Shown one piece after another: positions 1 to 64,000 of a stretch of DNA of 64,000 nucleotides. A model generated the notes under the pieces. That model worked only from the letters and a program-made list of their open reading frames with translations. It was not told the origin of the DNA and searched no databases. Both the position numbers and the translations under genes were made by a program. The stretch's first letter is position 1, and the number at the start of each line of letters is the position of its first letter. Origin of the DNA: Streptomyces sp. A2-16 (GTDB lineage: Bacteria; Actinomycetota; Actinomycetes; Streptomycetales; Streptomycetaceae); NCBI RefSeq assembly GCF_018128905.1, contig NZ_CP063808.1, positions 2,790,001-2,854,000 of the forward strand. Reading direction: 5' to 3'.

Positions 1-525
1 GAGTTGACCCGTGGGCGTGTTCACATGGGGGAGGGCCACCGCCTTCGTGGCGAGCGGGCCCCGGCGCCAGTCGGGGGCCGTCACCCGGTACGTCGATCGG
101 CCGCCGTCCGCGTAGGCCACGGTCCCCGGGCCGCCGACCGGCGCACCGCCCGTGCCTGTCACCAGGAAGGCGAGCGCGTTCCCGCGGCCGTGCACGCGCA
201 CCTTCTGTCCGGCGGCGCGCACATTGTCGTGGGTGCCCGCCCGCCGGGCCGGCCAAGTCAGCGCGGCCCCCTGCACGGTGAGGGTGCGGCCCGGTGTCCA
301 GCCGGCGGCCGTCAGGTCCTGTGCCGACAGCGAGGCACCCGAGCCGTCGAGGTCCGCCTCGCCGGGCCGGGCGTCGTCGCTGACCGCGGTGTTGTCGAAG
401 AGCCGCTCCAGCGGCAGCGGCTTTCCCCTCTCGCCGGAGGAGGCCACCCCCACCGCGGCCGTGCCCGGTGCGAGGGCCGCGACCACAGCGAGGACCACCG
501 CACCGCTTCGGACCCGTGGGTGCAC
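1..525 (-). CDS. Secreted protein with possible carbohydrate-active ancillary domain (N-terminal part only)
   Basis: The gene reads leftwards from a GTG at 525 and runs off the window edge, so only the first 175 residues are visible. A purine-rich ribosome binding site (AGGAGGAG) lies just upstream. Residues 1-28 form a Sec-type signal peptide with an Ala/Val-rich core. The mature part has a stretch (LFDNTAVSDDARPGEADLDG and following) that I recall from non-catalytic domains of large secreted Streptomyces glycoside hydrolases; that is memory, not a search result. No catalytic motif is visible in this portion. Export is well supported; the catalytic function, if any, is unknown. Confidence 0.6.
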   Translation of the reverse strand, partial: MHPRVRSGAVVLAVVAALAPGTAAVGVASSGERGKPLPLERLFDNTAVSDDARPGEADLDGSGASLSAQDLTAAGWTPGRTLTVQGAALTWPARRAGTHDNVRAAGQKVRVHGRGNALAFLVTGTGGAPVGGPGTVAYADGGRSTYRVTAPDWRRGPLATKAVALPHVNTPTGQL

Positions 526-677
526 AGCCGACTCCTCCTGCTCACGAGTGACGAAAGGCGCATCGTGAAGCTAAGGAGACATTCGTGGCACGTCAACGCG
601 CCATGCGCGAAGTCGACCGGAAACGACGGTCCGCGCGCCTGTGGTGCACGCGGCCGGGTGAGTGACACGCTGGGCGT

Positions 678-1085
678 ATGAAGATCCCTTTTCTGGGCGG
701 CCGGGGAGAGAAGCCGGGGACCCGCGACCCCGAGGGCATTGCCGAACTCCTCTCCGAGTGTGAGCTGCTGCGCTCCCACGCCTCCCGTTCGGGTGTCCAA
801 CTGGACGACACGGCCGCCTCGTTGGAGGCGATCGACCAGCTGGTGCCGGGCTGGCGGGACGACGAGGAGATCCTGCTCTGGCTCGGCAACGACGCCGGGC
901 TCTACCTCGGCACGGTCATCGTGCGGACCGTCCCCGGGGCGGCCTGGGATCTGCGCCCGGACGGCCAGCCCGTGATCCGGCTGGAATCCGGCCGCGAGTT
1001 CGACGTCGTGACCGCGGGCCACGAGTGGGCCGCGAGCGGGGTGCCCGAGCTGTCCCAGCTCTATGCCGAGGTTGCCGAGGAGTGA
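678..1085 (+). CDS. Conserved hypothetical protein, 135 aa
   Basis: This is a small acidic soluble protein with strong Streptomyces codon bias. It has no signal peptide or membrane segment. The N-terminal 20 residues are basic and Gly-rich; the remainder looks like a compact alpha/beta domain (central stretch EEILLWLGNDAGLYLGTVIV, then an ESGREFDV segment). I do not recognise a catalytic motif. It resembles uncharacterised Streptomyces proteins of similar length, but I cannot assign a family name with confidence. The ATG at 678 has no good Shine-Dalgarno sequence, so a leaderless or weakly translated message is possible. It stands alone, 126 bases before an ABC ATPase gene. Confidence 0.7.
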   Translation: MKIPFLGGRGEKPGTRDPEGIAELLSECELLRSHASRSGVQLDDTAASLEAIDQLVPGWRDDEEILLWLGNDAGLYLGTVIVRTVPGAAWDLRPDGQPVIRLESGREFDVVTAGHEWAASGVPELSQLYAEVAEE

Positions 1086-1167
1086 ATCCATGGCCGTAAG
1101 CGCGACGTAAATACGGCTAATGACCGAAAAGTGCGTGTCGTTCCGCGAGGGCGATCTTGCCTCGATA

Positions 1168-1180
1168 GGTTGCGGCAACC
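1168..1180. promoter_or_regulatory. Palindrome GGTTGC-g-GCAACC upstream of the ABC ATPase gene
   Basis: A 13-bp perfect inverted repeat (six-base arms, one-base centre) lies 32 bases before the ATG at 1212. It overlaps the likely promoter area (TTGCCT at 1158). Its position fits a repressor or activator site for the downstream gene. No candidate regulator is adjacent. Confidence 0.35.
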
Positions 1181-1211
1181 ACGACACAGCTGAGAGTGAG
1201 TAGGGCTGGGC

Positions 1212-1958
<747 letters not shown>

Positions 1959-1971
1959 GAGGAGCGCGGCC

Positions 1972-2082
1972 ATGTCCTCGAACCTCGACTACGATGGTCC
2001 GCTCATCCCCACGACGATGGCGAACGATCCCCCAGGGACGCTGCTGCCGGGTGGGGATCCCCCCACGGCCCTTGAACCGTAG
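1972..2082 (+). other. Possible 36-aa ORF overlapping a hairpin downstream of the ABC ATPase
   Basis: An ATG at 1972 sits after a convincing Shine-Dalgarno sequence (GAGAGGAG), 13 bases past the ATPase stop, and opens a 36-codon frame rich in Pro, Gly and Asp. The frame contains a GTGGGG-atcc-CCCCAC hairpin (2051-2066) that could be the transcription terminator of the ATPase gene. It may be a short translated peptide, a remnant of a lost transporter gene, or an accidental frame over a terminator. Codon use does not settle it. Confidence 0.3.
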
Positions 2083-2127
2083 GGGGCAGCGGTCACAGAG
2101 CCATACCCGCCCGGCGCCGGCCGGAGA

Positions 2128-3693
2128 TCACTGCTCGCGCAGCGGAATCGACACGTACGACGGGTCGTTCGACGGCGAGGAGAAGGTCAGCTGAGCGCCG
2201 GACGGGTTGTGCTCGATGTAGAGCGGGTCGACCGTGTCGACCACCAGGGCCAGCCGATGCCCTGCCGGGACGTCGTAGGCCGTGGAGAACAGGTCCAGGT
2301 CGACGCCGAACGGCTTGCCGGGCGTCTGCCCGTGGAAGGTGTACGGCGCGTTGGAGACCAGCTTGCCGAGGCCGAGCGGCCCCACGTCGTAGAGGTAGGC
2401 GACGAGGGTGCCGCTCTCCTTGGTGGGGGTGACGGTGGTGTGCAACTTCGCGGTGCCGCGCACCCGTTGCGCGGTCGGGTACTTCTCCGACTGCCATACG
2501 GCGGCCCAGCGGCGCGGCAGCAGGGGGATCGAGGCGACCGGGGGAGCCTGGGCGATCTGGTCGAGGATGCTCGACAGGAAGACGATGCCGCCGTCCGCGC
2601 CCGAGTCGACGTTGGTGTGGATCGTGGTCGTGCCCGAGAGGGCGATCTTCTTGCGGTCGGCGCTCACCGACTTCCAGTCCGGGTAGTCCTCGTAGCCGCC
2701 CGTGGAACGGGGCTTGAGCCGGACAGGCTCCTCGCGGTCGATCCCGTTGTCCACGCCTTTGAGGTAGTGGTCGAACCAGCGCCCGGTGTCGGTCCAGACG
2801 TCGTTGGGCAGGCCGAACAGGCCGGTGAGTTCGGCCGTGGCGTGGTCGCCGGGGCGCAGTTCCAGTCTCTTGGGGCCGGTCAGCTTCTCGTAGAAGTCCG
2901 CGTACTGGTTGGGTGCGAACACCGTGTCGCCCCACGCGTTGGCCATCATGACCGCCGTGCCGTTCTGGTTGAGTTGGTCCACGTATGTGGCGGCAGAACG
3001 TTTCTTCCCCCAGTCGATCATCTCCTGCTCCTTCGACAGGTTCGACGCGTAGAAGTTGTCGAAGATCTGCCGGACTTCGGCGCTCTGGCGGCCGGTGACC
3101 AGGCTGGCGCCGTCCAGCACGGCCCCGGCCTGGACGTGCTGGGTGCGGCCGGAGTAGATCGAGTCGATCAGGTCGGCCCAGCCGCTGAGGGCCGCAACCG
3201 CCTTGACGCGCTTGTCCTTTGCGGCGGCGAGCAGGCTGATGCCGGCGCCGTACGAGACCCCCGCCATGCCGATGTGCTGTGCGTCCGCGGGGGTGTTGGC
3301 GAGGGTCCAGTCGATGACCTTGGAGGCGTCGGCGGTGTCGGCAGGGCCCGCGACGTCTATCTCCCCGCCCGACTGCCAGAAGCCGCGCACGTTGTAACTG
3401 ACCACGATGTAGCCGGAGTTCGCGAGCTTCTGGGCCTGGGCGAGGTACTCGACCTGGGGCAGGCCCCAGCTGGTGGGCAGGACGAGCAGCGGGTAGCGCC
3501 GGGTGCCGTCGGAACCGGCGGGCGTGACGACGTTCGCCTTGAGGACGGTTCCGCCGTCACCGGCGATGTCGACGAAGCGGACGGCGTCGGCCGCCTGGGC
3601 GGTGGGGGCGAGTCCGAGGGCGCTACCGGCGATCAGAGTCGCGGAGACGGCGCCCACGGTGGTCGTACGCAGGGCCTTGCGAGGGTGTCCCAC
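2128..3693 (-). CDS. Secreted CocE/NonD-type alpha/beta hydrolase (X-Pro dipeptidyl-peptidase S15-like)
   Basis: The 521-residue protein starts at a GTG (3693) with GGGAGTG upstream. Residues 1-35 form a Sec signal peptide ending TAQA. The alpha/beta-hydrolase core has the nucleophile elbow GVSYGAG (about residue 148, G-x-S-x-G) and an oxyanion region around NVRGFW. The last 200 or so residues match the C-terminal beta-sandwich of the PepX/CocE family (GHRLALVVDT, EHNPSGAQL). Family members cleave X-Pro dipeptides or act as acyl-ester or amide hydrolases; the substrate here is not defined. It is transcribed towards the ABC ATPase gene. Its upstream region holds repeated GGTAAC elements. Confidence 0.88.
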   Translation of the reverse strand: MGHPRKALRTTTVGAVSATLIAGSALGLAPTAQAADAVRFVDIAGDGGTVLKANVVTPAGSDGTRRYPLLVLPTSWGLPQVEYLAQAQKLANSGYIVVSYNVRGFWQSGGEIDVAGPADTADASKVIDWTLANTPADAQHIGMAGVSYGAGISLLAAAKDKRVKAVAALSGWADLIDSIYSGRTQHVQAGAVLDGASLVTGRQSAEVRQIFDNFYASNLSKEQEMIDWGKKRSAATYVDQLNQNGTAVMMANAWGDTVFAPNQYADFYEKLTGPKRLELRPGDHATAELTGLFGLPNDVWTDTGRWFDHYLKGVDNGIDREEPVRLKPRSTGGYEDYPDWKSVSADRKKIALSGTTTIHTNVDSGADGGIVFLSSILDQIAQAPPVASIPLLPRRWAAVWQSEKYPTAQRVRGTAKLHTTVTPTKESGTLVAYLYDVGPLGLGKLVSNAPYTFHGQTPGKPFGVDLDLFSTAYDVPAGHRLALVVDTVDPLYIEHNPSGAQLTFSSPSNDPSYVSIPLREQ

Positions 3694-3732
3694 GGGTCAC
3701 TCCCTACTCGTGTCAATGCAAAGTGACCAGAC

Positions 3733-3787
3733 GGTAACCTCGACGCTTTACCGGAGGTAACCCGTCGGTAAGTTACGTGGGAGTAAC
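3733..3787. promoter_or_regulatory. Cluster of GGTAA/GTTAC repeats upstream of the secreted hydrolase
   Basis: GGTAA occurs at 3733, 3756 and 3767 (the last two 11 bases apart), followed by GTTAC-n6-GTAAC at 3772-3787. The block lies 40-95 bases upstream of the GTG start of the leftward hydrolase gene. The half-site spacing is reminiscent of the GlnR pattern gTnAc-n6-GaAAc, and the 11-base periodicity resembles PHO-box style repeats. Neither match is exact. Confidence 0.35.
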
Positions 3788-3809
3788 GATTGTTGTGGTG
3801 TGAATCAAG

Positions 3810-4571
3810 TCAGGAGGCGCGGTGCGAGTTGCGTGGAGCCGCGACCGTCGGCAACGGCGTCTGGGCCGCGCGGGTCACGTCCGCGACCAGTTCGGCGACA
3901 TCCGGCCCGTACGCGTGCGAGTTGACCACCTTCAGCAGGAGGACGAAGGAGTTGTCGCCGTACTTGCGCGCCAGCCGCTCGTGGTTGCGTGCCAGATAGC
4001 GGGTCGCGGCCTGGTTGGTGATGGCCGTCTGGCCGCAGAACAGGAAGACGGGCCGGCTCTGATCGGGCTGCCCGGCGGTGAGGCGGGCGAGCAGGACGTA
4101 CTCGGCGACCCCCTTCTCCAGGAGGTAGCGCTCGCTGCCGATCTGGTACGTCATCCGGACCGGGCCCGGTTCCGACGGGTCGACCTTCACCAGCACCCCG
4201 GGGAGCATGGCGGCGATGTGCGCCATCATGCGCCGGTTCGACGTGGGGCCGCCTACGCAGAACTCCGTGCGCTCCCCGAAGCCCTGACGGGCCGCGTCCT
4301 GGGTGATGACCTCGGCGTGCGCGCCGCAGTCCTTGATGAGGGCGGAGAGTTCGAGCAGCGCGAACACGTCGTACCGGTGCACCGATAGTTCGGTGCTGCC
4401 CGCGTCCCGGTTCACGACCAGCAGGGACTCGGAGTTGTCCGGCAGCCCGAAGAAGGCCTGCTTGCGGCGGAGCTTGCGCCTCCACAGGTACGTCCGGGCG
4501 AGCCAGCCGAGCGTCGCGCTGATGCCCGCCGCCACCACACCCAGGACGATGTTGCGCACGTCGTCTGTCAT
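3810..4571 (-). CDS. Membrane-anchored hypothetical protein, 253 aa
   Basis: A single N-terminal membrane segment (about residues 8-27, IVLGVVAAGISATLGWLA) is followed at once by a strongly basic stretch (RRKLRRKQ), giving an N-out, C-in topology with a cytoplasmic domain of about 220 residues. That domain contains FFGLPDNSESLLVVNRD and FLFCGQTAITNQAATRYL segments typical of an alpha/beta fold, possibly nucleotide-related, but no catalytic motif I recognise. It is divergent from the ggt gene and ends just upstream of the S15-like hydrolase. Function unknown. Confidence 0.75.
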   Translation of the reverse strand: MTDDVRNIVLGVVAAGISATLGWLARTYLWRRKLRRKQAFFGLPDNSESLLVVNRDAGSTELSVHRYDVFALLELSALIKDCGAHAEVITQDAARQGFGERTEFCVGGPTSNRRMMAHIAAMLPGVLVKVDPSEPGPVRMTYQIGSERYLLEKGVAEYVLLARLTAGQPDQSRPVFLFCGQTAITNQAATRYLARNHERLARKYGDNSFVLLLKVVNSHAYGPDVAELVADVTRAAQTPLPTVAAPRNSHRAS

Positions 4572-4715
4572 GTGCGCGCATGCTAGCGGGCCGACACGAC
4601 TCCTACGTACCGGTGTTCGAAGTGTGGCATTCGCATGACACCTGACCCGAAGAGGGCTGTCGGGGCCACGGGGATGTGGTTACGCTGCGCGGACGGTCCT
4701 GGACTGGAGGTACGG

Positions 4716-6512
4716 ATGCGTCGCCCTGTCGCACGGAAACTGTCGGTCCTGGCGGTTTCGGCCGCCGTGGTGTCGGTGGGGGCGGCAGCACCGCCGCACG
4801 CCACCTCGACACCCGAGAAAGTACCCGTCGCCGTCGGCTACGGCGGCGCCGTCTCCAGCGTCGACGCGGACGCCTCCGCCGCCGGCATCGAGGTCCTGCG
4901 CAAGGGCGGCAACGCGGTCGACGCGGCCGTCGCCACCGCCGCCGCGCTCGGCGTCACCGAGCCGTACTCCTCCGGCATCGGCGGAGGCGGCTACTTCGTC
5001 TACTACGACGCCAAGTCCCGTACGGTCCACACGATCGACGGCCGCGAGACGGCACCCCTGACCGCCGGCTCCGACCTGTTCCTGGAGAACGGCAAGCCGC
5101 TCGCCTTCGCCGACGCCGTCAGCAGCGGACTGAGCGTCGGCACCCCGGGCACACCGGCCACCTGGGCCACCGCACTCGACGAGTGGGGCAGCAGATCGCT
5201 CGGCACCGTCCTCAAGCCCGCCGAGCGGATCGCCCGGGACGGGTTCACGGTCGACGACACCTTCCGCTCGCAGACCGCGTCCAACGAGACACGCTTCCGG
5301 TACTTCCCGGACACGGCGAAGCTGTTCCTGCCCGGCGGTCAGCTGCCGGTCGTCGGCTCCACCTTCAAGAACCCCGACCTCGCCCGCACGTATGCGGAGT
5401 TGGGCCGCAAGGGCGTCGGCGCGATCTACCGCGGCCGCCTCGGCGACGAGATCGTCGACACCGTGAACCACCCGCCCGTGGACCCGGGGTCGGGATGGAA
5501 CGCGCGGCCGGGGCAGCTGTCCGAGAAGGACCTTGCGGCCTACCGGGCCGAGCTCCAGAAGCCGACCAAGACCTCCTACCGCGGGCTCGGCGTCTACTCG
5601 ATCGCGCCCTCCTCCTCCGGCGGGACGACGGTCGGTGAGGCCCTCAACATCCTTGAGAACACCGACCTTTCGAAGGCCAGTGAGGTCCAGTACCTGCACC
5701 ACTACATCGAGGCCAGCCGGATCGCGTTCGCGGACCGGGGGCGCTGGGTCGGCGACCCGGCCTTCGAGGACGTACCCACGAAGGGGCTGCTGTCACAGCG
5801 GTTCGCCGACTCGCGCGCCTGCCTGATCAAGGACGACGCGGTCCTCGCGAGCCCGCTGGCGCCGGGGGACCCGCGGCATCCCGCGGCATGCTCGGACCGG
5901 GGCACGGCGGCCCCGACGACGTACGAGGGCGAGAACACCACGCATCTGACGGTGGCCGACAAATGGGGGAACGTCGTCGCCTACACGCTGACCATCGAGC
6001 AGACCGGCGGCAGCGGGATCACCGTTCCCGGGCGTGGGTTCATCCTCAACAACGAGCTGACCGACTTCTCCTTCGCTCCGGCGAACCCGGCCGTCCACGA
6101 CCCGAACCTGCCGGGACCCGGCAAGCGGCCGCGGTCCTCCATCTCCCCGACGATCGTGCTCGACGGGCACAACAAGCCTGTGGTGGCGCTGGGTTCACCC
6201 GGCGGGGCGACCATCATCACCACCGTCCTGCAGGTGCTGACCGAGTTCGTGGACCGCGGACTGCCGCTGGTGGACGCGATCGCCGCGCCCCGGGCGAGTC
6301 AGCGCAACGCCGCGCAGACCGAGCTGGAGCCGGGGCTGTACAGCAGTGGGGTGCGGTCGCAGCTGGAGGCGATCGGGCACTCGTTCAAGGTGAATCCGGA
6401 GATCGGGGCGGCCACCGGAGTGCAGCGGTTGCCGGGTGGCAAGTGGCTGGCGGCGGCCGAGACCGTGCGGCGGGGCGGGGGGTCCGCGCAAGTGGTGCAC
6501 CCCGCGCCGTAG
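4716..6512 (+). CDS. ggt: Gamma-glutamyltransferase, secreted
   Basis: This is a 598-residue gamma-glutamyltranspeptidase precursor, which hydrolyses or transfers the gamma-glutamyl group of glutathione and related compounds outside the cell. The start at 4716 is chosen because CTGGAGG precedes it and a signal peptide follows (basic MRRPVARK, then an Ala/Val core). The autocatalytic cleavage site lies in GENTTHLTV, with the first Thr (about residue 408) as nucleophile and N-terminus of the small subunit. Other family blocks are present: GGNAVDAAVA near the N-terminus, SGIGGGGYF, and SSSGGTT in the large subunit. The length is normal. It is a single gene convergent with the Clp ATPase gene (6-base gap). 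Confidence 0.95.
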   Translation: MRRPVARKLSVLAVSAAVVSVGAAAPPHATSTPEKVPVAVGYGGAVSSVDADASAAGIEVLRKGGNAVDAAVATAAALGVTEPYSSGIGGGGYFVYYDAKSRTVHTIDGRETAPLTAGSDLFLENGKPLAFADAVSSGLSVGTPGTPATWATALDEWGSRSLGTVLKPAERIARDGFTVDDTFRSQTASNETRFRYFPDTAKLFLPGGQLPVVGSTFKNPDLARTYAELGRKGVGAIYRGRLGDEIVDTVNHPPVDPGSGWNARPGQLSEKDLAAYRAELQKPTKTSYRGLGVYSIAPSSSGGTTVGEALNILENTDLSKASEVQYLHHYIEASRIAFADRGRWVGDPAFEDVPTKGLLSQRFADSRACLIKDDAVLASPLAPGDPRHPAACSDRGTAAPTTYEGENTTHLTVADKWGNVVAYTLTIEQTGGSGITVPGRGFILNNELTDFSFAPANPAVHDPNLPGPGKRPRSSISPTIVLDGHNKPVVALGSPGGATIITTVLQVLTEFVDRGLPLVDAIAAPRASQRNAAQTELEPGLYSSGVRSQLEAIGHSFKVNPEIGAATGVQRLPGGKWLAAAETVRRGGGSAQVVHPAP

Positions 6513-6518
6513 TCGTCC

Positions 6519-9080
6519 TCAGCCGGGCGGGGGCTGGTCCTGCGGTTCCCCGCCCCCCTGAGGAGTCCGTGTGAACGTCAGGCTGCCTGCCGCCACGTCC
6601 ACCGTCACCGTGTCGCCCTCTGCGACCGTGCCGTCCAGCAGGAGGCGGGACAGCTCGTTGTCCACCTCCCGCTGGATCGTGCGGCGCAGGGGGCGGGCGC
6701 CGTACTCCGGCTGGTAGCCGCGCTCCGCCAGCCAGTCCACCGCGCTGTCCGTGAAGGTGACGGTGATGCCCTGGGCCCGGAGCAGGCGGCGGGTGCTCTC
6801 CAGCAACAGCTTGGTGATCTCGCGCAGTTGCTCTCCCGTGAGCTGACGGAAGACGACCACCTCGTCGATGCGGTTCAGGAACTCCGGGCGGAAGTGCTCG
6901 CGCAGGGGACGCAGAATCCGTTCCCGTCGGGCCTCCTCGTCCGCGTCGGCGCCGCCGGGACCGAAACCGATGCCCGCGCCCCGCCGGGTGATCGCATCCG
7001 AGCCGAGGTTGCTCGTCATCACGATCACCGTGTTGGTGAAGTCGACCGTGCGGCCCTGGGAGTCGGTGAGCCGTCCGTCGTCGAGGACCTGCAGGAGGAT
7101 GTTGAAGACGTCCGGGTGCGCCTTCTCCACCTCGTCGAGCAGGAGCAGCGAGTACGGGTGCCTGCGCACCACCTCGGTCAGCTGGCCCGCCTCCTCGTGG
7201 CCCACGTATCCGGGCGGGGCGCCGACCAGGCGGCTGACCGTGTGGCGCTCCTGGTACTCGCTCATGTCCAGGCGGACCATGCGGTCCTCGCTGCCGAACA
7301 GGGACTCGGCGAGGGCGCGGGCCAGTTCGGTCTTGCCGACTCCGGTCGGGCCGAGGAAGAGGAAGCTGCCGATCGGGCGGTTCGGGCTGGCGAGGCCCGC
7401 ACGGGAGCGCAGCACGGCGTCCGAGACGACCCGTACGGCCTCGTCCTGGCCGACCACGCGCTCGTGCAGGTGGTTCTCCAGGCCGAGCAGCCGGTCCTTC
7501 TCCTCCTCGGTGAGACTGCTGACCGGGATGCCGGTGAGGCGGGAGAGCACTTCGGCGACGGCCTCCGCGGTGACCTCCAGGTGCTGGCCCTCGTCGGCCT
7601 CGTCGCCCCCTGACGCCTCGCCCATCCGCTGCTTCAACTCGGCGATGCGGTCCCGCAGTTGGGTGGCCTTCTCGTACTGTTCGTCGGCCACCGCCTGGTC
7701 CTTGTCGTGGGTCAGCTGCTCGACCTCGCGCTCCAGGGCCCGTACGTCCGTGCCCTTCGTGCGGGCGCGCAGTCGTACCCGCGCTCCTGCCTGGTCGATG
7801 AGATCGATCGCCTTGTCCGGCAGACGGCGGTCGGAGAGATAGCGGTCGGACAGCTCCACGGCGGCCACCAGCGCCTCGTCGGTGTAGCGGACCTGGTGGT
7901 GGGCCTCGTAGCGGTCGCGCAGCCCGCGCAGGATCTCGATCGCGTCGGCCACGGTGGGCTCCGGGACCAGGATCGGCTGGAAGCGGCGGGCCAGGGCCGC
8001 GTCCTTCTCGATCCGGCGGAACTCCCCCAGCGTGGTCGCGCCCACGATGTGCAGTTCGCCGCGGGCCAGGGCGGGCTTGAGGATGTTGCCTGCGTCCATC
8101 GAGCCGCCCTCGCCGCCCCCGCCCGCGCCGACGACCGTGTGCAGCTCGTCGATGAAGACGATCAGCCGGTCGGAGTTGTCGCGGATCTCGCCCACGATGG
8201 TCGTCAGGCGCTCCTCGAAGTCGCCCCGGTAGCGGGTGCCGGCGACCACCCCGGTCAGGTCGAGCGCGAAGAGCCGGCGTCCGATCAGCACATCCGGCAC
8301 GTCCCCGTCGACGATCCGCTGGGCCAGCCCCTCCACGACGGCGGTCTTGCCGACGCCCGCGTCACCGATGAGCACCGGGTTGTTCTTGCCGCGCCGGGAC
8401 AGCACCTCGATGGTCTGCTCGATCTCCTCGTCCCGGCCGATCACAGGGTCGATACGGCCCTGGCGGGCCAGGTCGGTGAGATCGCGGCCGTACTTGTCGA
8501 GAGTGGGCGTGCCCGTGCCCCGGGGTGCCTCGCCGCGGGGTTCCCCGGTGTCCGGGGCCGCCTCGGGAGGCAGTCCGGCGGGGGAGAACCGGGTCGAGTT
8601 GAGGATGTGCCCGGCCGCCGAGTCGGGGTTGGCGGCCAGGGCGCTGAGCACGTGCTCCGGGCCGATGTAACCGGCGCCCCGGGCCCGGGCCAGCTCGTGG
8701 GCGTCCAGCAGGGCGCGCTTGGCGGCCGGGGTGAGGGACAGCGAGGTGGGTGGCGGGGCCTCCTCCGGCTGGTGCTGGACGGGGCCGGAGCGTTCGTCGA
8801 TCTCCGAGGCGAGCGAGTCGGGATCGGCGCCCGCCCGGCTCAGCAGCGTCCGGGTCGGCTCGGCCGCGAGGGCGGCCCGCAGCAGATGCTGGGTGTCCAG
8901 ATCCCGGCTGCCGTGCTCGGCGGCGTACTGCGCGGCGCCCCGCACCAGCTCCCGGGCCGGCCGGCTCAACAACTGGCCGATGTTGATCTGCCGGGGACCG
9001 GTGCGCGGTCCGCCGAAGAAACGGGCGAGGAACTCTCCGAAGGCGTCATAGCCTTCCTGTCCGCTGAAACCGCTGGTCAT
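6519..9080 (-). CDS. AAA+ Clp unfoldase (ClpC/ClpB type), 853 aa
   Basis: This Clp ATP-binding subunit unfolds or remodels proteins, possibly feeding the ClpP protease. The chosen ATG (9080) gives an N-terminus MTSGFSGQ that is natural for the Streptomyces family; an in-frame ATG at 9098 is possible. The order is: N-terminal Clp repeat domain (about 30-170), AAA-1 with Walker A GDAGVGKT and Walker B VFIDELH, a short coiled middle domain ([10 protein letters not shown]...RIAELKQRM), AAA-2 with Walker A GPTGVGKT and Walker [12 protein letters not shown], and a C-terminal D2-small domain (EYGARPLRR). The short middle domain suggests ClpC-like rather than full ClpB. The C-terminus is Gly/Pro-rich. 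Confidence 0.93.
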
Positions 9081-9184
9081 GGCGTTCCCATCCGGCATCC
9101 CCGCGCGGTCGGGGACAACCTCGCTGATCGACGTGCCGGGGTCGGGTAACCCGGGTGCCAGCCGGTTACACCTTCGCACGGATG

Positions 9185-9212
9185 GGGGAGCGGGGCACTT
9201 TCAGCGCTCCCC
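9185..9212 (-). terminator. Hairpin after the map gene
   Basis: An 8-bp perfect stem GGGGAGCG/CGCTCCCC with a 12-base loop lies 24 bases beyond the map stop codon, between map and the downstream Clp gene. It has no U-tract, as is usual in Streptomyces. Confidence 0.5.
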
Positions 9213-9235
9213 GAGGCTCCCCGAGCGCGCGATGA

Positions 9236-10021
9236 TCAGGAACGCACACTCGCTCGGCGCGCGGTCAGGACGCGGGGTCCGGCGTCAGTGATCGCCACCG
9301 TGTGCTCCACGTGCGCCGCCCGCGAACCGTCGTTCGTCCTCAGCGTCCAGCCGTCCGGCGCCGCGTGGTACTCGTCGGTGCCGCCGGCGATGAGCATCGG
9401 CTCGAGCGCGAGCACCATGCCGTGCCGCAGGGCCAACCCCCGCCCCGGGCGCCCTTCGTTCGGCACCGGCGGGTCCTCGTGCATACGGCGGCCGATGCCG
9501 TGTCCGCCGAAGTCGTCCATGATTCCGTAGCCGCCGGCCCGGCACACCGTGCCGATCGCGTGCGCGATGTCCCCGATGCGGTTGCCCACGACCGCGGCCG
9601 CGATCCCGGCCGCCAGCGCCCGCTCCGCGGTCTCGATCAGCCGTGTGTCCCCGGGGCGCGGCTCGCCCACCGTGAAGCTGATCGCCGAGTCGCCCGCCCA
9701 GCCGTCGAGTTGGGCGCCGCAGTCGATCGAGACGAGGTCCCCGTCGCGCAGCCGGTAGCCGGTCGGGATGCCGTGCACGATCGCGTCGTTCACGGAGGCG
9801 CAGACGACGGCGGGGAAGGGAGTGGTGGCGAAGGTGGGGCGATACCCGAGGAAGGGTGAGGACGCCCCCGCCTCCCGCAGCACCTCCCGCGCCACCTCGT
9901 CCAGCTCCAGCAGGGAAACGCCCACGTCAGCGGCCTTCTGTACGGCGGTCAGGGCGCGCCCGACCACCTGTCCCGCCTCGTACATGGCATCGATCGATGT
10001 GTCCGTCTTCAGCTCCACCAT
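9236..10021 (-). CDS. map: Type I methionine aminopeptidase
   Basis: The 261-residue enzyme removes N-terminal Met from nascent proteins using two divalent metals. The pita-bread fold ligands are all visible: substrate His in IVHGIPTG, metal ligands Asp in VSIDCGA and WAGDSAIS, His in GGHGIGRRMHE, and Glu in LALEPM and HVEHTVAI. The length fits a minimal type I enzyme without an N-terminal zinc finger. The ATG at 10021 has no Shine-Dalgarno sequence; a TATAGT -10 box lies seven bases before it, so the message is probably leaderless. It is divergent from a small XRE regulator over a 32-base gap. Streptomycetes usually have further MAP paralogues, so this copy may be specialised. Confidence 0.95.
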   Translation of the reverse strand: MVELKTDTSIDAMYEAGQVVGRALTAVQKAADVGVSLLELDEVAREVLREAGASSPFLGYRPTFATTPFPAVVCASVNDAIVHGIPTGYRLRDGDLVSIDCGAQLDGWAGDSAISFTVGEPRPGDTRLIETAERALAAGIAAAVVGNRIGDIAHAIGTVCRAGGYGIMDDFGGHGIGRRMHEDPPVPNEGRPGRGLALRHGMVLALEPMLIAGGTDEYHAAPDGWTLRTNDGSRAAHVEHTVAITDAGPRVLTARRASVRS

Positions 10022-10053
10022 GCCAATTACTATACCGGTATTAGAATGGGGTC
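10022..10053. promoter_or_regulatory. Back-to-back leaderless promoters with palindrome ATACCGGTAT
   Basis: The entire 32-base gap between map and the XRE gene is unusually A+T-rich. A perfect 10-bp palindrome (10032-10041) is flanked by two outward-facing -10 boxes: TAGAAT at 10042-10047, six bases before the XRE ATG, and TATAGT on the minus strand (10034-10029), seven bases before the map ATG. Each is at leaderless spacing. One regulator bound to the palindrome would cover both promoters. Confidence 0.6.
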
Positions 10054-10305
10054 ATGGTGCGCACCCCTCTCACTCCCGAAGAACGCGAACGCGGCGAGCG
10101 GCTCGGCCGGCTGCTGCGCGAGGCCCGCGGCGGCCGCAGCATGACGGAGGTCGCGGCGACCGCCGGGATCTCCGCGGAGACCCTCCGGAAGATCGAGACC
10201 GGGCGGGCTCCGACCCCGGCGTTCTTCACGGTGGCCGCGCTCGCCCGGGCGCTCGGGCTGTCCATGGACGAGCTGGCCGGACTGTGCGAGTTGGCGGGTG
10301 TGTGA
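10054..10305 (+). CDS. Small XRE-family helix-turn-helix regulator, 83 aa
   Basis: This single-domain Cro/C1-type DNA-binding protein has its helix-turn-helix at about residues 30-55 (TEVAATAGISAETLRKIETG), followed by the conserved helices (FFTVAALARALGLSMDEL). There is no effector domain. It starts without a Shine-Dalgarno sequence, seven bases from a TAGAAT -10 box, so it is probably translated from a leaderless message. The arrangement with map and the shared palindrome suggests autoregulation and control of map, which is inferred from geometry only. Confidence 0.88.
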   Translation: MVRTPLTPEERERGERLGRLLREARGGRSMTEVAATAGISAETLRKIETGRAPTPAFFTVAALARALGLSMDELAGLCELAGV

Positions 10306-10405
10306 CGGGAGTTCGCTCACCGGCCGGGACCCGGACATGAGGCTCCTGCTGCTCCTTTGAAAACTGTCCGTAGCCCGTTCGTAACACTGCTGGTGTTGCC
10401 TTACG

Positions 10406-10423
10406 GACCGGAGTGCTCCGGTC
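10406..10423. promoter_or_regulatory. Perfect 18-bp operator-like palindrome GACCGGAG-tg-CTCCGGTC
   Basis: Two perfect 8-base arms are separated by two bases, the architecture of TetR-type operators. The site ends 17 bases before the ATG of the 632-residue protein, just upstream of its GGGAGTTGAG ribosome binding region. A second short inverted repeat (AACAC/GTGTT, 10383-10397) lies just upstream. No TetR gene is in the neighbourhood. Confidence 0.5.
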
Positions 10424-10439
10424 TAACGGGAGTTGAGCG

Positions 10440-12338
10440 ATGGCAGTGGATCAACTCCCGGGTCGGATGCGGGAGTTCGTGGCCTACCTGGAGGGTCTGC
10501 TGGCGCGCCTGGATCAGGGCGCCGGCTGGTGCGCGGTGTTCTGGCAGCGCGACCCGGACGGTATGCAGGCCTGCCTCGAAGGTCGCGAAGTGCCGCCCTG
10601 GGACGTGGTCGAGGCGCTCCTGCAGGACCTGGCCGCGCAGTACGGCCACGAGGTGGCCCACGGCGAGGCGGAGCGGGGCCGCCCGCTGCACTCGGCCGCC
10701 CAAGCTGCTTACGACGCCCGGCCCGGCGGCCGGGACGCCCTCGGCGATCGCTTCGACGTCATGCTCCGCGAACAGCGCTATGCCGCGGAACGGCAGGCCG
10801 AACTGGGCCGCCGGCTCACCACCGCCACCACCCGGGAGGAGGCCGACGCCATCCGCCTGGACCTCGCCTGGGCCCGCGACGACCACGAGCGCGCGGTCCG
10901 CCGCTGCGCCGAACTCCAGTCCAGGATGGCCGAGTTGGACCGCCGCACGATGGGCGACCGGGCCGACGTGACCCGAGGCGGGCAAGCGGGGAACACCGGG
11001 ATGTTCCACCGGGGCCGAGCCGGGGACGCAGGGGCGTTCCGGGGGACGTACGGGGACGGAGGACCGGGGGACCACGCGTGGTCCGACGATCAGGTGAGCC
11101 GGGGCGGCTCCGGGACCGCCCACGGATCCGGCGGACGCGGAGACGATGGCCGAGCCGGCGGCATTCGCGCAGGTGTCTGGCAGGGTGGCGGCGGTCGTGC
11201 GGGGGACGGCCAGGGCTCGGGGACCGGTCCCGGCGGCGCCCCCGGTACAGGTTTCCCGGACATGCCCCAGCAGCGCGGCACCCTCTCGGCGGCCGTGGAG
11301 TCGGCCCGCGGCGGTTCCGCGTCGCAGCGCCCCGCCCCCGGCGCGGCCGCCGGACCAGGACCCGCCGAAGGGGCCCGCTCCGGCCACGGCACGCAGCCGA
11401 CGGCACCCGACGACACCGTCCGCCCCGCCCACGGCACGCACCGGCCGATCGAGGCCGACGCGTTCGACCGGGCGTACGGCCCGCAGCAGACGCCGACCGC
11501 GACCGACCCCGCCGGTCAGGCCCCGCGCACCGACACACGGCCCGACCCCACCCGACCCGCACCCCCCGCCGCCGAGCCGCCGCAGGCCTCCGCGTCCAAG
11601 CAGCGCAAGCGTCGCCGTGGCAGTGCTCGATTCGCCGGGATGGGGGAGGCGGAGGCCGATCCCGTCGTCGTACCCCCGACCGCCCCCGCACCGGAGCTGC
11701 CCGCCGCGCCCGCCGCGCGGGGCCGTACTCCGCGTGGAGCGCGTTTCGCCGGTGCGGCCGACGACGTGCGCCCGCAGGCGCAGAGTGAGCCGAGCGCTGC
11801 CGACGGCGCAACGGCGCGGCGGGAGACCGCCGAGACGGTTGCGGCGCTGGTGCGGCTGCGTTCCGAGGGGCGCACCGGTGAGGCGCACGCTCTGCTCGTC
11901 GAGGCCGCCCACTGGCCCGCCGACCGTTTCCCGCTGCTCGCCGCTGAGCTGCAGCACGCCGGCCTCGGCGCCGACTGGGCGACCCTGCTGTGGGAGGCCG
12001 CCTCACTGCCCGCCGATCGGCTGGTGGCCGCAGCGGACGCGCTCGTGGCCGCCGGACGGAGTGCGGACGGGGAGCAGATCCTGAGGCAGGGCGTGGCACG
12101 GCCCGCGGGCGAGATCGGCGCGGCCGTGCTCGCCCTGGTCGCCGACGGCCGCCGCCGTGAGGTCACCGCGCTCCTGGACGCCTACGTCCGCGTCCGTACC
12201 CCCGAGGAGGCCGCCCGCAGTGCCGAGCCCGGCCCGCGGACCCTGGTCCCCCTGCTCCTGGAAGCCGCGAAGGGTGTCTCGCAGGAGCGTCACTGGGACC
12301 TGGTGCACGCCCTGCGTGTCGCCGGATTCTCCGCCTGA
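10440..12338 (+). CDS. 632-aa protein: helical N-domain, long disordered linker, helical-repeat C-domain
   Basis: Residues 1-170 form a mostly helical domain containing a region that looks like a degenerate DNA-binding helix pair (MQACLEGREVPPWDVVEALL) followed by a coiled-coil-like stretch (AERQAELGRR to MAELDRR). Residues 175-465 are low-complexity Gly/Asp/Pro/Ala/Thr with basic patches (KQRKRRRG), certainly disordered. Residues 465-632 form repeated helical hairpins (ALVRLRSEGRTGEAHALLVE, LLWEAASLPADRLVAAADAL), resembling TPR/HEAT-like repeats. There is no signal peptide or membrane segment. I recognise the general architecture from uncharacterised Streptomyces proteins; the function is unknown, possibly a scaffold. 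Confidence 0.8.
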   Translation: MAVDQLPGRMREFVAYLEGLLARLDQGAGWCAVFWQRDPDGMQACLEGREVPPWDVVEALLQDLAAQYGHEVAHGEAERGRPLHSAAQAAYDARPGGRDALGDRFDVMLREQRYAAERQAELGRRLTTATTREEADAIRLDLAWARDDHERAVRRCAELQSRMAELDRRTMGDRADVTRGGQAGNTGMFHRGRAGDAGAFRGTYGDGGPGDHAWSDDQVSRGGSGTAHGSGGRGDDGRAGGIRAGVWQGGGGRAGDGQGSGTGPGGAPGTGFPDMPQQRGTLSAAVESARGGSASQRPAPGAAAGPGPAEGARSGHGTQPTAPDDTVRPAHGTHRPIEADAFDRAYGPQQTPTATDPAGQAPRTDTRPDPTRPAPPAAEPPQASASKQRKRRRGSARFAGMGEAEADPVVVPPTAPAPELPAAPAARGRTPRGARFAGAADDVRPQAQSEPSAADGATARRETAETVAALVRLRSEGRTGEAHALLVEAAHWPADRFPLLAAELQHAGLGADWATLLWEAASLPADRLVAAADALVAAGRSADGEQILRQGVARPAGEIGAAVLALVADGRRREVTALLDAYVRVRTPEEAARSAEPGPRTLVPLLLEAAKGVSQERHWDLVHALRVAGFSA

Positions 12339-12460
12339 CAGGTCCGCCGCAAACCCGCTGACCGGGCACGTCACTCCTCCACTGGAGTGTGAAACGTGAT
12401 CGACTTCGCGGGTTAACGACGATGGTCTTGGCAAGCCTGTCCAGGAGGCTTACGTTCGTC

Positions 12461-12490
12461 CCTCTACGGCCCCTTCTACGGGCGTAGAGG
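12461..12490. promoter_or_regulatory. Inverted repeat CCTCTACG-n14-CGTAGAGG before the pyrimidine cluster
   Basis: Eight-base perfect arms flank a 14-base spacer that itself contains another CTACG. The site ends 28 bases before the first nitrilase ATG and just upstream of its AAGGAG ribosome binding site. It is a candidate binding site for the PucR-type regulator encoded within the cluster (inference). Confidence 0.4.
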
Positions 12491-12518
12491 CTCTGACGTC
12501 CCGCCGAAGGAGCAGCTC

Positions 12519-13361
12519 ATGGCCAACGTCGTACGTGCCGCTCTGGTCCAGGCCACCTGGACCGGCGACACCGAGTCCATGGTGGCGAAACACGAGGAGC
12601 ACGCCCGCGAGGCGGCCCGACAGGGCGCGAAGATCATCGGGTTCCAGGAAGTGTTCAACGCCCCCTACTTCTGCCAGGTCCAGGAACCGGAGCACTACCG
12701 CTGGGCCGAACCGGTGCCCGACGGCCCCACCACGAGTCGTATGCAGGAACTCGCCCGCGAGACCGGCATGGTGATCGTCGTGCCGGTGTTCGAGGTCGAG
12801 CAGTCCGGCTTCTACTACAACACCGCGGTCGTGATCGACGCCGACGGCACCGTCCTCGGCAAGTACCGCAAGCACCACATCCCGCAGGTCAAGGGCTTCT
12901 GGGAGAAGTACTACTTCAAGCCCGGCAACCTCGGCTGGCCGGTCTTCGACACCGCCGTCGGCAAGGTCGGCGTCTACATCTGCTACGACCGCCACTTCCC
13001 CGAGGGCTGGCGGCAGCTCGGCCTGAACGGCGCCCAGCTCGTCTACAACCCGTCCGCCACGCACCGGGGCCTGTCGTCCCACCTGTGGCGCCTGGAGCAG
13101 CCCGCGGCCGCCGTCGCCAACGAGTACTTCGTCGCCGCGATCAACCGGGTCGGTGTCGAGGAGTACGGCGACAACGACTTCTACGGGACGTCGTACTTCG
13201 TCGACCCGCGCGGCCAGTTCGTCGGGGACACGGCGAGCGACAAGGAGGAGGAACTGCTCGTCCGCGACCTGGACTTCGACCTCATCGAAGAAGTGCGGCA
13301 GCAGTGGGCGTTCTACCGCGACCGCCGCCCCGACGCCTACGAAGGGCTGGTGCAGCCGTGA
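12519..13361 (+). CDS. Nitrilase-superfamily amidohydrolase (beta-ureidopropionase / N-carbamoyl amidase type), copy 1
   Basis: This 280-residue carbon-nitrogen hydrolase probably hydrolyses N-carbamoyl-beta-alanine or N-carbamoyl amino acids to amino acid, CO2 and ammonia. The Glu-Lys-Cys triad is present: Glu44 in FQEVF, Lys118 in GKYRKHHIP and Cys155 in YICYDRHFPE. A strong AAGGAG site precedes the ATG. The stop overlaps the GTG of the aminotransferase gene by four bases, indicating translational coupling. A close paralogue lies at 16383-17225, roughly two-thirds identical by eye. The neighbouring dihydropyrimidinase supports a role in step three of reductive pyrimidine or hydantoin degradation. 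Confidence 0.92.
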   Translation: MANVVRAALVQATWTGDTESMVAKHEEHAREAARQGAKIIGFQEVFNAPYFCQVQEPEHYRWAEPVPDGPTTSRMQELARETGMVIVVPVFEVEQSGFYYNTAVVIDADGTVLGKYRKHHIPQVKGFWEKYYFKPGNLGWPVFDTAVGKVGVYICYDRHFPEGWRQLGLNGAQLVYNPSATHRGLSSHLWRLEQPAAAVANEYFVAAINRVGVEEYGDNDFYGTSYFVDPRGQFVGDTASDKEEELLVRDLDFDLIEEVRQQWAFYRDRRPDAYEGLVQP

Positions 13362-14647
13362 CCGAGGACCTGCTGGGACGTCACCGGGCCGTCCTGCCCG
13401 ACTGGCTCGCCCTCTACTACGAGAACCCGCTGGAGATCACGCACGGCGAGGGCCGGCACGTGTGGGACTCCGAGGGCAACAAGTACCTCGACTTCTTCGG
13501 CGGCATCCTGACCACGATGACCGCGCACGCCCTGCCCGAGATCACCAAGGCGGTGAGCGAACAGGCCGGGCGGATCATCCACTCCTCGACCCTGTACCTG
13601 AACCGGCCGATGGTCGAACTCGCCGAGCGCATCGCCCAGTTGTCCGGCATCCCGGATGCCCGGGTCTTCTTCACCACCTCCGGCACCGAGGCCAACGACA
13701 CCGCCCTGCTGCTCGCCACGACCCACCGCCGCAGCAACACGATCCTGGCGATGCGCAACAGCTACCACGGCCGCTCCTTCAGCGCGGTCGGCATCACCGG
13801 CAACCGCGGCTGGTCGCCCACCTCGCTGTCCCCGCTGCAGACGCTGTACGTCCACGGCGGAGTGCGCACCCGCGGCCCGTACGCCTCCCTCGGCGACGAC
13901 GACTTCATCGCGGCCTGCGTCGACGACCTCGAGGACCTGCTCGGCCACACCCGCCCGCCCGCCGCCCTGATCGCCGAGCCGATCCAGGGCGTAGGCGGCT
14001 TCACCTCCCCGCCCGACGGCCTCTACGCCGCCTTCCGCGAGGTGCTGAACGAGCGGGGCATCCTGTGGATCGCCGACGAGGTGCAGACCGGCTGGGGCCG
14101 CACCGGCGACCACTTCTGGGGCTGGCAGGCGCACGGGCAGTCGGGCCCGCCGGACATCCTCACCTTCGCCAAGGGCATCGGCAACGGCATGTCCATCGGC
14201 GGGGTCGTGGCCCGCGCCGAGATCATGAACTGCCTGGACTCCAACAGCATTTCGACCTTCGGCGGCACCCAGATCACCATGGCCGCCGGCCTCGCCAACC
14301 TGACGTACCTCCTGGAACACGACCTGCAGGGCAACGCCCGGCGGGTCGGCGGACTGCTCATCGAGCGGCTGCGGGCGGTCGCCGCGCAGGTTCCGGGTGT
14401 ACGGGAGGTGCGCGGGCGCGGTCTGATGCTCGGCGTCGAGCTGGTCAGGCCCGGCACCGACGAGGCCGACCCACAGGCCGCGTCCGCCGTGCTGGAGGCC
14501 GCGCGCGCCGAGGGGCTGCTGCTCGGCAAGGGCGGCGGACACAACACCAGCGCCCTCAGGATCGCCCCGCCCCTGTCCCTGACCGTCGCGGAGGCCGAGG
14601 AGGGCGCCGCGATCCTCGAACACGCTCTGAGGAGCACCATCCAGTAG
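13358..14647 (+). CDS. Class III PLP-dependent aminotransferase (beta-alanine/omega-amino acid type)
   Basis: The GTG at 13358 overlaps the preceding stop (GTGA), giving a 429-residue protein. It has the features of fold-type I class III transaminases: VFFTTSGTEAND (cofactor phosphate binding), NSYHGRS, the Asp of WIADEVQTGWGR that contacts the pyridine nitrogen, and Schiff-base Lys in TFAKGIGNG. In this context it most likely moves the amino group of beta-alanine or beta-aminoisobutyrate, the products of the ureidopropionase step, to pyruvate or 2-oxoglutarate. It resembles the AGXT2-like branch. The exact amino donor cannot be told from sequence. Confidence 0.92.
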   Translation: MTEDLLGRHRAVLPDWLALYYENPLEITHGEGRHVWDSEGNKYLDFFGGILTTMTAHALPEITKAVSEQAGRIIHSSTLYLNRPMVELAERIAQLSGIPDARVFFTTSGTEANDTALLLATTHRRSNTILAMRNSYHGRSFSAVGITGNRGWSPTSLSPLQTLYVHGGVRTRGPYASLGDDDFIAACVDDLEDLLGHTRPPAALIAEPIQGVGGFTSPPDGLYAAFREVLNERGILWIADEVQTGWGRTGDHFWGWQAHGQSGPPDILTFAKGIGNGMSIGGVVARAEIMNCLDSNSISTFGGTQITMAAGLANLTYLLEHDLQGNARRVGGLLIERLRAVAAQVPGVREVRGRGLMLGVELVRPGTDEADPQAASAVLEAARAEGLLLGKGGGHNTSALRIAPPLSLTVAEAEEGAAILEHALRSTIQ

Positions 14648-14670
14648 GTCCACAGCGAGGGAACACCGTC

Positions 14671-16227
14671 ATGAGCACCACCTTGGAGCCCCTGGAGTCC
14701 CTGGAGCCGACCCTGTCGGTCCGTCAGGTCCTCATGCTCGAACGGGTCCTGGCCGGGGAGCCCGAGGTGGTGGCCGGTGCCGGCCAGCTCGACCGCGCCG
14801 TGCGCTGGGTGCACGTGGCCGAGGCCGCCGACGTCGGTGTGATGCTCAGCGGCGGCGAGATGGTCCTCACCACCGGCGTGCTGCTCGCCGGTGACGAGAA
14901 CAAGCAGGCCGAGTACATCCAGTCCCTGCACCGCGCGGAGGCCGCGGCCGTGGTCCTCGGACTCGGCCGAGCCTTCCCGGCCCCGCCGGACGTGATGCGC
15001 CGGGCCGCCGAGCGCTGCGGGCTGCCCATGGTCGTCCTGCACCGACCCTTCCCCTTCGCGGAGTTGACGGAAGAGGTCCAGGCCCGTCTGGTGCGACGGA
15101 AGTTCGCCGCCGTGAGCATGTCCGAGGCCGTCCGCACCGCCCTCACCGGACTCATCACCGCGGGCGCCCCGCTCCAGCACCTGCTGGACGAGATCGCCCA
15201 CCACAGCGGCTGCCCCGTCGTCGTCACCAACCTCGCCCACCGGGTCCTCGCCACCGCCGGGGAGCGGTCCGCGGTCGACGACGTGCTGCGCGACTGGGAG
15301 CGCATCGCCCGCCAGGCCGGCGGCAGCGAGGGCGACGGCTGGATCCGCGCCGAACTGGGCGGGCGCGGCGAGCGCTGGGGCCAGATCATGCTGTGCGGCT
15401 ACCGCGGCGACACCGCCACCGGCCGCCTCCTCGCCGACCGCGCCGCCGAGGCCCTCGTCCTGCACCGCATGCTCGGCGGGACCTCCGCCCACACCTGGGA
15501 GGAACAGTCCGCGCAGAGCCTGCTGACCGACCTGGTCAGCGGGGTCGTACCGGCGAGGCAGCTGCTGCCCCGGGCGCGGGCGGCCGGACTGCCCGTCAAC
15601 CGGCGCACCTTCGTGCCGCTCGTCGTACGGGACGGTGATCCCGCCGAACTCGACCGGGTGCTAAGGCTGTTGGGGCTGCCGGGCATCGTCGCCGAACTCG
15701 CCGACGGGGCCACCGCCGTCCTGCTGAGCCTGGCCCGGGACCAGGACGCCACGGTGCTCACGGCCAACTTCGCGGCCCGGCTGACGGGGACGGTGGTGGC
15801 CGCGGCCGATCCCCGTACCGCCTGGGACGACGTGCCCGCCGGTATGCGCGAGGCCCGGCATGTCGCCGACGCCGTCGCCTCCGGAGTACTCGACCTCCCG
15901 GCCGTCGTACGCCTCAAGGACGTCCATCTGCGCGGCCTGATACGGCTGCTGCGCGACGACCCGCATGTGCAGTCCTTCGCGGAGCGCGAGCTGGACGGGC
16001 TGCTGTGCGACTCGGGGCCGGGAGAGGGGCTGCTCGCTGTCCTGCGGACGTACCTCGCCACCGGCCGCAACAAGTCCCGCACCGCCCAGCTCCACCACGT
16101 CTCCCGCCCCGCGCTGTACCGGCGGCTGGAGGCGATACAGGGCCGGCTGGGCGTCGACCTCGACGACTTCGAGCAGGCGGCCTCGGTGCACATCGCGCTC
16201 CTCGCGCACGACGCGCAACAGAGCTGA
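14671..16227 (+). CDS. PucR-family transcriptional regulator, 518 aa
   Basis: The N-terminal PucR ligand-sensing domain spans about residues 15-130 (LSVRQVLML, RAVRWVHVAE, GEMVLTTGVLL), a variable central region follows, and the C-terminus is a PucR-type HTH_30 domain (LRTYLATGRNKSRTAQLHHV, LYRRLEAIQGRLG). Such proteins regulate purine, hydantoin and GABA catabolism in response to pathway metabolites. It is co-directional with the catabolic genes and sits between the first nitrilase/aminotransferase pair and the second nitrilase. It is the obvious candidate to control the cluster, perhaps through the repeats at 12461-12490 and 16278-16320. The start at 14671 has only a weak Shine-Dalgarno sequence (GCGAGGGAA). 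Confidence 0.92.
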   Translation: MSTTLEPLESLEPTLSVRQVLMLERVLAGEPEVVAGAGQLDRAVRWVHVAEAADVGVMLSGGEMVLTTGVLLAGDENKQAEYIQSLHRAEAAAVVLGLGRAFPAPPDVMRRAAERCGLPMVVLHRPFPFAELTEEVQARLVRRKFAAVSMSEAVRTALTGLITAGAPLQHLLDEIAHHSGCPVVVTNLAHRVLATAGERSAVDDVLRDWERIARQAGGSEGDGWIRAELGGRGERWGQIMLCGYRGDTATGRLLADRAAEALVLHRMLGGTSAHTWEEQSAQSLLTDLVSGVVPARQLLPRARAAGLPVNRRTFVPLVVRDGDPAELDRVLRLLGLPGIVAELADGATAVLLSLARDQDATVLTANFAARLTGTVVAAADPRTAWDDVPAGMREARHVADAVASGVLDLPAVVRLKDVHLRGLIRLLRDDPHVQSFAERELDGLLCDSGPGEGLLAVLRTYLATGRNKSRTAQLHHVSRPALYRRLEAIQGRLGVDLDDFEQAASVHIALLAHDAQQS

Positions 16228-16277
16228 AACATGCCACGACCTGGGAAAACGGCGGTGAAACATGGGCTCACGAGAGG

Positions 16278-16320
16278 GTGACACCGTGGCACGCCGTGCG
16301 CCCGCAGACGTGACACCGTG
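16278..16320. promoter_or_regulatory. Two 11-bp direct repeats GTGACACCGTG, 32 bp apart
   Basis: Exact copies lie at 16278-16288 and 16310-16320, about three helical turns apart, in the 155-base gap before the second nitrilase gene. A possible -10 box (TAGTCT) follows about 30 bases later. The arrangement suggests an activator bound on one DNA face and an internal promoter for the second half of the cluster. Confidence 0.45.
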
Positions 16321-16382
16321 CAACTCAAAGCCCGTTTTCGGACTTCCTAGTCTTCTCGCACACCGAGTGACCGGAGGTCCCG

Positions 16383-17225
16383 ATGAGCAGAGTGATTCGT
16401 GCCGCCCTCTTCCAGACCGCGTGGACGGGCGACAAGGAGTCGATGATCCAGGTACACGAGCAGGCGGCCCGGGACGCGGCCGCGCAGGGTGCTCAGGTCC
16501 TGTGCTTCCAGGAGCTGTTCTACGGGCCGTACTTCTGCCAGGTCCAGGACAAGGCGTTCTACGAGTACGCCGAACAGATCCCGGACGGCCCCATCGTCAA
16601 GCGCTTCCAGTCGCTGGCGAAGGAGTTGGGCATCGTCCTGATCCTGCCGATGTACGAGGAGGAGCAACCCGGCGTCCTCTACAACACCGCCGCCGTGATC
16701 GACGCGGACGGCTCGTACCTCGGCAAGTACCGCAAGCACCACATCCCCCAAGTGCCCGGATTCTGGGAGAAGTTCTACTTCCGCCCCGGCAATCTGGGGT
16801 GGCCGATCTTCGACACCAAGGTCGGGAGGATCGGTGTGTACATCTGCTACGACCGCCACTTCCCGGAGGGCTGGCGGGCGTTGGGCCTCGCGGGTGCCGA
16901 GATCGTCTTCAACCCGTCGGCCACCTCGCGGGGGCTGTCCGCGTACCTGTGGCAGCTGGAGCAGCCGGCCGCGGCCGTCGCCAACGAGTACTTCGTCGGC
17001 GCGATCAACCGCGTGGGCGTGGAGGAGCTGGGCGACAACGACTTCTACGGGACGACGTACTTCGTCGACCCGGAGGCGCAGTTCGTGGGCGAGGTGGCCA
17101 GCGACAAGGAGACCGAACTCGTCGTCCGCGACCTGGACATGGCCAAGCTGCGGGAAGTGCGCGACCGCTGGCAGTTCTACCGCGACCGCCGTCCCGACGC
17201 CTACCCGCCGCTGACCGCACCCTGA
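16383..17225 (+). CDS. Nitrilase-superfamily amidohydrolase (beta-ureidopropionase type), copy 2
   Basis: This paralogue of the gene at 12519 has the same length (280 residues) and the same triad (Glu44 in FQELF, Lys118 in GKYRKHHIP, Cys155 in YICYDRHFPE). The N-terminal half differs most (MYEEEQPGVLYNT against VFEVEQSGFYYNT), which may mean a different N-carbamoyl substrate. The start has ACCGGAGGT just upstream. It is followed after 31 bases by the dihydropyrimidinase gene, so this copy is more directly linked to dihydropyrimidine ring opening than copy 1. Confidence 0.92.
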   Translation: MSRVIRAALFQTAWTGDKESMIQVHEQAARDAAAQGAQVLCFQELFYGPYFCQVQDKAFYEYAEQIPDGPIVKRFQSLAKELGIVLILPMYEEEQPGVLYNTAAVIDADGSYLGKYRKHHIPQVPGFWEKFYFRPGNLGWPIFDTKVGRIGVYICYDRHFPEGWRALGLAGAEIVFNPSATSRGLSAYLWQLEQPAAAVANEYFVGAINRVGVEELGDNDFYGTTYFVDPEAQFVGEVASDKETELVVRDLDMAKLREVRDRWQFYRDRRPDAYPPLTAP

Positions 17226-17256
17226 CCGCACCAACCACCCCGGCAGGAGAGGGAAC

Positions 17257-18651
17257 ATGAGCAGCCGTACCGTCATCCGCGGTGGCCTCGTCATCACCGC
17301 GTCCGACGAGATCCACGCCGACGTGCTGATCGAGGACGGCCGCATCGCCGCCCTCGCCGTGCCCGGCACCCAGAGCTGGACCGCGGACCGCACGATCGAC
17401 GCCACCGGGAAGTACGTCATCCCCGGTGGCGTCGACGCCCACACCCACATGGAACTGCCCTTCGGCGGCACCTTCGCCTCCGACACCTTCGAGACCGGCA
17501 CCCGGGCCGCCGCCTGGGGCGGCACCACGACCATCGTCGACTTCGCGGTGCAGAGCGTCGGCCACACCCTGCGCGAGGGCCTGGACGCCTGGCACGCCAA
17601 GGCCGAGGGCAACTGCGCCATCGACTACGGCTTCCACATGATCGTCTCCGATGTGAACCAGGAGACGCTCAAGGAGATGGACCTGCTGGTGGCGGAGGGC
17701 GTGACCTCCTTCAAGCAGTTCATGGCCTACCCCGGCGTCTTCTACTCCGACGACGGCCAGATCCTGCGCGCCATGCAGCGCTCCGCCGAGAACGGCGGAC
17801 TGATCATGATGCACGCCGAGAACGGCATCGCGATCGACGTCCTGGTGGAGCAGGCACTGGCACGCGGCGAGACGGATCCGAGGTATCACGGGGAGGTCCG
17901 CAAGGCGCTCCTCGAGGCCGAGGCCACCCACCGTGCCATCAAGCTCGCGCAGGTCGCCGGCGCCCCCCTGTACGTCGTGCACGTCTCGGCCATGGAGGCA
18001 GTGGCCGAGCTGGCACGCGCGCGTGACGAGGGGCTCAACGTCTTCGGCGAGACCTGCCCGCAGTACCTGTTCCTGTCGACGGACAACCTCGCGGAGCCGG
18101 ACTTCGAGGGCGCGAAGTACGTGTGCAGCACGCCCCTGAGGCCCCGTGAGCACCAGGCGAAGCTGTGGCAGGGGCTCAGGACGAACGATCTCCAAGTCGT
18201 GTCGACCGATCACTGCCCCTTCTGCTTCGTGGGCCAGAAGGAGCTCGGCCGCGGCGACTTCTCGAAGATCCCCAACGGTCTGCCGGGCGTCGAGAACCGC
18301 ATGGACCTGCTCCACCAGGCCGTCGTCGACGGGCACATCACCCGCCGCCGCTGGATCGAGATCGCCTGCGCCACCCCGGCCCGGATGTTCGGCATGTACC
18401 CGAAGAAGGGCACCATCGCCCCCGGCGCCGACGCGGACGTCGTCATCTACGACCCGCACGCCGAACAGATCGTCTCCGCCGAGACCCACCACATGAACGT
18501 CGACTACTCGGCCTACGAGGGCAAGCGCCTCACGGGCCGGGTCGAGACGGTCCTCTCGCGCGGCGAACTCGTCATCACCGAGCGGGAGTACACCGGGCAC
18601 GCCGGGCACGGCACGTACACCCCCCGCTCCACCTGTCAGTACCTCAACTAG
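17257..18651 (+). CDS. hydA: Dihydropyrimidinase / D-hydantoinase
   Basis: This 464-residue cyclic amidohydrolase opens 5,6-dihydrouracil, dihydrothymine or hydantoins to N-carbamoyl amino acids. The binuclear metal site is complete: HTH in VDAHTHMELP, the carboxylated Lys in TSFKQFMAYPG, His in MMHAENG, His in YVVHVSAME and Asp in STDHCPF. The length matches the family. GGAGAGGGAAC precedes the ATG. It lies between the second nitrilase and an LLM oxidoreductase and provides the middle step of the reductive pyrimidine pathway. Substrate choice between dihydropyrimidines and hydantoins is not resolvable from sequence. Confidence 0.95.
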   Translation: MSSRTVIRGGLVITASDEIHADVLIEDGRIAALAVPGTQSWTADRTIDATGKYVIPGGVDAHTHMELPFGGTFASDTFETGTRAAAWGGTTTIVDFAVQSVGHTLREGLDAWHAKAEGNCAIDYGFHMIVSDVNQETLKEMDLLVAEGVTSFKQFMAYPGVFYSDDGQILRAMQRSAENGGLIMMHAENGIAIDVLVEQALARGETDPRYHGEVRKALLEAEATHRAIKLAQVAGAPLYVVHVSAMEAVAELARARDEGLNVFGETCPQYLFLSTDNLAEPDFEGAKYVCSTPLRPREHQAKLWQGLRTNDLQVVSTDHCPFCFVGQKELGRGDFSKIPNGLPGVENRMDLLHQAVVDGHITRRRWIEIACATPARMFGMYPKKGTIAPGADADVVIYDPHAEQIVSAETHHMNVDYSAYEGKRLTGRVETVLSRGELVITEREYTGHAGHGTYTPRSTCQYLN

Positions 18652-18662
18652 GAGTGGCGCCC

Positions 18663-19682
18663 ATGGACTTCGGACTCGTCCTGCAGACGGATCCGCCCGC
18701 CTCGAAGGTCATCAGCCTGATGAAGCGGGCCGAACGCAACGGCTTCACCTACGGGTGGACGTTCGACTCCGCCGTGCTGTGGCAGGAACCGTTCGTGATC
18801 TACAGTCAGATCCTTTCCAACACCTCGAAGTTGAAGGTCGGCCCGATGGTCACCAACCCGGGCACCCGCACCTGGGAGGTCACCGCCTCCACCTTCGCCA
18901 CCCTCAACGACATGTTCGGCAACCGCACGGTCTGCGGCATCGGCCGTGGCGACTCGGCCATGCGCGTCGCCGGCCGCACCCCCAACACGCTCGCCCGCAT
19001 CAGCGAGGCCATGAAGGTCATCAGGGCGCTCGGCTCGGGCCAGGAGGCCGACCTCGGCGGCACGGTGATCAGGTTCCCGTGGATCAAGGAGGGCGCCGAA
19101 CTCCCCGTATGGATGGCGGCGTACGGCCCCAAGGCGCTGAAGATGACCGGCGAGGAGGCCGACGGGTTCATCCTCCAGCTGGCCGACCTGTATCTGACCG
19201 AGTACATGGTGAAGGCCGTCAAGGACGCGGCCGTGGCCGCCGGCCGGGATCCGGCGGACGTGAAGATCTGCGTGGCCGCCCCCGCCTACGTCACCGAGGA
19301 CGACTCGCCCGAGGCTCTCGCCCATGCGCGCGAGCAGTGCCGCTGGTTCGGCGGCATGGTCGGCAACCACGTCGCCGACCTGGTCTCCAAGTACGGCGAG
19401 CACTCCGCCGCCGTCCCCGACGAACTGACGGACTACATCAAGGCGCGTGAGGGGTACGACTACTCGCACCACGGACGCGCCGACAACCCGGACACCGCCT
19501 TCGTGCCCGACGAGATCGTGGACCGGTTCTGTGTGATCGGGCCGGTGGAGAAGCACATCGAGAAGCTGAACGCGCTGCGTGAGCTGGGCGTCGACCAGTT
19601 CGCCGTCTACGACATGCACGACGCCCAGGAGACCACCATCGACGCCTACGGCTCCCGGGTCATCCCCGCCGTCAACTCCTGA
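18663..19682 (+). CDS. LLM-class flavin/F420-dependent oxidoreductase (TIGR03842-like)
   Basis: This 339-residue luciferase-like (TIM-barrel) oxidoreductase starts MDFGLVLQTDPPAS after AGGAGTGGCGCC. Family features include VGPMVTNPGTR, GIGRGDSAMR and PVWMAAYGPKALKM. I recall close relatives annotated as F420-dependent. Unlike RutA-type pyrimidine oxygenases it is encoded beside dihydropyrimidinase, 11 bases after its stop. No dihydropyrimidine dehydrogenase (PydA/PydB) is seen in the window, so this enzyme could supply or interconvert the reduced ring (hypothesis). It could also act on an unrelated side product. Confidence 0.85.
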   Translation: MDFGLVLQTDPPASKVISLMKRAERNGFTYGWTFDSAVLWQEPFVIYSQILSNTSKLKVGPMVTNPGTRTWEVTASTFATLNDMFGNRTVCGIGRGDSAMRVAGRTPNTLARISEAMKVIRALGSGQEADLGGTVIRFPWIKEGAELPVWMAAYGPKALKMTGEEADGFILQLADLYLTEYMVKAVKDAAVAAGRDPADVKICVAAPAYVTEDDSPEALAHAREQCRWFGGMVGNHVADLVSKYGEHSAAVPDELTDYIKAREGYDYSHHGRADNPDTAFVPDEIVDRFCVIGPVEKHIEKLNALRELGVDQFAVYDMHDAQETTIDAYGSRVIPAVNS

Positions 19683-19724
19683 CCCCCCGGCGGAACCGCT
19701 CGACCGACCCCCCACTCCTTGTCC

Positions 19725-19790
19725 CCCCTCCCCGCCGTCCCGGGGAGGGGTGGCGGGACCGGGAAAGGCCTCCCCGCCCGTCCCGGTCCC
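19725..19790 (+). terminator. Two consecutive strong hairpins between the LLM and NCS1 genes
   Basis: CCCCTCCCCG/CGGGGAGGGG (19725-19750, six-base loop) is followed by GGGACCGGGA/TCCCGGTCCC (19755-19790). They fill most of the 162-base gap. They could terminate or attenuate transcription so that the transporter has separate or reduced expression. Confidence 0.5.
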
Positions 19791-19844
19791 GCCCGAGGCC
19801 CCCGCACGGCCCATCCCGTCCCGTCCTGATCGATTGGCCTGCCC

Positions 19845-21395
<1,551 letters not shown>

Positions 21396-21429
21396 CGGTG
21401 AGCGGTCAGGGGGCCCGGGCCTGTGCGGC

Positions 21430-22095
21430 TCAGGCCTTCTGGCCGCTCTCCAGCGCCGCCACGGCCTCCTTGGCGGCCTTGATGGCACCCTTGTTGATCT
21501 CGTCCGTGCTGGGCGCCTTCTTCGACTCGAAGTCGCTGCCGTTGTACGTCACGGTCACCAGCGCGTTGGACGCCTGGATCATGACCACGCCCTCACGGGT
21601 CTGCTGCTTGTCCTCGGTGGTGAGGTTCACCACCGAGTAGCCCGCGTCGCCGACCCCGGGGACATTGCCGCCGCCGCTCTTCTCGGCGACGTTCTCCTTG
21701 TACGACTTGGCGGCGGCCGCGTCGGACTCGGTGATCTCGAAGGACACGTCGAGCCAGCGGTAGTCGTACCCCTTGAGCGCGTTCCAGGAGCAGGTGCGGC
21801 GCAGGGACGTGTCCGTGGAGGGGATCTCCTTGCCGGCCGTCTTGGCTCCGGGCACGAGCGACTTGATGGTCGACGTGCTGATGCTGCCGCAGGGCGCGGG
21901 GGCGGCGGCGTACTGCTTGGAGGCGGCCGCCGTGGACGCGCCCGACGGGGACTCGTCGGCTGACTGCGGCGCCGACTCCTTCTTGGCGGCCGGCGTCGTG
22001 GCCGGGCCCGACGTCAGCACCCAGCCCGCCGCGGCGAGCACGACGACGGGCGAGATGCGCGCGGTGAGCGCGAGCGGCAGGGAAAGAGTTCGCAC
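21430..22095 (-). CDS. Exported DUF3558-like protein, 221 aa
   Basis: It starts at GTG 22095 without a clear Shine-Dalgarno sequence. An N-terminal hydrophobic segment (about residues 12-30) is an uncleaved anchor or signal peptide with no lipobox Cys, followed by an Ala/Ser/Pro-rich linker of about 40 residues. The outer domain has a Cys pair (PCGSIS and RTCSWNA) in the pattern I associate with DUF3558/DUF2020 exported actinobacterial proteins. Function unknown. It is convergent with the NCS1 transporter gene. Confidence 0.7.
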   Translation of the reverse strand: MRTLSLPLALTARISPVVVLAAAGWVLTSGPATTPAAKKESAPQSADESPSGASTAAASKQYAAAPAPCGSISTSTIKSLVPGAKTAGKEIPSTDTSLRRTCSWNALKGYDYRWLDVSFEITESDAAAAKSYKENVAEKSGGGNVPGVGDAGYSVVNLTTEDKQQTREGVVMIQASNALVTVTYNGSDFESKKAPSTDEINKGAIKAAKEAVAALESGQKA

Positions 22096-22246
22096 AGCGC
22101 ACTTTTCGTGGGGGACGGACGGTGCGGACGGGTCCGCACTGCGGACGGAACGCCAGTTTCACATGTCTGCCTGTGGGGCGGAAGTGTGAACTCGCTCCGT
22201 ACCCGGGCCGTCACTGTGCCCTGCCGTCGATGCGTCATGTGTCCGT

Positions 22247-23251
22247 TTATGTCCGGGTGATGGGGCCGTAGAGGGCCGATTCGACGCGGTCCACGGCCAG
22301 GAACGCCCCGTAGGCGACGAGCTGCACCAGACAGCGGTCGGAGTGCTCGGGGCGCCGCCAGGCCGCCACGTCCTCGTCGGTGATCCGGTACGGCGCGAGC
22401 GCGGTCAGCAGCACCAGACGCGCACCGGGACGCTCCCGCCGGTCCGGGAAGCCGCTCAGGTCGAGCGGCGGATGCGACCCGTCCCAGTCCAGCAGGGTCT
22501 CCTCCACGAGGTCCTGGTCCTCGGCGCCGAGCAGACCGGCGCCCGCCATGGCCGCCCGGAGCAGCGCCGCGTACGCGAGTCCGACGGGCGTGCCGTCCGC
22601 CCACCCGGGAGCCTCACCGGGGTCGGGCAGATCGAGCAGCGCGAGGGACGCCCCGGGCCGGGCGGGCCGTCGTACGGTCCGGGCGAGCGTGCGGCCCGCG
22701 AGGCTGCGGACGGCCCGGAAGCGCTGGGCGTTGCCCGGCAGCAGGTTCTCGGTGAGCAGGGCGGACACGATCCGGTTGATGAAGTGGAAGGCGAACACGG
22801 TGCCGAGGTAGCCCGGAGCGTGCTCGCGCGGGAAGGGATACGGCTCGGCCCCGAGGCCGCCCGGCACACGCGTGTGCCGCCCCCACTCCAGTACGCGCGC
22901 GTGCTCCTCGTTCTCCGGCCGCTCTCCTCGGACGACGCGTTCGGCGAGGGCGTGATCGCCGGTGGCGTGCAGCAGCATGGTGTGCGCGTCCACGCAGAAC
23001 GGGCAGCGGTTGGCCAGCGAGACCCCGAGCGCCGCCAGCTCCTTGCCGGTGCGGCTGCCGGGTCCGGCGATCAGTGACTCGCGCATCAGCGCCCACGCGG
23101 GGGCGAGGAGCTCCGGTGCGGAGGAGAGGACCACGAAGGTGACGGGTTCGTCGATGCCGAAGTCCCGGGACAACTGCCCGTAGACCTCGGCGACACGGCC
23201 GGTGGCGGCCTTGGGCGGCAGGGGCCGGGTGTGGCGGAAGGGTGTGGACAT
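22247..23251 (-). CDS. AhpD/carboxymuconolactone-decarboxylase-like protein, 334 aa
   Basis: Residues 1-150 form an all-helical AhpD-like domain with the redox motif RCPFCVDAHTMLLHATG (CxxC-x3-H). That motif occurs in AhpD peroxidase partners and CMD-family proteins. The second half (150-334) is helical and specific to actinobacterial members. The start MSTPFRHT at 23251 is chosen because upstream codons are Arg/Pro-rich non-coding sequence. It is divergent from the sensor kinase gene over 167 bases. A peroxide-related role is likely but unproven. Confidence 0.85.
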   Translation of the reverse strand: MSTPFRHTRPLPPKAATGRVAEVYGQLSRDFGIDEPVTFVVLSSAPELLAPAWALMRESLIAGPGSRTGKELAALGVSLANRCPFCVDAHTMLLHATGDHALAERVVRGERPENEEHARVLEWGRHTRVPGGLGAEPYPFPREHAPGYLGTVFAFHFINRIVSALLTENLLPGNAQRFRAVRSLAGRTLARTVRRPARPGASLALLDLPDPGEAPGWADGTPVGLAYAALLRAAMAGAGLLGAEDQDLVEETLLDWDGSHPPLDLSGFPDRRERPGARLVLLTALAPYRITDEDVAAWRRPEHSDRCLVQLVAYGAFLAVDRVESALYGPITRT

Positions 23252-23342
23252 GGACAGCAGCGTGCGCCCCGGCCCCGGCCGCGGTCGTCGTACGGCCGAA
23301 GGGAGTTGGCACTGCGTCCGCGAGCGCGGCCCGGGCCCGGGA

Positions 23343-23360
23343 CTACTACGGGGGGAGTAG
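23343..23360. promoter_or_regulatory. Inverted repeat CTACT-n8-AGTAG around a G-tract
   Basis: Five-base arms flank ACGGGGGG in the divergent region 59 bases before the sensor kinase start. Streptomyces NarL-type two-component systems often have such a site for self-regulation; that link is recalled, not tested. Confidence 0.35.
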
Positions 23361-23418
23361 CGCGGGAGTTGTCCACAGGGCGGACGCCGGTGTCGGTACG
23401 GCGGTCTAGCGTGTGGGC

Positions 23419-24537
23419 ATGAGCGGGCACCCGGTCGACTCGGCCACCTCCAAGCGGCTCGCCGATCTGGCCCTCGTGGTCGTGGTCGGCGCACTCGTCG
23501 TGGCCGTGGCGGCTCTCGACCCGGACACGACCGCCCTCGACTACGGACTCCTCGTGGTGAGCGCGGGCGCTCTCGCGTTCTACCGCGCGGCTCCGAGGGC
23601 GGCGCTCGCCGTGGCCACGGCGTGCGGGGCCGCGTACGTCCTGCACGCCCACCCGGGGCCCCTCGGCGCGCTGTCCGTCTTCGCCGCCGTGCACCTGGCG
23701 TCCCAGCTGGGGCACCGGGGCTGGGCCGCGGCGGCGAGCGGGGTCTTCCTCGGGGCGTACGCGGCGACCGGACCTACGGCCCAGGAGGCGGTCGAGAGGA
23801 CCGCGCTGCTCGCGGGCTGGTTCGTGTGCGCGGTGGTCACGGGCCTCGCCGGCCGCAACTGGCAGGCGTATCTGCGCCAGACCGAACAGCGCGCGCTGGA
23901 GGCCGAGCGGACCCGGGAGGAGGCCGCGCTGCGCCGGGCCGGCGAGGAACGCCTGCGGATAGCCCGGGAGTTGCACGACTCCCTCACCCACAGCATCTCC
24001 ATCGTCAAGCTCCAGGCGGGCGTGGCCGTGCATCTGGCGCGCAAGCGGGGCGAGGAGGTGCCGCCCGCCCTGCTCGCCATCCAGGAGGCGGGCGGCGAGG
24101 CCATGCGTGAGCTGCGCGCCACGCTGGAGGTCCTGCGCACCGACGAGCCGACCGGCACTCCGGCGCTGCTGGTGGAGCGGGCGCGGGCCGCGGGCCTCGC
24201 CGTCGAGCTGAGCGTGACGGGCGAGGAGTGCGCGCTGCCCGCGCACCTCGACCGGGCCGTCTACCGGATCGTCCAGGAGTCCCTGACGAACGCCGCCCGG
24301 CACGCGGGCCCGGCGAAGGTCCGGGTCGAACTCGCCTACGGCAAGGCCGACTTGGCGGTCCGGGTGGACGACGACGGGGCCGCCCACCCGGACCACCCAC
24401 CCCGGCCCGGCCACGGCCTCACCGGCATGCGCGAACGCGTCACGGCACTGGGCGGCACGCTGCACACCGGCCCACGGGCGGAGGGCGGGTTCTCGGTGCG
24501 CGCGGAACTGCCGTTGGGGGCGGGGGAGTCGGTGTGA
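23419..24537 (+). CDS. Sensor histidine kinase (HisKA_3 / NarL-partner type)
   Basis: This 372-residue membrane kinase has four or five hydrophobic segments in residues 15-150, then a coiled linker (RQTEQRALEAERTREEAAL) and the dimerisation/phosphoacceptor box ARELHDSLTHSISI with its His. The ATPase domain carries the N-box (VQESLTNAARHAG) and the G-box (GHGLTGMRERV). The ATG at 23419 is preferred over an in-frame GTG at 23413. There is no recognisable extracellular sensor, so the signal is probably sensed in the membrane. It is followed by its response regulator after 43 bases. Confidence 0.93.
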   Translation: MSGHPVDSATSKRLADLALVVVVGALVVAVAALDPDTTALDYGLLVVSAGALAFYRAAPRAALAVATACGAAYVLHAHPGPLGALSVFAAVHLASQLGHRGWAAAASGVFLGAYAATGPTAQEAVERTALLAGWFVCAVVTGLAGRNWQAYLRQTEQRALEAERTREEAALRRAGEERLRIARELHDSLTHSISIVKLQAGVAVHLARKRGEEVPPALLAIQEAGGEAMRELRATLEVLRTDEPTGTPALLVERARAAGLAVELSVTGEECALPAHLDRAVYRIVQESLTNAARHAGPAKVRVELAYGKADLAVRVDDDGAAHPDHPPRPGHGLTGMRERVTALGGTLHTGPRAEGGFSVRAELPLGAGESV

Positions 24538-24580
24538 TCGGTGTGGGCGTAGAGGGCGTCGTGCGGGGGGAGGTGTCGGT

Positions 24581-25243
24581 GTGATCAGGGTGGCGCTCGT
24601 CGACGACCAGGCGCTGATGCGGGCCGGATTCCGGGCCCTGCTCGACGCCGAGGACGGCATCGAGGTGGTCGGGGAGGCGGCGGACGGGCAGCGAGGCGTG
24701 GAGCTGGTGCGCGCGCAGGTGCCCGACATCGCGCTGATCGACGTGCAGATGCCGGTGATGACGGGCATCGAGGCGACCCGGCTGATCGCCGCGGATCCGG
24801 CGCTGGCGGGGGTCCGCGTGGTGATCCTCACCAACTACGGCGTCGACGCGTACGTCTTCGAGGCGCTGCGCGCGGGCGCGAGCGGCTTCCTGCTGAAGGA
24901 CACCGAGCCCGCCGACCTCCTCCAGGCCATCGAGGTGGTGGCCCGGGGCGAGGCGCTGCTGTCCCCCGCGGTCACCCGCACCCTGATCGGCGAGTTCGTC
25001 TCCCGTCCACCGGACCGGTCCACCGCCCCCGGCCTCGAGTGCCTCACCCGCCGCGAACGCGAGGTCACGGCCCTGGCCGCCCGCGGCCTGACCAACGAGG
25101 AGATCGCCGAGCACATGGTGATCAGCCCCCTCACGGCCAAGACGCACATCAGCCGTGCGATGACCAAGCTGGGCGCCCGGGACCGGGCCCAACTGGTCGT
25201 GTTCGCCTACGAGTCCGGGCTGGTGACGGCACGCGGCTCCTGA
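24581..25243 (+). CDS. NarL/LuxR-family response regulator
   Basis: This 220-residue regulator has a receiver domain with acidic pocket (VDDQ), phosphorylated Asp in IALIDVQMPVMTG, switch Thr/Ser in VVILTNYG and Lys in FLLKDTEP. The C-terminal LuxR-type helix-turn-helix is LTRREREVTALAARGL and NEEIAEHM. It starts with GTG at 24581 after GGGGGGAGGTG. It is the cognate partner of the preceding kinase. The target is unknown; autoregulation and the divergent CMD gene are candidates. Confidence 0.94.
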   Translation: MIRVALVDDQALMRAGFRALLDAEDGIEVVGEAADGQRGVELVRAQVPDIALIDVQMPVMTGIEATRLIAADPALAGVRVVILTNYGVDAYVFEALRAGASGFLLKDTEPADLLQAIEVVARGEALLSPAVTRTLIGEFVSRPPDRSTAPGLECLTRREREVTALAARGLTNEEIAEHMVISPLTAKTHISRAMTKLGARDRAQLVVFAYESGLVTARGS

Positions 25244-25286
25244 TATCCCGTTGCCGTCCCCGGCCGTGGATCAGCACCCTGGGGCG

Positions 25287-26108
25287 ATGACCGAGACACC
25301 AACGCGACTGCACGAGGAGATCCTCGCCTACTACGCCCAGGGCAAGGAGGACGCCCGGCTCAGAGAGGGCGGCGCGCCCGCCGGACGGCTGGAGTACTGG
25401 CGCACCCAGGACGTACTGCGCCGCCTGCTGCCCGCCGAGCCCGCGCGGATACTGGACGTGGGCGGCGGCAGCGGGGTGCACGCGGACTGGCTCGCCCGGG
25501 ACGGACACGCGGTCGAGCTCGTCGACCCCGTACCGCTCCACGTCGAACAGGCCTCGCGGCTGCCGGGGGTGACCGCCCGCCTCGGGGACGCGCGCGAACT
25601 GGCCGCCCCCGACGCCTCGTACGACGTGGTCCTCCTGCTCGGCCCGCTGTACCACCTGCCCGAACGCGCCGACCGGCTGCGGGCCCTGGCCGAGGCGCGA
25701 CGCGTCCTGCGGCCGGGAGGGCTGGTGGTCGCCGCCACCATCAACCGGTACGCGCAACTGCACGACCTGCTGCGCGAGGAGCGCTACTTCACCCCGGAAC
25801 ACCGTGAGCGCACCGACGCCGTCCTCGTGGACGGCCGGCATCCCCACCACGACGAGGGCTTCTTCACCGTCGCCCACTTCGCCGCTCCGCACGAGGTGAC
25901 CGCGGAGTTCGCCGCCGCGCGGCTGACCACGGTGGGGCAGTGCGGCATCGAGGGCGTCGCCTGGCTGATGGGCGGACTGGAGGACTGGCTGGACGACCCG
26001 GACCGGCGCGCGACCGTCCTGGCCGCGTGCCGGCACATCGAGTCGGAGCCCACCCTGCTGGGGGCGAGCGGGCATCTGCTCACGGTGGGCGGACGGCCGT
26101 CGGCGTGA
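25287..26108 (+). CDS. Class I SAM-dependent methyltransferase
   Basis: This 273-residue soluble protein has motif I ILDVGGGSGVHADWLA, an acidic loop (VELVDPVP), GDARELAAPDASYDVVLLLG (motifs II/III) and ARRVLRPGGLVV (post-III), placing it in the methyltransferase-11 group. The ATG at 25287 (MTETPTRL) is chosen since upstream codons look non-coding. It is probably transcribed separately or as the tail of the two-component operon, 43 bases after the regulator stop. The substrate is unknown. Confidence 0.9.
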   Translation: MTETPTRLHEEILAYYAQGKEDARLREGGAPAGRLEYWRTQDVLRRLLPAEPARILDVGGGSGVHADWLARDGHAVELVDPVPLHVEQASRLPGVTARLGDARELAAPDASYDVVLLLGPLYHLPERADRLRALAEARRVLRPGGLVVAATINRYAQLHDLLREERYFTPEHRERTDAVLVDGRHPHHDEGFFTVAHFAAPHEVTAEFAAARLTTVGQCGIEGVAWLMGGLEDWLDDPDRRATVLAACRHIESEPTLLGASGHLLTVGGRPSA

Positions 26109-26182
26109 CAGGGCGGCCGTCCGCCCGGCGGGTGACGAGGAGGGGTCTGCCCGGCGGGTGACCGGGCGGGGGTCAGCCTGGC

Positions 26183-26222
26183 GGGTGACCGGGTGACCGG
26201 GTGACCGGGTGACCGGGTGACC
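26183..26222. repeat. Five tandem copies of GGGTGACC
   Basis: Five exact 8-bp units run head to tail, with looser copies on both sides (26130-26250). The array fills the 147-base gap between the methyltransferase and phospholipase D gene ends, which are convergent. No frame crosses it. Confidence 0.9.
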
Positions 26223-26255
26223 GGGCGGCGGGTGAGGGGTCCGGCCGGCGGGTGG

Positions 26256-27251
26256 CTACGCGGCCGTACCGCCCGTGTAGTCGGCGGCGAAGGTGGTCTC
26301 GACGGTGGTGGCCACGGACTGCGCCACCCCGGTGCCGGTGAGGACGATGCCCAGCTCGCGGTTGGCGGTCAGCGAGTTGCTGCTGAGGTTCATGGAGCCC
26401 GCCTCCACCTCCTGGGTGGCGAGGCCGTAGTCCGCGACCATGGCCTTGGCGTGGATGTAGAAGCCGTCGGGGTCGGAGTACCCGACGACCGTGCCGCCCG
26501 CCGCCTCGATCTCGGAGACCTCGCTCGCGTAGTCGCCCGGGGTCTCCAGGACCACCCGCACCTTCACCCCCGCCTTCGCCCGTGCCGCGATGGCGTCCAC
26601 CACCGCGCTGTCGCTGAACTCCAGTTCCTCGACGTCGAGCGTCTTGGTGGCCGCGTTCACCACGGACAGCAGACGGCTGCGGGAGTCGGTGGGGGACCAG
26701 AGCAGGTGGTCACCGTCGGTGGGGGTGACCGACGTGCCGGCGTAGTCCGCGGCGAACACCTTCTCGATCGCAGCGACATCACGGGTGTCGTCGGTGAACA
26801 CGCCGTAGTCACGGCCGGTCGCGTAGTACTGCGAAGTCAGATTGCCGGTCAGGACCAGGGACTTGGCGCCGTCCACGGTGATCGTCTTCTGGTGCGTGTA
26901 GACGAAGCTCGACGGTGACCACACCACGCCGACACCCGCGTTCGTCAGGGCCGTGTACGCCGAGCCGTTGGCGCTCTGGTGCGCGCGGTCCAGGACGACC
27001 CGGACGGTGACGCCCTTGTTCTTCAGGGCTATCAGGTCGTCGACCGCCGCAGTGTCCTCCAACTCGTACATCGTCATGTCGAGGGACGTGGTGGCCGAGT
27101 TGATGAAGTCGTAGATCGTGGGCTGCGTGGTGCCGCTCCGCGAGAAGGCGAAGGCGGTGTAGGTCGCGGCGTCGGCGGGGACGGAGGCGGCCAGTACGGC
27201 GGCGCCGACGACGAGCGTGACGCCCGCGCGGGCGAGGACGTTCGACAACAT
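26256..27251 (-). CDS. Secreted phospholipase D-family protein
   Basis: This 331-residue protein begins at ATG 27251 (upstream codons discarded) with a signal peptide (LSNVLARAGVTLVVGAAVL, cleavage near ADAA). The mature part has two PLD half-sites: HQKTITVDGAKSL (HxK, Asp) and HAKAMVADYG (HxKx4D), together one active site that forms a phosphohistidine intermediate. It may cleave phospholipids or nucleic acids; secreted two-HKD proteins of this size occur in both groups. There is no strong Shine-Dalgarno sequence beyond CAGGAG nine bases upstream. It stands alone. Confidence 0.9.
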   Translation of the reverse strand: MLSNVLARAGVTLVVGAAVLAASVPADAATYTAFAFSRSGTTQPTIYDFINSATTSLDMTMYELEDTAAVDDLIALKNKGVTVRVVLDRAHQSANGSAYTALTNAGVGVVWSPSSFVYTHQKTITVDGAKSLVLTGNLTSQYYATGRDYGVFTDDTRDVAAIEKVFAADYAGTSVTPTDGDHLLWSPTDSRSRLLSVVNAATKTLDVEELEFSDSAVVDAIAARAKAGVKVRVVLETPGDYASEVSEIEAAGGTVVGYSDPDGFYIHAKAMVADYGLATQEVEAGSMNLSSNSLTANRELGIVLTGTGVAQSVATTVETTFAADYTGGTAA

Positions 27252-27525
27252 GTGTGACTCCTGGTCGAGTTGGCGCCCGCGTGGGGGGCGCGGGCATCCG
27301 CATGGCACCACGCGCGTAGAACGCGCTGGAAGAGAAGGCCGGTGAACACGGGGTTACCGGCGGTCCCCGGAGTCGGGCAAAAGGGATTTCGTGCAGGTGG
27401 GAGGTGATTCATGGAGTTCTCGTGCGATCGCAAAATCTTCGTGGGGCGGTCGGTGTGGGATGAAAGGATCCGTGCACGTGACCGCTTCGGACCGGCCGAG
27501 GCGCGCCCGACCAGCGAGGTGAGAG

Positions 27526-29355
27526 ATGTCGTTCACCACCCGGCCGACCCTCCAGGGCACCTTCGGCATGGTGTCCTCCACCCACTGGCTGGCCTCGCAG
27601 TCGGCGATGGCGGTGCTGGAGGACGGCGGCAACGCCTACGACGCGGCGGTGGCCGGGGCGTTCGTGCTGCACGTCGTCGAGCCGCACCTCAACGGGCCCG
27701 CGGGCGAGGTGCCGATCCTGCTCGCACCCGCGGGCGGGCCGGTGCGGGTGCTGTGCGGGCAGGGCGTCGCACCGGCCGCGGCGACCGTGGCCCACTACAA
27801 GGGGCTCGGCCTGGATCTCGTCCCCGGCACCGGTCCCCTCGCCGCCGCGGTCCCCGGCGCCTTCGACGCCTGGATGCTGTTGCTCCGCGACCACGGCACC
27901 AAGTCCCTCGCCGAGGTCCTCCAGTACGCCGTCGGATACGCCGAGGACGGCCACGCGCCCGTGGAGAACGTCGGCGCGACGGTCGAGAGCGTACGGCAGC
28001 TGTTCGAGACGGAGTGGACCTCGTCGGCGGAGGTCTATCTGCCGGACGGGAAGGCCCCGCGGCCCGGCGAGCTCTTCCGCAACCCCGCCCTCGCCGCCAC
28101 CTGGAAGCGGCTCATCGACGAGGTGGCCGGGGCGGGCGACCGGGTCGCGCAGATCGAGGCGGCGCGTGAGGTGTGGCGCACCGGGTTCATCGCCGAGGCG
28201 CTCGTACGACAGGCTCGGCGCCCCACCATGGACACCAGCGGCGCGCGGCACACCGGCACGCTCACCGCCGCCGATCTCGCCGGGTGGTCCGCGACCTACG
28301 AGGCGCCGGCGACGTACGACTGGAACGGCTGGACCCTGTGCAAGGCCGGCCCCTGGAGCCAGGGCCCGGTCCTTCTCCAGCAGCTCGCGCTGCTCCCGCC
28401 CGAGCTGCCGCGGTACGGGTCCGCCGAGTACGTCCATCTGCTGATCGAGGGCTGCAAGCTGGCCATGGCCGACCGGGAGGCCTGGTACGGGGACGCGGCC
28501 GAGGTGCCGCTCGACGAGCTGCTGTCGGCGCAGTACAACGCGGCACGGCGTGAACTCGTCGGCGACAAGGCCTCGTACGAGCTCAGGCCGGGCGACCCCG
28601 GCGGGCGTGCCCCGCGGCTCAGCGCACACGCGCGCGTGGTCGTCACCGACGAGCCCGGGTTCAGCCCGATGGGCGTCGGGGAGCCGACGGTCGCGAAGAA
28701 CCCCACGTCACCCGTGCCGGGCGAGCCGGAGACCGGTTCCGACGGCAGCACCCGGGGCGACACCTGCCACCTCGACGTCGTCGACCGCTGGGGCAACATG
28801 GTCGCCGCCACGCCCAGCGGCGGGTGGCTCCAGTCCAACCCGGTCGTGCCGGAGCTGGGCTTCCCGCTCGGCACCCGGCTCCAGATGACCTGGCTGGAGG
28901 AGGGCCTGCCGAACTCCCTCACGCCCGGCTGTCGCCCCCGCACCACCCTCACCCCCTCGATCGCCCTGCGCGACGGCGTGCCCGTCCTGGCCTTCGGCAC
29001 GCCCGGCGGGGACCAGCAGGACCAGTGGCAGCTCCACTTCTTCCTGGCCCTCGCCCTGCGCTCCCCGGTTCGCGGCGGCCTCGACCTCCAGGGCGCGATC
29101 GACGCCCCCAACTGGCACAACGACAGCTTCCCGGGCTCCTTCTACCCGCGCGGCATGCGGCCGGGGAGCGTCACGGTGGAGGCACGGACGGATCCCCGGG
29201 TGGTCGAGGAGCTACGGCGGCGGGGGCACGACGTGACGGTGGGGGAGCCGTGGTCGGAGGGACGGCTGTGCGCGGTGGCGCGGGACCCGGAGACGGGGGT
29301 GCTGTCGGCGGGGGCGAACCCGCGGGGCATGCAGGGGTATGCGGTGGGGCGGTAG
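27526..29355 (+). CDS. Gamma-glutamyltransferase-family protein, apparently cytoplasmic
   Basis: This 609-residue member of the GGT/Ntn-hydrolase family lacks a signal peptide (it starts MSFTTRPTLQG after GAGGTGAGAG). Family blocks are present: EDGGNAYDAAVAGAF, HLNGPAGEVPIL, GTPGGDQQDQW near the C-terminus. The likely nucleophile is Thr413 in GDTCHLDVVD, where the usual TTH/TSH is TCH. The oxyanion SSGG motif of classical GGTs is replaced by WSQGPVLLQQ. It is related to acylase/GGT-like enzymes rather than the exported GGT at 4716. The substrate may be a gamma-glutamyl or acyl amide. Confidence 0.88.
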   Translation: MSFTTRPTLQGTFGMVSSTHWLASQSAMAVLEDGGNAYDAAVAGAFVLHVVEPHLNGPAGEVPILLAPAGGPVRVLCGQGVAPAAATVAHYKGLGLDLVPGTGPLAAAVPGAFDAWMLLLRDHGTKSLAEVLQYAVGYAEDGHAPVENVGATVESVRQLFETEWTSSAEVYLPDGKAPRPGELFRNPALAATWKRLIDEVAGAGDRVAQIEAAREVWRTGFIAEALVRQARRPTMDTSGARHTGTLTAADLAGWSATYEAPATYDWNGWTLCKAGPWSQGPVLLQQLALLPPELPRYGSAEYVHLLIEGCKLAMADREAWYGDAAEVPLDELLSAQYNAARRELVGDKASYELRPGDPGGRAPRLSAHARVVVTDEPGFSPMGVGEPTVAKNPTSPVPGEPETGSDGSTRGDTCHLDVVDRWGNMVAATPSGGWLQSNPVVPELGFPLGTRLQMTWLEEGLPNSLTPGCRPRTTLTPSIALRDGVPVLAFGTPGGDQQDQWQLHFFLALALRSPVRGGLDLQGAIDAPNWHNDSFPGSFYPRGMRPGSVTVEARTDPRVVEELRRRGHDVTVGEPWSEGRLCAVARDPETGVLSAGANPRGMQGYAVGR

Positions 29356-29485
29356 CGGGGCAGGATCGCGGGGCGGTGACGGGCTGGACCTTGGGCGGGC
29401 CCTTGGATCCCGGTGTTCACGGTGATTCCATCCGCGCTCCATCAGGCGGGTGGGGATTGTCAGTCCCGCGTGCTCTCATGGAGTC

Positions 29486-30331
29486 ATGATCGAAGACGCG
29501 GAAACCATCGACGAGTTTCTCGACCGGCACGCGGACGACGTGGAAGAAGCGGTGCGCAAGGCCGCCGCGGCCGAGGTGATGCCGCGCTTCCGGCGCCTCG
29601 CCGCGCACGAGGTCGACCAGAAGGCCGGCCCGCACGACCTGGTCACCGACGCCGACCGGCTGGCCGAGCAGTACCTGACCGCGGAGCTCGGCGCTCTCCT
29701 GCCCGGCTCCCTGGTCGTCGGCGAGGAGGCGGTGCACGCCGACCCGGCGTCGTACGAGGCACTCCAGGGCGACACCCCCGTCTGGATAGTCGACCCCGTC
29801 GACGGCACCCGGCAGTTCGTGCACGGCGACCCCGGCTTCTGCATGCTGGTCGCGCTCGTGAGGAGCGGTGTCCTGCTGGCCTCCTGGACCTACGCGCCGG
29901 CCAGGGACCAACTGGCCACGGCGATACGCGGGCGGGGCGCGTTCCTCGACGGACAGCGGCTGCACGCGGGCACGCCCGAGCCGGGCCGCGACCTCCAAGT
30001 CGCCACCTCCCACCCGGACTACACGACCGAGGACCAGAAGCGCAGCCTGCTGGGACTGTGGACGGACGGTGTCGCACCGCGCCCGTGCGGCTCGGCCGGC
30101 CTGGAGTACCTCGCCGTCGCCCGGGGCGAGTCGGACGCCGTCGCGTTCTCCTGGGAGGCGGCCTGGGACCATGCGGCGGGCCTGCTGCTGGTCGAGGAGG
30201 CGGGCGGCACCCATCTGACCGTCACCGGCGAACCGTTCCGCATCACCGGCGGCAACACCCTCCCCTTCACGGCGGCCCGCGACACGGCGACGGCCCGCAG
30301 GGTGCGGGGGCTGCTCGCGGGCGAGGCCTGA
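29486..30331 (+). CDS. Inositol-monophosphatase-family phosphatase
   Basis: This 281-residue Mg2+-dependent phosphatase has the metal-binding Glu in VVGEEAVHAD, the signature DPVDGTRQFVHG with two ligands and the Thr, and a C-terminal WEAAWDHAAGLLLVEEAG motif containing the last Asp. Substrates in this family include inositol-1-phosphate, histidinol phosphate and 3'-phosphoadenosine 5'-phosphate; none is indicated by context. The ATG at 29486 (MIEDAETIDE) is the natural start. It stands between the GGT-like and FAD oxidoreductase genes. Confidence 0.92.
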   Translation: MIEDAETIDEFLDRHADDVEEAVRKAAAAEVMPRFRRLAAHEVDQKAGPHDLVTDADRLAEQYLTAELGALLPGSLVVGEEAVHADPASYEALQGDTPVWIVDPVDGTRQFVHGDPGFCMLVALVRSGVLLASWTYAPARDQLATAIRGRGAFLDGQRLHAGTPEPGRDLQVATSHPDYTTEDQKRSLLGLWTDGVAPRPCGSAGLEYLAVARGESDAVAFSWEAAWDHAAGLLLVEEAGGTHLTVTGEPFRITGGNTLPFTAARDTATARRVRGLLAGEA

Positions 30332-30480
30332 CACGAGGGCGGGTTCGGAGTGGGGCCGGGCTCCGGTTCACCCCGCGTCCCGGCCCACCCCGCCTCCCCG
30401 ACCCACCCCCGCGCCCCGGGACCGTCGGTCCCCCGGCATATCCTGATCCTCTGGCCATCGGCTGACGAAGGGGTCCGAAG

Positions 30481-31902
30481 GTGCCGTCGATGCTCGATGC
30501 GGTCGTGGTGGGTGCGGGGCCGAACGGACTGACGGCCGCCGTGGAGCTGGCGCGCCGCGGCTTCTCCGTGGCCGTCTTCGAGGCGCGCGACACCGTGGGC
30601 GGGGGCGCTCGCACCGAGGAGCTGACCCTCCCCGGTTTCCTGCACGACCCGTGCTCCGCGGCGCACCCCCTCGGCATCAACTCCCCGGCGTTCCGTGCCC
30701 TGCCCCTGGAGCGGTACGGCCTGGAGTGGCTGCACGCCGAGCTGCCCATGGCGCACCCCTTCACCGACGGCACCGCCGCCGTGCTGTCGAGGTCGGTCGC
30801 CGAGACGGCCGCCTCGTTCGGGCCGCGCGACGCCGGGACGTACCGAAGGCTCGTCGCGCCGTTCCTGCCCAAGTGGGACACCCTGGCCCGCGACTTCATG
30901 TCGCTGCCCGCGACCGCGCTGCCCCGCGACCCGGTCACGCTGGCCCGCTTCGGTCTCCTCGGGCTGCCCCCGTCGACCTGGCTGATGCGCCGTTTCCGCG
31001 ACGAACGCGCGAAGACCCTGTTCGCCGGGCTCGTCGCGCATGTCATGGCCCCGCTCGACGGCTTCGCCACCGGCGCCATCGGACTGGTCTTCGCCCTCGC
31101 GGCACACGCGCGCGGCTGGCCCGTGGCGCGCGGCGGCTCCCAGTCGATCTCCGACGCGCTCGCCGCGTACCTCAAGGACCTCGGCGGCACCGTCCACACG
31201 GACTACGAGGTCAAGCGGCTCGACGACCTGCCGCCCGCTCGCGCGTACGTCTTCGACACCTCGCCCACCGCCCTCGCCCGCATCGCCGGTTTCGGCACCT
31301 ACTACCAGGGCTACCGCTACGGCCCGGGCGTCTTCAAGGTCGACTACGCCCTCGACGGGCCCGTGCCGTGGACCGCCAAGGAGGCGCGCGCCGCGGGCAC
31401 CGTGCAGATCGGCGCCGACACCGCGGAGATCGGCGCGGCCCTGCGCTCCGCGTCCCGGGAGGGCCGCGCGCCCGACAAGCCGTTCATGATCACCGTGCAG
31501 CCGAGTGTCGTCGACCCCGGCCGGGCCCCCGCCGGAAAGCATGTCTTCTGGGTCTACGGCCATGTCCCCAGCGGCTGGACCGGCGACCTCACCGATGCCA
31601 TCGAGCGTCAACTGGAGCGCTTCGCCCCGGGGTTCCGCGACCGCGTCCTCGCCCGTGCCACCGCGGGACCGCCCGAGATGGCCGCCCGCAACGCCAACTA
31701 CGTCGGCGGCGACATCGCCTCCGGCGCGGTCACCGGACTCCAGATCATGCTGCGTCCCAAACTCTCCCTGTACCCCTACAGCACCCCGCATCCGGCCGTC
31801 TTCATCTGCTCGTCGGCGACCCCGCCGGGGCCGGGCGTGCACGGCATGTCGGGGCACAACGCGGCGAAGGCCGTATGGCGGCGGCTGCGGCAGGAGGCCT
31901 GA
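30481..31902 (+). CDS. FAD-dependent oxidoreductase, phytoene-desaturase-like
   Basis: This 473-residue flavoprotein has an N-terminal Rossmann motif ([20 protein letters not shown]) and the FAD C-terminal block ([17 protein letters not shown]), as in CrtI-like and related NAD(P)/FAD oxidoreductases. The GTG at 30481 follows GAAGGGG; the ATG at 30490 is equally possible. There is no carotenoid gene nearby, so a desaturase role is not supported by context. The reaction is unknown. It lies between an inositol-phosphatase-like gene and a macro-domain gene, both on the same strand but with gaps of about 150-250 bases. Confidence 0.88.
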
Positions 31903-32154
31903 GGCTCCGCGAGCCGGTGACACGTGCGCCGGGTTCAGGCAGTGCGCCGAGGTTCAGGTCGTGTGCCGTTGTTCGGGCCGTGCGTCGGGCTTCTTCGGCG
32001 CCGTGGACGCGGGACGGGCCGCGGCGGTCCTCGGCCTCGTCCGCCGGGTGCGTGGCCGAGGACGTGACTCCGCAGCCGGTCGCCGCCCCGGCCGGCCCCG
32101 CCCCGGCACGATGATCGGGCTGCCCCCGGTGGGGCGGGCTGGAAGAGTGGCGTC

Positions 32155-32664
32155 ATGACCACCATCAGGCTCGTCCAGGGCGATATCACGCGAGAGAGCG
32201 CCGACGCGATCGTCAACGCCGCGAACTCCTCACTCCTCGGTGGGGGAGGAGTCGACGGTGCCATCCACCGCCGCGGCGGCCCCACGATCCTGGCGGACTG
32301 CCGCAAGCTGCGAGCCGGTCACTACGGCAAGGGGCTGCCCACCGGAAAGGCGGTCGCCACCACCGCGGGCGAACTCGACGCGCGCTGGGTGATCCACACC
32401 GTCGGCCCCCGTTACAGCCGCGATGAGGACCGCTCGGAGCTGCTGACCTCCTGCTACCGCGAGTCCCTGCGCGTCGCCGACGAACTGGGCGCCCGCACCG
32501 TCGCCTTCCCGGCGGTGTCCGCCGGCATCTACGGCTGGCCGATCGACGACGCCGCCCGGATCGCGGTGCGGACCGTACGGGAGACGAGGACCGCGGTCGA
32601 GGAGGTCCGGTTCGTGCTGTTCGACGAGACGGCGTACCGGGCGTTCGCGGAGCAGATCGCCTGA
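32155..32664 (+). CDS. Macro-domain ADP-ribose / O-acetyl-ADP-ribose hydrolase
   Basis: This 169-residue single macro domain shows IVNAANSSLLGGGGVDGAIH (ADP-ribose binding, catalytic Asn/Asp region), the phosphate loop AFPAVSAGIYGWP and a conserved HTVGP strand. Such proteins deacetylate O-acetyl-ADP-ribose made by sirtuins or remove ADP-ribose from acidic residues. The length fits MacroD/YmdB types. A Sir2 deacetylase is encoded 12 kb away. The ATG at 32155 has GGAAGAG upstream. The preceding 252-base gap shows no coding potential. Confidence 0.94.
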   Translation: MTTIRLVQGDITRESADAIVNAANSSLLGGGGVDGAIHRRGGPTILADCRKLRAGHYGKGLPTGKAVATTAGELDARWVIHTVGPRYSRDEDRSELLTSCYRESLRVADELGARTVAFPAVSAGIYGWPIDDAARIAVRTVRETRTAVEEVRFVLFDETAYRAFAEQIA

Positions 32665-32852
32665 CGGCCGGAGCCCTTACCCTGACGGCCGAACGCCTCC
32701 GAGAGCCGCAATCCGGGGAGCGTGCGGGGAAAGTGCCTGTTCAGGGGCGTGGTGGCGCGGTGAGCGGCCGGCTGCGGGGCTCGCGACCGGTTGCGGGGCA
32801 CCCGCGGGGTTCTCACGGTGGGCCCAACGAAGCACTTCGAAAGGACCCCCGC

Positions 32853-37530
<4,678 letters not shown>

Positions 37531-37572
37531 CGCACCGCGTGGGTGAGGCGGCCCCGGACACCCGGGAACGCC

Positions 37573-38739
37573 TCACCCAGGTCGGCGAGACAGGCCCACA
37601 GCAACCACCGGGCCGCACGCCAGGAGGAGCGCCAGCACCCCGTACCCGTACGTCAGGGTCGCGGCCGCGGCCACCCCGGCGACCAGCAACGGGCCACCGG
37701 CGTCCCCCAGTTCGCGTCCCAGCTCGGCCGCCCCCATCGTCCGGCCCAGCCGTTCCGGTGGAGTCGAGGCCGCGAGCGCGGCGAAACCCAGGGGTGTGAT
37801 CAGTCCCGTCCCGACCCCGATCAGCGCGGCCCCCAGCAGCACGCCCGCGAGACCCGGCAGCATCGCGCAGCCCAGACCGGCCGCCGCCACCAGCGACCCG
37901 GCGCTCAGCCCACCTCGTACCGTGAGCTGCCCCGCATCCAACGCCCGCCCGGCGCGCGGCTGCACGACCGCCGCGCAGCCCGCGAGCACCGACACCGCGG
38001 CACCCGTCGCCACCGTGCCGAGCCCCGCCGCCGCGCCCGAGACGGGCAGGAAACCCACCCCCACCGAGAGCGCGGCCGTCGCCCCGGCGAGCGCGGACGT
38101 CGGGATCAGGAACACCGGGTCGGTCAGTTGCCGCGCCAGGTCCAGGACGGTCTGCCGGGCCCGGGGCAGGGGCGGTACGACGGGTACGGCGATCAGCGCC
38201 CACACCGCCACGGCCGCGCCCAGCACCGCCAGCACCGTGAACAGCAGCCGCAGCCCGCCCGCCCACACCAGGACGCCGCCGAGCAGCGGGCCCAGGGTGT
38301 AGCCGACGGACTTGTGGAAGCCGTAACTCCCGAAGGCCCGCCCGTGCTTGGCGGCCGGATTCAGCCGGGCCACCAGCGCGGACGCGGCGGGGGAGAAGGC
38401 GGCGGCCGCCGACCCCTGCCCGAGCCGTGCCGCCCACAGCCACCCCGGGCTGTCGGCGAGGGCGTAGAGCGCGGACGCGACGGCGAAGGCCACCAGTCCG
38501 CCCAGGAGCACGGGGCGTGCCCCGATCCGGTCGGCGATCGTGCCGAACAGCGGCTTGAGCAGGACCTCGGCACCGTCGTAGAGGGCGAGCAGACCGCCCA
38601 GCACGAGCAGTGAGGTGACCGCGTCCTCCGAGTCCGCGCCGAGGTTCGCGGCGATGCCGTGGGCGCCGAAGGCGGTGGTGAAACCGGCCGCGTACAGCGG
38701 CCACATCACCCGCCGGGGCGGCTCACTCGGTGGTGTCAC
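37573..38739 (-). CDS. MFS transporter next to an ArsR regulator
   Basis: This is a major-facilitator protein of about 388 residues with 12 predicted helices and the conserved loop GTIADRIGARPVLLGG between TM2 and TM3. The GTG at 38739 overlaps the end of the arsR gene by 17 bases, so the two are co-transcribed; an ATG at 38706 is an alternative. Coupling to an ArsR with a Co/Ni/Zn-type site suggests efflux of a metal or metal complex, but MFS drug exporters look the same in sequence. Confidence 0.85.
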   Translation of the reverse strand: MTPPSEPPRRVMWPLYAAGFTTAFGAHGIAANLGADSEDAVTSLLVLGGLLALYDGAEVLLKPLFGTIADRIGARPVLLGGLVAFAVASALYALADSPGWLWAARLGQGSAAAAFSPAASALVARLNPAAKHGRAFGSYGFHKSVGYTLGPLLGGVLVWAGGLRLLFTVLAVLGAAVAVWALIAVPVVPPLPRARQTVLDLARQLTDPVFLIPTSALAGATAALSVGVGFLPVSGAAAGLGTVATGAAVSVLAGCAAVVQPRAGRALDAGQLTVRGGLSAGSLVAAAGLGCAMLPGLAGVLLGAALIGVGTGLITPLGFAALAASTPPERLGRTMGAAELGRELGDAGGPLLVAGVAAAATLTYGYGVLALLLACGPVVAVGLSRRPG

Positions 38740-39085
38740 TGAGCCCGAGCCGCAGGTGTTCCACGTGGTACACGGCCTGGTCGAGCAGCTCGGCGACATG
38801 GTGGTCGTGCAGGGCGTACACCACCGACCGGCCCCGGCGCTCGCCCACGACCAGGCCCAGGTTGCGCAGCAGGCGCAGCTGGTGCGAGCACGCCGACTGC
38901 TCCATGCCCACCTCCGCGGCCAACTCGGTGGCCGGCAGCGGTCCTTCGCGCAGCCGGGCGAGGATCAGCAGGCGGGAGGGGGTGGAGAGGGCCTGGAGGG
39001 TGGTGGCGACCTTGGCCACGTTGGCCGCGTCCAGGCGTACGCGCTCGGCGGTTTCCTGCGCGGTGGTGACGGCTCCATGACCCAT
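38723..39085 (-). CDS. ArsR/SmtB-family metal-responsive repressor
   Basis: This 120-residue winged-helix repressor has its recognition helix in QSACSHQLRLLRNLGLV. The alpha-5 region carries a complete DxH-x10-HxxH array in DHHVAELLDQAVYHVEH, the inter-subunit site that binds Zn, Co or Ni in SmtB, CzrA and NmtR. There is no alpha-3N CxC site. It is divergent from a P1B-4 metal ATPase gene, with an SmtB-like palindrome between, and overlaps an MFS gene downstream. It is therefore expected to derepress both metal exporters on metal binding. Confidence 0.93.
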   Translation of the reverse strand: MGHGAVTTAQETAERVRLDAANVAKVATTLQALSTPSRLLILARLREGPLPATELAAEVGMEQSACSHQLRLLRNLGLVVGERRGRSVVYALHDHHVAELLDQAVYHVEHLRLGLSDTTE

Positions 39086-39105
39086 GGGCGGTATCTTACC
39101 CGTCG

Positions 39106-39135
39106 CACATGAACAGATGAATGAGTCTTCATGTG
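39106..39135. promoter_or_regulatory. ArsR/SmtB-type operator CACATGAA-n14-TTCATGTG
   Basis: Perfect 8-base arms and an A+T-rich core containing TGAACAGATGAAT closely resemble the SmtB operator (ATGAACA half-sites). The site lies between the arsR start (39085) and the metal ATPase start, and overlaps the likely -10 region (TATCTT at 39092). Confidence 0.7.
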
Positions 39136-39153
39136 TTCCTGTATGGTGCTCGG

Positions 39154-41142
39154 GTGTCCACGACTCTCACCCCGGCCCGTGTCCCCTCGCCCCCTCGCCC
39201 GGCACCGCGCCGCACCCGGGTGCTCGCCCTCCCCGAGGCCCGCTGGGCGCTGGCGTCGACCGCCGCGTTCCTGTTCGGTCTCGCACTGGACCTCGGCGGC
39301 CTGCCGTGGTGGGCGTACGGCCCGCTGTACGCGCTCGCCTATGCCACCGGCGGCTGGGAACCGGCCCTCGAAGGGCTCCGGGCGCTGCGCGGGAGGACCC
39401 TCGACGTCGACCTGCTGATGATCGTCGCGGCGCTCGGCGCGGCCGCGATCGGCCAGGTCCTGGACGGCGCCCTGCTGATCGTCATCTTCGCCACGTCCGG
39501 CGCCCTGGAGGCCCTGGCCACCGCCCGCACCGCCGACTCGGTACGCGGCCTGCTCGACCTCGCGCCCGCGCTGGCGACCCGGGTGACCGAGAGCGGCGAG
39601 GAGACGGTCCCGGCGGGTGAACTCGCCGTGGGTGACGTCCTGTTGATCCGGCCCGGCGAGCGCATCGGCGCCGACGGGCGGGTCCTGGACGGCGCGAGCG
39701 AGGCCGACCAGGCGACCATCACCGGCGAACCCCTCCCGGTCGCCAAGGGTCCCGGCGACGAGGTCTTCGCCGGCACGCTCAACGGCACCGGCGCGCTGCG
39801 TGTCCGCGTCGTGCGCGACCCCGCCGACTCCGTGATCGCCCGCATCGTGACCCTGGTCGAGGAGGCATCCCGGACCAAGGCGCCCACGCAGCTCTTCATC
39901 GAGAGGATCGAGCAGCGGTACGCGGTGGGGATCGTGGTCGCCACGCTCGCCGTGTTCGGTGTGCCGCTGGTGTTCGGCGCCGGCCTCACCGACGCGTTGC
40001 TGCGTGCGATGACCTTCATGATCGTCGCCTCGCCGTGCGCGGTCGTCCTCGCGACCATGCCGCCCCTGCTGTCCGCCATCGCCAACGCCGGGCGGCACGG
40101 AGTCCTGGTGAAGTCGGCGGTCGCGATGGAGCGGCTCGGCGAGGTGGACGCCGTGGCCCTCGACAAGACGGGCACCCTGACGGAGGGGAGGCCCGAGGTG
40201 ACGGCGGTACGACCGTTTCCGGGGGCGGAGCTCGACGAGGACGAGCTGCTCGCCCTGGCGGCCGCCGCCGAGTACCCCAGCGAGCATCCGCTGGCGCGGG
40301 CGATCGTGACGTCGGCGCGGGCGAGGGGACTCCGGATCGCGCCCGCGACGGACTTCGTGGCGACGCCGGGACGCGGGGTGGTCGCACGGATCGAGGGACG
40401 GATCGTCGGCGTCACCCGGGCGCAGGACTCGGGGCCCGGGCCGGACCGGGCGGATCCGGGCGGTCGTACAGGAGAGGCCTACGCCCGCCGGCAGGACACC
40501 TCGGGCGCCACCGTCGTCCTCGTCACCCTCGACGGCATCCCCGCGGGCACCCTCGCCCTCACCGACCGGCTCCGCCCCGGGGCCAGTGCCGCCACCGGCG
40601 CGCTCGCCGCGCTGACCGGCACCGCACCCGTCCTGCTCACCGGCGACAACGCGCGGGCCGCCGCCCGGGTCGCGGAGGCCACCGGCCTGGTGGACGTCCG
40701 GGCGGACCTGCTGCCCGAGGGCAAGGTGGACGCCGTGCGGGAGCTGCAGGACGCCGGGCGCAGGGTGCTGTTCGTCGGGGACGGGGTCAACGACGCGCCC
40801 GCGCTCGCCGCCGCCCACTCCGGCATCGCGATGGGCCGTGCGGGCTCCGACCTCGCGCTGGAGACGGCGGACGCCGTCGTCGTACGGGACGAGCTCGCGA
40901 CGGTTCCGGCGGTCGTACGGCTGTCCCGGACCGCCCGCCGACTGGTCCTGCAGAACCTGGTGATCGCGGGCGCCTTCATCACCGGACTCGTCCTGTGGGA
41001 CCTCCTCGGCCACCTCCCGCTGCCGCTCGGTGTCGCCGGGCACGAGGGATCCACGGTCCTCGTCGGCCTCAACGGACTGCGGCTGCTGCGCGAGTCCGCG
41101 TGGCGACCGGGCGAGCTCCAGGTCCAGGGCACACGAGGTTGA
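39154..41142 (+). CDS. P1B-4-type metal-exporting ATPase (Co/Zn/Fe class)
   Basis: This 662-residue heavy-metal P-type ATPase lacks an N-terminal metal-binding domain. It has the TM metal motif SPC (VASPCAVVLAT) instead of CPC and HEGST in the last helix pair, the signature of the P1B-4 subgroup (CoaT, CtpD, PfeT). Catalytic parts are intact: DKTGTLTEG phosphorylation loop, SEHPLARAI HP motif, GDGVNDAPAL. The GTG at 39154 is preferred because an ATG at 39121 lies inside the operator. Together with the divergent ArsR it forms a Co/Zn-type efflux locus. Confidence 0.92.
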   Translation: MSTTLTPARVPSPPRPAPRRTRVLALPEARWALASTAAFLFGLALDLGGLPWWAYGPLYALAYATGGWEPALEGLRALRGRTLDVDLLMIVAALGAAAIGQVLDGALLIVIFATSGALEALATARTADSVRGLLDLAPALATRVTESGEETVPAGELAVGDVLLIRPGERIGADGRVLDGASEADQATITGEPLPVAKGPGDEVFAGTLNGTGALRVRVVRDPADSVIARIVTLVEEASRTKAPTQLFIERIEQRYAVGIVVATLAVFGVPLVFGAGLTDALLRAMTFMIVASPCAVVLATMPPLLSAIANAGRHGVLVKSAVAMERLGEVDAVALDKTGTLTEGRPEVTAVRPFPGAELDEDELLALAAAAEYPSEHPLARAIVTSARARGLRIAPATDFVATPGRGVVARIEGRIVGVTRAQDSGPGPDRADPGGRTGEAYARRQDTSGATVVLVTLDGIPAGTLALTDRLRPGASAATGALAALTGTAPVLLTGDNARAAARVAEATGLVDVRADLLPEGKVDAVRELQDAGRRVLFVGDGVNDAPALAAAHSGIAMGRAGSDLALETADAVVVRDELATVPAVVRLSRTARRLVLQNLVIAGAFITGLVLWDLLGHLPLPLGVAGHEGSTVLVGLNGLRLLRESAWRPGELQVQGTRG

Positions 41143-41203
41143 TGTCGGATTCTCGCCAGCCCGGGCCCGGCGGGTGGCCGATGCTGGACGCATGCAGACG
41201 GGG

Positions 41204-42691
41204 ATGTACACCGAGACCGAGCGCTGTGTGCGCGCCGTGCAGTCGAAGGACGCGCGGTTCGACGGCTGGTTCTTCACGGCCGTCCTGACGACCCGCATCT
41301 ACTGCCGTCCGAGCTGTCCCGCCGTACCGCCCAAGCCCGCGAACATGACCTTCTACCCGAGCGCGGCTGCCTGCCAGCAGGCGGGCTTCCGCGCCTGCAA
41401 GCGGTGCCGGCCCGACACCAGCCCCGGCTCGCCCGAGTGGAACCAGCGAGCCGACCTCGTGGCCCGCGCGATGCGGCTGATCGCCGACGGAGTCGTCGAC
41501 CGCGAGGGCGTGCCCGGCCTCGCCACCCGGCTCGGCTACAGCACCCGGCAGATCGAACGCCAGCTGCTCGCCGAACTCGGCGCGGGCCCCCTCGCCCTCG
41601 CCCGGGCCCAGCGCGCCCAGACGGCGAGGATCCTGATCGAGACGACCGCACTGCCGATGGCGGACATCGCCTTCGCGGCCGGTTTCTCCGCGATCCGTAC
41701 CTTCAACGACACCGTGCGCGAGGTCTTCGCGCTCTCGCCGAGCGATCTGCGCACGCGCGCCGCGAAGAAGTCCGCACGGGACACACCGGGCACGCCGGAC
41801 ACCCCCGGCTTCCTCTCCCTGCGCCTGCCGTTCCGCGCCCCCCTCAACCCCGACAACCTCTTCGGCCACCTCGCGGCCACCGCCGTGCCGGGCGTGGAGG
41901 AGTGGCGGGACGGCGCGTACCGGCGCACGCTGCGGCTGCCGTACGGACACGGCGTCGTGGCTCTCGCACCGCAGCCCGACCACATCGCCTGCCGGCTGAT
42001 GCTCAGCGATCTGCGGGACCTGACCGTGGCCATCAGCCGCTGCCGCCGGATGCTCGACCTGGACGCCGATCCGGTCGCGATCGACGACCAGCTGCGCACG
42101 GACCCGCTCCTGGCCCCCCTGGTGGACAAGGCGCCCGGCCGACGCGTCCCGCGCACGGTCGACGAGGCGGAGTTCGCCGTACGGGCGGTGCTGGGCCAGC
42201 AGGTCTCCACGGCGGCGGCCCGCACCCACGCGGCGCGCCTGGTCGCGGCCCACGGCGAACCGGTCGACGACCCCGAGGGCGGCCTGACGCACCTCTTCCC
42301 GTCCCCCGGGGCCCTGGCCGCGGTGGACCCCGCCTCGCTCGCGATGCCCCGCACCCGCCGTGCGACCTTCACCTCCCTGGTCGGCCAACTGGCAGACGAA
42401 ACACTCCAGTTGGGTGTGGGGACCGACTGGGCGGAGACCCGGGCCCGGCTCCTCGGACTCCCCGGCTTCGGCCCCTGGACGGTCGACGTCATCGCCATGC
42501 GCGCCCTGGGCGACCCGGACGCCTTCCTCCCGACCGACCTCGGAATCCGCCGTGCCGCCCAGGAGTTGGGCCTGCCCTCGACCCCGGCCGCGCTGACGGC
42601 CCGTGCGGCGGCCTGGCGGCCCTGGCGGGCGTACGCGGTCCAGTACCTGTGGGCGACCGACAGTCACCCGATCAACTTCCTTCCCGTCTGA
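41204..42691 (+). CDS. alkA: Ada-AlkA fusion: methyl-phosphotriester-sensing activator and 3-methyladenine glycosylase
   Basis: This 495-residue protein fuses three modules: the N-terminal Ada zinc domain (TRIYCRPSC, ACKRCRPD; four Cys, the first as methyl acceptor), an AraC-type DNA-binding domain (about 85-185, RQIERQLLAELG, DIAFAAGFSAIRTFND), and an AlkA glycosylase domain with helix-hairpin-helix LLGLPGFGPWTVDVIAMR and catalytic Asp in LPTDLG. It removes alkylated bases and probably activates its own operon. The start MYTETERC (41204) fits the family; MQTG at 41192 is possible. The ogt gene follows after nine bases. Confidence 0.95.
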   Translation: MYTETERCVRAVQSKDARFDGWFFTAVLTTRIYCRPSCPAVPPKPANMTFYPSAAACQQAGFRACKRCRPDTSPGSPEWNQRADLVARAMRLIADGVVDREGVPGLATRLGYSTRQIERQLLAELGAGPLALARAQRAQTARILIETTALPMADIAFAAGFSAIRTFNDTVREVFALSPSDLRTRAAKKSARDTPGTPDTPGFLSLRLPFRAPLNPDNLFGHLAATAVPGVEEWRDGAYRRTLRLPYGHGVVALAPQPDHIACRLMLSDLRDLTVAISRCRRMLDLDADPVAIDDQLRTDPLLAPLVDKAPGRRVPRTVDEAEFAVRAVLGQQVSTAAARTHAARLVAAHGEPVDDPEGGLTHLFPSPGALAAVDPASLAMPRTRRATFTSLVGQLADETLQLGVGTDWAETRARLLGLPGFGPWTVDVIAMRALGDPDAFLPTDLGIRRAAQELGLPSTPAALTARAAAWRPWRAYAVQYLWATDSHPINFLPV

Positions 42692-42700
42692 GGACGTTCC

Positions 42701-43183
42701 GTGAAACAGCACACCGTGATCGACAGTCCCTACGGCCCCCTGACCCTCGTCGCCGACGACGGCGTCCTGTGCGGCCTCTACATGACAGACCAGCGCCACC
42801 GTCCGCCGCAGGAGACCTTCGGGGAACCCGACGACGGATGGTCCAAGGAGGCAGAGGACCAGCTCAAGGCGTACTTCGAGGGCGAGTTGCAGGAGTTCAC
42901 GCTGGAACTGCGCCTGCACGGAACCCCGTTCCAGCGCACGGTCTGGGAACAGCTGCGCCGCATCCCGCACGGCGAGACCCGCACCTACGGCCAACTCGCC
43001 GACGCCCTCGGCAACCCCGGCGCCTCCCGCGCGGTCGGCCTCGCCAACGGCAAGAACCCGATCGGCATCATCGTCCCCTGCCACCGCGTGGTCGGTGCGG
43101 ACGGCAGCCTCACGGGCTACGGCGGCGGACTGGAACGCAAGCAGCGGCTGCTGGACTTCGAGCGGGGGGCGGCCCTGTTCTGA
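42701..43183 (+). CDS. ogt: Methylated-DNA--protein-cysteine methyltransferase
   Basis: This 160-residue suicide repair protein transfers the alkyl group from O6-alkylguanine to its active Cys in IIVPCHRVVG. The DNA-binding helix and Asn hinge (FQRTVWEQLRRIP, SRAVGLANGKNP) are present. It starts at GTG 42701 after TGAGGACG. It forms an adaptive-response operon with the preceding Ada-AlkA gene. Confidence 0.96.
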   Translation: MKQHTVIDSPYGPLTLVADDGVLCGLYMTDQRHRPPQETFGEPDDGWSKEAEDQLKAYFEGELQEFTLELRLHGTPFQRTVWEQLRRIPHGETRTYGQLADALGNPGASRAVGLANGKNPIGIIVPCHRVVGADGSLTGYGGGLERKQRLLDFERGAALF

Positions 43184-43193
43184 AGGCGCCCAG

Positions 43194-43223
43194 AGCAGGG
43201 AGTACGCCTCGGCACTCCCTGCT
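43194..43223 (+). terminator. Terminator of the alkA-ogt operon
   Basis: A perfect 10-bp stem AGCAGGGAGT/ACTCCCTGCT with a 10-base loop starts 10 bases after the ogt stop. It also separates the typical high-G+C region from the A+T-richer DNA that follows. Confidence 0.8.
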
Positions 43224-43325
43224 TCGCGGTGTATTATGGGGATGAATGGCATGTTATGCGCGGTTTGTGAATGAACCGCCACGGATAAATTGATTCCTCC
43301 GTCCACTCCCCACGGGGGTGGGATC

Positions 43326-44114
43326 ATGGCGAGTCATCCAGACCGCTCCGGTCCCCAGCTCACTTTCATCCATCCATCGCATCTGTACGGATCTCCTCTC
43401 CGCCTGTCCGCCGCGAGGTCGGTCCTCGGTCGGGATCCCGGCTGTGACATTCGGATAGACGATCCCTATGTGAGCGGCAGGCACGCCGTCCTGAGCCGTT
43501 CGGGAGCGAACGTGGTCCTGGAAGACCTCGGTTCCGCCAACGGCACTTCGGTCAACGATCGTCCCCTCGCCGCCCCGCAGGCGCTGCACGACGGTGATGT
43601 GCTCACCTTGGGCAGCGTGAGCATCCGCTACGAATGGCCCGGCGATGCCACGCGAGAGCATGAGGCCGCACCGGGCACCGTCGTGATGCCGGCGGTGGGC
43701 GGTGCCCCGCGATTCGATGTGGGTCAGCAGTACGGAGCCAACATCAACAACGTGGGTGGGCATCAGTATGTCGATCAAAGGCAGGAGAGCTTTCTCCGGC
43801 AGATCGCGGCAGCTCGCACCAGAGCCCGAAGAGTCATTCTGTTCGGTTTCGTGCTCTTCCTCGCCGGATTCGCTGTCTTCGCCTATGGGATTCTGCGATT
43901 CATGGGCCGTATCGGGGATCCGGTATCCGAGGATCCCAATGAATGGCCCGACCCGGGAGAAATGTTCGGCACGGAGATCGGTGGCTTTCCGGTGTTCCTC
44001 CTCGGGTGGGCGGCCGCCGGCGTCGGCACGGTCCTGATGACGGCCGGGCTGGTGATGCACGTCATCGCCGCATCCCGGCAACGCTCGTTCGACGCGGCCG
44101 TGCGCCGCCAGTGA
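43326..44114 (+). CDS. FHA-domain membrane protein carrying an NINNV-type motif
   Basis: This 262-residue protein has an N-terminal forkhead-associated domain at about residues 10-105 with key residues GRDPGCDIRI, VSGRHAVL and ANGTSVND, which bind phosphothreonine peptides. A linker contains the motif FDVGQQYGANINNVGGHQYV (130-149). Two membrane helices follow (169-193 and 221-249) with a Pro/Glu-rich outer loop. The FHA and the motif are cytoplasmic if the basic stretch before TM1 is inside. The motif recurs at the N-terminus of the next protein. DNA in this gene and its leader is lower in G+C than neighbours. The ATG follows GGGGGTGGG. The pair suggests a signalling module; no known family asserted. 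Confidence 0.85.
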   Translation: MASHPDRSGPQLTFIHPSHLYGSPLRLSAARSVLGRDPGCDIRIDDPYVSGRHAVLSRSGANVVLEDLGSANGTSVNDRPLAAPQALHDGDVLTLGSVSIRYEWPGDATREHEAAPGTVVMPAVGGAPRFDVGQQYGANINNVGGHQYVDQRQESFLRQIAAARTRARRVILFGFVLFLAGFAVFAYGILRFMGRIGDPVSEDPNEWPDPGEMFGTEIGGFPVFLLGWAAAGVGTVLMTAGLVMHVIAASRQRSFDAAVRRQ

Positions 44115-44149
44115 CTCAGCCACCAGTGACTCATGCGAGGGGACATACG

Positions 44150-44533
44150 GTGAGCTTCAATATCGGCAGCCAACAGGGCAACATCAACAACGTCGCCGGT
44201 GACCAGACCATCCACGGTGGTCAGCACGGACAATTCGCGACGGCCACGGACCCGCGGGCCATGCTCGGTCTGCTGCGTACGGAACTCGACCGCCTGGACC
44301 TCCCGCCCGATGTCGCACGCCAGGTGAACACCGAAGTCGCGTCCCTCGACGCCGAACTCGCTTCCCCGTCCCCGGATCGCACCACCATGGCCGAGCGTCT
44401 GGTGCGGATCACCAGGCTGGTGACCGCCGCGGGTGCGGCCGTCACCGCCGGCGGGACCCTCGCGGGAGCCCTGTCCTCCCTGGCGGCCTGGCTGGGGCCG
44501 ATCGGTGACTCCGTCCTCCGGGCCATCGGGTAG
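44150..44533 (+). CDS. 127-aa partner protein: N-terminal NINNV motif, C-terminal hydrophobic helix
   Basis: It starts at GTG 44150 after GCGAGGGGAC, 35 bases past the FHA gene. Residues 3-21 (FNIGSQQGNINNVAGDQTI) match the linker motif of the FHA protein apart from a single one-residue gap. A Gly/His/Gln-rich stretch (HGGQHGQF) follows. Residues 36-85 are amphipathic helices (LLRTELDRLDLP, VNTEVASLDAELASP). Residues 89-116 form an Ala/Gly-rich hydrophobic segment (RLVTAAGAAVTAGGTLAGAL) that could insert in membranes. I recall similar short domains in other uncharacterised Streptomyces proteins. It may be an effector triggered by motif-templated assembly (hypothesis). Confidence 0.8.
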   Translation: MSFNIGSQQGNINNVAGDQTIHGGQHGQFATATDPRAMLGLLRTELDRLDLPPDVARQVNTEVASLDAELASPSPDRTTMAERLVRITRLVTAAGAAVTAGGTLAGALSSLAAWLGPIGDSVLRAIG

Positions 44534-44593
44534 TTCCCTCGGCGTGGGCCGCAGGATCCGACCGCACGCTCGCCGCCGGTTCGGCGGCATCGA

Positions 44594-45331
44594 TCACGAC
44601 TCCCCGAACGACCCGATCCTGTGCATGAGTTCGGGCAGCGCCGTCCCGATCGGTTCCCGGATCACCTCGTCGGCGAGGTCGTCGTACGGTGTCGGCTCGG
44701 CGTTGACGATGACGAGCCGGGCGCCGTGGTCGGCGGCGACGCCCGCGAGGCCCGCGGCGGGCTGGACCTGGAGGCTGGTGCCGACGGCGATGAACACCTG
44801 GCACGCCTTGGTGATGGCGACGGCCTCGCCCAGGACGACCGGGTCCAGGCGCTCACCGAACATCACGGTCGCCGACTTCAGGATGCCCCCGCAGGTCAGG
44901 CAGGGCGGGTCCGCCTCGCCGGCGTCGAGCCGGGCGAGCGCGTCCTCCATCGGGCCGCGGGCGTGGCACTTCGTGCAGACCACCTGCCGTGCCGTGCCGT
45001 GCAGTTCGAGGACCTTGCGGGCGGGCATCCCGGCGAGCTGGTGCAGGCCGTCCACGTTCTGCGTGATCACCCGCACCGGCACGCCGGACTTCTCCAGCTC
45101 GGCCACGGCCCGGTGCGCGGTGTTCGGCTCCGCGTGCAGGGCGCGGTTCGCGCGCCGCATCTGCCACGAGCGGCGGCGGATCTCCGGATCGCCCATGTAG
45201 TAGTCGTACGTCACGAGCTTCTCGGCCTCGGGGTCCTTGCGCCACAGCCCGTTCGGACCACGGTAGTCGGGGATCCCGGAGTCGGTGGAGACACCGGCGC
45301 CGCTGAGGAGCGCGACGAGGGGCTTGGTCAT
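44594..45331 (-). CDS. Sir2-family NAD-dependent protein deacetylase
   Basis: This 245-residue sirtuin has NAD-binding GAGVSTDSGIPDYRG, TQNVDGLHQLAG, catalytic His in ELHGTARQ, the zinc-binding Cys pairs CTKCHARG and CLTCGG, and the GTSLQVQPAAG nucleotide loop. It removes acetyl or acyl groups from lysines, releasing O-acyl-ADP-ribose and nicotinamide. The ATG at 45331 has no strong Shine-Dalgarno sequence. It is convergent with the NINNV pair (60-base gap). Streptomycetes usually carry more than one sirtuin, so I give no symbol. Confidence 0.95.
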   Translation of the reverse strand: MTKPLVALLSGAGVSTDSGIPDYRGPNGLWRKDPEAEKLVTYDYYMGDPEIRRRSWQMRRANRALHAEPNTAHRAVAELEKSGVPVRVITQNVDGLHQLAGMPARKVLELHGTARQVVCTKCHARGPMEDALARLDAGEADPPCLTCGGILKSATVMFGERLDPVVLGEAVAITKACQVFIAVGTSLQVQPAAGLAGVAADHGARLVIVNAEPTPYDDLADEVIREPIGTALPELMHRIGSFGES

Positions 45332-45422
45332 GGTGCCGAGGGTAGGGCGGGTGATCCCGGCGAGGCGAGTGGATATCCCACCGCCCGGGCGCGAGCAGCC
45401 GTGAACACCGGCGGTGTGCGGA

Positions 45423-45917
45423 TCAGCCCACCGGGCGCCCGTTCTCCAGCTCCACCGTCCCCGACCCGGCCGCCAGCACGTCCAGCGCGACCAGGACCCG
45501 GCGGGCGAGCCCGTCCGGCAGGTACTCGGCCAGCTCCTCGCGGGGCACGAGGCGCCACGACAGCAGCTCCTCCTCCTGGAGGCGGATCGACTTGAGGTCG
45601 TCCTCGGTCAGGACACCGCCGTCGTAGAGGTACGCCACCAGCGGTGGCCAGCTCGGCCGGTACACCCAGTCCACGGCGAGCAGCCGGCCGAGGTCGCGGT
45701 CGAGCCCGATCTCCTCCAGCGTCTCGCGACGCGCTCCCTGGCGCGGGGTCTCGCCCTCGTCGGACTCGATCGTGCCGCCCGGAAGTGCCCAGCCCTCACG
45801 GTAGTTGGGCTCGACGAGCAGTACTTTGCCCGAGGCGTCCCGGAAGAGAGCGGCGGCCCCGGCGAGGATCCGGGGCAGACCGGCGATGTATGTGGCGAAG
45901 TCAGGGGTGGTGGTCAT
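45423..45917 (-). CDS. NUDIX hydrolase
   Basis: This 164-residue protein has an N-terminal strand region and the Nudix helix GETPRQGARRETLEEIGL (REtlEEiG core) preceded by ALPGGTIESDE. There are two extra residues between GG and the first metal Glu compared with the classical box; I believe this spacing is common in actinobacterial relatives. It hydrolyses nucleoside diphosphate-linked substrates; specificity is unknown. Upstream of its start lies an array of 43-bp repeats. Confidence 0.92.
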   Translation of the reverse strand: MTTTPDFATYIAGLPRILAGAAALFRDASGKVLLVEPNYREGWALPGGTIESDEGETPRQGARRETLEEIGLDRDLGRLLAVDWVYRPSWPPLVAYLYDGGVLTEDDLKSIRLQEEELLSWRLVPREELAEYLPDGLARRVLVALDVLAAGSGTVELENGRPVG

Positions 45918-45984
45918 CCTCGAAGGGTAACCAGCATCCGCGGCCGCCTGAGCCGGCTCAGCAGGTGGTCACGGGGCTCAGGGG

Positions 45985-46199
45985 GCGCCCTCACGCCTTC
46001 CGCACGCCCTGGCCCCGCTTCCGCACCGCCCTCACCGGGCTTCCGCGCGCCGCGGCCGGGCTTCTGCACCGCCCTCACCGGGCTTCCGCGCGCCGCGGCC
46101 TGGTTTCCGCACTGCCCTCACCGGGTCTCCGCGCGCCGCGGCCGGGCTTCCGCACTGCCCTCACCGGGCTTCCGCGCGCCGCGGCCCGGCTTCCGCACC
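45985..46199. repeat. Tandem array of 43-bp repeats
   Basis: Four similar 43-bp units begin at 46028, 46071, 46114 and 46157, and a degenerate fifth precedes them at about 45985. The unit starts GCCCTCACCGGGCTTCCGCG and continues with CGCCGCGGCC. Copies differ by a few substitutions. The period is not divisible by three, so it is not a protein repeat. It fills most of the otherwise empty 325-base stretch 45918-46242 between the NUDIX start and the broken ADP-ribosylglycohydrolase gene. Confidence 0.9.
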
Positions 46200-46242
46200 G
46201 CCACGCCCCGGCTTCCCAGAGCCCCGGTCCGGTCCGGCCGCC

Positions 46243-46640
46243 TCAGGCCTCCGCCTCCGCCCCCCCGGCCAACCGCAGTGTCCGCTTCGTCAGTTCGCTG
46301 ATGTGCACCCCGTCGCAGCCGAACACCGCGCTGCGCACCCGGTCCTCCAGCGGTTCCTTCCCCTGGTCCGGGACCGCGTCCGCCCCGGTGAGCACGCCGG
46401 CCACCGAACCCGCGGTCGCGCGTTGGAGTCGGTGTCCAGACCGCCCCGGACGGTGAGCGTGATGGTGCGGGTGAAGTCGCCGTCGCCGTACGGCAGCCCG
46501 GCGGTCTCCTCCCCGACCGTCGTCAGCGTGTGCAGTTTTCCGTCGTACAGCAGCCTGCTCTTTGAGTGCAGCCCACGCGGAAGAGACCGTCACCAGTGAA
46601 CGGCACCAGCCGTTCGAGCGCGTCGGTGTGGAACATGTTC
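46243..46640 (-). pseudogene. Frameshifted C-terminal piece of an ADP-ribosylglycohydrolase
   Basis: In reading order the recognisable stretches are LYDGKLHTLTT, YGDGDFTRTITLTVRGGLDTDSN (in one frame, to about 46424), then ATAGSVAGVLTGAD and DRVRSAVFGCDGVHISEL in the next frame to the stop at 46243. GGLDTDSN-GATAGSV is the metal-binding signature near the C-terminus of ADP-ribosylglycohydrolases, and one base is missing exactly at its Gly codon. A second apparent one-base loss lies near 46563. The N-terminus of the same family is at 54054-54347 on the same strand. A short coding-like leftover (HCLLAHLMLGTPAF) at about 46690-46730 is unassigned; 46641-46816 otherwise shows nothing. Confidence 0.75.
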
Positions 46641-46816
46641 GGGCTCTCCGTGGCCGTTGGTGGACCGCGCGCATCGTAAGGACGGAACGAAGGCCGGGGT
46701 ACCCAGCATGAGATGGGCGAGCAGACAGTGTTTCTCGCGTGCCTGCTGCCCATCGTCTGCGAGGGCATCGGGGGTGTCCCTACCGGGGGAAGGGGCACCC
46801 ACGCGTTGGACGGTTC

Positions 46817-47584
46817 CTACCCCAGCCGGGCGAAGTGGGACGTCAGGAGGTGGGAGTCGAGGAGGGCGACGTCGGCCGTACGGTCGGCGCGGGCGTAGCC
46901 GGCCAGCATGCGTTTGGTCAGGACGAGGGCTTCGTGTGAGCGTCGCAGCAGTGGCTTCGTCCATCTCTCGATGACGGCGTCCAGCTGGTCGAGGGGGGCT
47001 GTCTGGTGGAGGAGCCCGAGGCGGTGGGCCGTGGGCGCGTCGAACTGGTCGGAGGTGAGCATGAGTTCGCGGATCCTGGCGACGCCGGCTTCGGAGATCA
47101 AACGTCCCATGGCTCCGCCCCAGGCGGGCGGTAGGCCCACTCCGACCTCCGGCATGCGGAACCGACAGGTGTTTGCGCCTGCCCGCAGGTCGCAGTAGGC
47201 GGCGAGTGCGAGGCCGGCGCCGAGGACGCCGCCGTGGAGCCGTCCGATGGTGATGGCGTGGGTCGTCTCCAGGGCCTGGCACAGGCGGTGGGCCTTGTCG
47301 GCGATGCGCCGCAGGGTGGCGCCCGTCGGGTCTGTGGCGAGGGCGGCCGCGTATTCGCCGCGATCGGCTCCTGTGCAGAAGTCCTCGCCGAGAGACGACA
47401 GGACCAGCACCCGGACGTCGGGGGGCAGATCGTCGAGGAGATCGGTGAGGGCCTCCACGACGGCCATGCTCAGTGTGTCGTGGTGCTGGGAGGGATTGAG
47501 CCGTACGTGGAGCACGGCTCCCTCCTGCTCGACTCGTATGGACTCACGGGAGGCCGTGGCGGGGGGAGCGGGTGCTTCGTTCAT
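46817..47584 (-). CDS. Enoyl-CoA hydratase/isomerase-family protein, last gene of the conservon operon
   Basis: This 255-residue crotonase-fold protein has an oxyanion-hole region (GEDFCTGADRGEYAA; GRLHGGVLGAGLALAAYCDL) and the MPEVGVGLPPAWG loop. The usual second catalytic Glu positions are partly changed (RFRMPEVGVG retains one Glu), so hydratase activity is not certain. The ATG overlaps the P450 stop by four bases, showing it belongs to the same transcript as the cvn genes. Acyl-CoA enzymes are not a usual conservon component. Confidence 0.88.
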   Translation of the reverse strand: MNEAPAPPATASRESIRVEQEGAVLHVRLNPSQHHDTLSMAVVEALTDLLDDLPPDVRVLVLSSLGEDFCTGADRGEYAAALATDPTGATLRRIADKAHRLCQALETTHAITIGRLHGGVLGAGLALAAYCDLRAGANTCRFRMPEVGVGLPPAWGGAMGRLISEAGVARIRELMLTSDQFDAPTAHRLGLLHQTAPLDQLDAVIERWTKPLLRRSHEALVLTKRMLAGYARADRTADVALLDSHLLTSHFARLG

Positions 47585-48834
47585 GCGAGGGCGACATCCA
47601 GGTTCAGCAATCGCCTGAACGCCACTCTGGGTGCTCTCGCCGGTGGGCGCACGAGAGTGAGGCGGGGCAGGCGACTGATCAGTTGACGGAGCAGGGTCTG
47701 GGCCTCCAGCCGGGCCAGCGGGGCGCCGAGGCAGTAGTGGATGCCTCCGCTGAAGGCGAGATGGGCAGGTCTGCGGTGGGGGTCGAAACGTCCAGGACGG
47801 GGGTGCTTGGCCGGGTCCCGGTGGGCGGCGCCCACCATGAGGTGGACCATGTCGTCCTTGCGGATCCGGACGCCCTCCAGGAGGCAGTCGGTGGCGGAGA
47901 CGCGGCTGATGACGTGCGTAGGAGGGTCATAGCGCAGCGCCTCCTCGACGAAGGCGGGCACGAGTTCGTCGGGATCTGCGGCGACCAGGTCCCAGTGGCC
48001 CGGGTTCTCGACCAGCTGGAGCGTCATCGTCGACAGCAGGGTGGAGGTGGTCTCCAAAGCTGCCAGCAGGACGAACAGAGCCAGGTAGTAGACCTCTTGG
48101 TCGGCCTTGTCCTGGTCGGGTTCGAGTGAGTCCCATGTGGTGATCCACCGTGACACGGGATCCTCGCCCAGGCGGGGGCGCCGGTCGCGCACCAAGTCCC
48201 GGAAGTATGCGCGCAGTTCTTCCATGGCGACGTCGGAGCGGGCCAGCTGACTTGCGGAGGGGAGCAGTTCCTGCGTAAAGACCTGTTCGTGGGTCAGTTC
48301 CCGCAGTCGGGGCCAGTCGGCGGCCGGCAGCTCGAGCCAGTTGCCGATGGTGGCGATCGGCAGTTCTTCGCTCACCAGGGCGGCGAAGTCTGCTTCTCCG
48401 TCACGCAGCCGGTCGGCAAGGGCGTCGAGGAGATGGTCGGTGGCCTGGGTGACGGTCCGGCCCAGCCGCTCGAATGTCCCGCGGTCGAAGGCGACGCCGG
48501 CCGCCCGGCGGGCCCGGGTGTGGTCCGGTGGGTTGAGGGCCGGCAGCGTGCTGCCGATCTCACGCGCCGAAGGGGCGCTCCAGCGGGTGCGGGGTCCCTG
48601 ACGCTCCCGCCAGGGTTTGTCCGGCTCCAGCCATGCCCTGTTGCGCAGTATGTGGTCGCACAGGTCGTAGCTGGTCACGAGGTATCCGCCCCAGGGCGCG
48701 GGAATGATCGCGCCCTGGGAGCGGAGCTCCTTGTAGATCGGGAAGGGATTGTCCTGGCCTCGTGCCGTCCGTAGACGGGAGATGAGGGAAACTGCGGTCC
48801 GGCGGTCGAACGACGGCGTCGTGACGCTTCCCAC
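47581..48834 (-). CDS. Cytochrome P450 with canonical ExxR and heme motifs
   Basis: This 417-residue soluble bacterial P450 starts at GTG 48834 after GAAAGGGG. The I-helix is FVLLAALETTST, the K-helix ExxR is in VEEALRYDPP, and the heme-Cys loop is FSGGIHYCLGAPLAR. It is a full-length monooxygenase. The arrangement with a second P450 and cvn genes matches conservons that carry P450 pairs (CYP154/CYP157 type in S. coelicolor, recalled). It overlaps the enoyl-CoA hydratase gene by four bases and is 92 bases downstream of the other P450. The substrate is unknown. Confidence 0.94.
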   Translation of the reverse strand: MGSVTTPSFDRRTAVSLISRLRTARGQDNPFPIYKELRSQGAIIPAPWGGYLVTSYDLCDHILRNRAWLEPDKPWRERQGPRTRWSAPSAREIGSTLPALNPPDHTRARRAAGVAFDRGTFERLGRTVTQATDHLLDALADRLRDGEADFAALVSEELPIATIGNWLELPAADWPRLRELTHEQVFTQELLPSASQLARSDVAMEELRAYFRDLVRDRRPRLGEDPVSRWITTWDSLEPDQDKADQEVYYLALFVLLAALETTSTLLSTMTLQLVENPGHWDLVAADPDELVPAFVEEALRYDPPTHVISRVSATDCLLEGVRIRKDDMVHLMVGAAHRDPAKHPRPGRFDPHRRPAHLAFSGGIHYCLGAPLARLEAQTLLRQLISRLPRLTLVRPPARAPRVAFRRLLNLDVALA

Positions 48835-48926
48835 GATGACGGCCCCTTTCTGAGCACAGCCGCCATACGTACCCGCCGGGTGATTGAAGCATCCAATAAC
48901 ACAGTGTTCTTATAGGGTTACTTACG

Positions 48927-50282
48927 TCACTCGCCCCGCGTCCATGCCAGGAAGCGGCTGAACAGGCCCTTGGCAGGTGCAGCGTGAGCCGGCCGGGAGG
49001 CGGCGGGCGCGACGGGGGCCACCGACGGTCGAACGGTCTCCGCGGCCTTGGGAGCAGTTGAAGCGGCTGACGGCGCCGAGGGCGGAGTGAACCGGATGGG
49101 AACCGTCACCAGTGAACGGCTCCACGGTGATTCGCTCCAGGCGAGCGACTTGAAGGCGATCCGGGTCTCGACATCGGGCAGCCGGTTGAGCAGAGCCTCG
49201 ACGGCAGCGACGACGATCATGACGGCTGGATCCTTGGCCGGGCAGGCATGCGGCCCGGCTCCGAATGCCAGATGCGCCTTGGAGCTGAGCTGCTCGCGGT
49301 GCACGTCCAACCTGGGGTCGGTGTTGGCCGCCGCGAAGGAGATGAGAACCGGATCGCCGGCGCGAAGCGTCTTGCCGTCGACTTCGACGTCATGGGTCGG
49401 GTAGTGGCCCGCATAGTTGGCGATCGGCGGGTACGACCACAGTGTCTGGGCGACTGCGTCCTCGACCGACCGCCCTTGGGGCCAGTCCTCGCTGAGGTAC
49501 AGAGCGGTGGCGGTGCCGATGGCGGCCGCCAGCGGCGCGGTGCCGCCGGAGAGCAGGGTGACGAGCTGGTGGAGTACTTCCTCGTCGGTGAGCTGGGCGG
49601 GGTGCACCATCAGACGCGTTGTCAGGTCCGCTCCGGGGCTCTGGCGCTTGAGAGCGATCAGCTCCATGAGCGCCGCGACGAGTATCTCGTCCGCACCGGG
49701 CGTGCCTTCGAAAATGCCGCTGATCCCTACAATGACGCGGTCGCCGATCTCCGGCGGGCATCCGAACTGGTCGCTGAAGACGAGCAGCGGCAGCGGTCCT
49801 GCGTAGTCCGCCATCAAATCTGCCTGCCCGCGGGCGCCGAAGCGGCTGATCAGATACCCGGCGGACTGCTGCACCTGCCGGACCAGCTGGAGCTCATTGA
49901 TCGTGGCCAGACTCTCAGTGACGGGCTGGCGCAGCCGAGCGTGGCGTGAGCCGTCGGCGAAGAGCGCGTTGGGCCGGTAACCCATCATGGGCAGGGCCGG
50001 GCTGTCCTGGGGGACACGCCCCTCGTTGAGGGCGTTCCAGCGTCGGGAGTCCCGGACGAACGTCGTGGAGTCCTGCAAGATCTTCAGTGCCGTGTCGTAG
50101 CTGGTGACCAACTCGACCTCGACCCCGGGCGCAATGTCCACAGGGGCGATCGGGCCGAGCGAGCGCAGGTACTCGTAGGTGCCCTCGATGTCGGAGGCGA
50201 ACTGCGGTCCGTACAAAGGGACGTTGCCGTGTGCGGGGCAGCCGGGTGGTATCTCCGGGCTGGTGTCGTGGTGGGGTTGCAT
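48927..50282 (-). CDS. CYP157-like cytochrome P450 lacking the ExxR motif, with Ala/Pro tail
   Basis: This 451-residue P450-fold protein starts at ATG 50282 after AGGAG. The heme loop FGAGPHACPAKDPA keeps the Cys. The K-helix, where E-x-x-R is expected, reads QTLWSYPP (in AVAQTLWSYPPIANYAG), a double replacement like that known for CYP157 proteins. The final 50 residues are an Ala/Pro/Thr-rich tail ending in an amphipathic segment KGLFSRFLAWTRGE that could bind membrane. It lies directly after cvnD. It may have a structural, redox-partner or regulatory role with the second P450. Confidence 0.92.
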   Translation of the reverse strand: MQPHHDTSPEIPPGCPAHGNVPLYGPQFASDIEGTYEYLRSLGPIAPVDIAPGVEVELVTSYDTALKILQDSTTFVRDSRRWNALNEGRVPQDSPALPMMGYRPNALFADGSRHARLRQPVTESLATINELQLVRQVQQSAGYLISRFGARGQADLMADYAGPLPLLVFSDQFGCPPEIGDRVIVGISGIFEGTPGADEILVAALMELIALKRQSPGADLTTRLMVHPAQLTDEEVLHQLVTLLSGGTAPLAAAIGTATALYLSEDWPQGRSVEDAVAQTLWSYPPIANYAGHYPTHDVEVDGKTLRAGDPVLISFAAANTDPRLDVHREQLSSKAHLAFGAGPHACPAKDPAVMIVVAAVEALLNRLPDVETRIAFKSLAWSESPWSRSLVTVPIRFTPPSAPSAASTAPKAAETVRPSVAPVAPAASRPAHAAPAKGLFSRFLAWTRGE

Positions 50283-50292
50283 GCCGGGGCTC

Positions 50293-50853
50293 CTAGGCGA
50301 GGGTGGACATGAGGTGTTGCACGAGGGTGATGAGGGCCTCGGCCGACGACTGCTGACTGCGCGCATCGACGTTCACGACGGGGATCTCCGCAGGGAGAAG
50401 CAGGGCCTCGCGTATCTCGTCGAGATCGTACTTCGGCGTCCCGTCCTTGGTGTTGACGCCGATGGTCATGGCGAGGTCGAATTTTTCGACCAGGTCCAGC
50501 ACCGGGAACGCCTCGTCGAGCCGGTCGGGATCGACGAGCACCAGGGCGCCCAGAGCGCCTCTCGACAGTTCCTCCCACATCTCCTTGAAACGCTCTTGGC
50601 CCGGCGTTCCGAAGAGATAGAGGACCAGTTTCTCGTTGAGGGTGCGCCGGCCGAAGTCCATGGCCACGGTCGTGGTGGTCTTGTCCGGCATGTTCGAGAG
50701 GTCGTCGTAACCCTCGCTGGCCTCGGTGATTTCCTCTTCGGTCCGGAGCGGGACGATCTCGGAGAGGCTGCCGATGTACGTGGTCTTGCCGACCCCGAAG
50801 GGGCCCACGACGAGGACCTTTACGGCCGTGGTGACGGTTGGTTCCAGGTACAT
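50293..50853 (-). CDS. cvnD: CvnD: small Ras-like GTPase of the conservon
   Basis: This 186-residue GTPase of the MglA-like/ATP-GTP-binding conservon group has a P-loop GPFGVGKTTY, a DFG switch II region (AMDFGRRTL) and NTKD in place of NKxD. It is a molecular switch at the membrane surface downstream of CvnA and CvnB. The ATG lies one base after the cvnC stop. It is followed by the P450 genes. Confidence 0.95.
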   Translation of the reverse strand: MYLEPTVTTAVKVLVVGPFGVGKTTYIGSLSEIVPLRTEEEITEASEGYDDLSNMPDKTTTTVAMDFGRRTLNEKLVLYLFGTPGQERFKEMWEELSRGALGALVLVDPDRLDEAFPVLDLVEKFDLAMTIGVNTKDGTPKYDLDEIREALLLPAEIPVVNVDARSQQSSAEALITLVQHLMSTLA

Positions 50854-50854
50854 G

Positions 50855-51238
50855 TCACGCTCCGAAACTCTTCTGCAAGCCGTCGACGACGGCTTGGAGC
50901 AGTGCGCGGTCATGAGCCACGGCCCGCGGCGTGGGAGGCCGCACGAAGACCAGCCCGACCTCTGCCAAATGTGCGATCAGTATCCGCACGATGCCCAGCG
51001 GCAGTTGTGTGCGCCCGGCTACTTCCGCCACAGACAGGAGACCGTCGGAGACCAGGTCCATGACCTCGCGGGCTTCCGGGGTGAGGGTGCGTGCCGCTGC
51101 GGACATGCCTTCCTGGGCAGTAACGAGCGCGGTGCGCGAGTACTCGTGGTCCGCGGGCAGGTCCCGGCCCTTGGCGATCACGAAAAGAGGTACTAATTCG
51201 GACGTCAGTTCCAGCGGTGGTTCTTGATCGTCATGCAT
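50855..51238 (-). CDS. cvnC: CvnC: DUF742 winged-helix-like conservon protein
   Basis: This 127-residue DUF742 protein has the typical helix-turn-helix-like core (LLSVAEVAGRTQLPLGIVRI, LAEVGLVFVRP). It is the third partner of the CvnA-B-D complex and is thought to act with the GTPase. Its start overlaps the cvnB end by eight bases. Length is typical. Confidence 0.95.
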   Translation of the reverse strand: MHDDQEPPLELTSELVPLFVIAKGRDLPADHEYSRTALVTAQEGMSAAARTLTPEAREVMDLVSDGLLSVAEVAGRTQLPLGIVRILIAHLAEVGLVFVRPPTPRAVAHDRALLQAVVDGLQKSFGA

Positions 51239-52070
51239 GGCCCACCGTCCCTGTCTGCGGTGCTGAGGCCGCGCTCAGCGCGGGCACCACGTCTTCCAGA
51301 CGCGAGAGGAACTCTTCGATGTCGCAGTCGTGTTCAGCCGAGGCCGCCAGGTAGGCCCCGGGACCGGCCGAGATCAGAAAGACCCAGCCGTGCTCGAACT
51401 CCACGAGCGTTTGGCGCCAAGTGTCGTGGCGCCCGCCGGCGAACGGCGCCGTGGCCCGGCTGTAGGCCACCATGCCCGACATCGCTGCGGAGATGATGTC
51501 CGCCATGTCCTTGCCGATGCTTGACGTCGTGCCCCTGAGCAGGCCATCGATGCCGAGCAAGACGGCGTGGCGCGCTCCCCGGACCTCGGCAACTGCCTTG
51601 TCCAGCTCAGGAAGCACGGAACCCAGACCACCCGCCGTCTCGTCCTGGACCAGCTGGGCATCCACGGCCACAGCGGCGCCGTTCACGCGGGGAGCGGATG
51701 TGAGGTGGTCACCCAGCCGGGCGACGAGCCGTTGCATGCGGTACGAGAGTGCCTGCAAATCAACATCGGGGGCGGCGGCAGCGGCCAGGTAGGCACCCCT
51801 TCCCGCCTCCGTCACCAGGATCCATCCGTCCTCGAACTCGACGAGGGTCTGATTCCACCGCCACTCCTTCACCGGCCCTGCGAACCGGGCCGTCGCCCTG
51901 CTGAGCGACTGCATGCTGGCCATGGCGGCCGAGATGTCCTTGATGCCGCCGCTGGTCAGGCCGTCCGTGGCGCCCTTGGATATGCCGTCCGCGGACAGCA
52001 CAACGGCATGCCGTGCGCCGGGGATGTTGTCCACGATGTCCTTGACCATCCACGACAGGTCGTCGGTCAT
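51231..52070 (-). CDS. cvnB: CvnB: tandem double roadblock/LC7 protein
   Basis: This 279-residue protein contains two roadblock/LC7 domains in tandem: about 1-120 (RHAVVLSADGISKGATDG, ASMQSLSRATARFAG, TLVEFEDGWILVTEAGRGAYLA) and about 145-265 (RHAVLLGIDGLLRGTTSS, MVAYSRATAPFAGG, TLVEFEHGWVFLISAGPGAYLA). Roadblock proteins bind the GTPase and regulate its nucleotide state. Known CvnB proteins, as I recall, have one such domain of about 140 residues, so this is a duplication and fusion. It overlaps cvnA by four bases and cvnC by eight bases. Confidence 0.93.
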   Translation of the reverse strand: MTDDLSWMVKDIVDNIPGARHAVVLSADGISKGATDGLTSGGIKDISAAMASMQSLSRATARFAGPVKEWRWNQTLVEFEDGWILVTEAGRGAYLAAAAAPDVDLQALSYRMQRLVARLGDHLTSAPRVNGAAVAVDAQLVQDETAGGLGSVLPELDKAVAEVRGARHAVLLGIDGLLRGTTSSIGKDMADIISAAMSGMVAYSRATAPFAGGRHDTWRQTLVEFEHGWVFLISAGPGAYLAASAEHDCDIEEFLSRLEDVVPALSAASAPQTGTVGHA

Positions 52071-53266
52071 CGGTCTTCAGACCCTTCAGGTGACGAAGCC
52101 TCGGTCTCCCGGCCCGCGAGGGTGCCGCGCTGGAAGCCCCCCAGGCTCCGCCCGGAACGGCTGGCGGAGACCTCGCGCACCGGCGACGGTGCACTGCGGA
52201 GGCCGGCGTCGGTGACACTTGCGATGGGGGTCTGGCGCTGGCCGCGCTTCGGCAGGCCGTGCGCTGTACGTCCGACAGCCTCTACAGCGTGCGGCTGGCT
52301 TGTCTGGCTCTCGTTGCGTCGGATGCTGACAGGCGCGTCCTGGGCAGGCGGTGGCGTCTCCTCCATGGTCCACAACTCCTCGGGCAGGCGAACCACGGCC
52401 CTGACACCGCCGTACCGGGAAACTCCGGTGACGTCGACGCTGAAACCGTACTGACGGGCGAGCAGGCCGATCACGGAGAAACCGAATTTGGGCTGGGTTC
52501 CCATCTGAGACAGCCGAGGGGCCGTCTCGCCGGACAGCAGTTCCATCGCCGCCTGCCGGTCCTCGTCGCTCATGCTGACGCCGGCGTCATCGATCACGAT
52601 GCACATGTAGTTCTGCACTCGCTTGAACGTGACCTCGATCGGCGCATCCTGCTGTGAGAACGACGCGGCGTTGTCCAGCAGTTCCGCCACCGTCAATGCG
52701 ACCGGCGCCACCGCCGTGGCCTTCAGCGCGACATTGCTGTCCTGCAACAGCTCGACTCGCTGAAAATTCCTGATCTGGCCCTGTGCGCTGCGCACCACGT
52801 CGTAGATGCTCGCGGCCCTCTTGCGGCGACCGAGCGGTCCTCCGCACAGCACGGCGATGCCCTCGGCCCTGCGTGCCATCTGCGCATTCGCGTGATGCAC
52901 CTCGAGCAGGTCCTTCAGGACAGGGTGGCCTCCGTAATCGCGCTGAATCCTGTCCAGGAGCGTCGTGGACTCCGCCGTAAGAGTCTGCAAGAAACGGGCC
53001 GCTCCCTTCAGAACGCCCTTGGTCCTGTCCTCTGCCGCCTGCTCGGCTTCTTGGATGACGGCAGCTCGCTCTTCCTGGAACTGCACCAACTCGTTGTTCG
53101 CGGCCTCCACCTGACGCTGAGCAGCGGCCTTCGCCTGCTGCACGTCAGCCTCCGCCCGCCGCAACTTCGCCCCCAGGGCTCTGCTACGGAGAGTGAGCAC
53201 CACGACCGCAGCAACGGCTATCGCCGCCACCGAGGCCAGGCACCATATGAGCGCCTCTTGATTCAT
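52067..53266 (-). CDS. cvnA: CvnA: membrane histidine-kinase-like protein
   Basis: This 399-residue protein starts at ATG 53266 after GGAAAGG; upstream ATGs lack a site. It has an N-terminal membrane helix (EALIWCLASVAAIAVAAVVV), then a coiled coil (AEADVQQAKAAAQRQVEAAN), a region with a possible phosphoacceptor His (LLEVHHANAQMARRAEG), and a GHKL ATPase domain (VAELLDNAASFSQ; CIVIDDAGVSMSD; GFSVIGLLARQYGFSVDV). The C-terminus is disordered. There is no extracellular sensor domain, so this is a short CvnA. It heads the operon cvnA-B-C-D-P450-P450-enoyl-CoA hydratase. Confidence 0.93.
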   Translation of the reverse strand: MNQEALIWCLASVAAIAVAAVVVLTLRSRALGAKLRRAEADVQQAKAAAQRQVEAANNELVQFQEERAAVIQEAEQAAEDRTKGVLKGAARFLQTLTAESTTLLDRIQRDYGGHPVLKDLLEVHHANAQMARRAEGIAVLCGGPLGRRKRAASIYDVVRSAQGQIRNFQRVELLQDSNVALKATAVAPVALTVAELLDNAASFSQQDAPIEVTFKRVQNYMCIVIDDAGVSMSDEDRQAAMELLSGETAPRLSQMGTQPKFGFSVIGLLARQYGFSVDVTGVSRYGGVRAVVRLPEELWTMEETPPPAQDAPVSIRRNESQTSQPHAVEAVGRTAHGLPKRGQRQTPIASVTDAGLRSAPSPVREVSASRSGRSLGGFQRGTLAGRETEASSPEGSEDR

Positions 53267-54053
53267 GGGAGCCTTTCCCGGCACGGTTGCAGACATCGGT
53301 CGATCTATCGCGCGATGATCCACAGCGCATCCACCAAGAACTGAACGGCTGCTGTCACGGCAAGGAAGCCAACCCCCATATGGCACCCGACCTGAGTGGA
53401 TCAAGGTCGCGGACGCGGGCATGCTATCACCGCAACCATTGCCCTCAGCAGGCGCCTCAGGAGACAGCCGACGACATCAACACGACTGTCACACAACGCT
53501 GTTGGCAGGCTCCCTGCGCGAACGAACCATCGGCGTCGCTCAGCACAGGAGAAGAGCTGTCGGGCCGTCACCTGGGGGTCCTGGGGCCCATGCGGGCATT
53601 GCCGCATGCGTCCGCGCCGTTTCCTGCTGACAAGCGGTCAGTCCGCTGTTCACGGGCGTGCTCATGGCGTCGCCGCGGCCGTGTCAGCACAAAGCGCGAG
53701 GGGACTTGGCGCCGGAGTGCAGAACCGTTGTACGGGGCCCTCACCGTCATGGGGCGGCCACGACAGGCCGTCGACCCGGAACGCTGTCTGTCTGAGCGAT
53801 CGGACCATGACGGGGTGGACGACACAGTGACGATCCGGCAGGTACTCAAGGTGCGGCGCTCGACATCGAGCGGCGCCGGCCGCCCTGTGCATCAGTCTGA
53901 ACGCCGTGGAGTCGGAGGACGAGGTGTACTTCAAGGCGCCGCGCGATGGCGAGCGGAATCGCCTCCCGCCCCGACCGGTCGGCGCCGGCAGACATCGACG
54001 AGCCGGGCTGGGTGACGGACTGGGGGCAGTGCGCCGCGCCGTGCCGCCTCGCT
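53267..54053. other. Long gene-free stretch upstream of cvnA
   Basis: About 790 bases without a convincing gene. Codon structure is disordered in all frames and composition is less G+C-rich than elsewhere between 53300 and 53500. A weak minus-strand promoter (TAGCAT near 53423 with CTGAGG 16 bases upstream) could serve the cvn operon. The right end (after about 53840) has short coding-like runs on both strands, none complete. It abuts the broken edge of the ADP-ribosylglycohydrolase fragment at 54053/54054. Confidence 0.6.
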
Positions 54054-54347
54054 GAGGCCGAGCATGGCGTAGCCGACGTCGTCGTCCCGGCAGCTGCCGT
54101 GGATCCGGCCGCGCACGCACTCGCGCCACTCGGGCCGCAGCTCGAAGCCGTCACTCTCGGCGACGGGCTCGGGAAGGCGGTCGGTCAGGGGCAGGGCGGC
54201 GGCCTGCCGGAGACAGCGGTCGATCCGGTCCCGCGTCCACAGGTCGCCCTGTTCGACCGGTTGGCCGAGCATGTTGCCCGCGATCCGGCCCAGCCGGCCC
54301 CCGAGGATGCGGTCGGCGAGCTCTGGCTCAGTGCCCACAGGGGTCAT
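54054..54347 (-). pseudogene. N-terminal piece of an ADP-ribosylglycohydrolase
   Basis: It begins at ATG 54347 (MTPVGTEPEL) and encodes 98 residues that match the start of ADP-ribosylglycohydrolase (DraG-like) proteins: LADRILGGRLGRIAGNMLGQ, then RGRIHGSCRDDDVGYAMLGL, with the Asp-rich metal site. Similarity stops abruptly after AMLGL at 54054, where the continuing frame becomes Arg/Pro-rich. The C-terminal signature of the same family is 7.4 kb away on the same strand (46243-46640). The two pieces read as one gene with the middle lost and an island inserted. Confidence 0.8.
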
Positions 54348-54503
54348 AGCTCCGATTTACCCCATTGCGGGGAGGCGCACAGAGGGTTCTCGGGGCCTTC
54401 TCAGCCTCTGGGCGGTGCATGACGGCGGGGGACGTCTGCGGTTAAGGTCGCAACGGCGCGACTGGCCTTGACGTGCGCGAGGCCCGGAGAGCAAGGGGAA
54501 GAC

Positions 54504-55634
54504 GTGACACAGCGCGTGCTCATCGCCGCGGACAAGTTCAAGGGCTCGCTCACGGCCGTGCAGGTCGCCGAGCGGGTGGAGGCCGGGCTGCGCCGGGTCG
54601 TGCCGGGCGTGGAGGTGGAGGCACTGCCCGTCGCCGACGGCGGTGACGGCACCGTCGCCGCGGCCGTCGCGGCCGGGTTCGAGCGCCGGGAGGTGGCGGT
54701 CGCCGGGCCCCTCGGGCAGGACGTCACGGCCGCCTTCGCGGTACGCGGGGACACGGCCGTCGTGGAGATGGCCGAGGCCAGCGGCCTGCAGCGGCTTCCC
54801 GCGGGTGTCTTCGCGCCGCTCACCGCATCCACGTACGGCTCCGGAGAGCTGCTGCGCGCCGCGCTGGACGCAGGTGCCCGCACGATCGTGTTCGGGGTCG
54901 GCGGCAGCGCCACCACGGACGGCGGCGCGGGCATGCTCTCCGCGCTCGGCGCCCGCTTCCTGGACGCCGACGGCGAGCCCGTGGCCCCCGGTGGTGGCGG
55001 CCTCGCCGACCTGGCCTCGGCCGACCTGTCGGACCTGGACCCGCGGTTCGCCTCCGTCGAGTTCATCCTGGCCAGCGATGTCGACAACCCGCTGACCGGC
55101 CCCAAGGGCGCCCCCGCGGTCTACGGCCCGCAGAAGGGCGCCTCCCCGGACGACGTCGAGGCCCTGGACACCGCCCTCGCCCACTACGCGAAGGTGCTGG
55201 AGGAGGCCGTCGGCGCGAAGGCCGCCGAGCACGCCGCCGCACCGGGTGCGGGCGCGGCCGGCGGCATCGGCTACGGCGCCCTCCTGCTCGGCGCCCGCTT
55301 CCGCCCCGGCATCGAGGTCATGCTCGACGTCCTCGGCTTCGCCCCCGCGCTGCAGTGGGCCGACCTGGTGATCACCGGCGAGGGCTCCCTCGACGAGCAG
55401 ACCCTGCACGGCAAGGCCCCGGCGGGCGTGGCCGCGGCCGCACGCGCGGCGGGCAAGGAGGTCGTCGCGGTGTGCGGCCGCCTCGCGCTGCCGCCGGAGG
55501 CCATCGGCAGGGCGGGCATCCGCCGCGCCTACCCGCTGACCGACGTCGAGCCCGACATCCAGAAGTGCATCGCCGAGGCTGGCCCGATCCTGGAGGACGC
55601 GGCGGAGCGGATCGGCCGGGACTTCCTGGTCTGA
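54504..55634 (+). CDS. glxK: Glycerate kinase (GckA/GlxK type)
   Basis: This 376-residue kinase phosphorylates D-glycerate using ATP, probably to the 2-phosphate. It starts at GTG 54504 after AAGGGGAAG. Family blocks are visible: ADKFKGSLTA, PVADGGDGT, ASTYGSGELL, GVGGSATTDGGAGMLSALG, GAAGGIGYGALLLGA, ITGEGSLDEQTLHGKAP. The length is normal. It lies beside the PucR regulator of the ABC operon but faces it (convergent). It may serve glyoxylate or allantoin salvage, which would fit the nucleobase themes of this region. Confidence 0.94.
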   Translation: MTQRVLIAADKFKGSLTAVQVAERVEAGLRRVVPGVEVEALPVADGGDGTVAAAVAAGFERREVAVAGPLGQDVTAAFAVRGDTAVVEMAEASGLQRLPAGVFAPLTASTYGSGELLRAALDAGARTIVFGVGGSATTDGGAGMLSALGARFLDADGEPVAPGGGGLADLASADLSDLDPRFASVEFILASDVDNPLTGPKGAPAVYGPQKGASPDDVEALDTALAHYAKVLEEAVGAKAAEHAAAPGAGAAGGIGYGALLLGARFRPGIEVMLDVLGFAPALQWADLVITGEGSLDEQTLHGKAPAGVAAAARAAGKEVVAVCGRLALPPEAIGRAGIRRAYPLTDVEPDIQKCIAEAGPILEDAAERIGRDFLV

Positions 55635-55832
55635 GTCCGGCCTGGTCAGCCGCCGACCGGCTTTCCGCGTCCGAGTCCGGCCGGGTCGGTCGGGTGCGTC
55701 CGCGGTCGGCCCGGGCGTCCTCATCCGCGGTGAGTCAGGGTGGCCGGTGTGTCCGCGTCCGAGGTCGGCCGGGGCCGCCGGTGCGTCCTCGGCCGACGCC
55801 ACCCGGCCGGGCCGGGATCTCCTCGTCCGAGC

Positions 55833-57029
55833 TCAGCGGCGCCCGCCCGACAGCCGGTACGCGTCCAGCGCCAGCGTCATCTCGATCAGGTCCCGGGGAC
55901 GGGCCAACGACCGGGACGTGAGCTGCTCCAGCCGCCGCAGCCGGTTGAAGACGGTGTTGCGATGGCAGTACAGCCGCCCGGCGGCCCGCCCCGCCGACCC
56001 CTCGCACACCAGCCACACGTCGAGGGTCTCGAGCAGTACGGCCCGGTCGGCGGGCTCCAGCTCCAGGAGCGCGCCGAACACGTCCTTCACCAGCCGGTCG
56101 GCCAGCTCCGGCTGGCTCACCACCAGCGCGGTCGGCATCCGCTGATCAAGGCGTACGACCGCGGTGGCGTCCGGCGGACAGGTGCGCAGCGCCAGTTCCG
56201 CGAGCCGCCGGGCCCGGCCCAGCTCGGCGAGCCCCGGCACCACCGGGCTGATCCCGCCCGGCCCTGAGCAGCGCCCCTCCAACGCGCGCGCCACGCCGTC
56301 CAGGCCCTGCCCCGGCGCGAGCGCCACGACCGCCACCTCGCCGTCCGCCCGCATCCGCCAGATGAACCGGAACCCGGCACCCCGCACCGGCCGCTCCGCC
56401 GCCTCCCGCCGCTCGGCCCGCAGCACCACCACCGCGTACGGCCCGTGCTCCGGCAGATCGAGCCCCGCCGCCGCGCGGGCCGCGAGCCCGGGCGTCGACT
56501 GCCCCTCCAGCAGGGCGTCGAGGAGCGCCTGGAGCTGTTCGTCCGTACGCCGTCTGAGCTCCGCCTCGGTGGCCCGGTACGCCTCCGACGCCGCCTGCGC
56601 CTGCGCGTCCACCGCCGACCACACCATCGTCGTCGACCGCATCAGCGCCGCGAGCCGCTCCGGCTCCCGCCCGGCCGTCCCCTCCACGAGCGCATCCCAC
56701 ACCAGGTAACCGGCGTTCCGGTAGGCGTGCACCAGGAGGTCCAGCGGCAGCCCCTGGTGGGCCCGGCGCCGGCCCGCGTCCTCGGCGTACTCCAGATCGC
56801 GGCGCGGCGAGTCCCGGGGCGCGGAGATCGTCTCGATGCCGATCCGCATCGCCTCCTCCGCCTCCCGCCACTGCTGGTCGTACGGCAGCACCTGGCCGTA
56901 GACGGGGGAGTGGTCGGTGAGTTGCCTGAGGTGCTCGTCGACGAGCTCGGGCACCCGTTCCAGCAGAGTCGTGCAGGACTCCGCGAGCAGCTTCCAGTCA
57001 TGACCGGTCCGCGGCCTTCGCCCTCCCAT
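55833..57029 (-). CDS. PucR/CdaR-type transcriptional regulator divergent from the ABC operon
   Basis: This 398-residue regulator has a helical N-terminal domain (RVPELVDEHLRQLTD, LVHAYRNAGYLVWDALVEG), a central GGDEF-like CdaR region and a C-terminal PucR HTH_30 domain (LVCEGSAGRAAGRLYCHRNT, FNRLRRLEQLTSR). The ATG at 57029 is the first reasonable start. It is divergent from the branched-chain-type transporter genes, with the palindrome at 57082-57099 between them, so it most likely controls that operon and itself. The 198-base gap downstream holds degenerate CCGCGTCCGAG repeats only. Confidence 0.9.
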   Translation of the reverse strand: MGGRRPRTGHDWKLLAESCTTLLERVPELVDEHLRQLTDHSPVYGQVLPYDQQWREAEEAMRIGIETISAPRDSPRRDLEYAEDAGRRRAHQGLPLDLLVHAYRNAGYLVWDALVEGTAGREPERLAALMRSTTMVWSAVDAQAQAASEAYRATEAELRRRTDEQLQALLDALLEGQSTPGLAARAAAGLDLPEHGPYAVVVLRAERREAAERPVRGAGFRFIWRMRADGEVAVVALAPGQGLDGVARALEGRCSGPGGISPVVPGLAELGRARRLAELALRTCPPDATAVVRLDQRMPTALVVSQPELADRLVKDVFGALLELEPADRAVLLETLDVWLVCEGSAGRAAGRLYCHRNTVFNRLRRLEQLTSRSLARPRDLIEMTLALDAYRLSGGRR

Positions 57030-57081
57030 TCCCGGAGGATGCCATCGGGACCCGGCCGCGCACAGGCCCCTGACACGCGGT

Positions 57082-57099
57082 GTTGTGCACGCGCACAAC
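57082..57099. promoter_or_regulatory. Operator-like palindrome GTTGTGC-acgc-GCACAAC
   Basis: Perfect 7-base arms with a four-base spacer lie in the 181-base divergent region, 53 bases from the regulator start and 111 bases before the first ABC gene. Its location is ideal for binding by the adjacent PucR-type protein. Confidence 0.6.
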
Positions 57100-57210
57100 G
57101 GCGGCACCGGCCCGCTGGGCACCCGCAGCGATTCCGCCGCAGGCCGTGGACGCCCGCCCGCGCCGGTGCTGGGGTGAGCGCCACACCGAGTGCGGACAAG
57201 GGGGGAGTCC

Positions 57211-58005
57211 ATGACCGGAGCCGGACTGGTCGTCCAGGACCTGTCGGTCGGGTACGGTCCCGTGCGCGCCCTGCGCCGGGTGTCCCTGGAGGTGCCCGAG
57301 GGCGCCGTGGTGACGGTGCTCGGCGGCAACGGAGCGGGCAAGTCCACCCTGCTCCGCGCGATCAGCCGCACCCTCGCCTTCCACGGCGGCGCGGTCACCG
57401 AGGGCACGGTGACCCTGGACGGCCGCCGCCTCGACGGCCTGGCACCCGACCGCGTGGTCGCCGCCGGCATCTCCCAGGTACCGGAGGGAAGACGGGTGTT
57501 CGCCCGCATGACGGTCGCCGACAACCTCCGCGCGGGAGCCCTCGGCGGCACCCGCGCGGGACGGTCCACGGCCCTGGACCGCGTCCACGAACTGTTCCCC
57601 GTCCTCGCCGAACGCGCGGGCCAGCGCGCCGGACTCCTCTCCGGCGGCGAACAGCAGATGCTCGCCGTCGCCCGCGCCCTGATGGCCGCCCCCCGCGTCC
57701 TCCTCCTCGACGAACCCTCCCTCGGTCTCGCCCCGCTCATGGCCCGGCGGATCGCCGACACCGTCCGCGAGATCAACACCCAGGGCACCTCCGTCCTCCT
57801 CGTCGAGCAGAACGCGGCACTCGCCCTGAGTCTCGCCACGCGCGCGTACGTCCTCGAAGTCGGCGAGGTCACCCTGTCGGGCCCCGCCGCCGAACTGTCC
57901 GCGTCCGACGAGGTGCGCCGCCGCTACCTGGGCGTGGTCGACGAGGACGCGGCGGCCGACGCCGAACAGGCGACCGGACGGACCCTGACGAGGTGGCAGG
58001 GGTGA
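57211..58005 (+). CDS. Branched-chain-type ABC transporter ATPase (LivF-like)
   Basis: This 264-residue ATPase has Walker A GGNGAGKST, Q-loop (ISQVPEGRRVF, typical of LivF), signature LSGGEQQML and Walker B VLLLDEPSLGL. The C-terminal SxxR-like tail is Ala-rich. GGGGGAG precedes the ATG. It is the first gene of a tightly coupled five-gene import operon; its stop overlaps the next GTG. The family imports branched-chain amino acids, urea, amides or related small molecules. Confidence 0.94.
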   Translation: MTGAGLVVQDLSVGYGPVRALRRVSLEVPEGAVVTVLGGNGAGKSTLLRAISRTLAFHGGAVTEGTVTLDGRRLDGLAPDRVVAAGISQVPEGRRVFARMTVADNLRAGALGGTRAGRSTALDRVHELFPVLAERAGQRAGLLSGGEQQMLAVARALMAAPRVLLLDEPSLGLAPLMARRIADTVREINTQGTSVLLVEQNAALALSLATRAYVLEVGEVTLSGPAAELSASDEVRRRYLGVVDEDAAADAEQATGRTLTRWQG

Positions 58006-58772
58006 GCGGCCAGGCATTGGAAGTGCGTCACCTCACCGTCCGCTTCGCCGGACTCACCGCCCTCGACGACGTCGGCTTCACCGTCCGCCCCGGCACCGTC
58101 CACGCCCTCATCGGCCCCAACGGCGCCGGAAAGTCGACCTGCTTCAACGTCCTGTCCGGCGTCTACCGGGCCACGTCCGGCAGCGTCCGCTTCGGTGCGC
58201 ACGAGCTGACCGGCATGCCCGCGCACCGCATCGCCGCCCTCGGTGTCGCCCGCATCTTCCAGAACCTCGCGCTGCCGCCCCGCGCGTCGGTCGAGGACTG
58301 CCTGCTCCTCGGCCGGCACCGGCTCACCCGCACCGGCTTCCTCGCCGCGGGACTCCGGCTGCCGTCCGCGGCTCGCGAGGAACGGCTGCACCGTGAACGC
58401 GTCCGCGAGATCGCCGAGTTCGTCGGCATCGCCGACTGCCTGGGCCGCCCCGCCGGCTCACTGCCGTACGGGCAGCAGAAGCTGGCCGAACTCGCCCGGG
58501 CGCTCTGCATGGAACCCCGGCTGCTGCTCCTCGACGAGCCGGTCGCGGGCATGACCGCCGACGAACGGCGCCGGACGGCAGCCGTGATCGCGGGGGTGCG
58601 CGACTCCCTCGGCATCTCGATCGTCCTGGTGGAACACGACATGGGGGTGGTCATGCGGCTCGCGGACGCGGTGACCGTACTGGACTTCGGGCGCCGGATC
58701 GCCGACGGCGCCCCCGTCGACGTACAGAACGATCCGGCCGTCGTACAGGCATACCTGGGGACCGCGTCATGA
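58002..58772 (+). CDS. Branched-chain-type ABC transporter ATPase (LivG-like)
   Basis: This 256-residue ATPase starts at GTG 58002 (GTGA overlap with the previous stop). It has Walker A GPNGAGKST, the LivG-specific ARIFQNLALPP, signature-equivalent LPYGQQKLAELARAL, Walker B LLLLDEPVAGM and the switch VLVEHDMGVVM. It pairs with the LivF-like subunit. The signature LPYGQQK instead of LSGGQ is normal for LivG. Confidence 0.94.
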   Translation: MSGQALEVRHLTVRFAGLTALDDVGFTVRPGTVHALIGPNGAGKSTCFNVLSGVYRATSGSVRFGAHELTGMPAHRIAALGVARIFQNLALPPRASVEDCLLLGRHRLTRTGFLAAGLRLPSAAREERLHRERVREIAEFVGIADCLGRPAGSLPYGQQKLAELARALCMEPRLLLLDEPVAGMTADERRRTAAVIAGVRDSLGISIVLVEHDMGVVMRLADAVTVLDFGRRIADGAPVDVQNDPAVVQAYLGTAS

Positions 58773-59659
58773 GCACCTTCGCCGAGATCCTGCTGAACGG
58801 CATCTCGCTGGGGTCGGTGTACGCGCTCATCGCCCTCGGTTTCGTGGTGATCTTCCGGGCCACCGAGGTGGTCAACTTCGCCCACGCGTCCCTGCTGCTG
58901 GCGGGCGGGTACGTCACCGCGGTCCTCCACGACGACATCGGGTTCTGGCCCGCGCTGCTCGCCGGGATCGCGGGCGCAGCGCTGGTGGGGGCCGCCGTGG
59001 AGTTCCTGGTGATGCGGCGGTACCGGGGCAGCGACCACAGCGTCCTGGCCATCGTCACCATCGGCGTGGACATCCTGCTGACCACCGAGCTGACCCGCCG
59101 TATCGGCACGGACGTCCTCGCGCTCGGCGACCCCTGGGGCGACGCCGTGCTCAGGCTCGGGCCGATCTCGCTGGCCCACACCCGGATCGCCGCGTTCGTG
59201 GCCGCCGCGCTGCTCATCACCGCGTTCCTGCTGGCGTTCCGGTACACCTCGTGGGGAGTGGCGATGCGGGCGGCGGCGGAGAGCTCGGAGACGGCCGCGC
59301 TGATGGGGGTGCGGCTGGGCCGGGTGTCGCTGGGCGCCTGGGCGGTGGCGGGCGGACTCGCCGCCGTGGCGGCCCTGTTCCTCACCGTGTTCCCGACGCC
59401 CGGCCTGGAACGGGCGACCTCGCTGGCCGCGCTCAAGGCGTTCCCGGCCGCCATCCTCGGCGGCCTCGACTCCACGACGGGCGCGCTGGTGGGCGGGCTC
59501 CTGGTCGGGGTCACGGAGTCCCTCGCCACCGGCTACCAGAGCGATCTGACCTTCCTGGGGCGGGGGCTGGGCGACCTCGCGCCCTATCTCGTGATGGTCG
59601 CGATCCTGCTCCTACGGCCCGCGGGGCTGTTCGGCACGAAGGAGCTCGCCCGTGTCTGA
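58769..59659 (+). CDS. Branched-chain-type ABC permease (LivH-like)
   Basis: This 296-residue inner-membrane permease has about eight helices. It begins STFAEILLNGISLGSVYALI, the LivH N-terminus, and contains FRATEVVNFAHASLLLAGG and GVRLGRVSLGAWAVAGGLAA (coupling-loop region). The ATG overlaps the livG-like stop by four bases. Confidence 0.94.
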   Translation: MSTFAEILLNGISLGSVYALIALGFVVIFRATEVVNFAHASLLLAGGYVTAVLHDDIGFWPALLAGIAGAALVGAAVEFLVMRRYRGSDHSVLAIVTIGVDILLTTELTRRIGTDVLALGDPWGDAVLRLGPISLAHTRIAAFVAAALLITAFLLAFRYTSWGVAMRAAAESSETAALMGVRLGRVSLGAWAVAGGLAAVAALFLTVFPTPGLERATSLAALKAFPAAILGGLDSTTGALVGGLLVGVTESLATGYQSDLTFLGRGLGDLAPYLVMVAILLLRPAGLFGTKELARV

Positions 59660-60734
59660 GGCCCTCGTGAAGCCGTTGCGGCTCGTCAGGACACGGACCT
59701 GGGTCTGGGGCGCCGGGGCTGCCGTCCTCCTGGCGCTGCCCTTCTACCTGGACCGGTTCTGGCTCCAGACAGGCCTGTTCGCGATGGCCGCCGCGATCGG
59801 CGCCATCGGCATCAACCTCCTGACCGGGGCGACCGGACAGCTCTCCATGGGGCACGCCTTCTTCCTCGCCGTCGGCGCCTACGGCTACTGCGTGTTCGCC
59901 GCGGACGGCGGCGACGGACTCACCGGCCTGGGGCTGCCGACCTGGCTCGCGGCCGTGCTCGCGGTGCTGGTCGCGGGCCTCGCGGGCGGGCTGTTCAGCC
60001 CCATCTCCGGCCGGCTCGGGGGCGCCTACCTTGGCATCGCCACCCTCGCGCTCGTCTTCATCGGCCAGCACGTCATGTTCAACGCCCATGACCTGACCGG
60101 CGGCGCCAACGGCCGTGACGTACCGCCGCTGAGCCTGTTCGGCCTCACCTTCGACGACCGCGAACTCCTCGTCGCCGCCGTGCCCTTCGGGTCGGCCGAG
60201 AAGCTCTGGTACGCCGCTCTGGTCCTGCTGGCGGCCGGCGCCCTCTTCGCGCGGGGCGTCCTGCGCGGCCGTCCGGGCCGGGCGATGAACGCCATCCGCG
60301 ACCACCGCATCGCCGCCGGAGTGCTCGGTGTGCCGGTCGCCCGCCACCGTGCCGCCGTCTTCGTGCTGTCCTCGATGTACGCGGGGCTCGCGGGCGTACT
60401 CCTCGCCCTGGTCTTCCAGCGGACCGTGCCCGACTACTTCGGCATCACGCTCTCGCTCGAGTACCTCGCGATGATCGTCATCGGAGGGCTCGGCTCGGTC
60501 TCCGGGGCGGTGGCCGGGGCCGTGTTCGTGTCGCTGCTGCCGCAACTGCTGACCCGCTACAGCGACGCGCTGCCGCTGGTCTCCGCCCCCGGCACGGGCG
60601 GTATCGCACCGGGCGAGGCATCCCGGTACCTCTACGGCGCCGCCGTCGTGCTGGTGGTGCTGTTCCTGCCCGGCGGCCTGGTCGGGACGGTCGTACGGCG
60701 TCGAGTCACAACCCATTCAGGGGAGGAACGATGA
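59652..60734 (+). CDS. Branched-chain-type ABC permease (LivM-like)
   Basis: This 360-residue permease starts at GTG 59652, overlapping livH by eight bases. Hydrophobic helices alternate with LivM motifs: GATGQLSMGHAFFLAVGAY, AYLGIATLALVF, GRAMNAIRDHRIAAGVLGV (EAA-like coupling loop) and MIVIGGLGSVSGAVAGAVF. It forms the heterodimeric channel with the preceding gene product. Confidence 0.94.
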   Translation: MSEALVKPLRLVRTRTWVWGAGAAVLLALPFYLDRFWLQTGLFAMAAAIGAIGINLLTGATGQLSMGHAFFLAVGAYGYCVFAADGGDGLTGLGLPTWLAAVLAVLVAGLAGGLFSPISGRLGGAYLGIATLALVFIGQHVMFNAHDLTGGANGRDVPPLSLFGLTFDDRELLVAAVPFGSAEKLWYAALVLLAAGALFARGVLRGRPGRAMNAIRDHRIAAGVLGVPVARHRAAVFVLSSMYAGLAGVLLALVFQRTVPDYFGITLSLEYLAMIVIGGLGSVSGAVAGAVFVSLLPQLLTRYSDALPLVSAPGTGGIAPGEASRYLYGAAVVLVVLFLPGGLVGTVVRRRVTTHSGEER

Positions 60735-62002
60735 TGAGGACATACGCCGCCAGGGCCGCCGCGGGAGCGCTCGCCGCGCTGCTGGTGCTGGCCGGGTGCA
60801 GCTCCAAGGCCAAGGACTCCGACGACGGGGACGGCGGCAAGTCGGGCGCGGGCGGGGTGCGGACCGGGGAGGGCATCTCCGGGAAGACGATCACACTGGG
60901 CGCGCTCACCGACATGACCGGCGTCTACGCGACCCTCGGCAAGAGCGTCACCCAGGCCCAGCAGCTGTACGTGAAGCAGCTCAATGCCGCCGGAGGCGTC
61001 TGCGGCTACAAGGTGGCCCTCTCGGTGCGGGACCACGGCTACGACCCGCAGAAAGCCGTCTCCGGCTACACCGAGCTGGAGCCGAAGGTGCTCGGGTTCG
61101 CGCAGTTCATCGGCTCACCGTTCGTCGCCGCGGTCAAGCAGCGCATCGACGGCCAGGACAAGGGGCTGGTGCTCCCGCAGGCCTGGTCGTCGGCGCTGCT
61201 CGGCAGTCCGTACATCCGGGTCATCGGATCCACCTACGACATCGAGACGATCAACGCGGTCGACTTCCTGATGAAGGAGAAGGGGGTGAAGAAGGGCGAC
61301 AGGATCGGTCACGTCTACTTCGAGGGCGACTACGGCGAGAGCGCGCTGGTCGGTTCGAAGCACATCGCGAAGGAGGCCGGGCTGACCGTCGTCGAGCAGA
61401 AGATCAAGCCCACCGACAACGACATGACCGCCCAGGTCACCGCCCTCAAGCAGGCCGGCGTCAAGGCGATCGTGATCAGCGCGGGCCCGCGGCAGGCGGC
61501 CTCGCTGGTCGGGGTGGCGGCGGCGAGCGGCTTCGCCGTACCGGTCATCGGCAACAACTCGGCCTTCGCTCCGCAGCTGCTCGCCACGCAGGCAGGGCCC
61601 GCCCTGATGAAGAACTACTACGTGGCCTCGCCCTCGCTCCCCATCGGCGCGGACACCCCCGAGGCGAAGAAGCTTGTCGCCGACTACCGGGCCGCCTACC
61701 CGGACGACGCCCTGGACAACGGCATCGTGGCCGGCTGGACCGCCGCGTCGGCCTTCGGCGAGGCCCTGAAGAAGGCCTGCACGAACAAGGACCTCACCCG
61801 CGAGGGCGTGGACAAGGCCCTGCTGTCGATCGGCTCCTACGACATCGGCTTCGGCGTCACCCAGGACTTCACCGACCCCAAGTCGCCGTCCTCCAGGCAG
61901 AGCGTGATCCTTCAGCCGGACAAGAACGTCACGGGTGGCATGAAGGTCGTGAAGGAGGCGGGGGCCTCGGAGGCGGCCCAGGGGTACACACCGGGGGCGT
62001 GA
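60731..62002 (+). CDS. ABC transporter substrate-binding lipoprotein (LivJ/Peripla_BP_6 type)
   Basis: This 423-residue extracellular binding protein has a lipoprotein signal peptide with lipobox LVLAGC (lipid-anchored Cys at about residue 23) followed by a flexible Ser/Lys/Asp/Gly linker. The mature part matches type I periplasmic binding proteins of the branched-chain family (GKTITLGALTDMTGVYATLG; ISAGPRQAASLVGVA). The ATG overlaps the livM-like stop by four bases. Having the binding protein last is unusual but known. The ligand could be an amino acid, amide, urea or aromatic acid. Confidence 0.94.
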   Translation: MMRTYAARAAAGALAALLVLAGCSSKAKDSDDGDGGKSGAGGVRTGEGISGKTITLGALTDMTGVYATLGKSVTQAQQLYVKQLNAAGGVCGYKVALSVRDHGYDPQKAVSGYTELEPKVLGFAQFIGSPFVAAVKQRIDGQDKGLVLPQAWSSALLGSPYIRVIGSTYDIETINAVDFLMKEKGVKKGDRIGHVYFEGDYGESALVGSKHIAKEAGLTVVEQKIKPTDNDMTAQVTALKQAGVKAIVISAGPRQAASLVGVAAASGFAVPVIGNNSAFAPQLLATQAGPALMKNYYVASPSLPIGADTPEAKKLVADYRAAYPDDALDNGIVAGWTAASAFGEALKKACTNKDLTREGVDKALLSIGSYDIGFGVTQDFTDPKSPSSRQSVILQPDKNVTGGMKVVKEAGASEAAQGYTPGA

Positions 62003-62042
62003 GCCGACAGGCGGACCCCTTCTGGGGCCCGCCGCCCGACGA

Positions 62043-62078
62043 CGAGGGGCCCGAACCGGTACCGGTTCGGGCCCCTCG
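62043..62078. terminator. 36-bp perfect palindrome acting as bidirectional terminator
   Basis: The arms are 18 bases each with no spacer (left arm CGAGGGGCCCGAACCGGT). It lies in the 94-base gap between the convergent substrate-binding-protein and pssA genes and can form a stem from either strand, so it probably terminates both transcripts. Confidence 0.85.
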
Positions 62079-62096
62079 GGGCGATACGGCGGAGCC

Positions 62097-62951
62097 TTAC
62101 GGCAGCTGGGCCGCCCTCGCCTCGCGCCTGTTGTCGCGGAAGTTGTTCACGCGGCGGGCCGTGGCGAACAGCGGGATCACCGCGCCCATCACCAGCTGGA
62201 GCGCGCAGCCCGTCTGGAGGAGGAGCTGGCCGCTGGGGGCGCCGAACGCCCAGGCCGCGAGGAGACCCATGCCGAGGACGATCCAGGAGAGCATCGCGAC
62301 CGCGAGGCGGCCCCGCGGCTTCGGGTACTCGACCCGGCTCACCATCAGCCAGGCCGTGCCCACGATCGCCAGCAGCGTCGCCACGAAGGGGAGCTCGAGG
62401 AGCACGATCGAGACGACGGTGAGCGCACCGAACGGCGACGGCATGCCCTGGAAGGTGCCGTCCTTCACCGTCACACAGGAGAACCGCGCGAGTCTCAGCA
62501 CCACCGCGAGGAGCACCACCACCGCTCCGACCGCGGCGACCTTCTGCGACGCGTCGTCCGCCACCATGCCGTAGACGAGGACGAAGTACGCCGGCGCGAG
62601 GCCGAAGCTGATCAGGTCGGAGAGGTTGTCCAGCTCCGCGCCCATCGGCGAGGAGCGCAGCTTGCGCGCCACCAGGCCGTCGAACAGGTCGAAGACCGCC
62701 GCGCACAGCATCAGGATGACCGCCGTGGCCGCGCTGTTGCGCGCCATGCCGGACTCCTGGCTGTCGGTGAGGTGCGGGATCAGGATGCCGGTGGTGGTGA
62801 AGTACACCGCCATGAAGCCGCACGTGGCGTTGCCGAGGGTGAGGGTGTCCGCTATTGAGAGGCGGAGAGAAAGAGGCATCTCCTCCTCGTCGTCGACCTC
62901 GTCGGCCTCGGGCACCCAGCCCGCCTGGGTCTCGGGATCAATCACGGTCAA
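62097..62951 (-). CDS. pssA: CDP-diacylglycerol--serine O-phosphatidyltransferase
   Basis: This 284-residue membrane enzyme makes phosphatidylserine from CDP-diacylglycerol and serine. The CDP-alcohol phosphatidyltransferase signature is DGLVARKLRSSPMG and AELDNLSD (DG-x2-AR-x7-G-x3-D-x3-D, with seven rather than eight residues after AR). About seven hydrophobic helices follow. The N-terminal 35 residues are acidic. Its ATG overlaps the psd end by 14 bases, so the two form an operon for phosphatidylethanolamine. Confidence 0.94.
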   Translation of the reverse strand: MTVIDPETQAGWVPEADEVDDEEEMPLSLRLSIADTLTLGNATCGFMAVYFTTTGILIPHLTDSQESGMARNSAATAVILMLCAAVFDLFDGLVARKLRSSPMGAELDNLSDLISFGLAPAYFVLVYGMVADDASQKVAAVGAVVVLLAVVLRLARFSCVTVKDGTFQGMPSPFGALTVVSIVLLELPFVATLLAIVGTAWLMVSRVEYPKPRGRLAVAMLSWIVLGMGLLAAWAFGAPSGQLLLQTGCALQLVMGAVIPLFATARRVNNFRDNRREARAAQLP

Positions 62952-63594
62952 TGCGAGTCACCCCAGCCACCGTCTTCTGGCCGACCTCGACCGCGACCTC
63001 CACGCCCTCGGGCAGGTAGATGTCGACGCGCGAGCCGAAGCGGATCAGGCCGATGCGGTCACCCTGCTCGACCTTCGTCCCCTGCGGGATGTACGGCACG
63101 ATGCGACGGGCCACCGCGCCGGCGATCTGGATCATCTCGATGTCACCGAGTTCGGTGTCGAAGTGCCAGACGACGCGCTCGTTGTTCTCGCTCTCCTTGT
63201 TGAACGCCGGAACGAACCCGCCGGGGATGTGCTCGACCGACGTCACCGTGCCGGAGAGCGGCGCGCGGTTGACGTGGACGTTGAGCGGGCTCATGAAGAT
63301 CGCGACGCGGGTGCGGCCGTCCTTCCACGGCATGATGCTCTGCACCACACCGTCGGCGGGCGAGATGACCCGGCCCGGGGCGATCTCGCGCTCGGGGTCG
63401 CGGAAGAACCACAGCATGCCCGCCGCCAGCGCGGTGGCGGGCACGGCGACGGCCTTGGCGGCGCCGGACTTGCGCGCGCGTACCAGGCTCAGTGCTGCGG
63501 TGGCGACGGTCGGGAGGAGCCACGGCGATGCTCCGCGCGCGAGGCGTACGCCTGCCAGGCTGTCGCGAGGTGCAGAGGTTTGGCTGTGGGGCAT
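62938..63594 (-). CDS. psd: Phosphatidylserine decarboxylase proenzyme
   Basis: This 218-residue short-form (PSD-A type) enzyme has the autocleavage site in IRFGSRVDIYLP (between Gly and Ser), which makes the pyruvoyl-Ser active site. Conserved blocks include WFFRDPERE, SPADGVVQ and MSPLNVHVNRAP. The ATG at 63594 (MPHSQTSAP) is chosen; upstream codons look non-coding. It converts phosphatidylserine to phosphatidylethanolamine and is co-transcribed with pssA. Confidence 0.94.
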   Translation of the reverse strand: MPHSQTSAPRDSLAGVRLARGASPWLLPTVATAALSLVRARKSGAAKAVAVPATALAAGMLWFFRDPEREIAPGRVISPADGVVQSIMPWKDGRTRVAIFMSPLNVHVNRAPLSGTVTSVEHIPGGFVPAFNKESENNERVVWHFDTELGDIEMIQIAGAVARRIVPYIPQGTKVEQGDRIGLIRFGSRVDIYLPEGVEVAVEVGQKTVAGVTRIDRD

Positions 63595-63764
63595 GGATGA
63601 CCTTCGTAGCGGATGATGCCGCGCACTAGACGGGGGACGGCGGCTTTCCGGGATCGTACCGGTCGCGGGCCACAACTGGGCAAGCCAGGAAGCCGAGTCG
63701 GCGGCTGAACCGTGTTGACGGGGTGTGATCTTCTTCTCCAAGAAAACACCCCGTATCCGGACAT

Positions 63765-64000
63765 CTAGCCCTGGAACCGATACTCTTCGAGCAGCCTGCG
63801 ACCGATGATCATTTTCTGGATCTCGGCGGTACCTTCACCGATCAGCAGCATCGGAGCCTCACGGTAGAGGCGCTCGATCTCGTACTCCTTGGAGAAGCCG
63901 TAGCCGCCGTGGATCCGGAAGGCGTCTTCCACGACCTCTTTGCAGTATTCGGAGGCGAGGTACTTCGCCATCCCTGCTTCAAGGTCGTTTCGCTCACCGG
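63765..64000 (-). CDS. Acyl-CoA dehydrogenase, C-terminal end only
   Basis: The frame is open to the window edge and covers the last 78 residues. Acyl-CoA dehydrogenase C-terminal motifs are clear: MAKYLASEYCKEVVEDAFRI, HGGYGFSKEYEIERLYRE, and IGEGTAEIQKMIIGRRLL, which includes FAD-binding residues. It is a flavin enzyme of acyl-CoA oxidation. The catalytic Glu lies in the missing part or in the EGTAEIQ region, depending on subfamily. Confidence 0.93.
   Translation of the reverse strand, partial: GERNDLEAGMAKYLASEYCKEVVEDAFRIHGGYGFSKEYEIERLYREAPMLLIGEGTAEIQKMIIGRRLLEEYRFQG

Follow-up and report, generated by a model that had tools for sequence, protein, structure and literature searches.

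A P450-type conservon operon inside a broken ADP-ribosylglycohydrolase gene of Streptomyces sp. A2-16

Within the window (the whole 64,000-nucleotide stretch of Streptomyces sp. A2-16 DNA that was analysed), two pieces of an ADP-ribosylglycohydrolase gene are separated by an insert of 7,522 bp (46532-54053) that contains a seven-gene conservon operon (Table 1). The host gene is intact in eight of the nine sister loci compared. DNA alignment to these eight relatives places both pieces on the same (minus) strand and in the correct order, and assigns them to one parent gene rather than to different ones. As the preliminary description had reported, the N-terminal piece runs from 54347 and stops abruptly at 54054. 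Its C-terminal fragment, given as 46243-46640, was rightly placed on the minus strand, in order and frameshifted, but it starts at 46531, as six of the eight alignments to intact genes show (in the other two the match begins at 46505); 46550-46687 is a scrap of another gene. About 450 bp (~150 codons) of the gene middle is missing, in agreement with the gap noted earlier, and the 3' piece has further lost one base plus ~48 bp flanked by two 12-bp repeats. With its 3' piece frameshifted, the ADP-ribosylglycohydrolase gene is dead; as the middle is gone too, the locus holds no functional full-length enzyme gene.

Table 1. Coordinates of the features at the locus (window numbering)
Feature	Position	Strand	Basis or remark
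3' remnant of ADP-ribosylglycohydrolase gene, frameshifted	46243..46531	-	Aligns with eight intact genes at 84-92% DNA identity
Scrap of the 5' end of a foreign gene, with internal deletion	46550..46687	-	Two stretches of L235 match at 83% and 80% identity
Unit shared with S. pseudovenezuelae (92%)	46817..53577	-	DNA alignment; ends at stop codon of last gene
Enoyl-CoA hydratase/isomerase (crotonase), last operon gene	46817..47584	-	4-base overlap with P450 gene
Second cytochrome P450	47581..48834	-	EEALR and heme Cys motifs; best solved relative CYP164A2
First cytochrome P450, cvnE type, CYP157-like	48927..50366	-	Heme Cys present; K-helix Arg replaced by Trp
cvnD, Ras/MglA-like GTPase	50293..50913	-	ATP_bind_1, Ras and Roc matches; GPFGVGKT P-loop
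cvnC, DUF742	50855..51238	-	DUF742 7.3e-24
cvnB, two Roadblock/LC7 stretches	51231..52070	-	Robl_LC7 7.7e-32
cvnA, histidine-kinase-like protein (HATPase_c)	52067..53422	-	Pfam; LPKR motif near C-terminus
Left border DNA, origin not found, 476 bp	53578..54053	.	Uncovered by the matches listed (392 genomes, E<=1e-10)
5' remnant of ADP-ribosylglycohydrolase gene, codons 1-98	54054..54347	-	Matches the DNA of intact genes at up to 94% and stops at 54054

Taken alone, neither gene piece matched a Pfam family at E<=0.001, and both fall below the PF03747 cut-off, so alignment to intact relatives was needed; one of these (L011:259-1338) scores 167.6 bits against a cut-off of 26.2, which confirms the family proposed for the parent gene. 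A query holding the N-terminal piece matches 176 of 392 Streptomyces genomes, its own included (E<=1e-10), and among the matches listed, its own excepted, all end at query base 303-307, that is, at window position 54054 or at most 4 bases short of it. Every intact copy checked (11 of 11) has an open frame. A split arrangement across the genus would have spoken against an insertion; instead, the eight sister loci carry the gene whole and without the insert, supporting the earlier proposal that an insertion, with deletion, broke a gene that was once intact. In the ninth, L213 of S. pseudovenezuelae, the gene is broken as well, at the identical base but by a different, 16-kb insert. An insertion ancestral to both genomes was considered and set aside because G258, the closest of four compared to S. 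pseudovenezuelae over this region (95%), keeps the gene intact.

All seven operon genes are open and have the expected Pfam domains (cvnA-B-C-D, two cytochromes P450 and a crotonase), so that the operon is complete, as first described. The CvnA ATPase, CvnB, CvnC and a CvnD with a P-loop identify it as a conservon, and a P450 gene directly downstream together with a CvnA lacking a detected sensory domain (HATPase_c is the sole domain found by Pfam) identify it as one of the P450 (cvnE) type. The true starts of cvnA and cvnD probably lie downstream of 53422 and 50913, respectively. The available portion of PMC4316618 describes an LPxR motif near the CvnA C-terminus, which in the window reads LPKR. 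The first P450 (479 aa) has solved relatives that include CYP154C1; it keeps the heme-region Cys and carries AQTLW in the K-helix, and thus lacks the arginine of EXXR, as expected of CYP157. Assignment of the second P450 to CYP154 was tried and dropped, its best solved relative being CYP164A2.

Relative to S. pseudovenezuelae and S. griseorubiginosus, dN/dS in the operon is 0.08-0.29. For the broken-gene piece it is 0.18-0.38 against five intact copies, compared with 0.00-0.18 among those five, and the 5' remnant shows an excess of amino-acid changes relative to intact copies. Judged from these substitution rates, the operon is shown to be under purifying selection while the broken gene decays.

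Neither of two genus-wide DNA searches, the first of 392 genomes at E<=1e-10, yielded a listed match that covers the left border (53578-54053); the second returned mostly places already found by the first and added little. Against plasmids, the same segment gave a single weak 77-bp DNA match, and peptide searches reached only E values of 1-4. The similarity to S. griseorubiginosus (87%) extends only up to 53508. At the right edge, the gene behind the scrap is whole in another Streptomyces as a 256-aa open frame, for which the plasmid collection gave no match at E<=1e-3 and Pfam no family. No transposase or integrase was found among the open frames of the unit with Pfam, the two edges share no 11-mer in direct or inverted orientation, and no terminal repeat was found; the recombinase gene and defined ends by which a transposon or integrative element is recognized are thus both missing, and the joining mechanism is therefore not visible.

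The preliminary description had suggested looking for the operon elsewhere, and the closest two of the species found to carry it do have it at other sites. These nearest copies, L099 in S. pseudovenezuelae (92% DNA identity) and L098 in S. griseorubiginosus (87%), occupy two different chromosomal sites, and the flanks of neither match the window. The L099 site is empty, with contiguous flanks and no operon, in this genome and in G164, G245 and G165; a 15-bp overlap seen there in G164 was rejected as a target duplication, because the sequence shows no more than two gene ends that converge and align ambiguously. The L098 site is occupied in this genome by 7.0 kb of other DNA, part of which G164 has as well. 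This genome has only one full-length copy of the operon, and DNA was replaced at two of the three placements, with ~0.45 kb and 6-7 kb lost.

Across the genus, 72 complete operons fall into 34 flank clusters, or 46-48 clusters with 1.5-kb flanks. In a control that used other genomes and shorter flanks (1.5 kb) than the main operon count, 28 of 29 glycerate-kinase loci formed one cluster. The operon clusters were built by single linkage, and the link between L099 and L125, a 609-bp match at 66%, probably reflects no true shared place, so that 34 is, if anything, low. Some clades do hold their place: of 14 operon pairs that are >=95% identical, 12 share a flank. Forty-six genomes (own included) have a crotonase match, and the 17 taken are nearly all the best-scoring ones. 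There are 80 named loci, two of which (L176 and L177) were left out of the tree; the tree input of 83 sequences fell to 75 once eight without one of six required genes had been taken out. L219 and L220 were then removed as duplicates of L101 and L104 (leaving 73), and L121 because its second-P450 and crotonase matches lie upstream of cvnA; the remaining 72 have the full set of seven genes in order, and the cluster count did not change from 34.

Two giant linear plasmids (678 and 713 kb) likewise carry operons of this type, and for 17 kb one of them is colinear, at 97%, with a contig of 2.4 Mb from another strain. The relatives on giant plasmids are more distant, the nearest being those at other chromosomal sites in the sister species. 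The find had looked unexpected because conservons were assumed to be stable chromosomal loci, and that background does not fit this type, given the many flank clusters and the giant plasmids.

Taken together, we favor, with a probability of roughly 0.8 and on the evidence of sequence comparison, a reading in which a pre-existing seven-gene conservon was put into the ADP-ribosylglycohydrolase gene by replacement and would be a roaming accessory cassette rather than a fixed locus. Against roaming, differing flanks in Streptomyces can also stem from other insertions beside a fixed gene; the empty-site evidence rules this out only for the three closest copies. A rival with a real though less than even chance holds that this species, S. 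pseudovenezuelae and S. griseorubiginosus inherited the operon from a shared ancestor and that it moved within each chromosome, with no transfer between species. Consistent with this, operon dS equals core dS relative to S. pseudovenezuelae (0.223 vs 0.219), and the operon tree groups the three species with S. griseorubiginosus outside, the same order as in a core tree built from five genes of one region. However, G315, G164, G165 and G258 have no CvnB match, and the core tree joins the first three to this genome with local support of 0.97 and puts G258, at a support of 0.45, among the genomes that bear the operon; about two losses and two moves would therefore be needed. Operon dS is also 1.3-1.4 times core dS in both S. 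griseorubiginosus comparisons (1.3 times relative to this genome), while per-gene dS is uneven (0.14-0.33 for operon genes and 0.18-0.46 for core genes) and favors neither side.

A much shorter journey, of a few kb from a position beside ada as in S. hygroscopicus, S. griseofuscus and relatives, is suggested by six of the 80 named loci, in which all or most of the operon adjoins ada within the same chromosomal neighbourhood. We consider it highly improbable: the three ada-side loci compared have only 72-73% DNA identity to the window, and the four in the tree form a separate clade, whereas the window operon groups with copies at unrelated sites. The repeated relocation of a near-constant unit that ends at the crotonase stop codon might suggest a dedicated transposable element with conservon cargo, which is very unlikely for a unit with no transposase, integrase or terminal repeats, a target that is not constant, and replacement at two of its three placements. 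That both gene pieces are ordered on one strand would fit a programmed intervening element, excised to rebuild the enzyme gene, but with the middle missing this reading is already refuted and has next to no probability; in addition, the 3' piece is frameshifted and shortened, the 5' piece is without constraint, and the insert has no recombinase.

For the favored replacement by a roaming cassette, a single event would have brought the operon in and taken ~450 bp of the gene out, leaving scraps of other DNA at both edges. The DNA may have arrived on a larger accessory segment, probably via conjugation or a giant linear plasmid, and have been joined by illegitimate recombination or end joining, with later trimming that would have left only the selected operon intact. 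The operon is predicted to act as a membrane-tethered kinase-GTPase switch whose input may be tuned by the degenerate P450, as is thought for other conservons, and the second P450 and the crotonase are predicted to make or break a small signal molecule. More doubtfully, seven-gene P450/crotonase conservons in general could be self-contained signalling cassettes, passed between Streptomyces on giant linear plasmids and inserted anew at many chromosomal sites, with the ADP-ribosylglycohydrolase gene as a favored point of entry; its breakage at the identical base in S. pseudovenezuelae would fit this.

Work on conservons has treated them as conserved regulators of development and of antibiotic production. 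The operon resembles S. coelicolor conservons 9-12, which are of the P450 type, in cvnA-D order, domains and the adjoining P450 gene, but differs from them in having two P450 genes and a crotonase gene in one operon, in occupying different chromosomal places in sister species and in occurring on giant linear plasmids. In the parts available to us, PMC8510531 and PMC13343842 describe P450-type conservons whose CvnA has no detected sensory domain, as in the window, and PMC3599690 describes CYP157 as conservon-linked and missing the K-helix arginine of EXXR, as is the first P450. AQTLW, however, also loses the glutamate of the EQSLW form, and the protein is called CYP157-like on the basis of its motifs. 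'Possible horizontal gene transfer' of these operons is mentioned in the accessible text of PMC13343842 (2026); a literature search on conservons with linear plasmids or horizontal gene transfer found nothing that, by title or opening lines, treats conservon mobility.

In kind, the event is ordinary Streptomyces gene flux, yet it is a clear case of a roaming conservon. Streptomyces accessory islands and giant linear plasmids are patchy in their presence, land at varied sites and carry scraps of other genes at their edges, and this locus is like them on all three counts; unlike in those islands, the moving unit here is a compact, intact signalling operon, neither a biosynthetic cluster nor an integrative element with its own recombinase. 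If one class of conservon is a roaming cassette that is also found on giant plasmids, the signalling repertoire of a strain could be changed by gene transfer, and the naming of conservons by chromosomal position would fail for that class.

The window lies at 2.79-2.85 Mb on the 9.77-Mb contig of this Streptomyces genome. In sister genomes the ADP-ribosylglycohydrolase gene (PF03747, 167.6 bits in an intact example) is flanked by a glycerate kinase gene and a NUDIX gene; here, as the preliminary description had it, the gene is split and an operon lies between its two pieces. Both borders are clear-cut: the 5' piece terminates at 54054, and the 3' piece begins at 46531 in six of eight comparisons with intact copies and at 46505 in the other two. 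The claim of an insertion accompanied by deletion is likewise borne out, as base-by-base comparison found the gene intact in eight of nine sister loci, the ninth (S. pseudovenezuelae) having a broken copy of its own, and the distance between the two break points is 452 bp in genomes G164 and G165. A query containing the 5' piece was matched by 176 of 392 genomes at E ≤ 1e-10, our own included, and all of the other genomes' matches among those listed end at query base 303-307. From the 3' piece a single base is missing after the GLDTDSN codons, as are about 48 bp lying between two 12-bp repeats, and the 5' piece carries 8-12 amino-acid-changing differences from each of five intact copies, as against 0-7 among the intact copies themselves. 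Between the NUDIX gene and the remnant there is also a GC-rich 43-bp tandem repeat in five copies (45986-46202); several sister loci have only a short equivalent of this stretch, or none.

Among 29 Streptomyces loci around glycerate kinase from other genomes, with 1.5 kb kept per side, both ends of the enzyme gene were found in 10 and the 5' end alone in one, where the locus stops; glycerate kinase adjoined NUDIX without the enzyme gene in seven, and the remaining 11 had neither arrangement within that distance. Its loss may be of little consequence, since this genome has seven other PF03747 matches above the cut-off.

The insert (46532-54053) is 7,522 bp long. All seven operon genes are open, and comparison with S. 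pseudovenezuelae and S. griseorubiginosus gives them dN/dS values of 0.08-0.29. Overlaps of 4-8 bases link cvnA to cvnB, cvnB to cvnC and P450 to crotonase. Two reports (PMC8510531, PMC13343842) describe P450 genes in conservons 9-12 of S. coelicolor and a CvnA without sensory domains as the companion of P450-type accessory genes, a pattern with which the window operon agrees.

Operon genes and loci referred to in the text (L, fetched locus; G, genome; C, contig)
Feature	Position or locus	Strand	Remark
cvnA	first in minus-strand order	-	HATPase_c
cvnB	second in minus-strand order	-	two roadblock stretches
cvnC	third in minus-strand order	-	DUF742
cvnD	fourth in minus-strand order	-	Ras-like GTPase
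first P450	fifth in minus-strand order	-	K-helix arginine absent
second P450	sixth in minus-strand order	-	both motifs present
crotonase	seventh (last) in minus-strand order	-	crotonase
ada-side conservon loci	L119, L133, L136, L139, L152, L160		
stable clade loci	L119, L133, L138, L139, L160		ada within locus in 4/5
S. pseudovenezuelae broken enzyme gene	L213 and L226 / G416:C6 about 707937-724390		

An intact sister gene, empty sites and the operon elsewhere, all of which the preliminary description had proposed to look for, were found. The operon locus of S. pseudovenezuelae DSM 40212 (L099) has 92% DNA similarity to the window over 46817-53577, ending at the crotonase stop codon, and that of S. 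griseorubiginosus DSM 40469 (L098) has 87% over 46818-53508; the flanks of both are unlike those of the window. In this genome (C1:3,995,125/3,995,180), as in G164, G165 and S. griseorubiginosus (G245), the L099 flanks adjoin each other and enclose no operon, and in L099 itself the operon sits within ~9.7 kb of added DNA that includes other genes. Where L098 has its operon, this genome carries 7.0 kb of different DNA, partly common to G164, and the enzyme gene of S. griseorubiginosus is intact (L203). One operon thus occupies three sites in three related species. Beside the S. pseudovenezuelae operon, a block with genes that by eye are oxidoreductase-like and SnoaL-like (L099 4594-6595) recurs in G216 and G164 at unrelated sites, with 79-96% identity.

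The preliminary description had taken conservons to be stable loci, which does not hold for this class. A crotonase match at E ≤ 1e-50 is present in 46 of 150 Streptomyces genomes, our own included; of 17 of these 46 that were taken further, nearly all of them best-scoring, 14 have all seven genes at 55% protein identity or above, and the other three have a more distant form. With 80 first-P450 loci kept of 98 found, plus two plasmid loci and the window, there were 72 complete operons with seven genes in order, and these formed 34 flank clusters (21 with a single member) using up to 8 kb per side, or 46-48 clusters with 1.5-kb flanks. By the same method, 28 of 29 glycerate kinase loci (1.5-kb flanks, from genomes that differ from the operon set) formed one cluster. 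Operon pairs with at least 90% protein identity had a flank in common in 30 of 69 cases (19 of 52 with at least 5 kb on every side); at 95% or more the proportion was 12 of 14, and operon places are therefore kept over short times. Certain clades do hold their position: one that comprises S. hygroscopicus, S. murinus and relatives corresponds to one flank cluster. A P450 conservon relative lies upstream of ada in S. hygroscopicus, S. malaysiense, S. griseofuscus, S. murinus and two Streptomyces sp., in the orientation opposite to the window operon; in the three loci reaching that far, the intact enzyme gene follows after another 4-5 kb. L136 and L152 yielded neither the second P450 nor the crotonase.

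Transfer between relatives is possible, and so is movement within genomes accompanied by losses. A tree built on five core genes of the neighbourhood puts this genome in a group with G315, G164 and G165 (local support 0.97) and places G258 weakly (0.45). None of these four relatives has a CvnB match; of the 20 genomes searched, three do (G245 at 84%, G206 and G284 at 58%). The operon and the core have equal dS against S. pseudovenezuelae (0.223 and 0.219); against S. griseorubiginosus the operon value is 0.369 and the core value 0.275, a ratio of 1.3.

As to a vehicle, nine of 72,556 plasmid records encode a second-P450 relative at E ≤ 1e-60, two at 77% identity. The latter two, linear plasmids of 678 and 713 kb, bear the seven-gene operon in differing contexts, and a 17.3-kb stretch of the first is colinear, at 97%, with part of a 2.4-Mb contig from Streptomyces sp. 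M41. CvnD relatives at E ≤ 1e-20 are encoded by 111 plasmid records (91 from Streptomyces; 107 of the 111 below 60% identity), and plasmid-borne conservon GTPases are therefore not rare. The operon unit holds no recombinase, and no 11-mer is common to its two edges. The right edge carries the 5' scrap of a 256-aa open frame, which another Streptomyces (G243; L235 779-1549) has whole and for which no Pfam family was found; a source for the left-edge DNA was found neither among the listed matches from 392 genomes nor in the plasmid collection. The operon probably arrived on a larger foreign segment, which would have joined by illegitimate recombination and been trimmed afterwards.

S. pseudovenezuelae, too, has this enzyme gene interrupted, in its case by an unrelated insert of ~16.3 kb with the NUDIX gene on the other side, and the first break follows the same bases (GGCCTC) as in the window. 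The genes of that insert are, by eye, nitrilase-like, MMPL-like, two-component and oxidoreductase-like. The two breaks look independent, because G258, the nearest to S. pseudovenezuelae among four compared (95%), retains an intact gene; if so, the break point could be a preferred spot, which with two cases is only a lead.

One literature search, on conservons with enoyl-CoA hydratase, turned up no account of the seven-gene form. Conservons of this class, here a roaming seven-gene form, change place.
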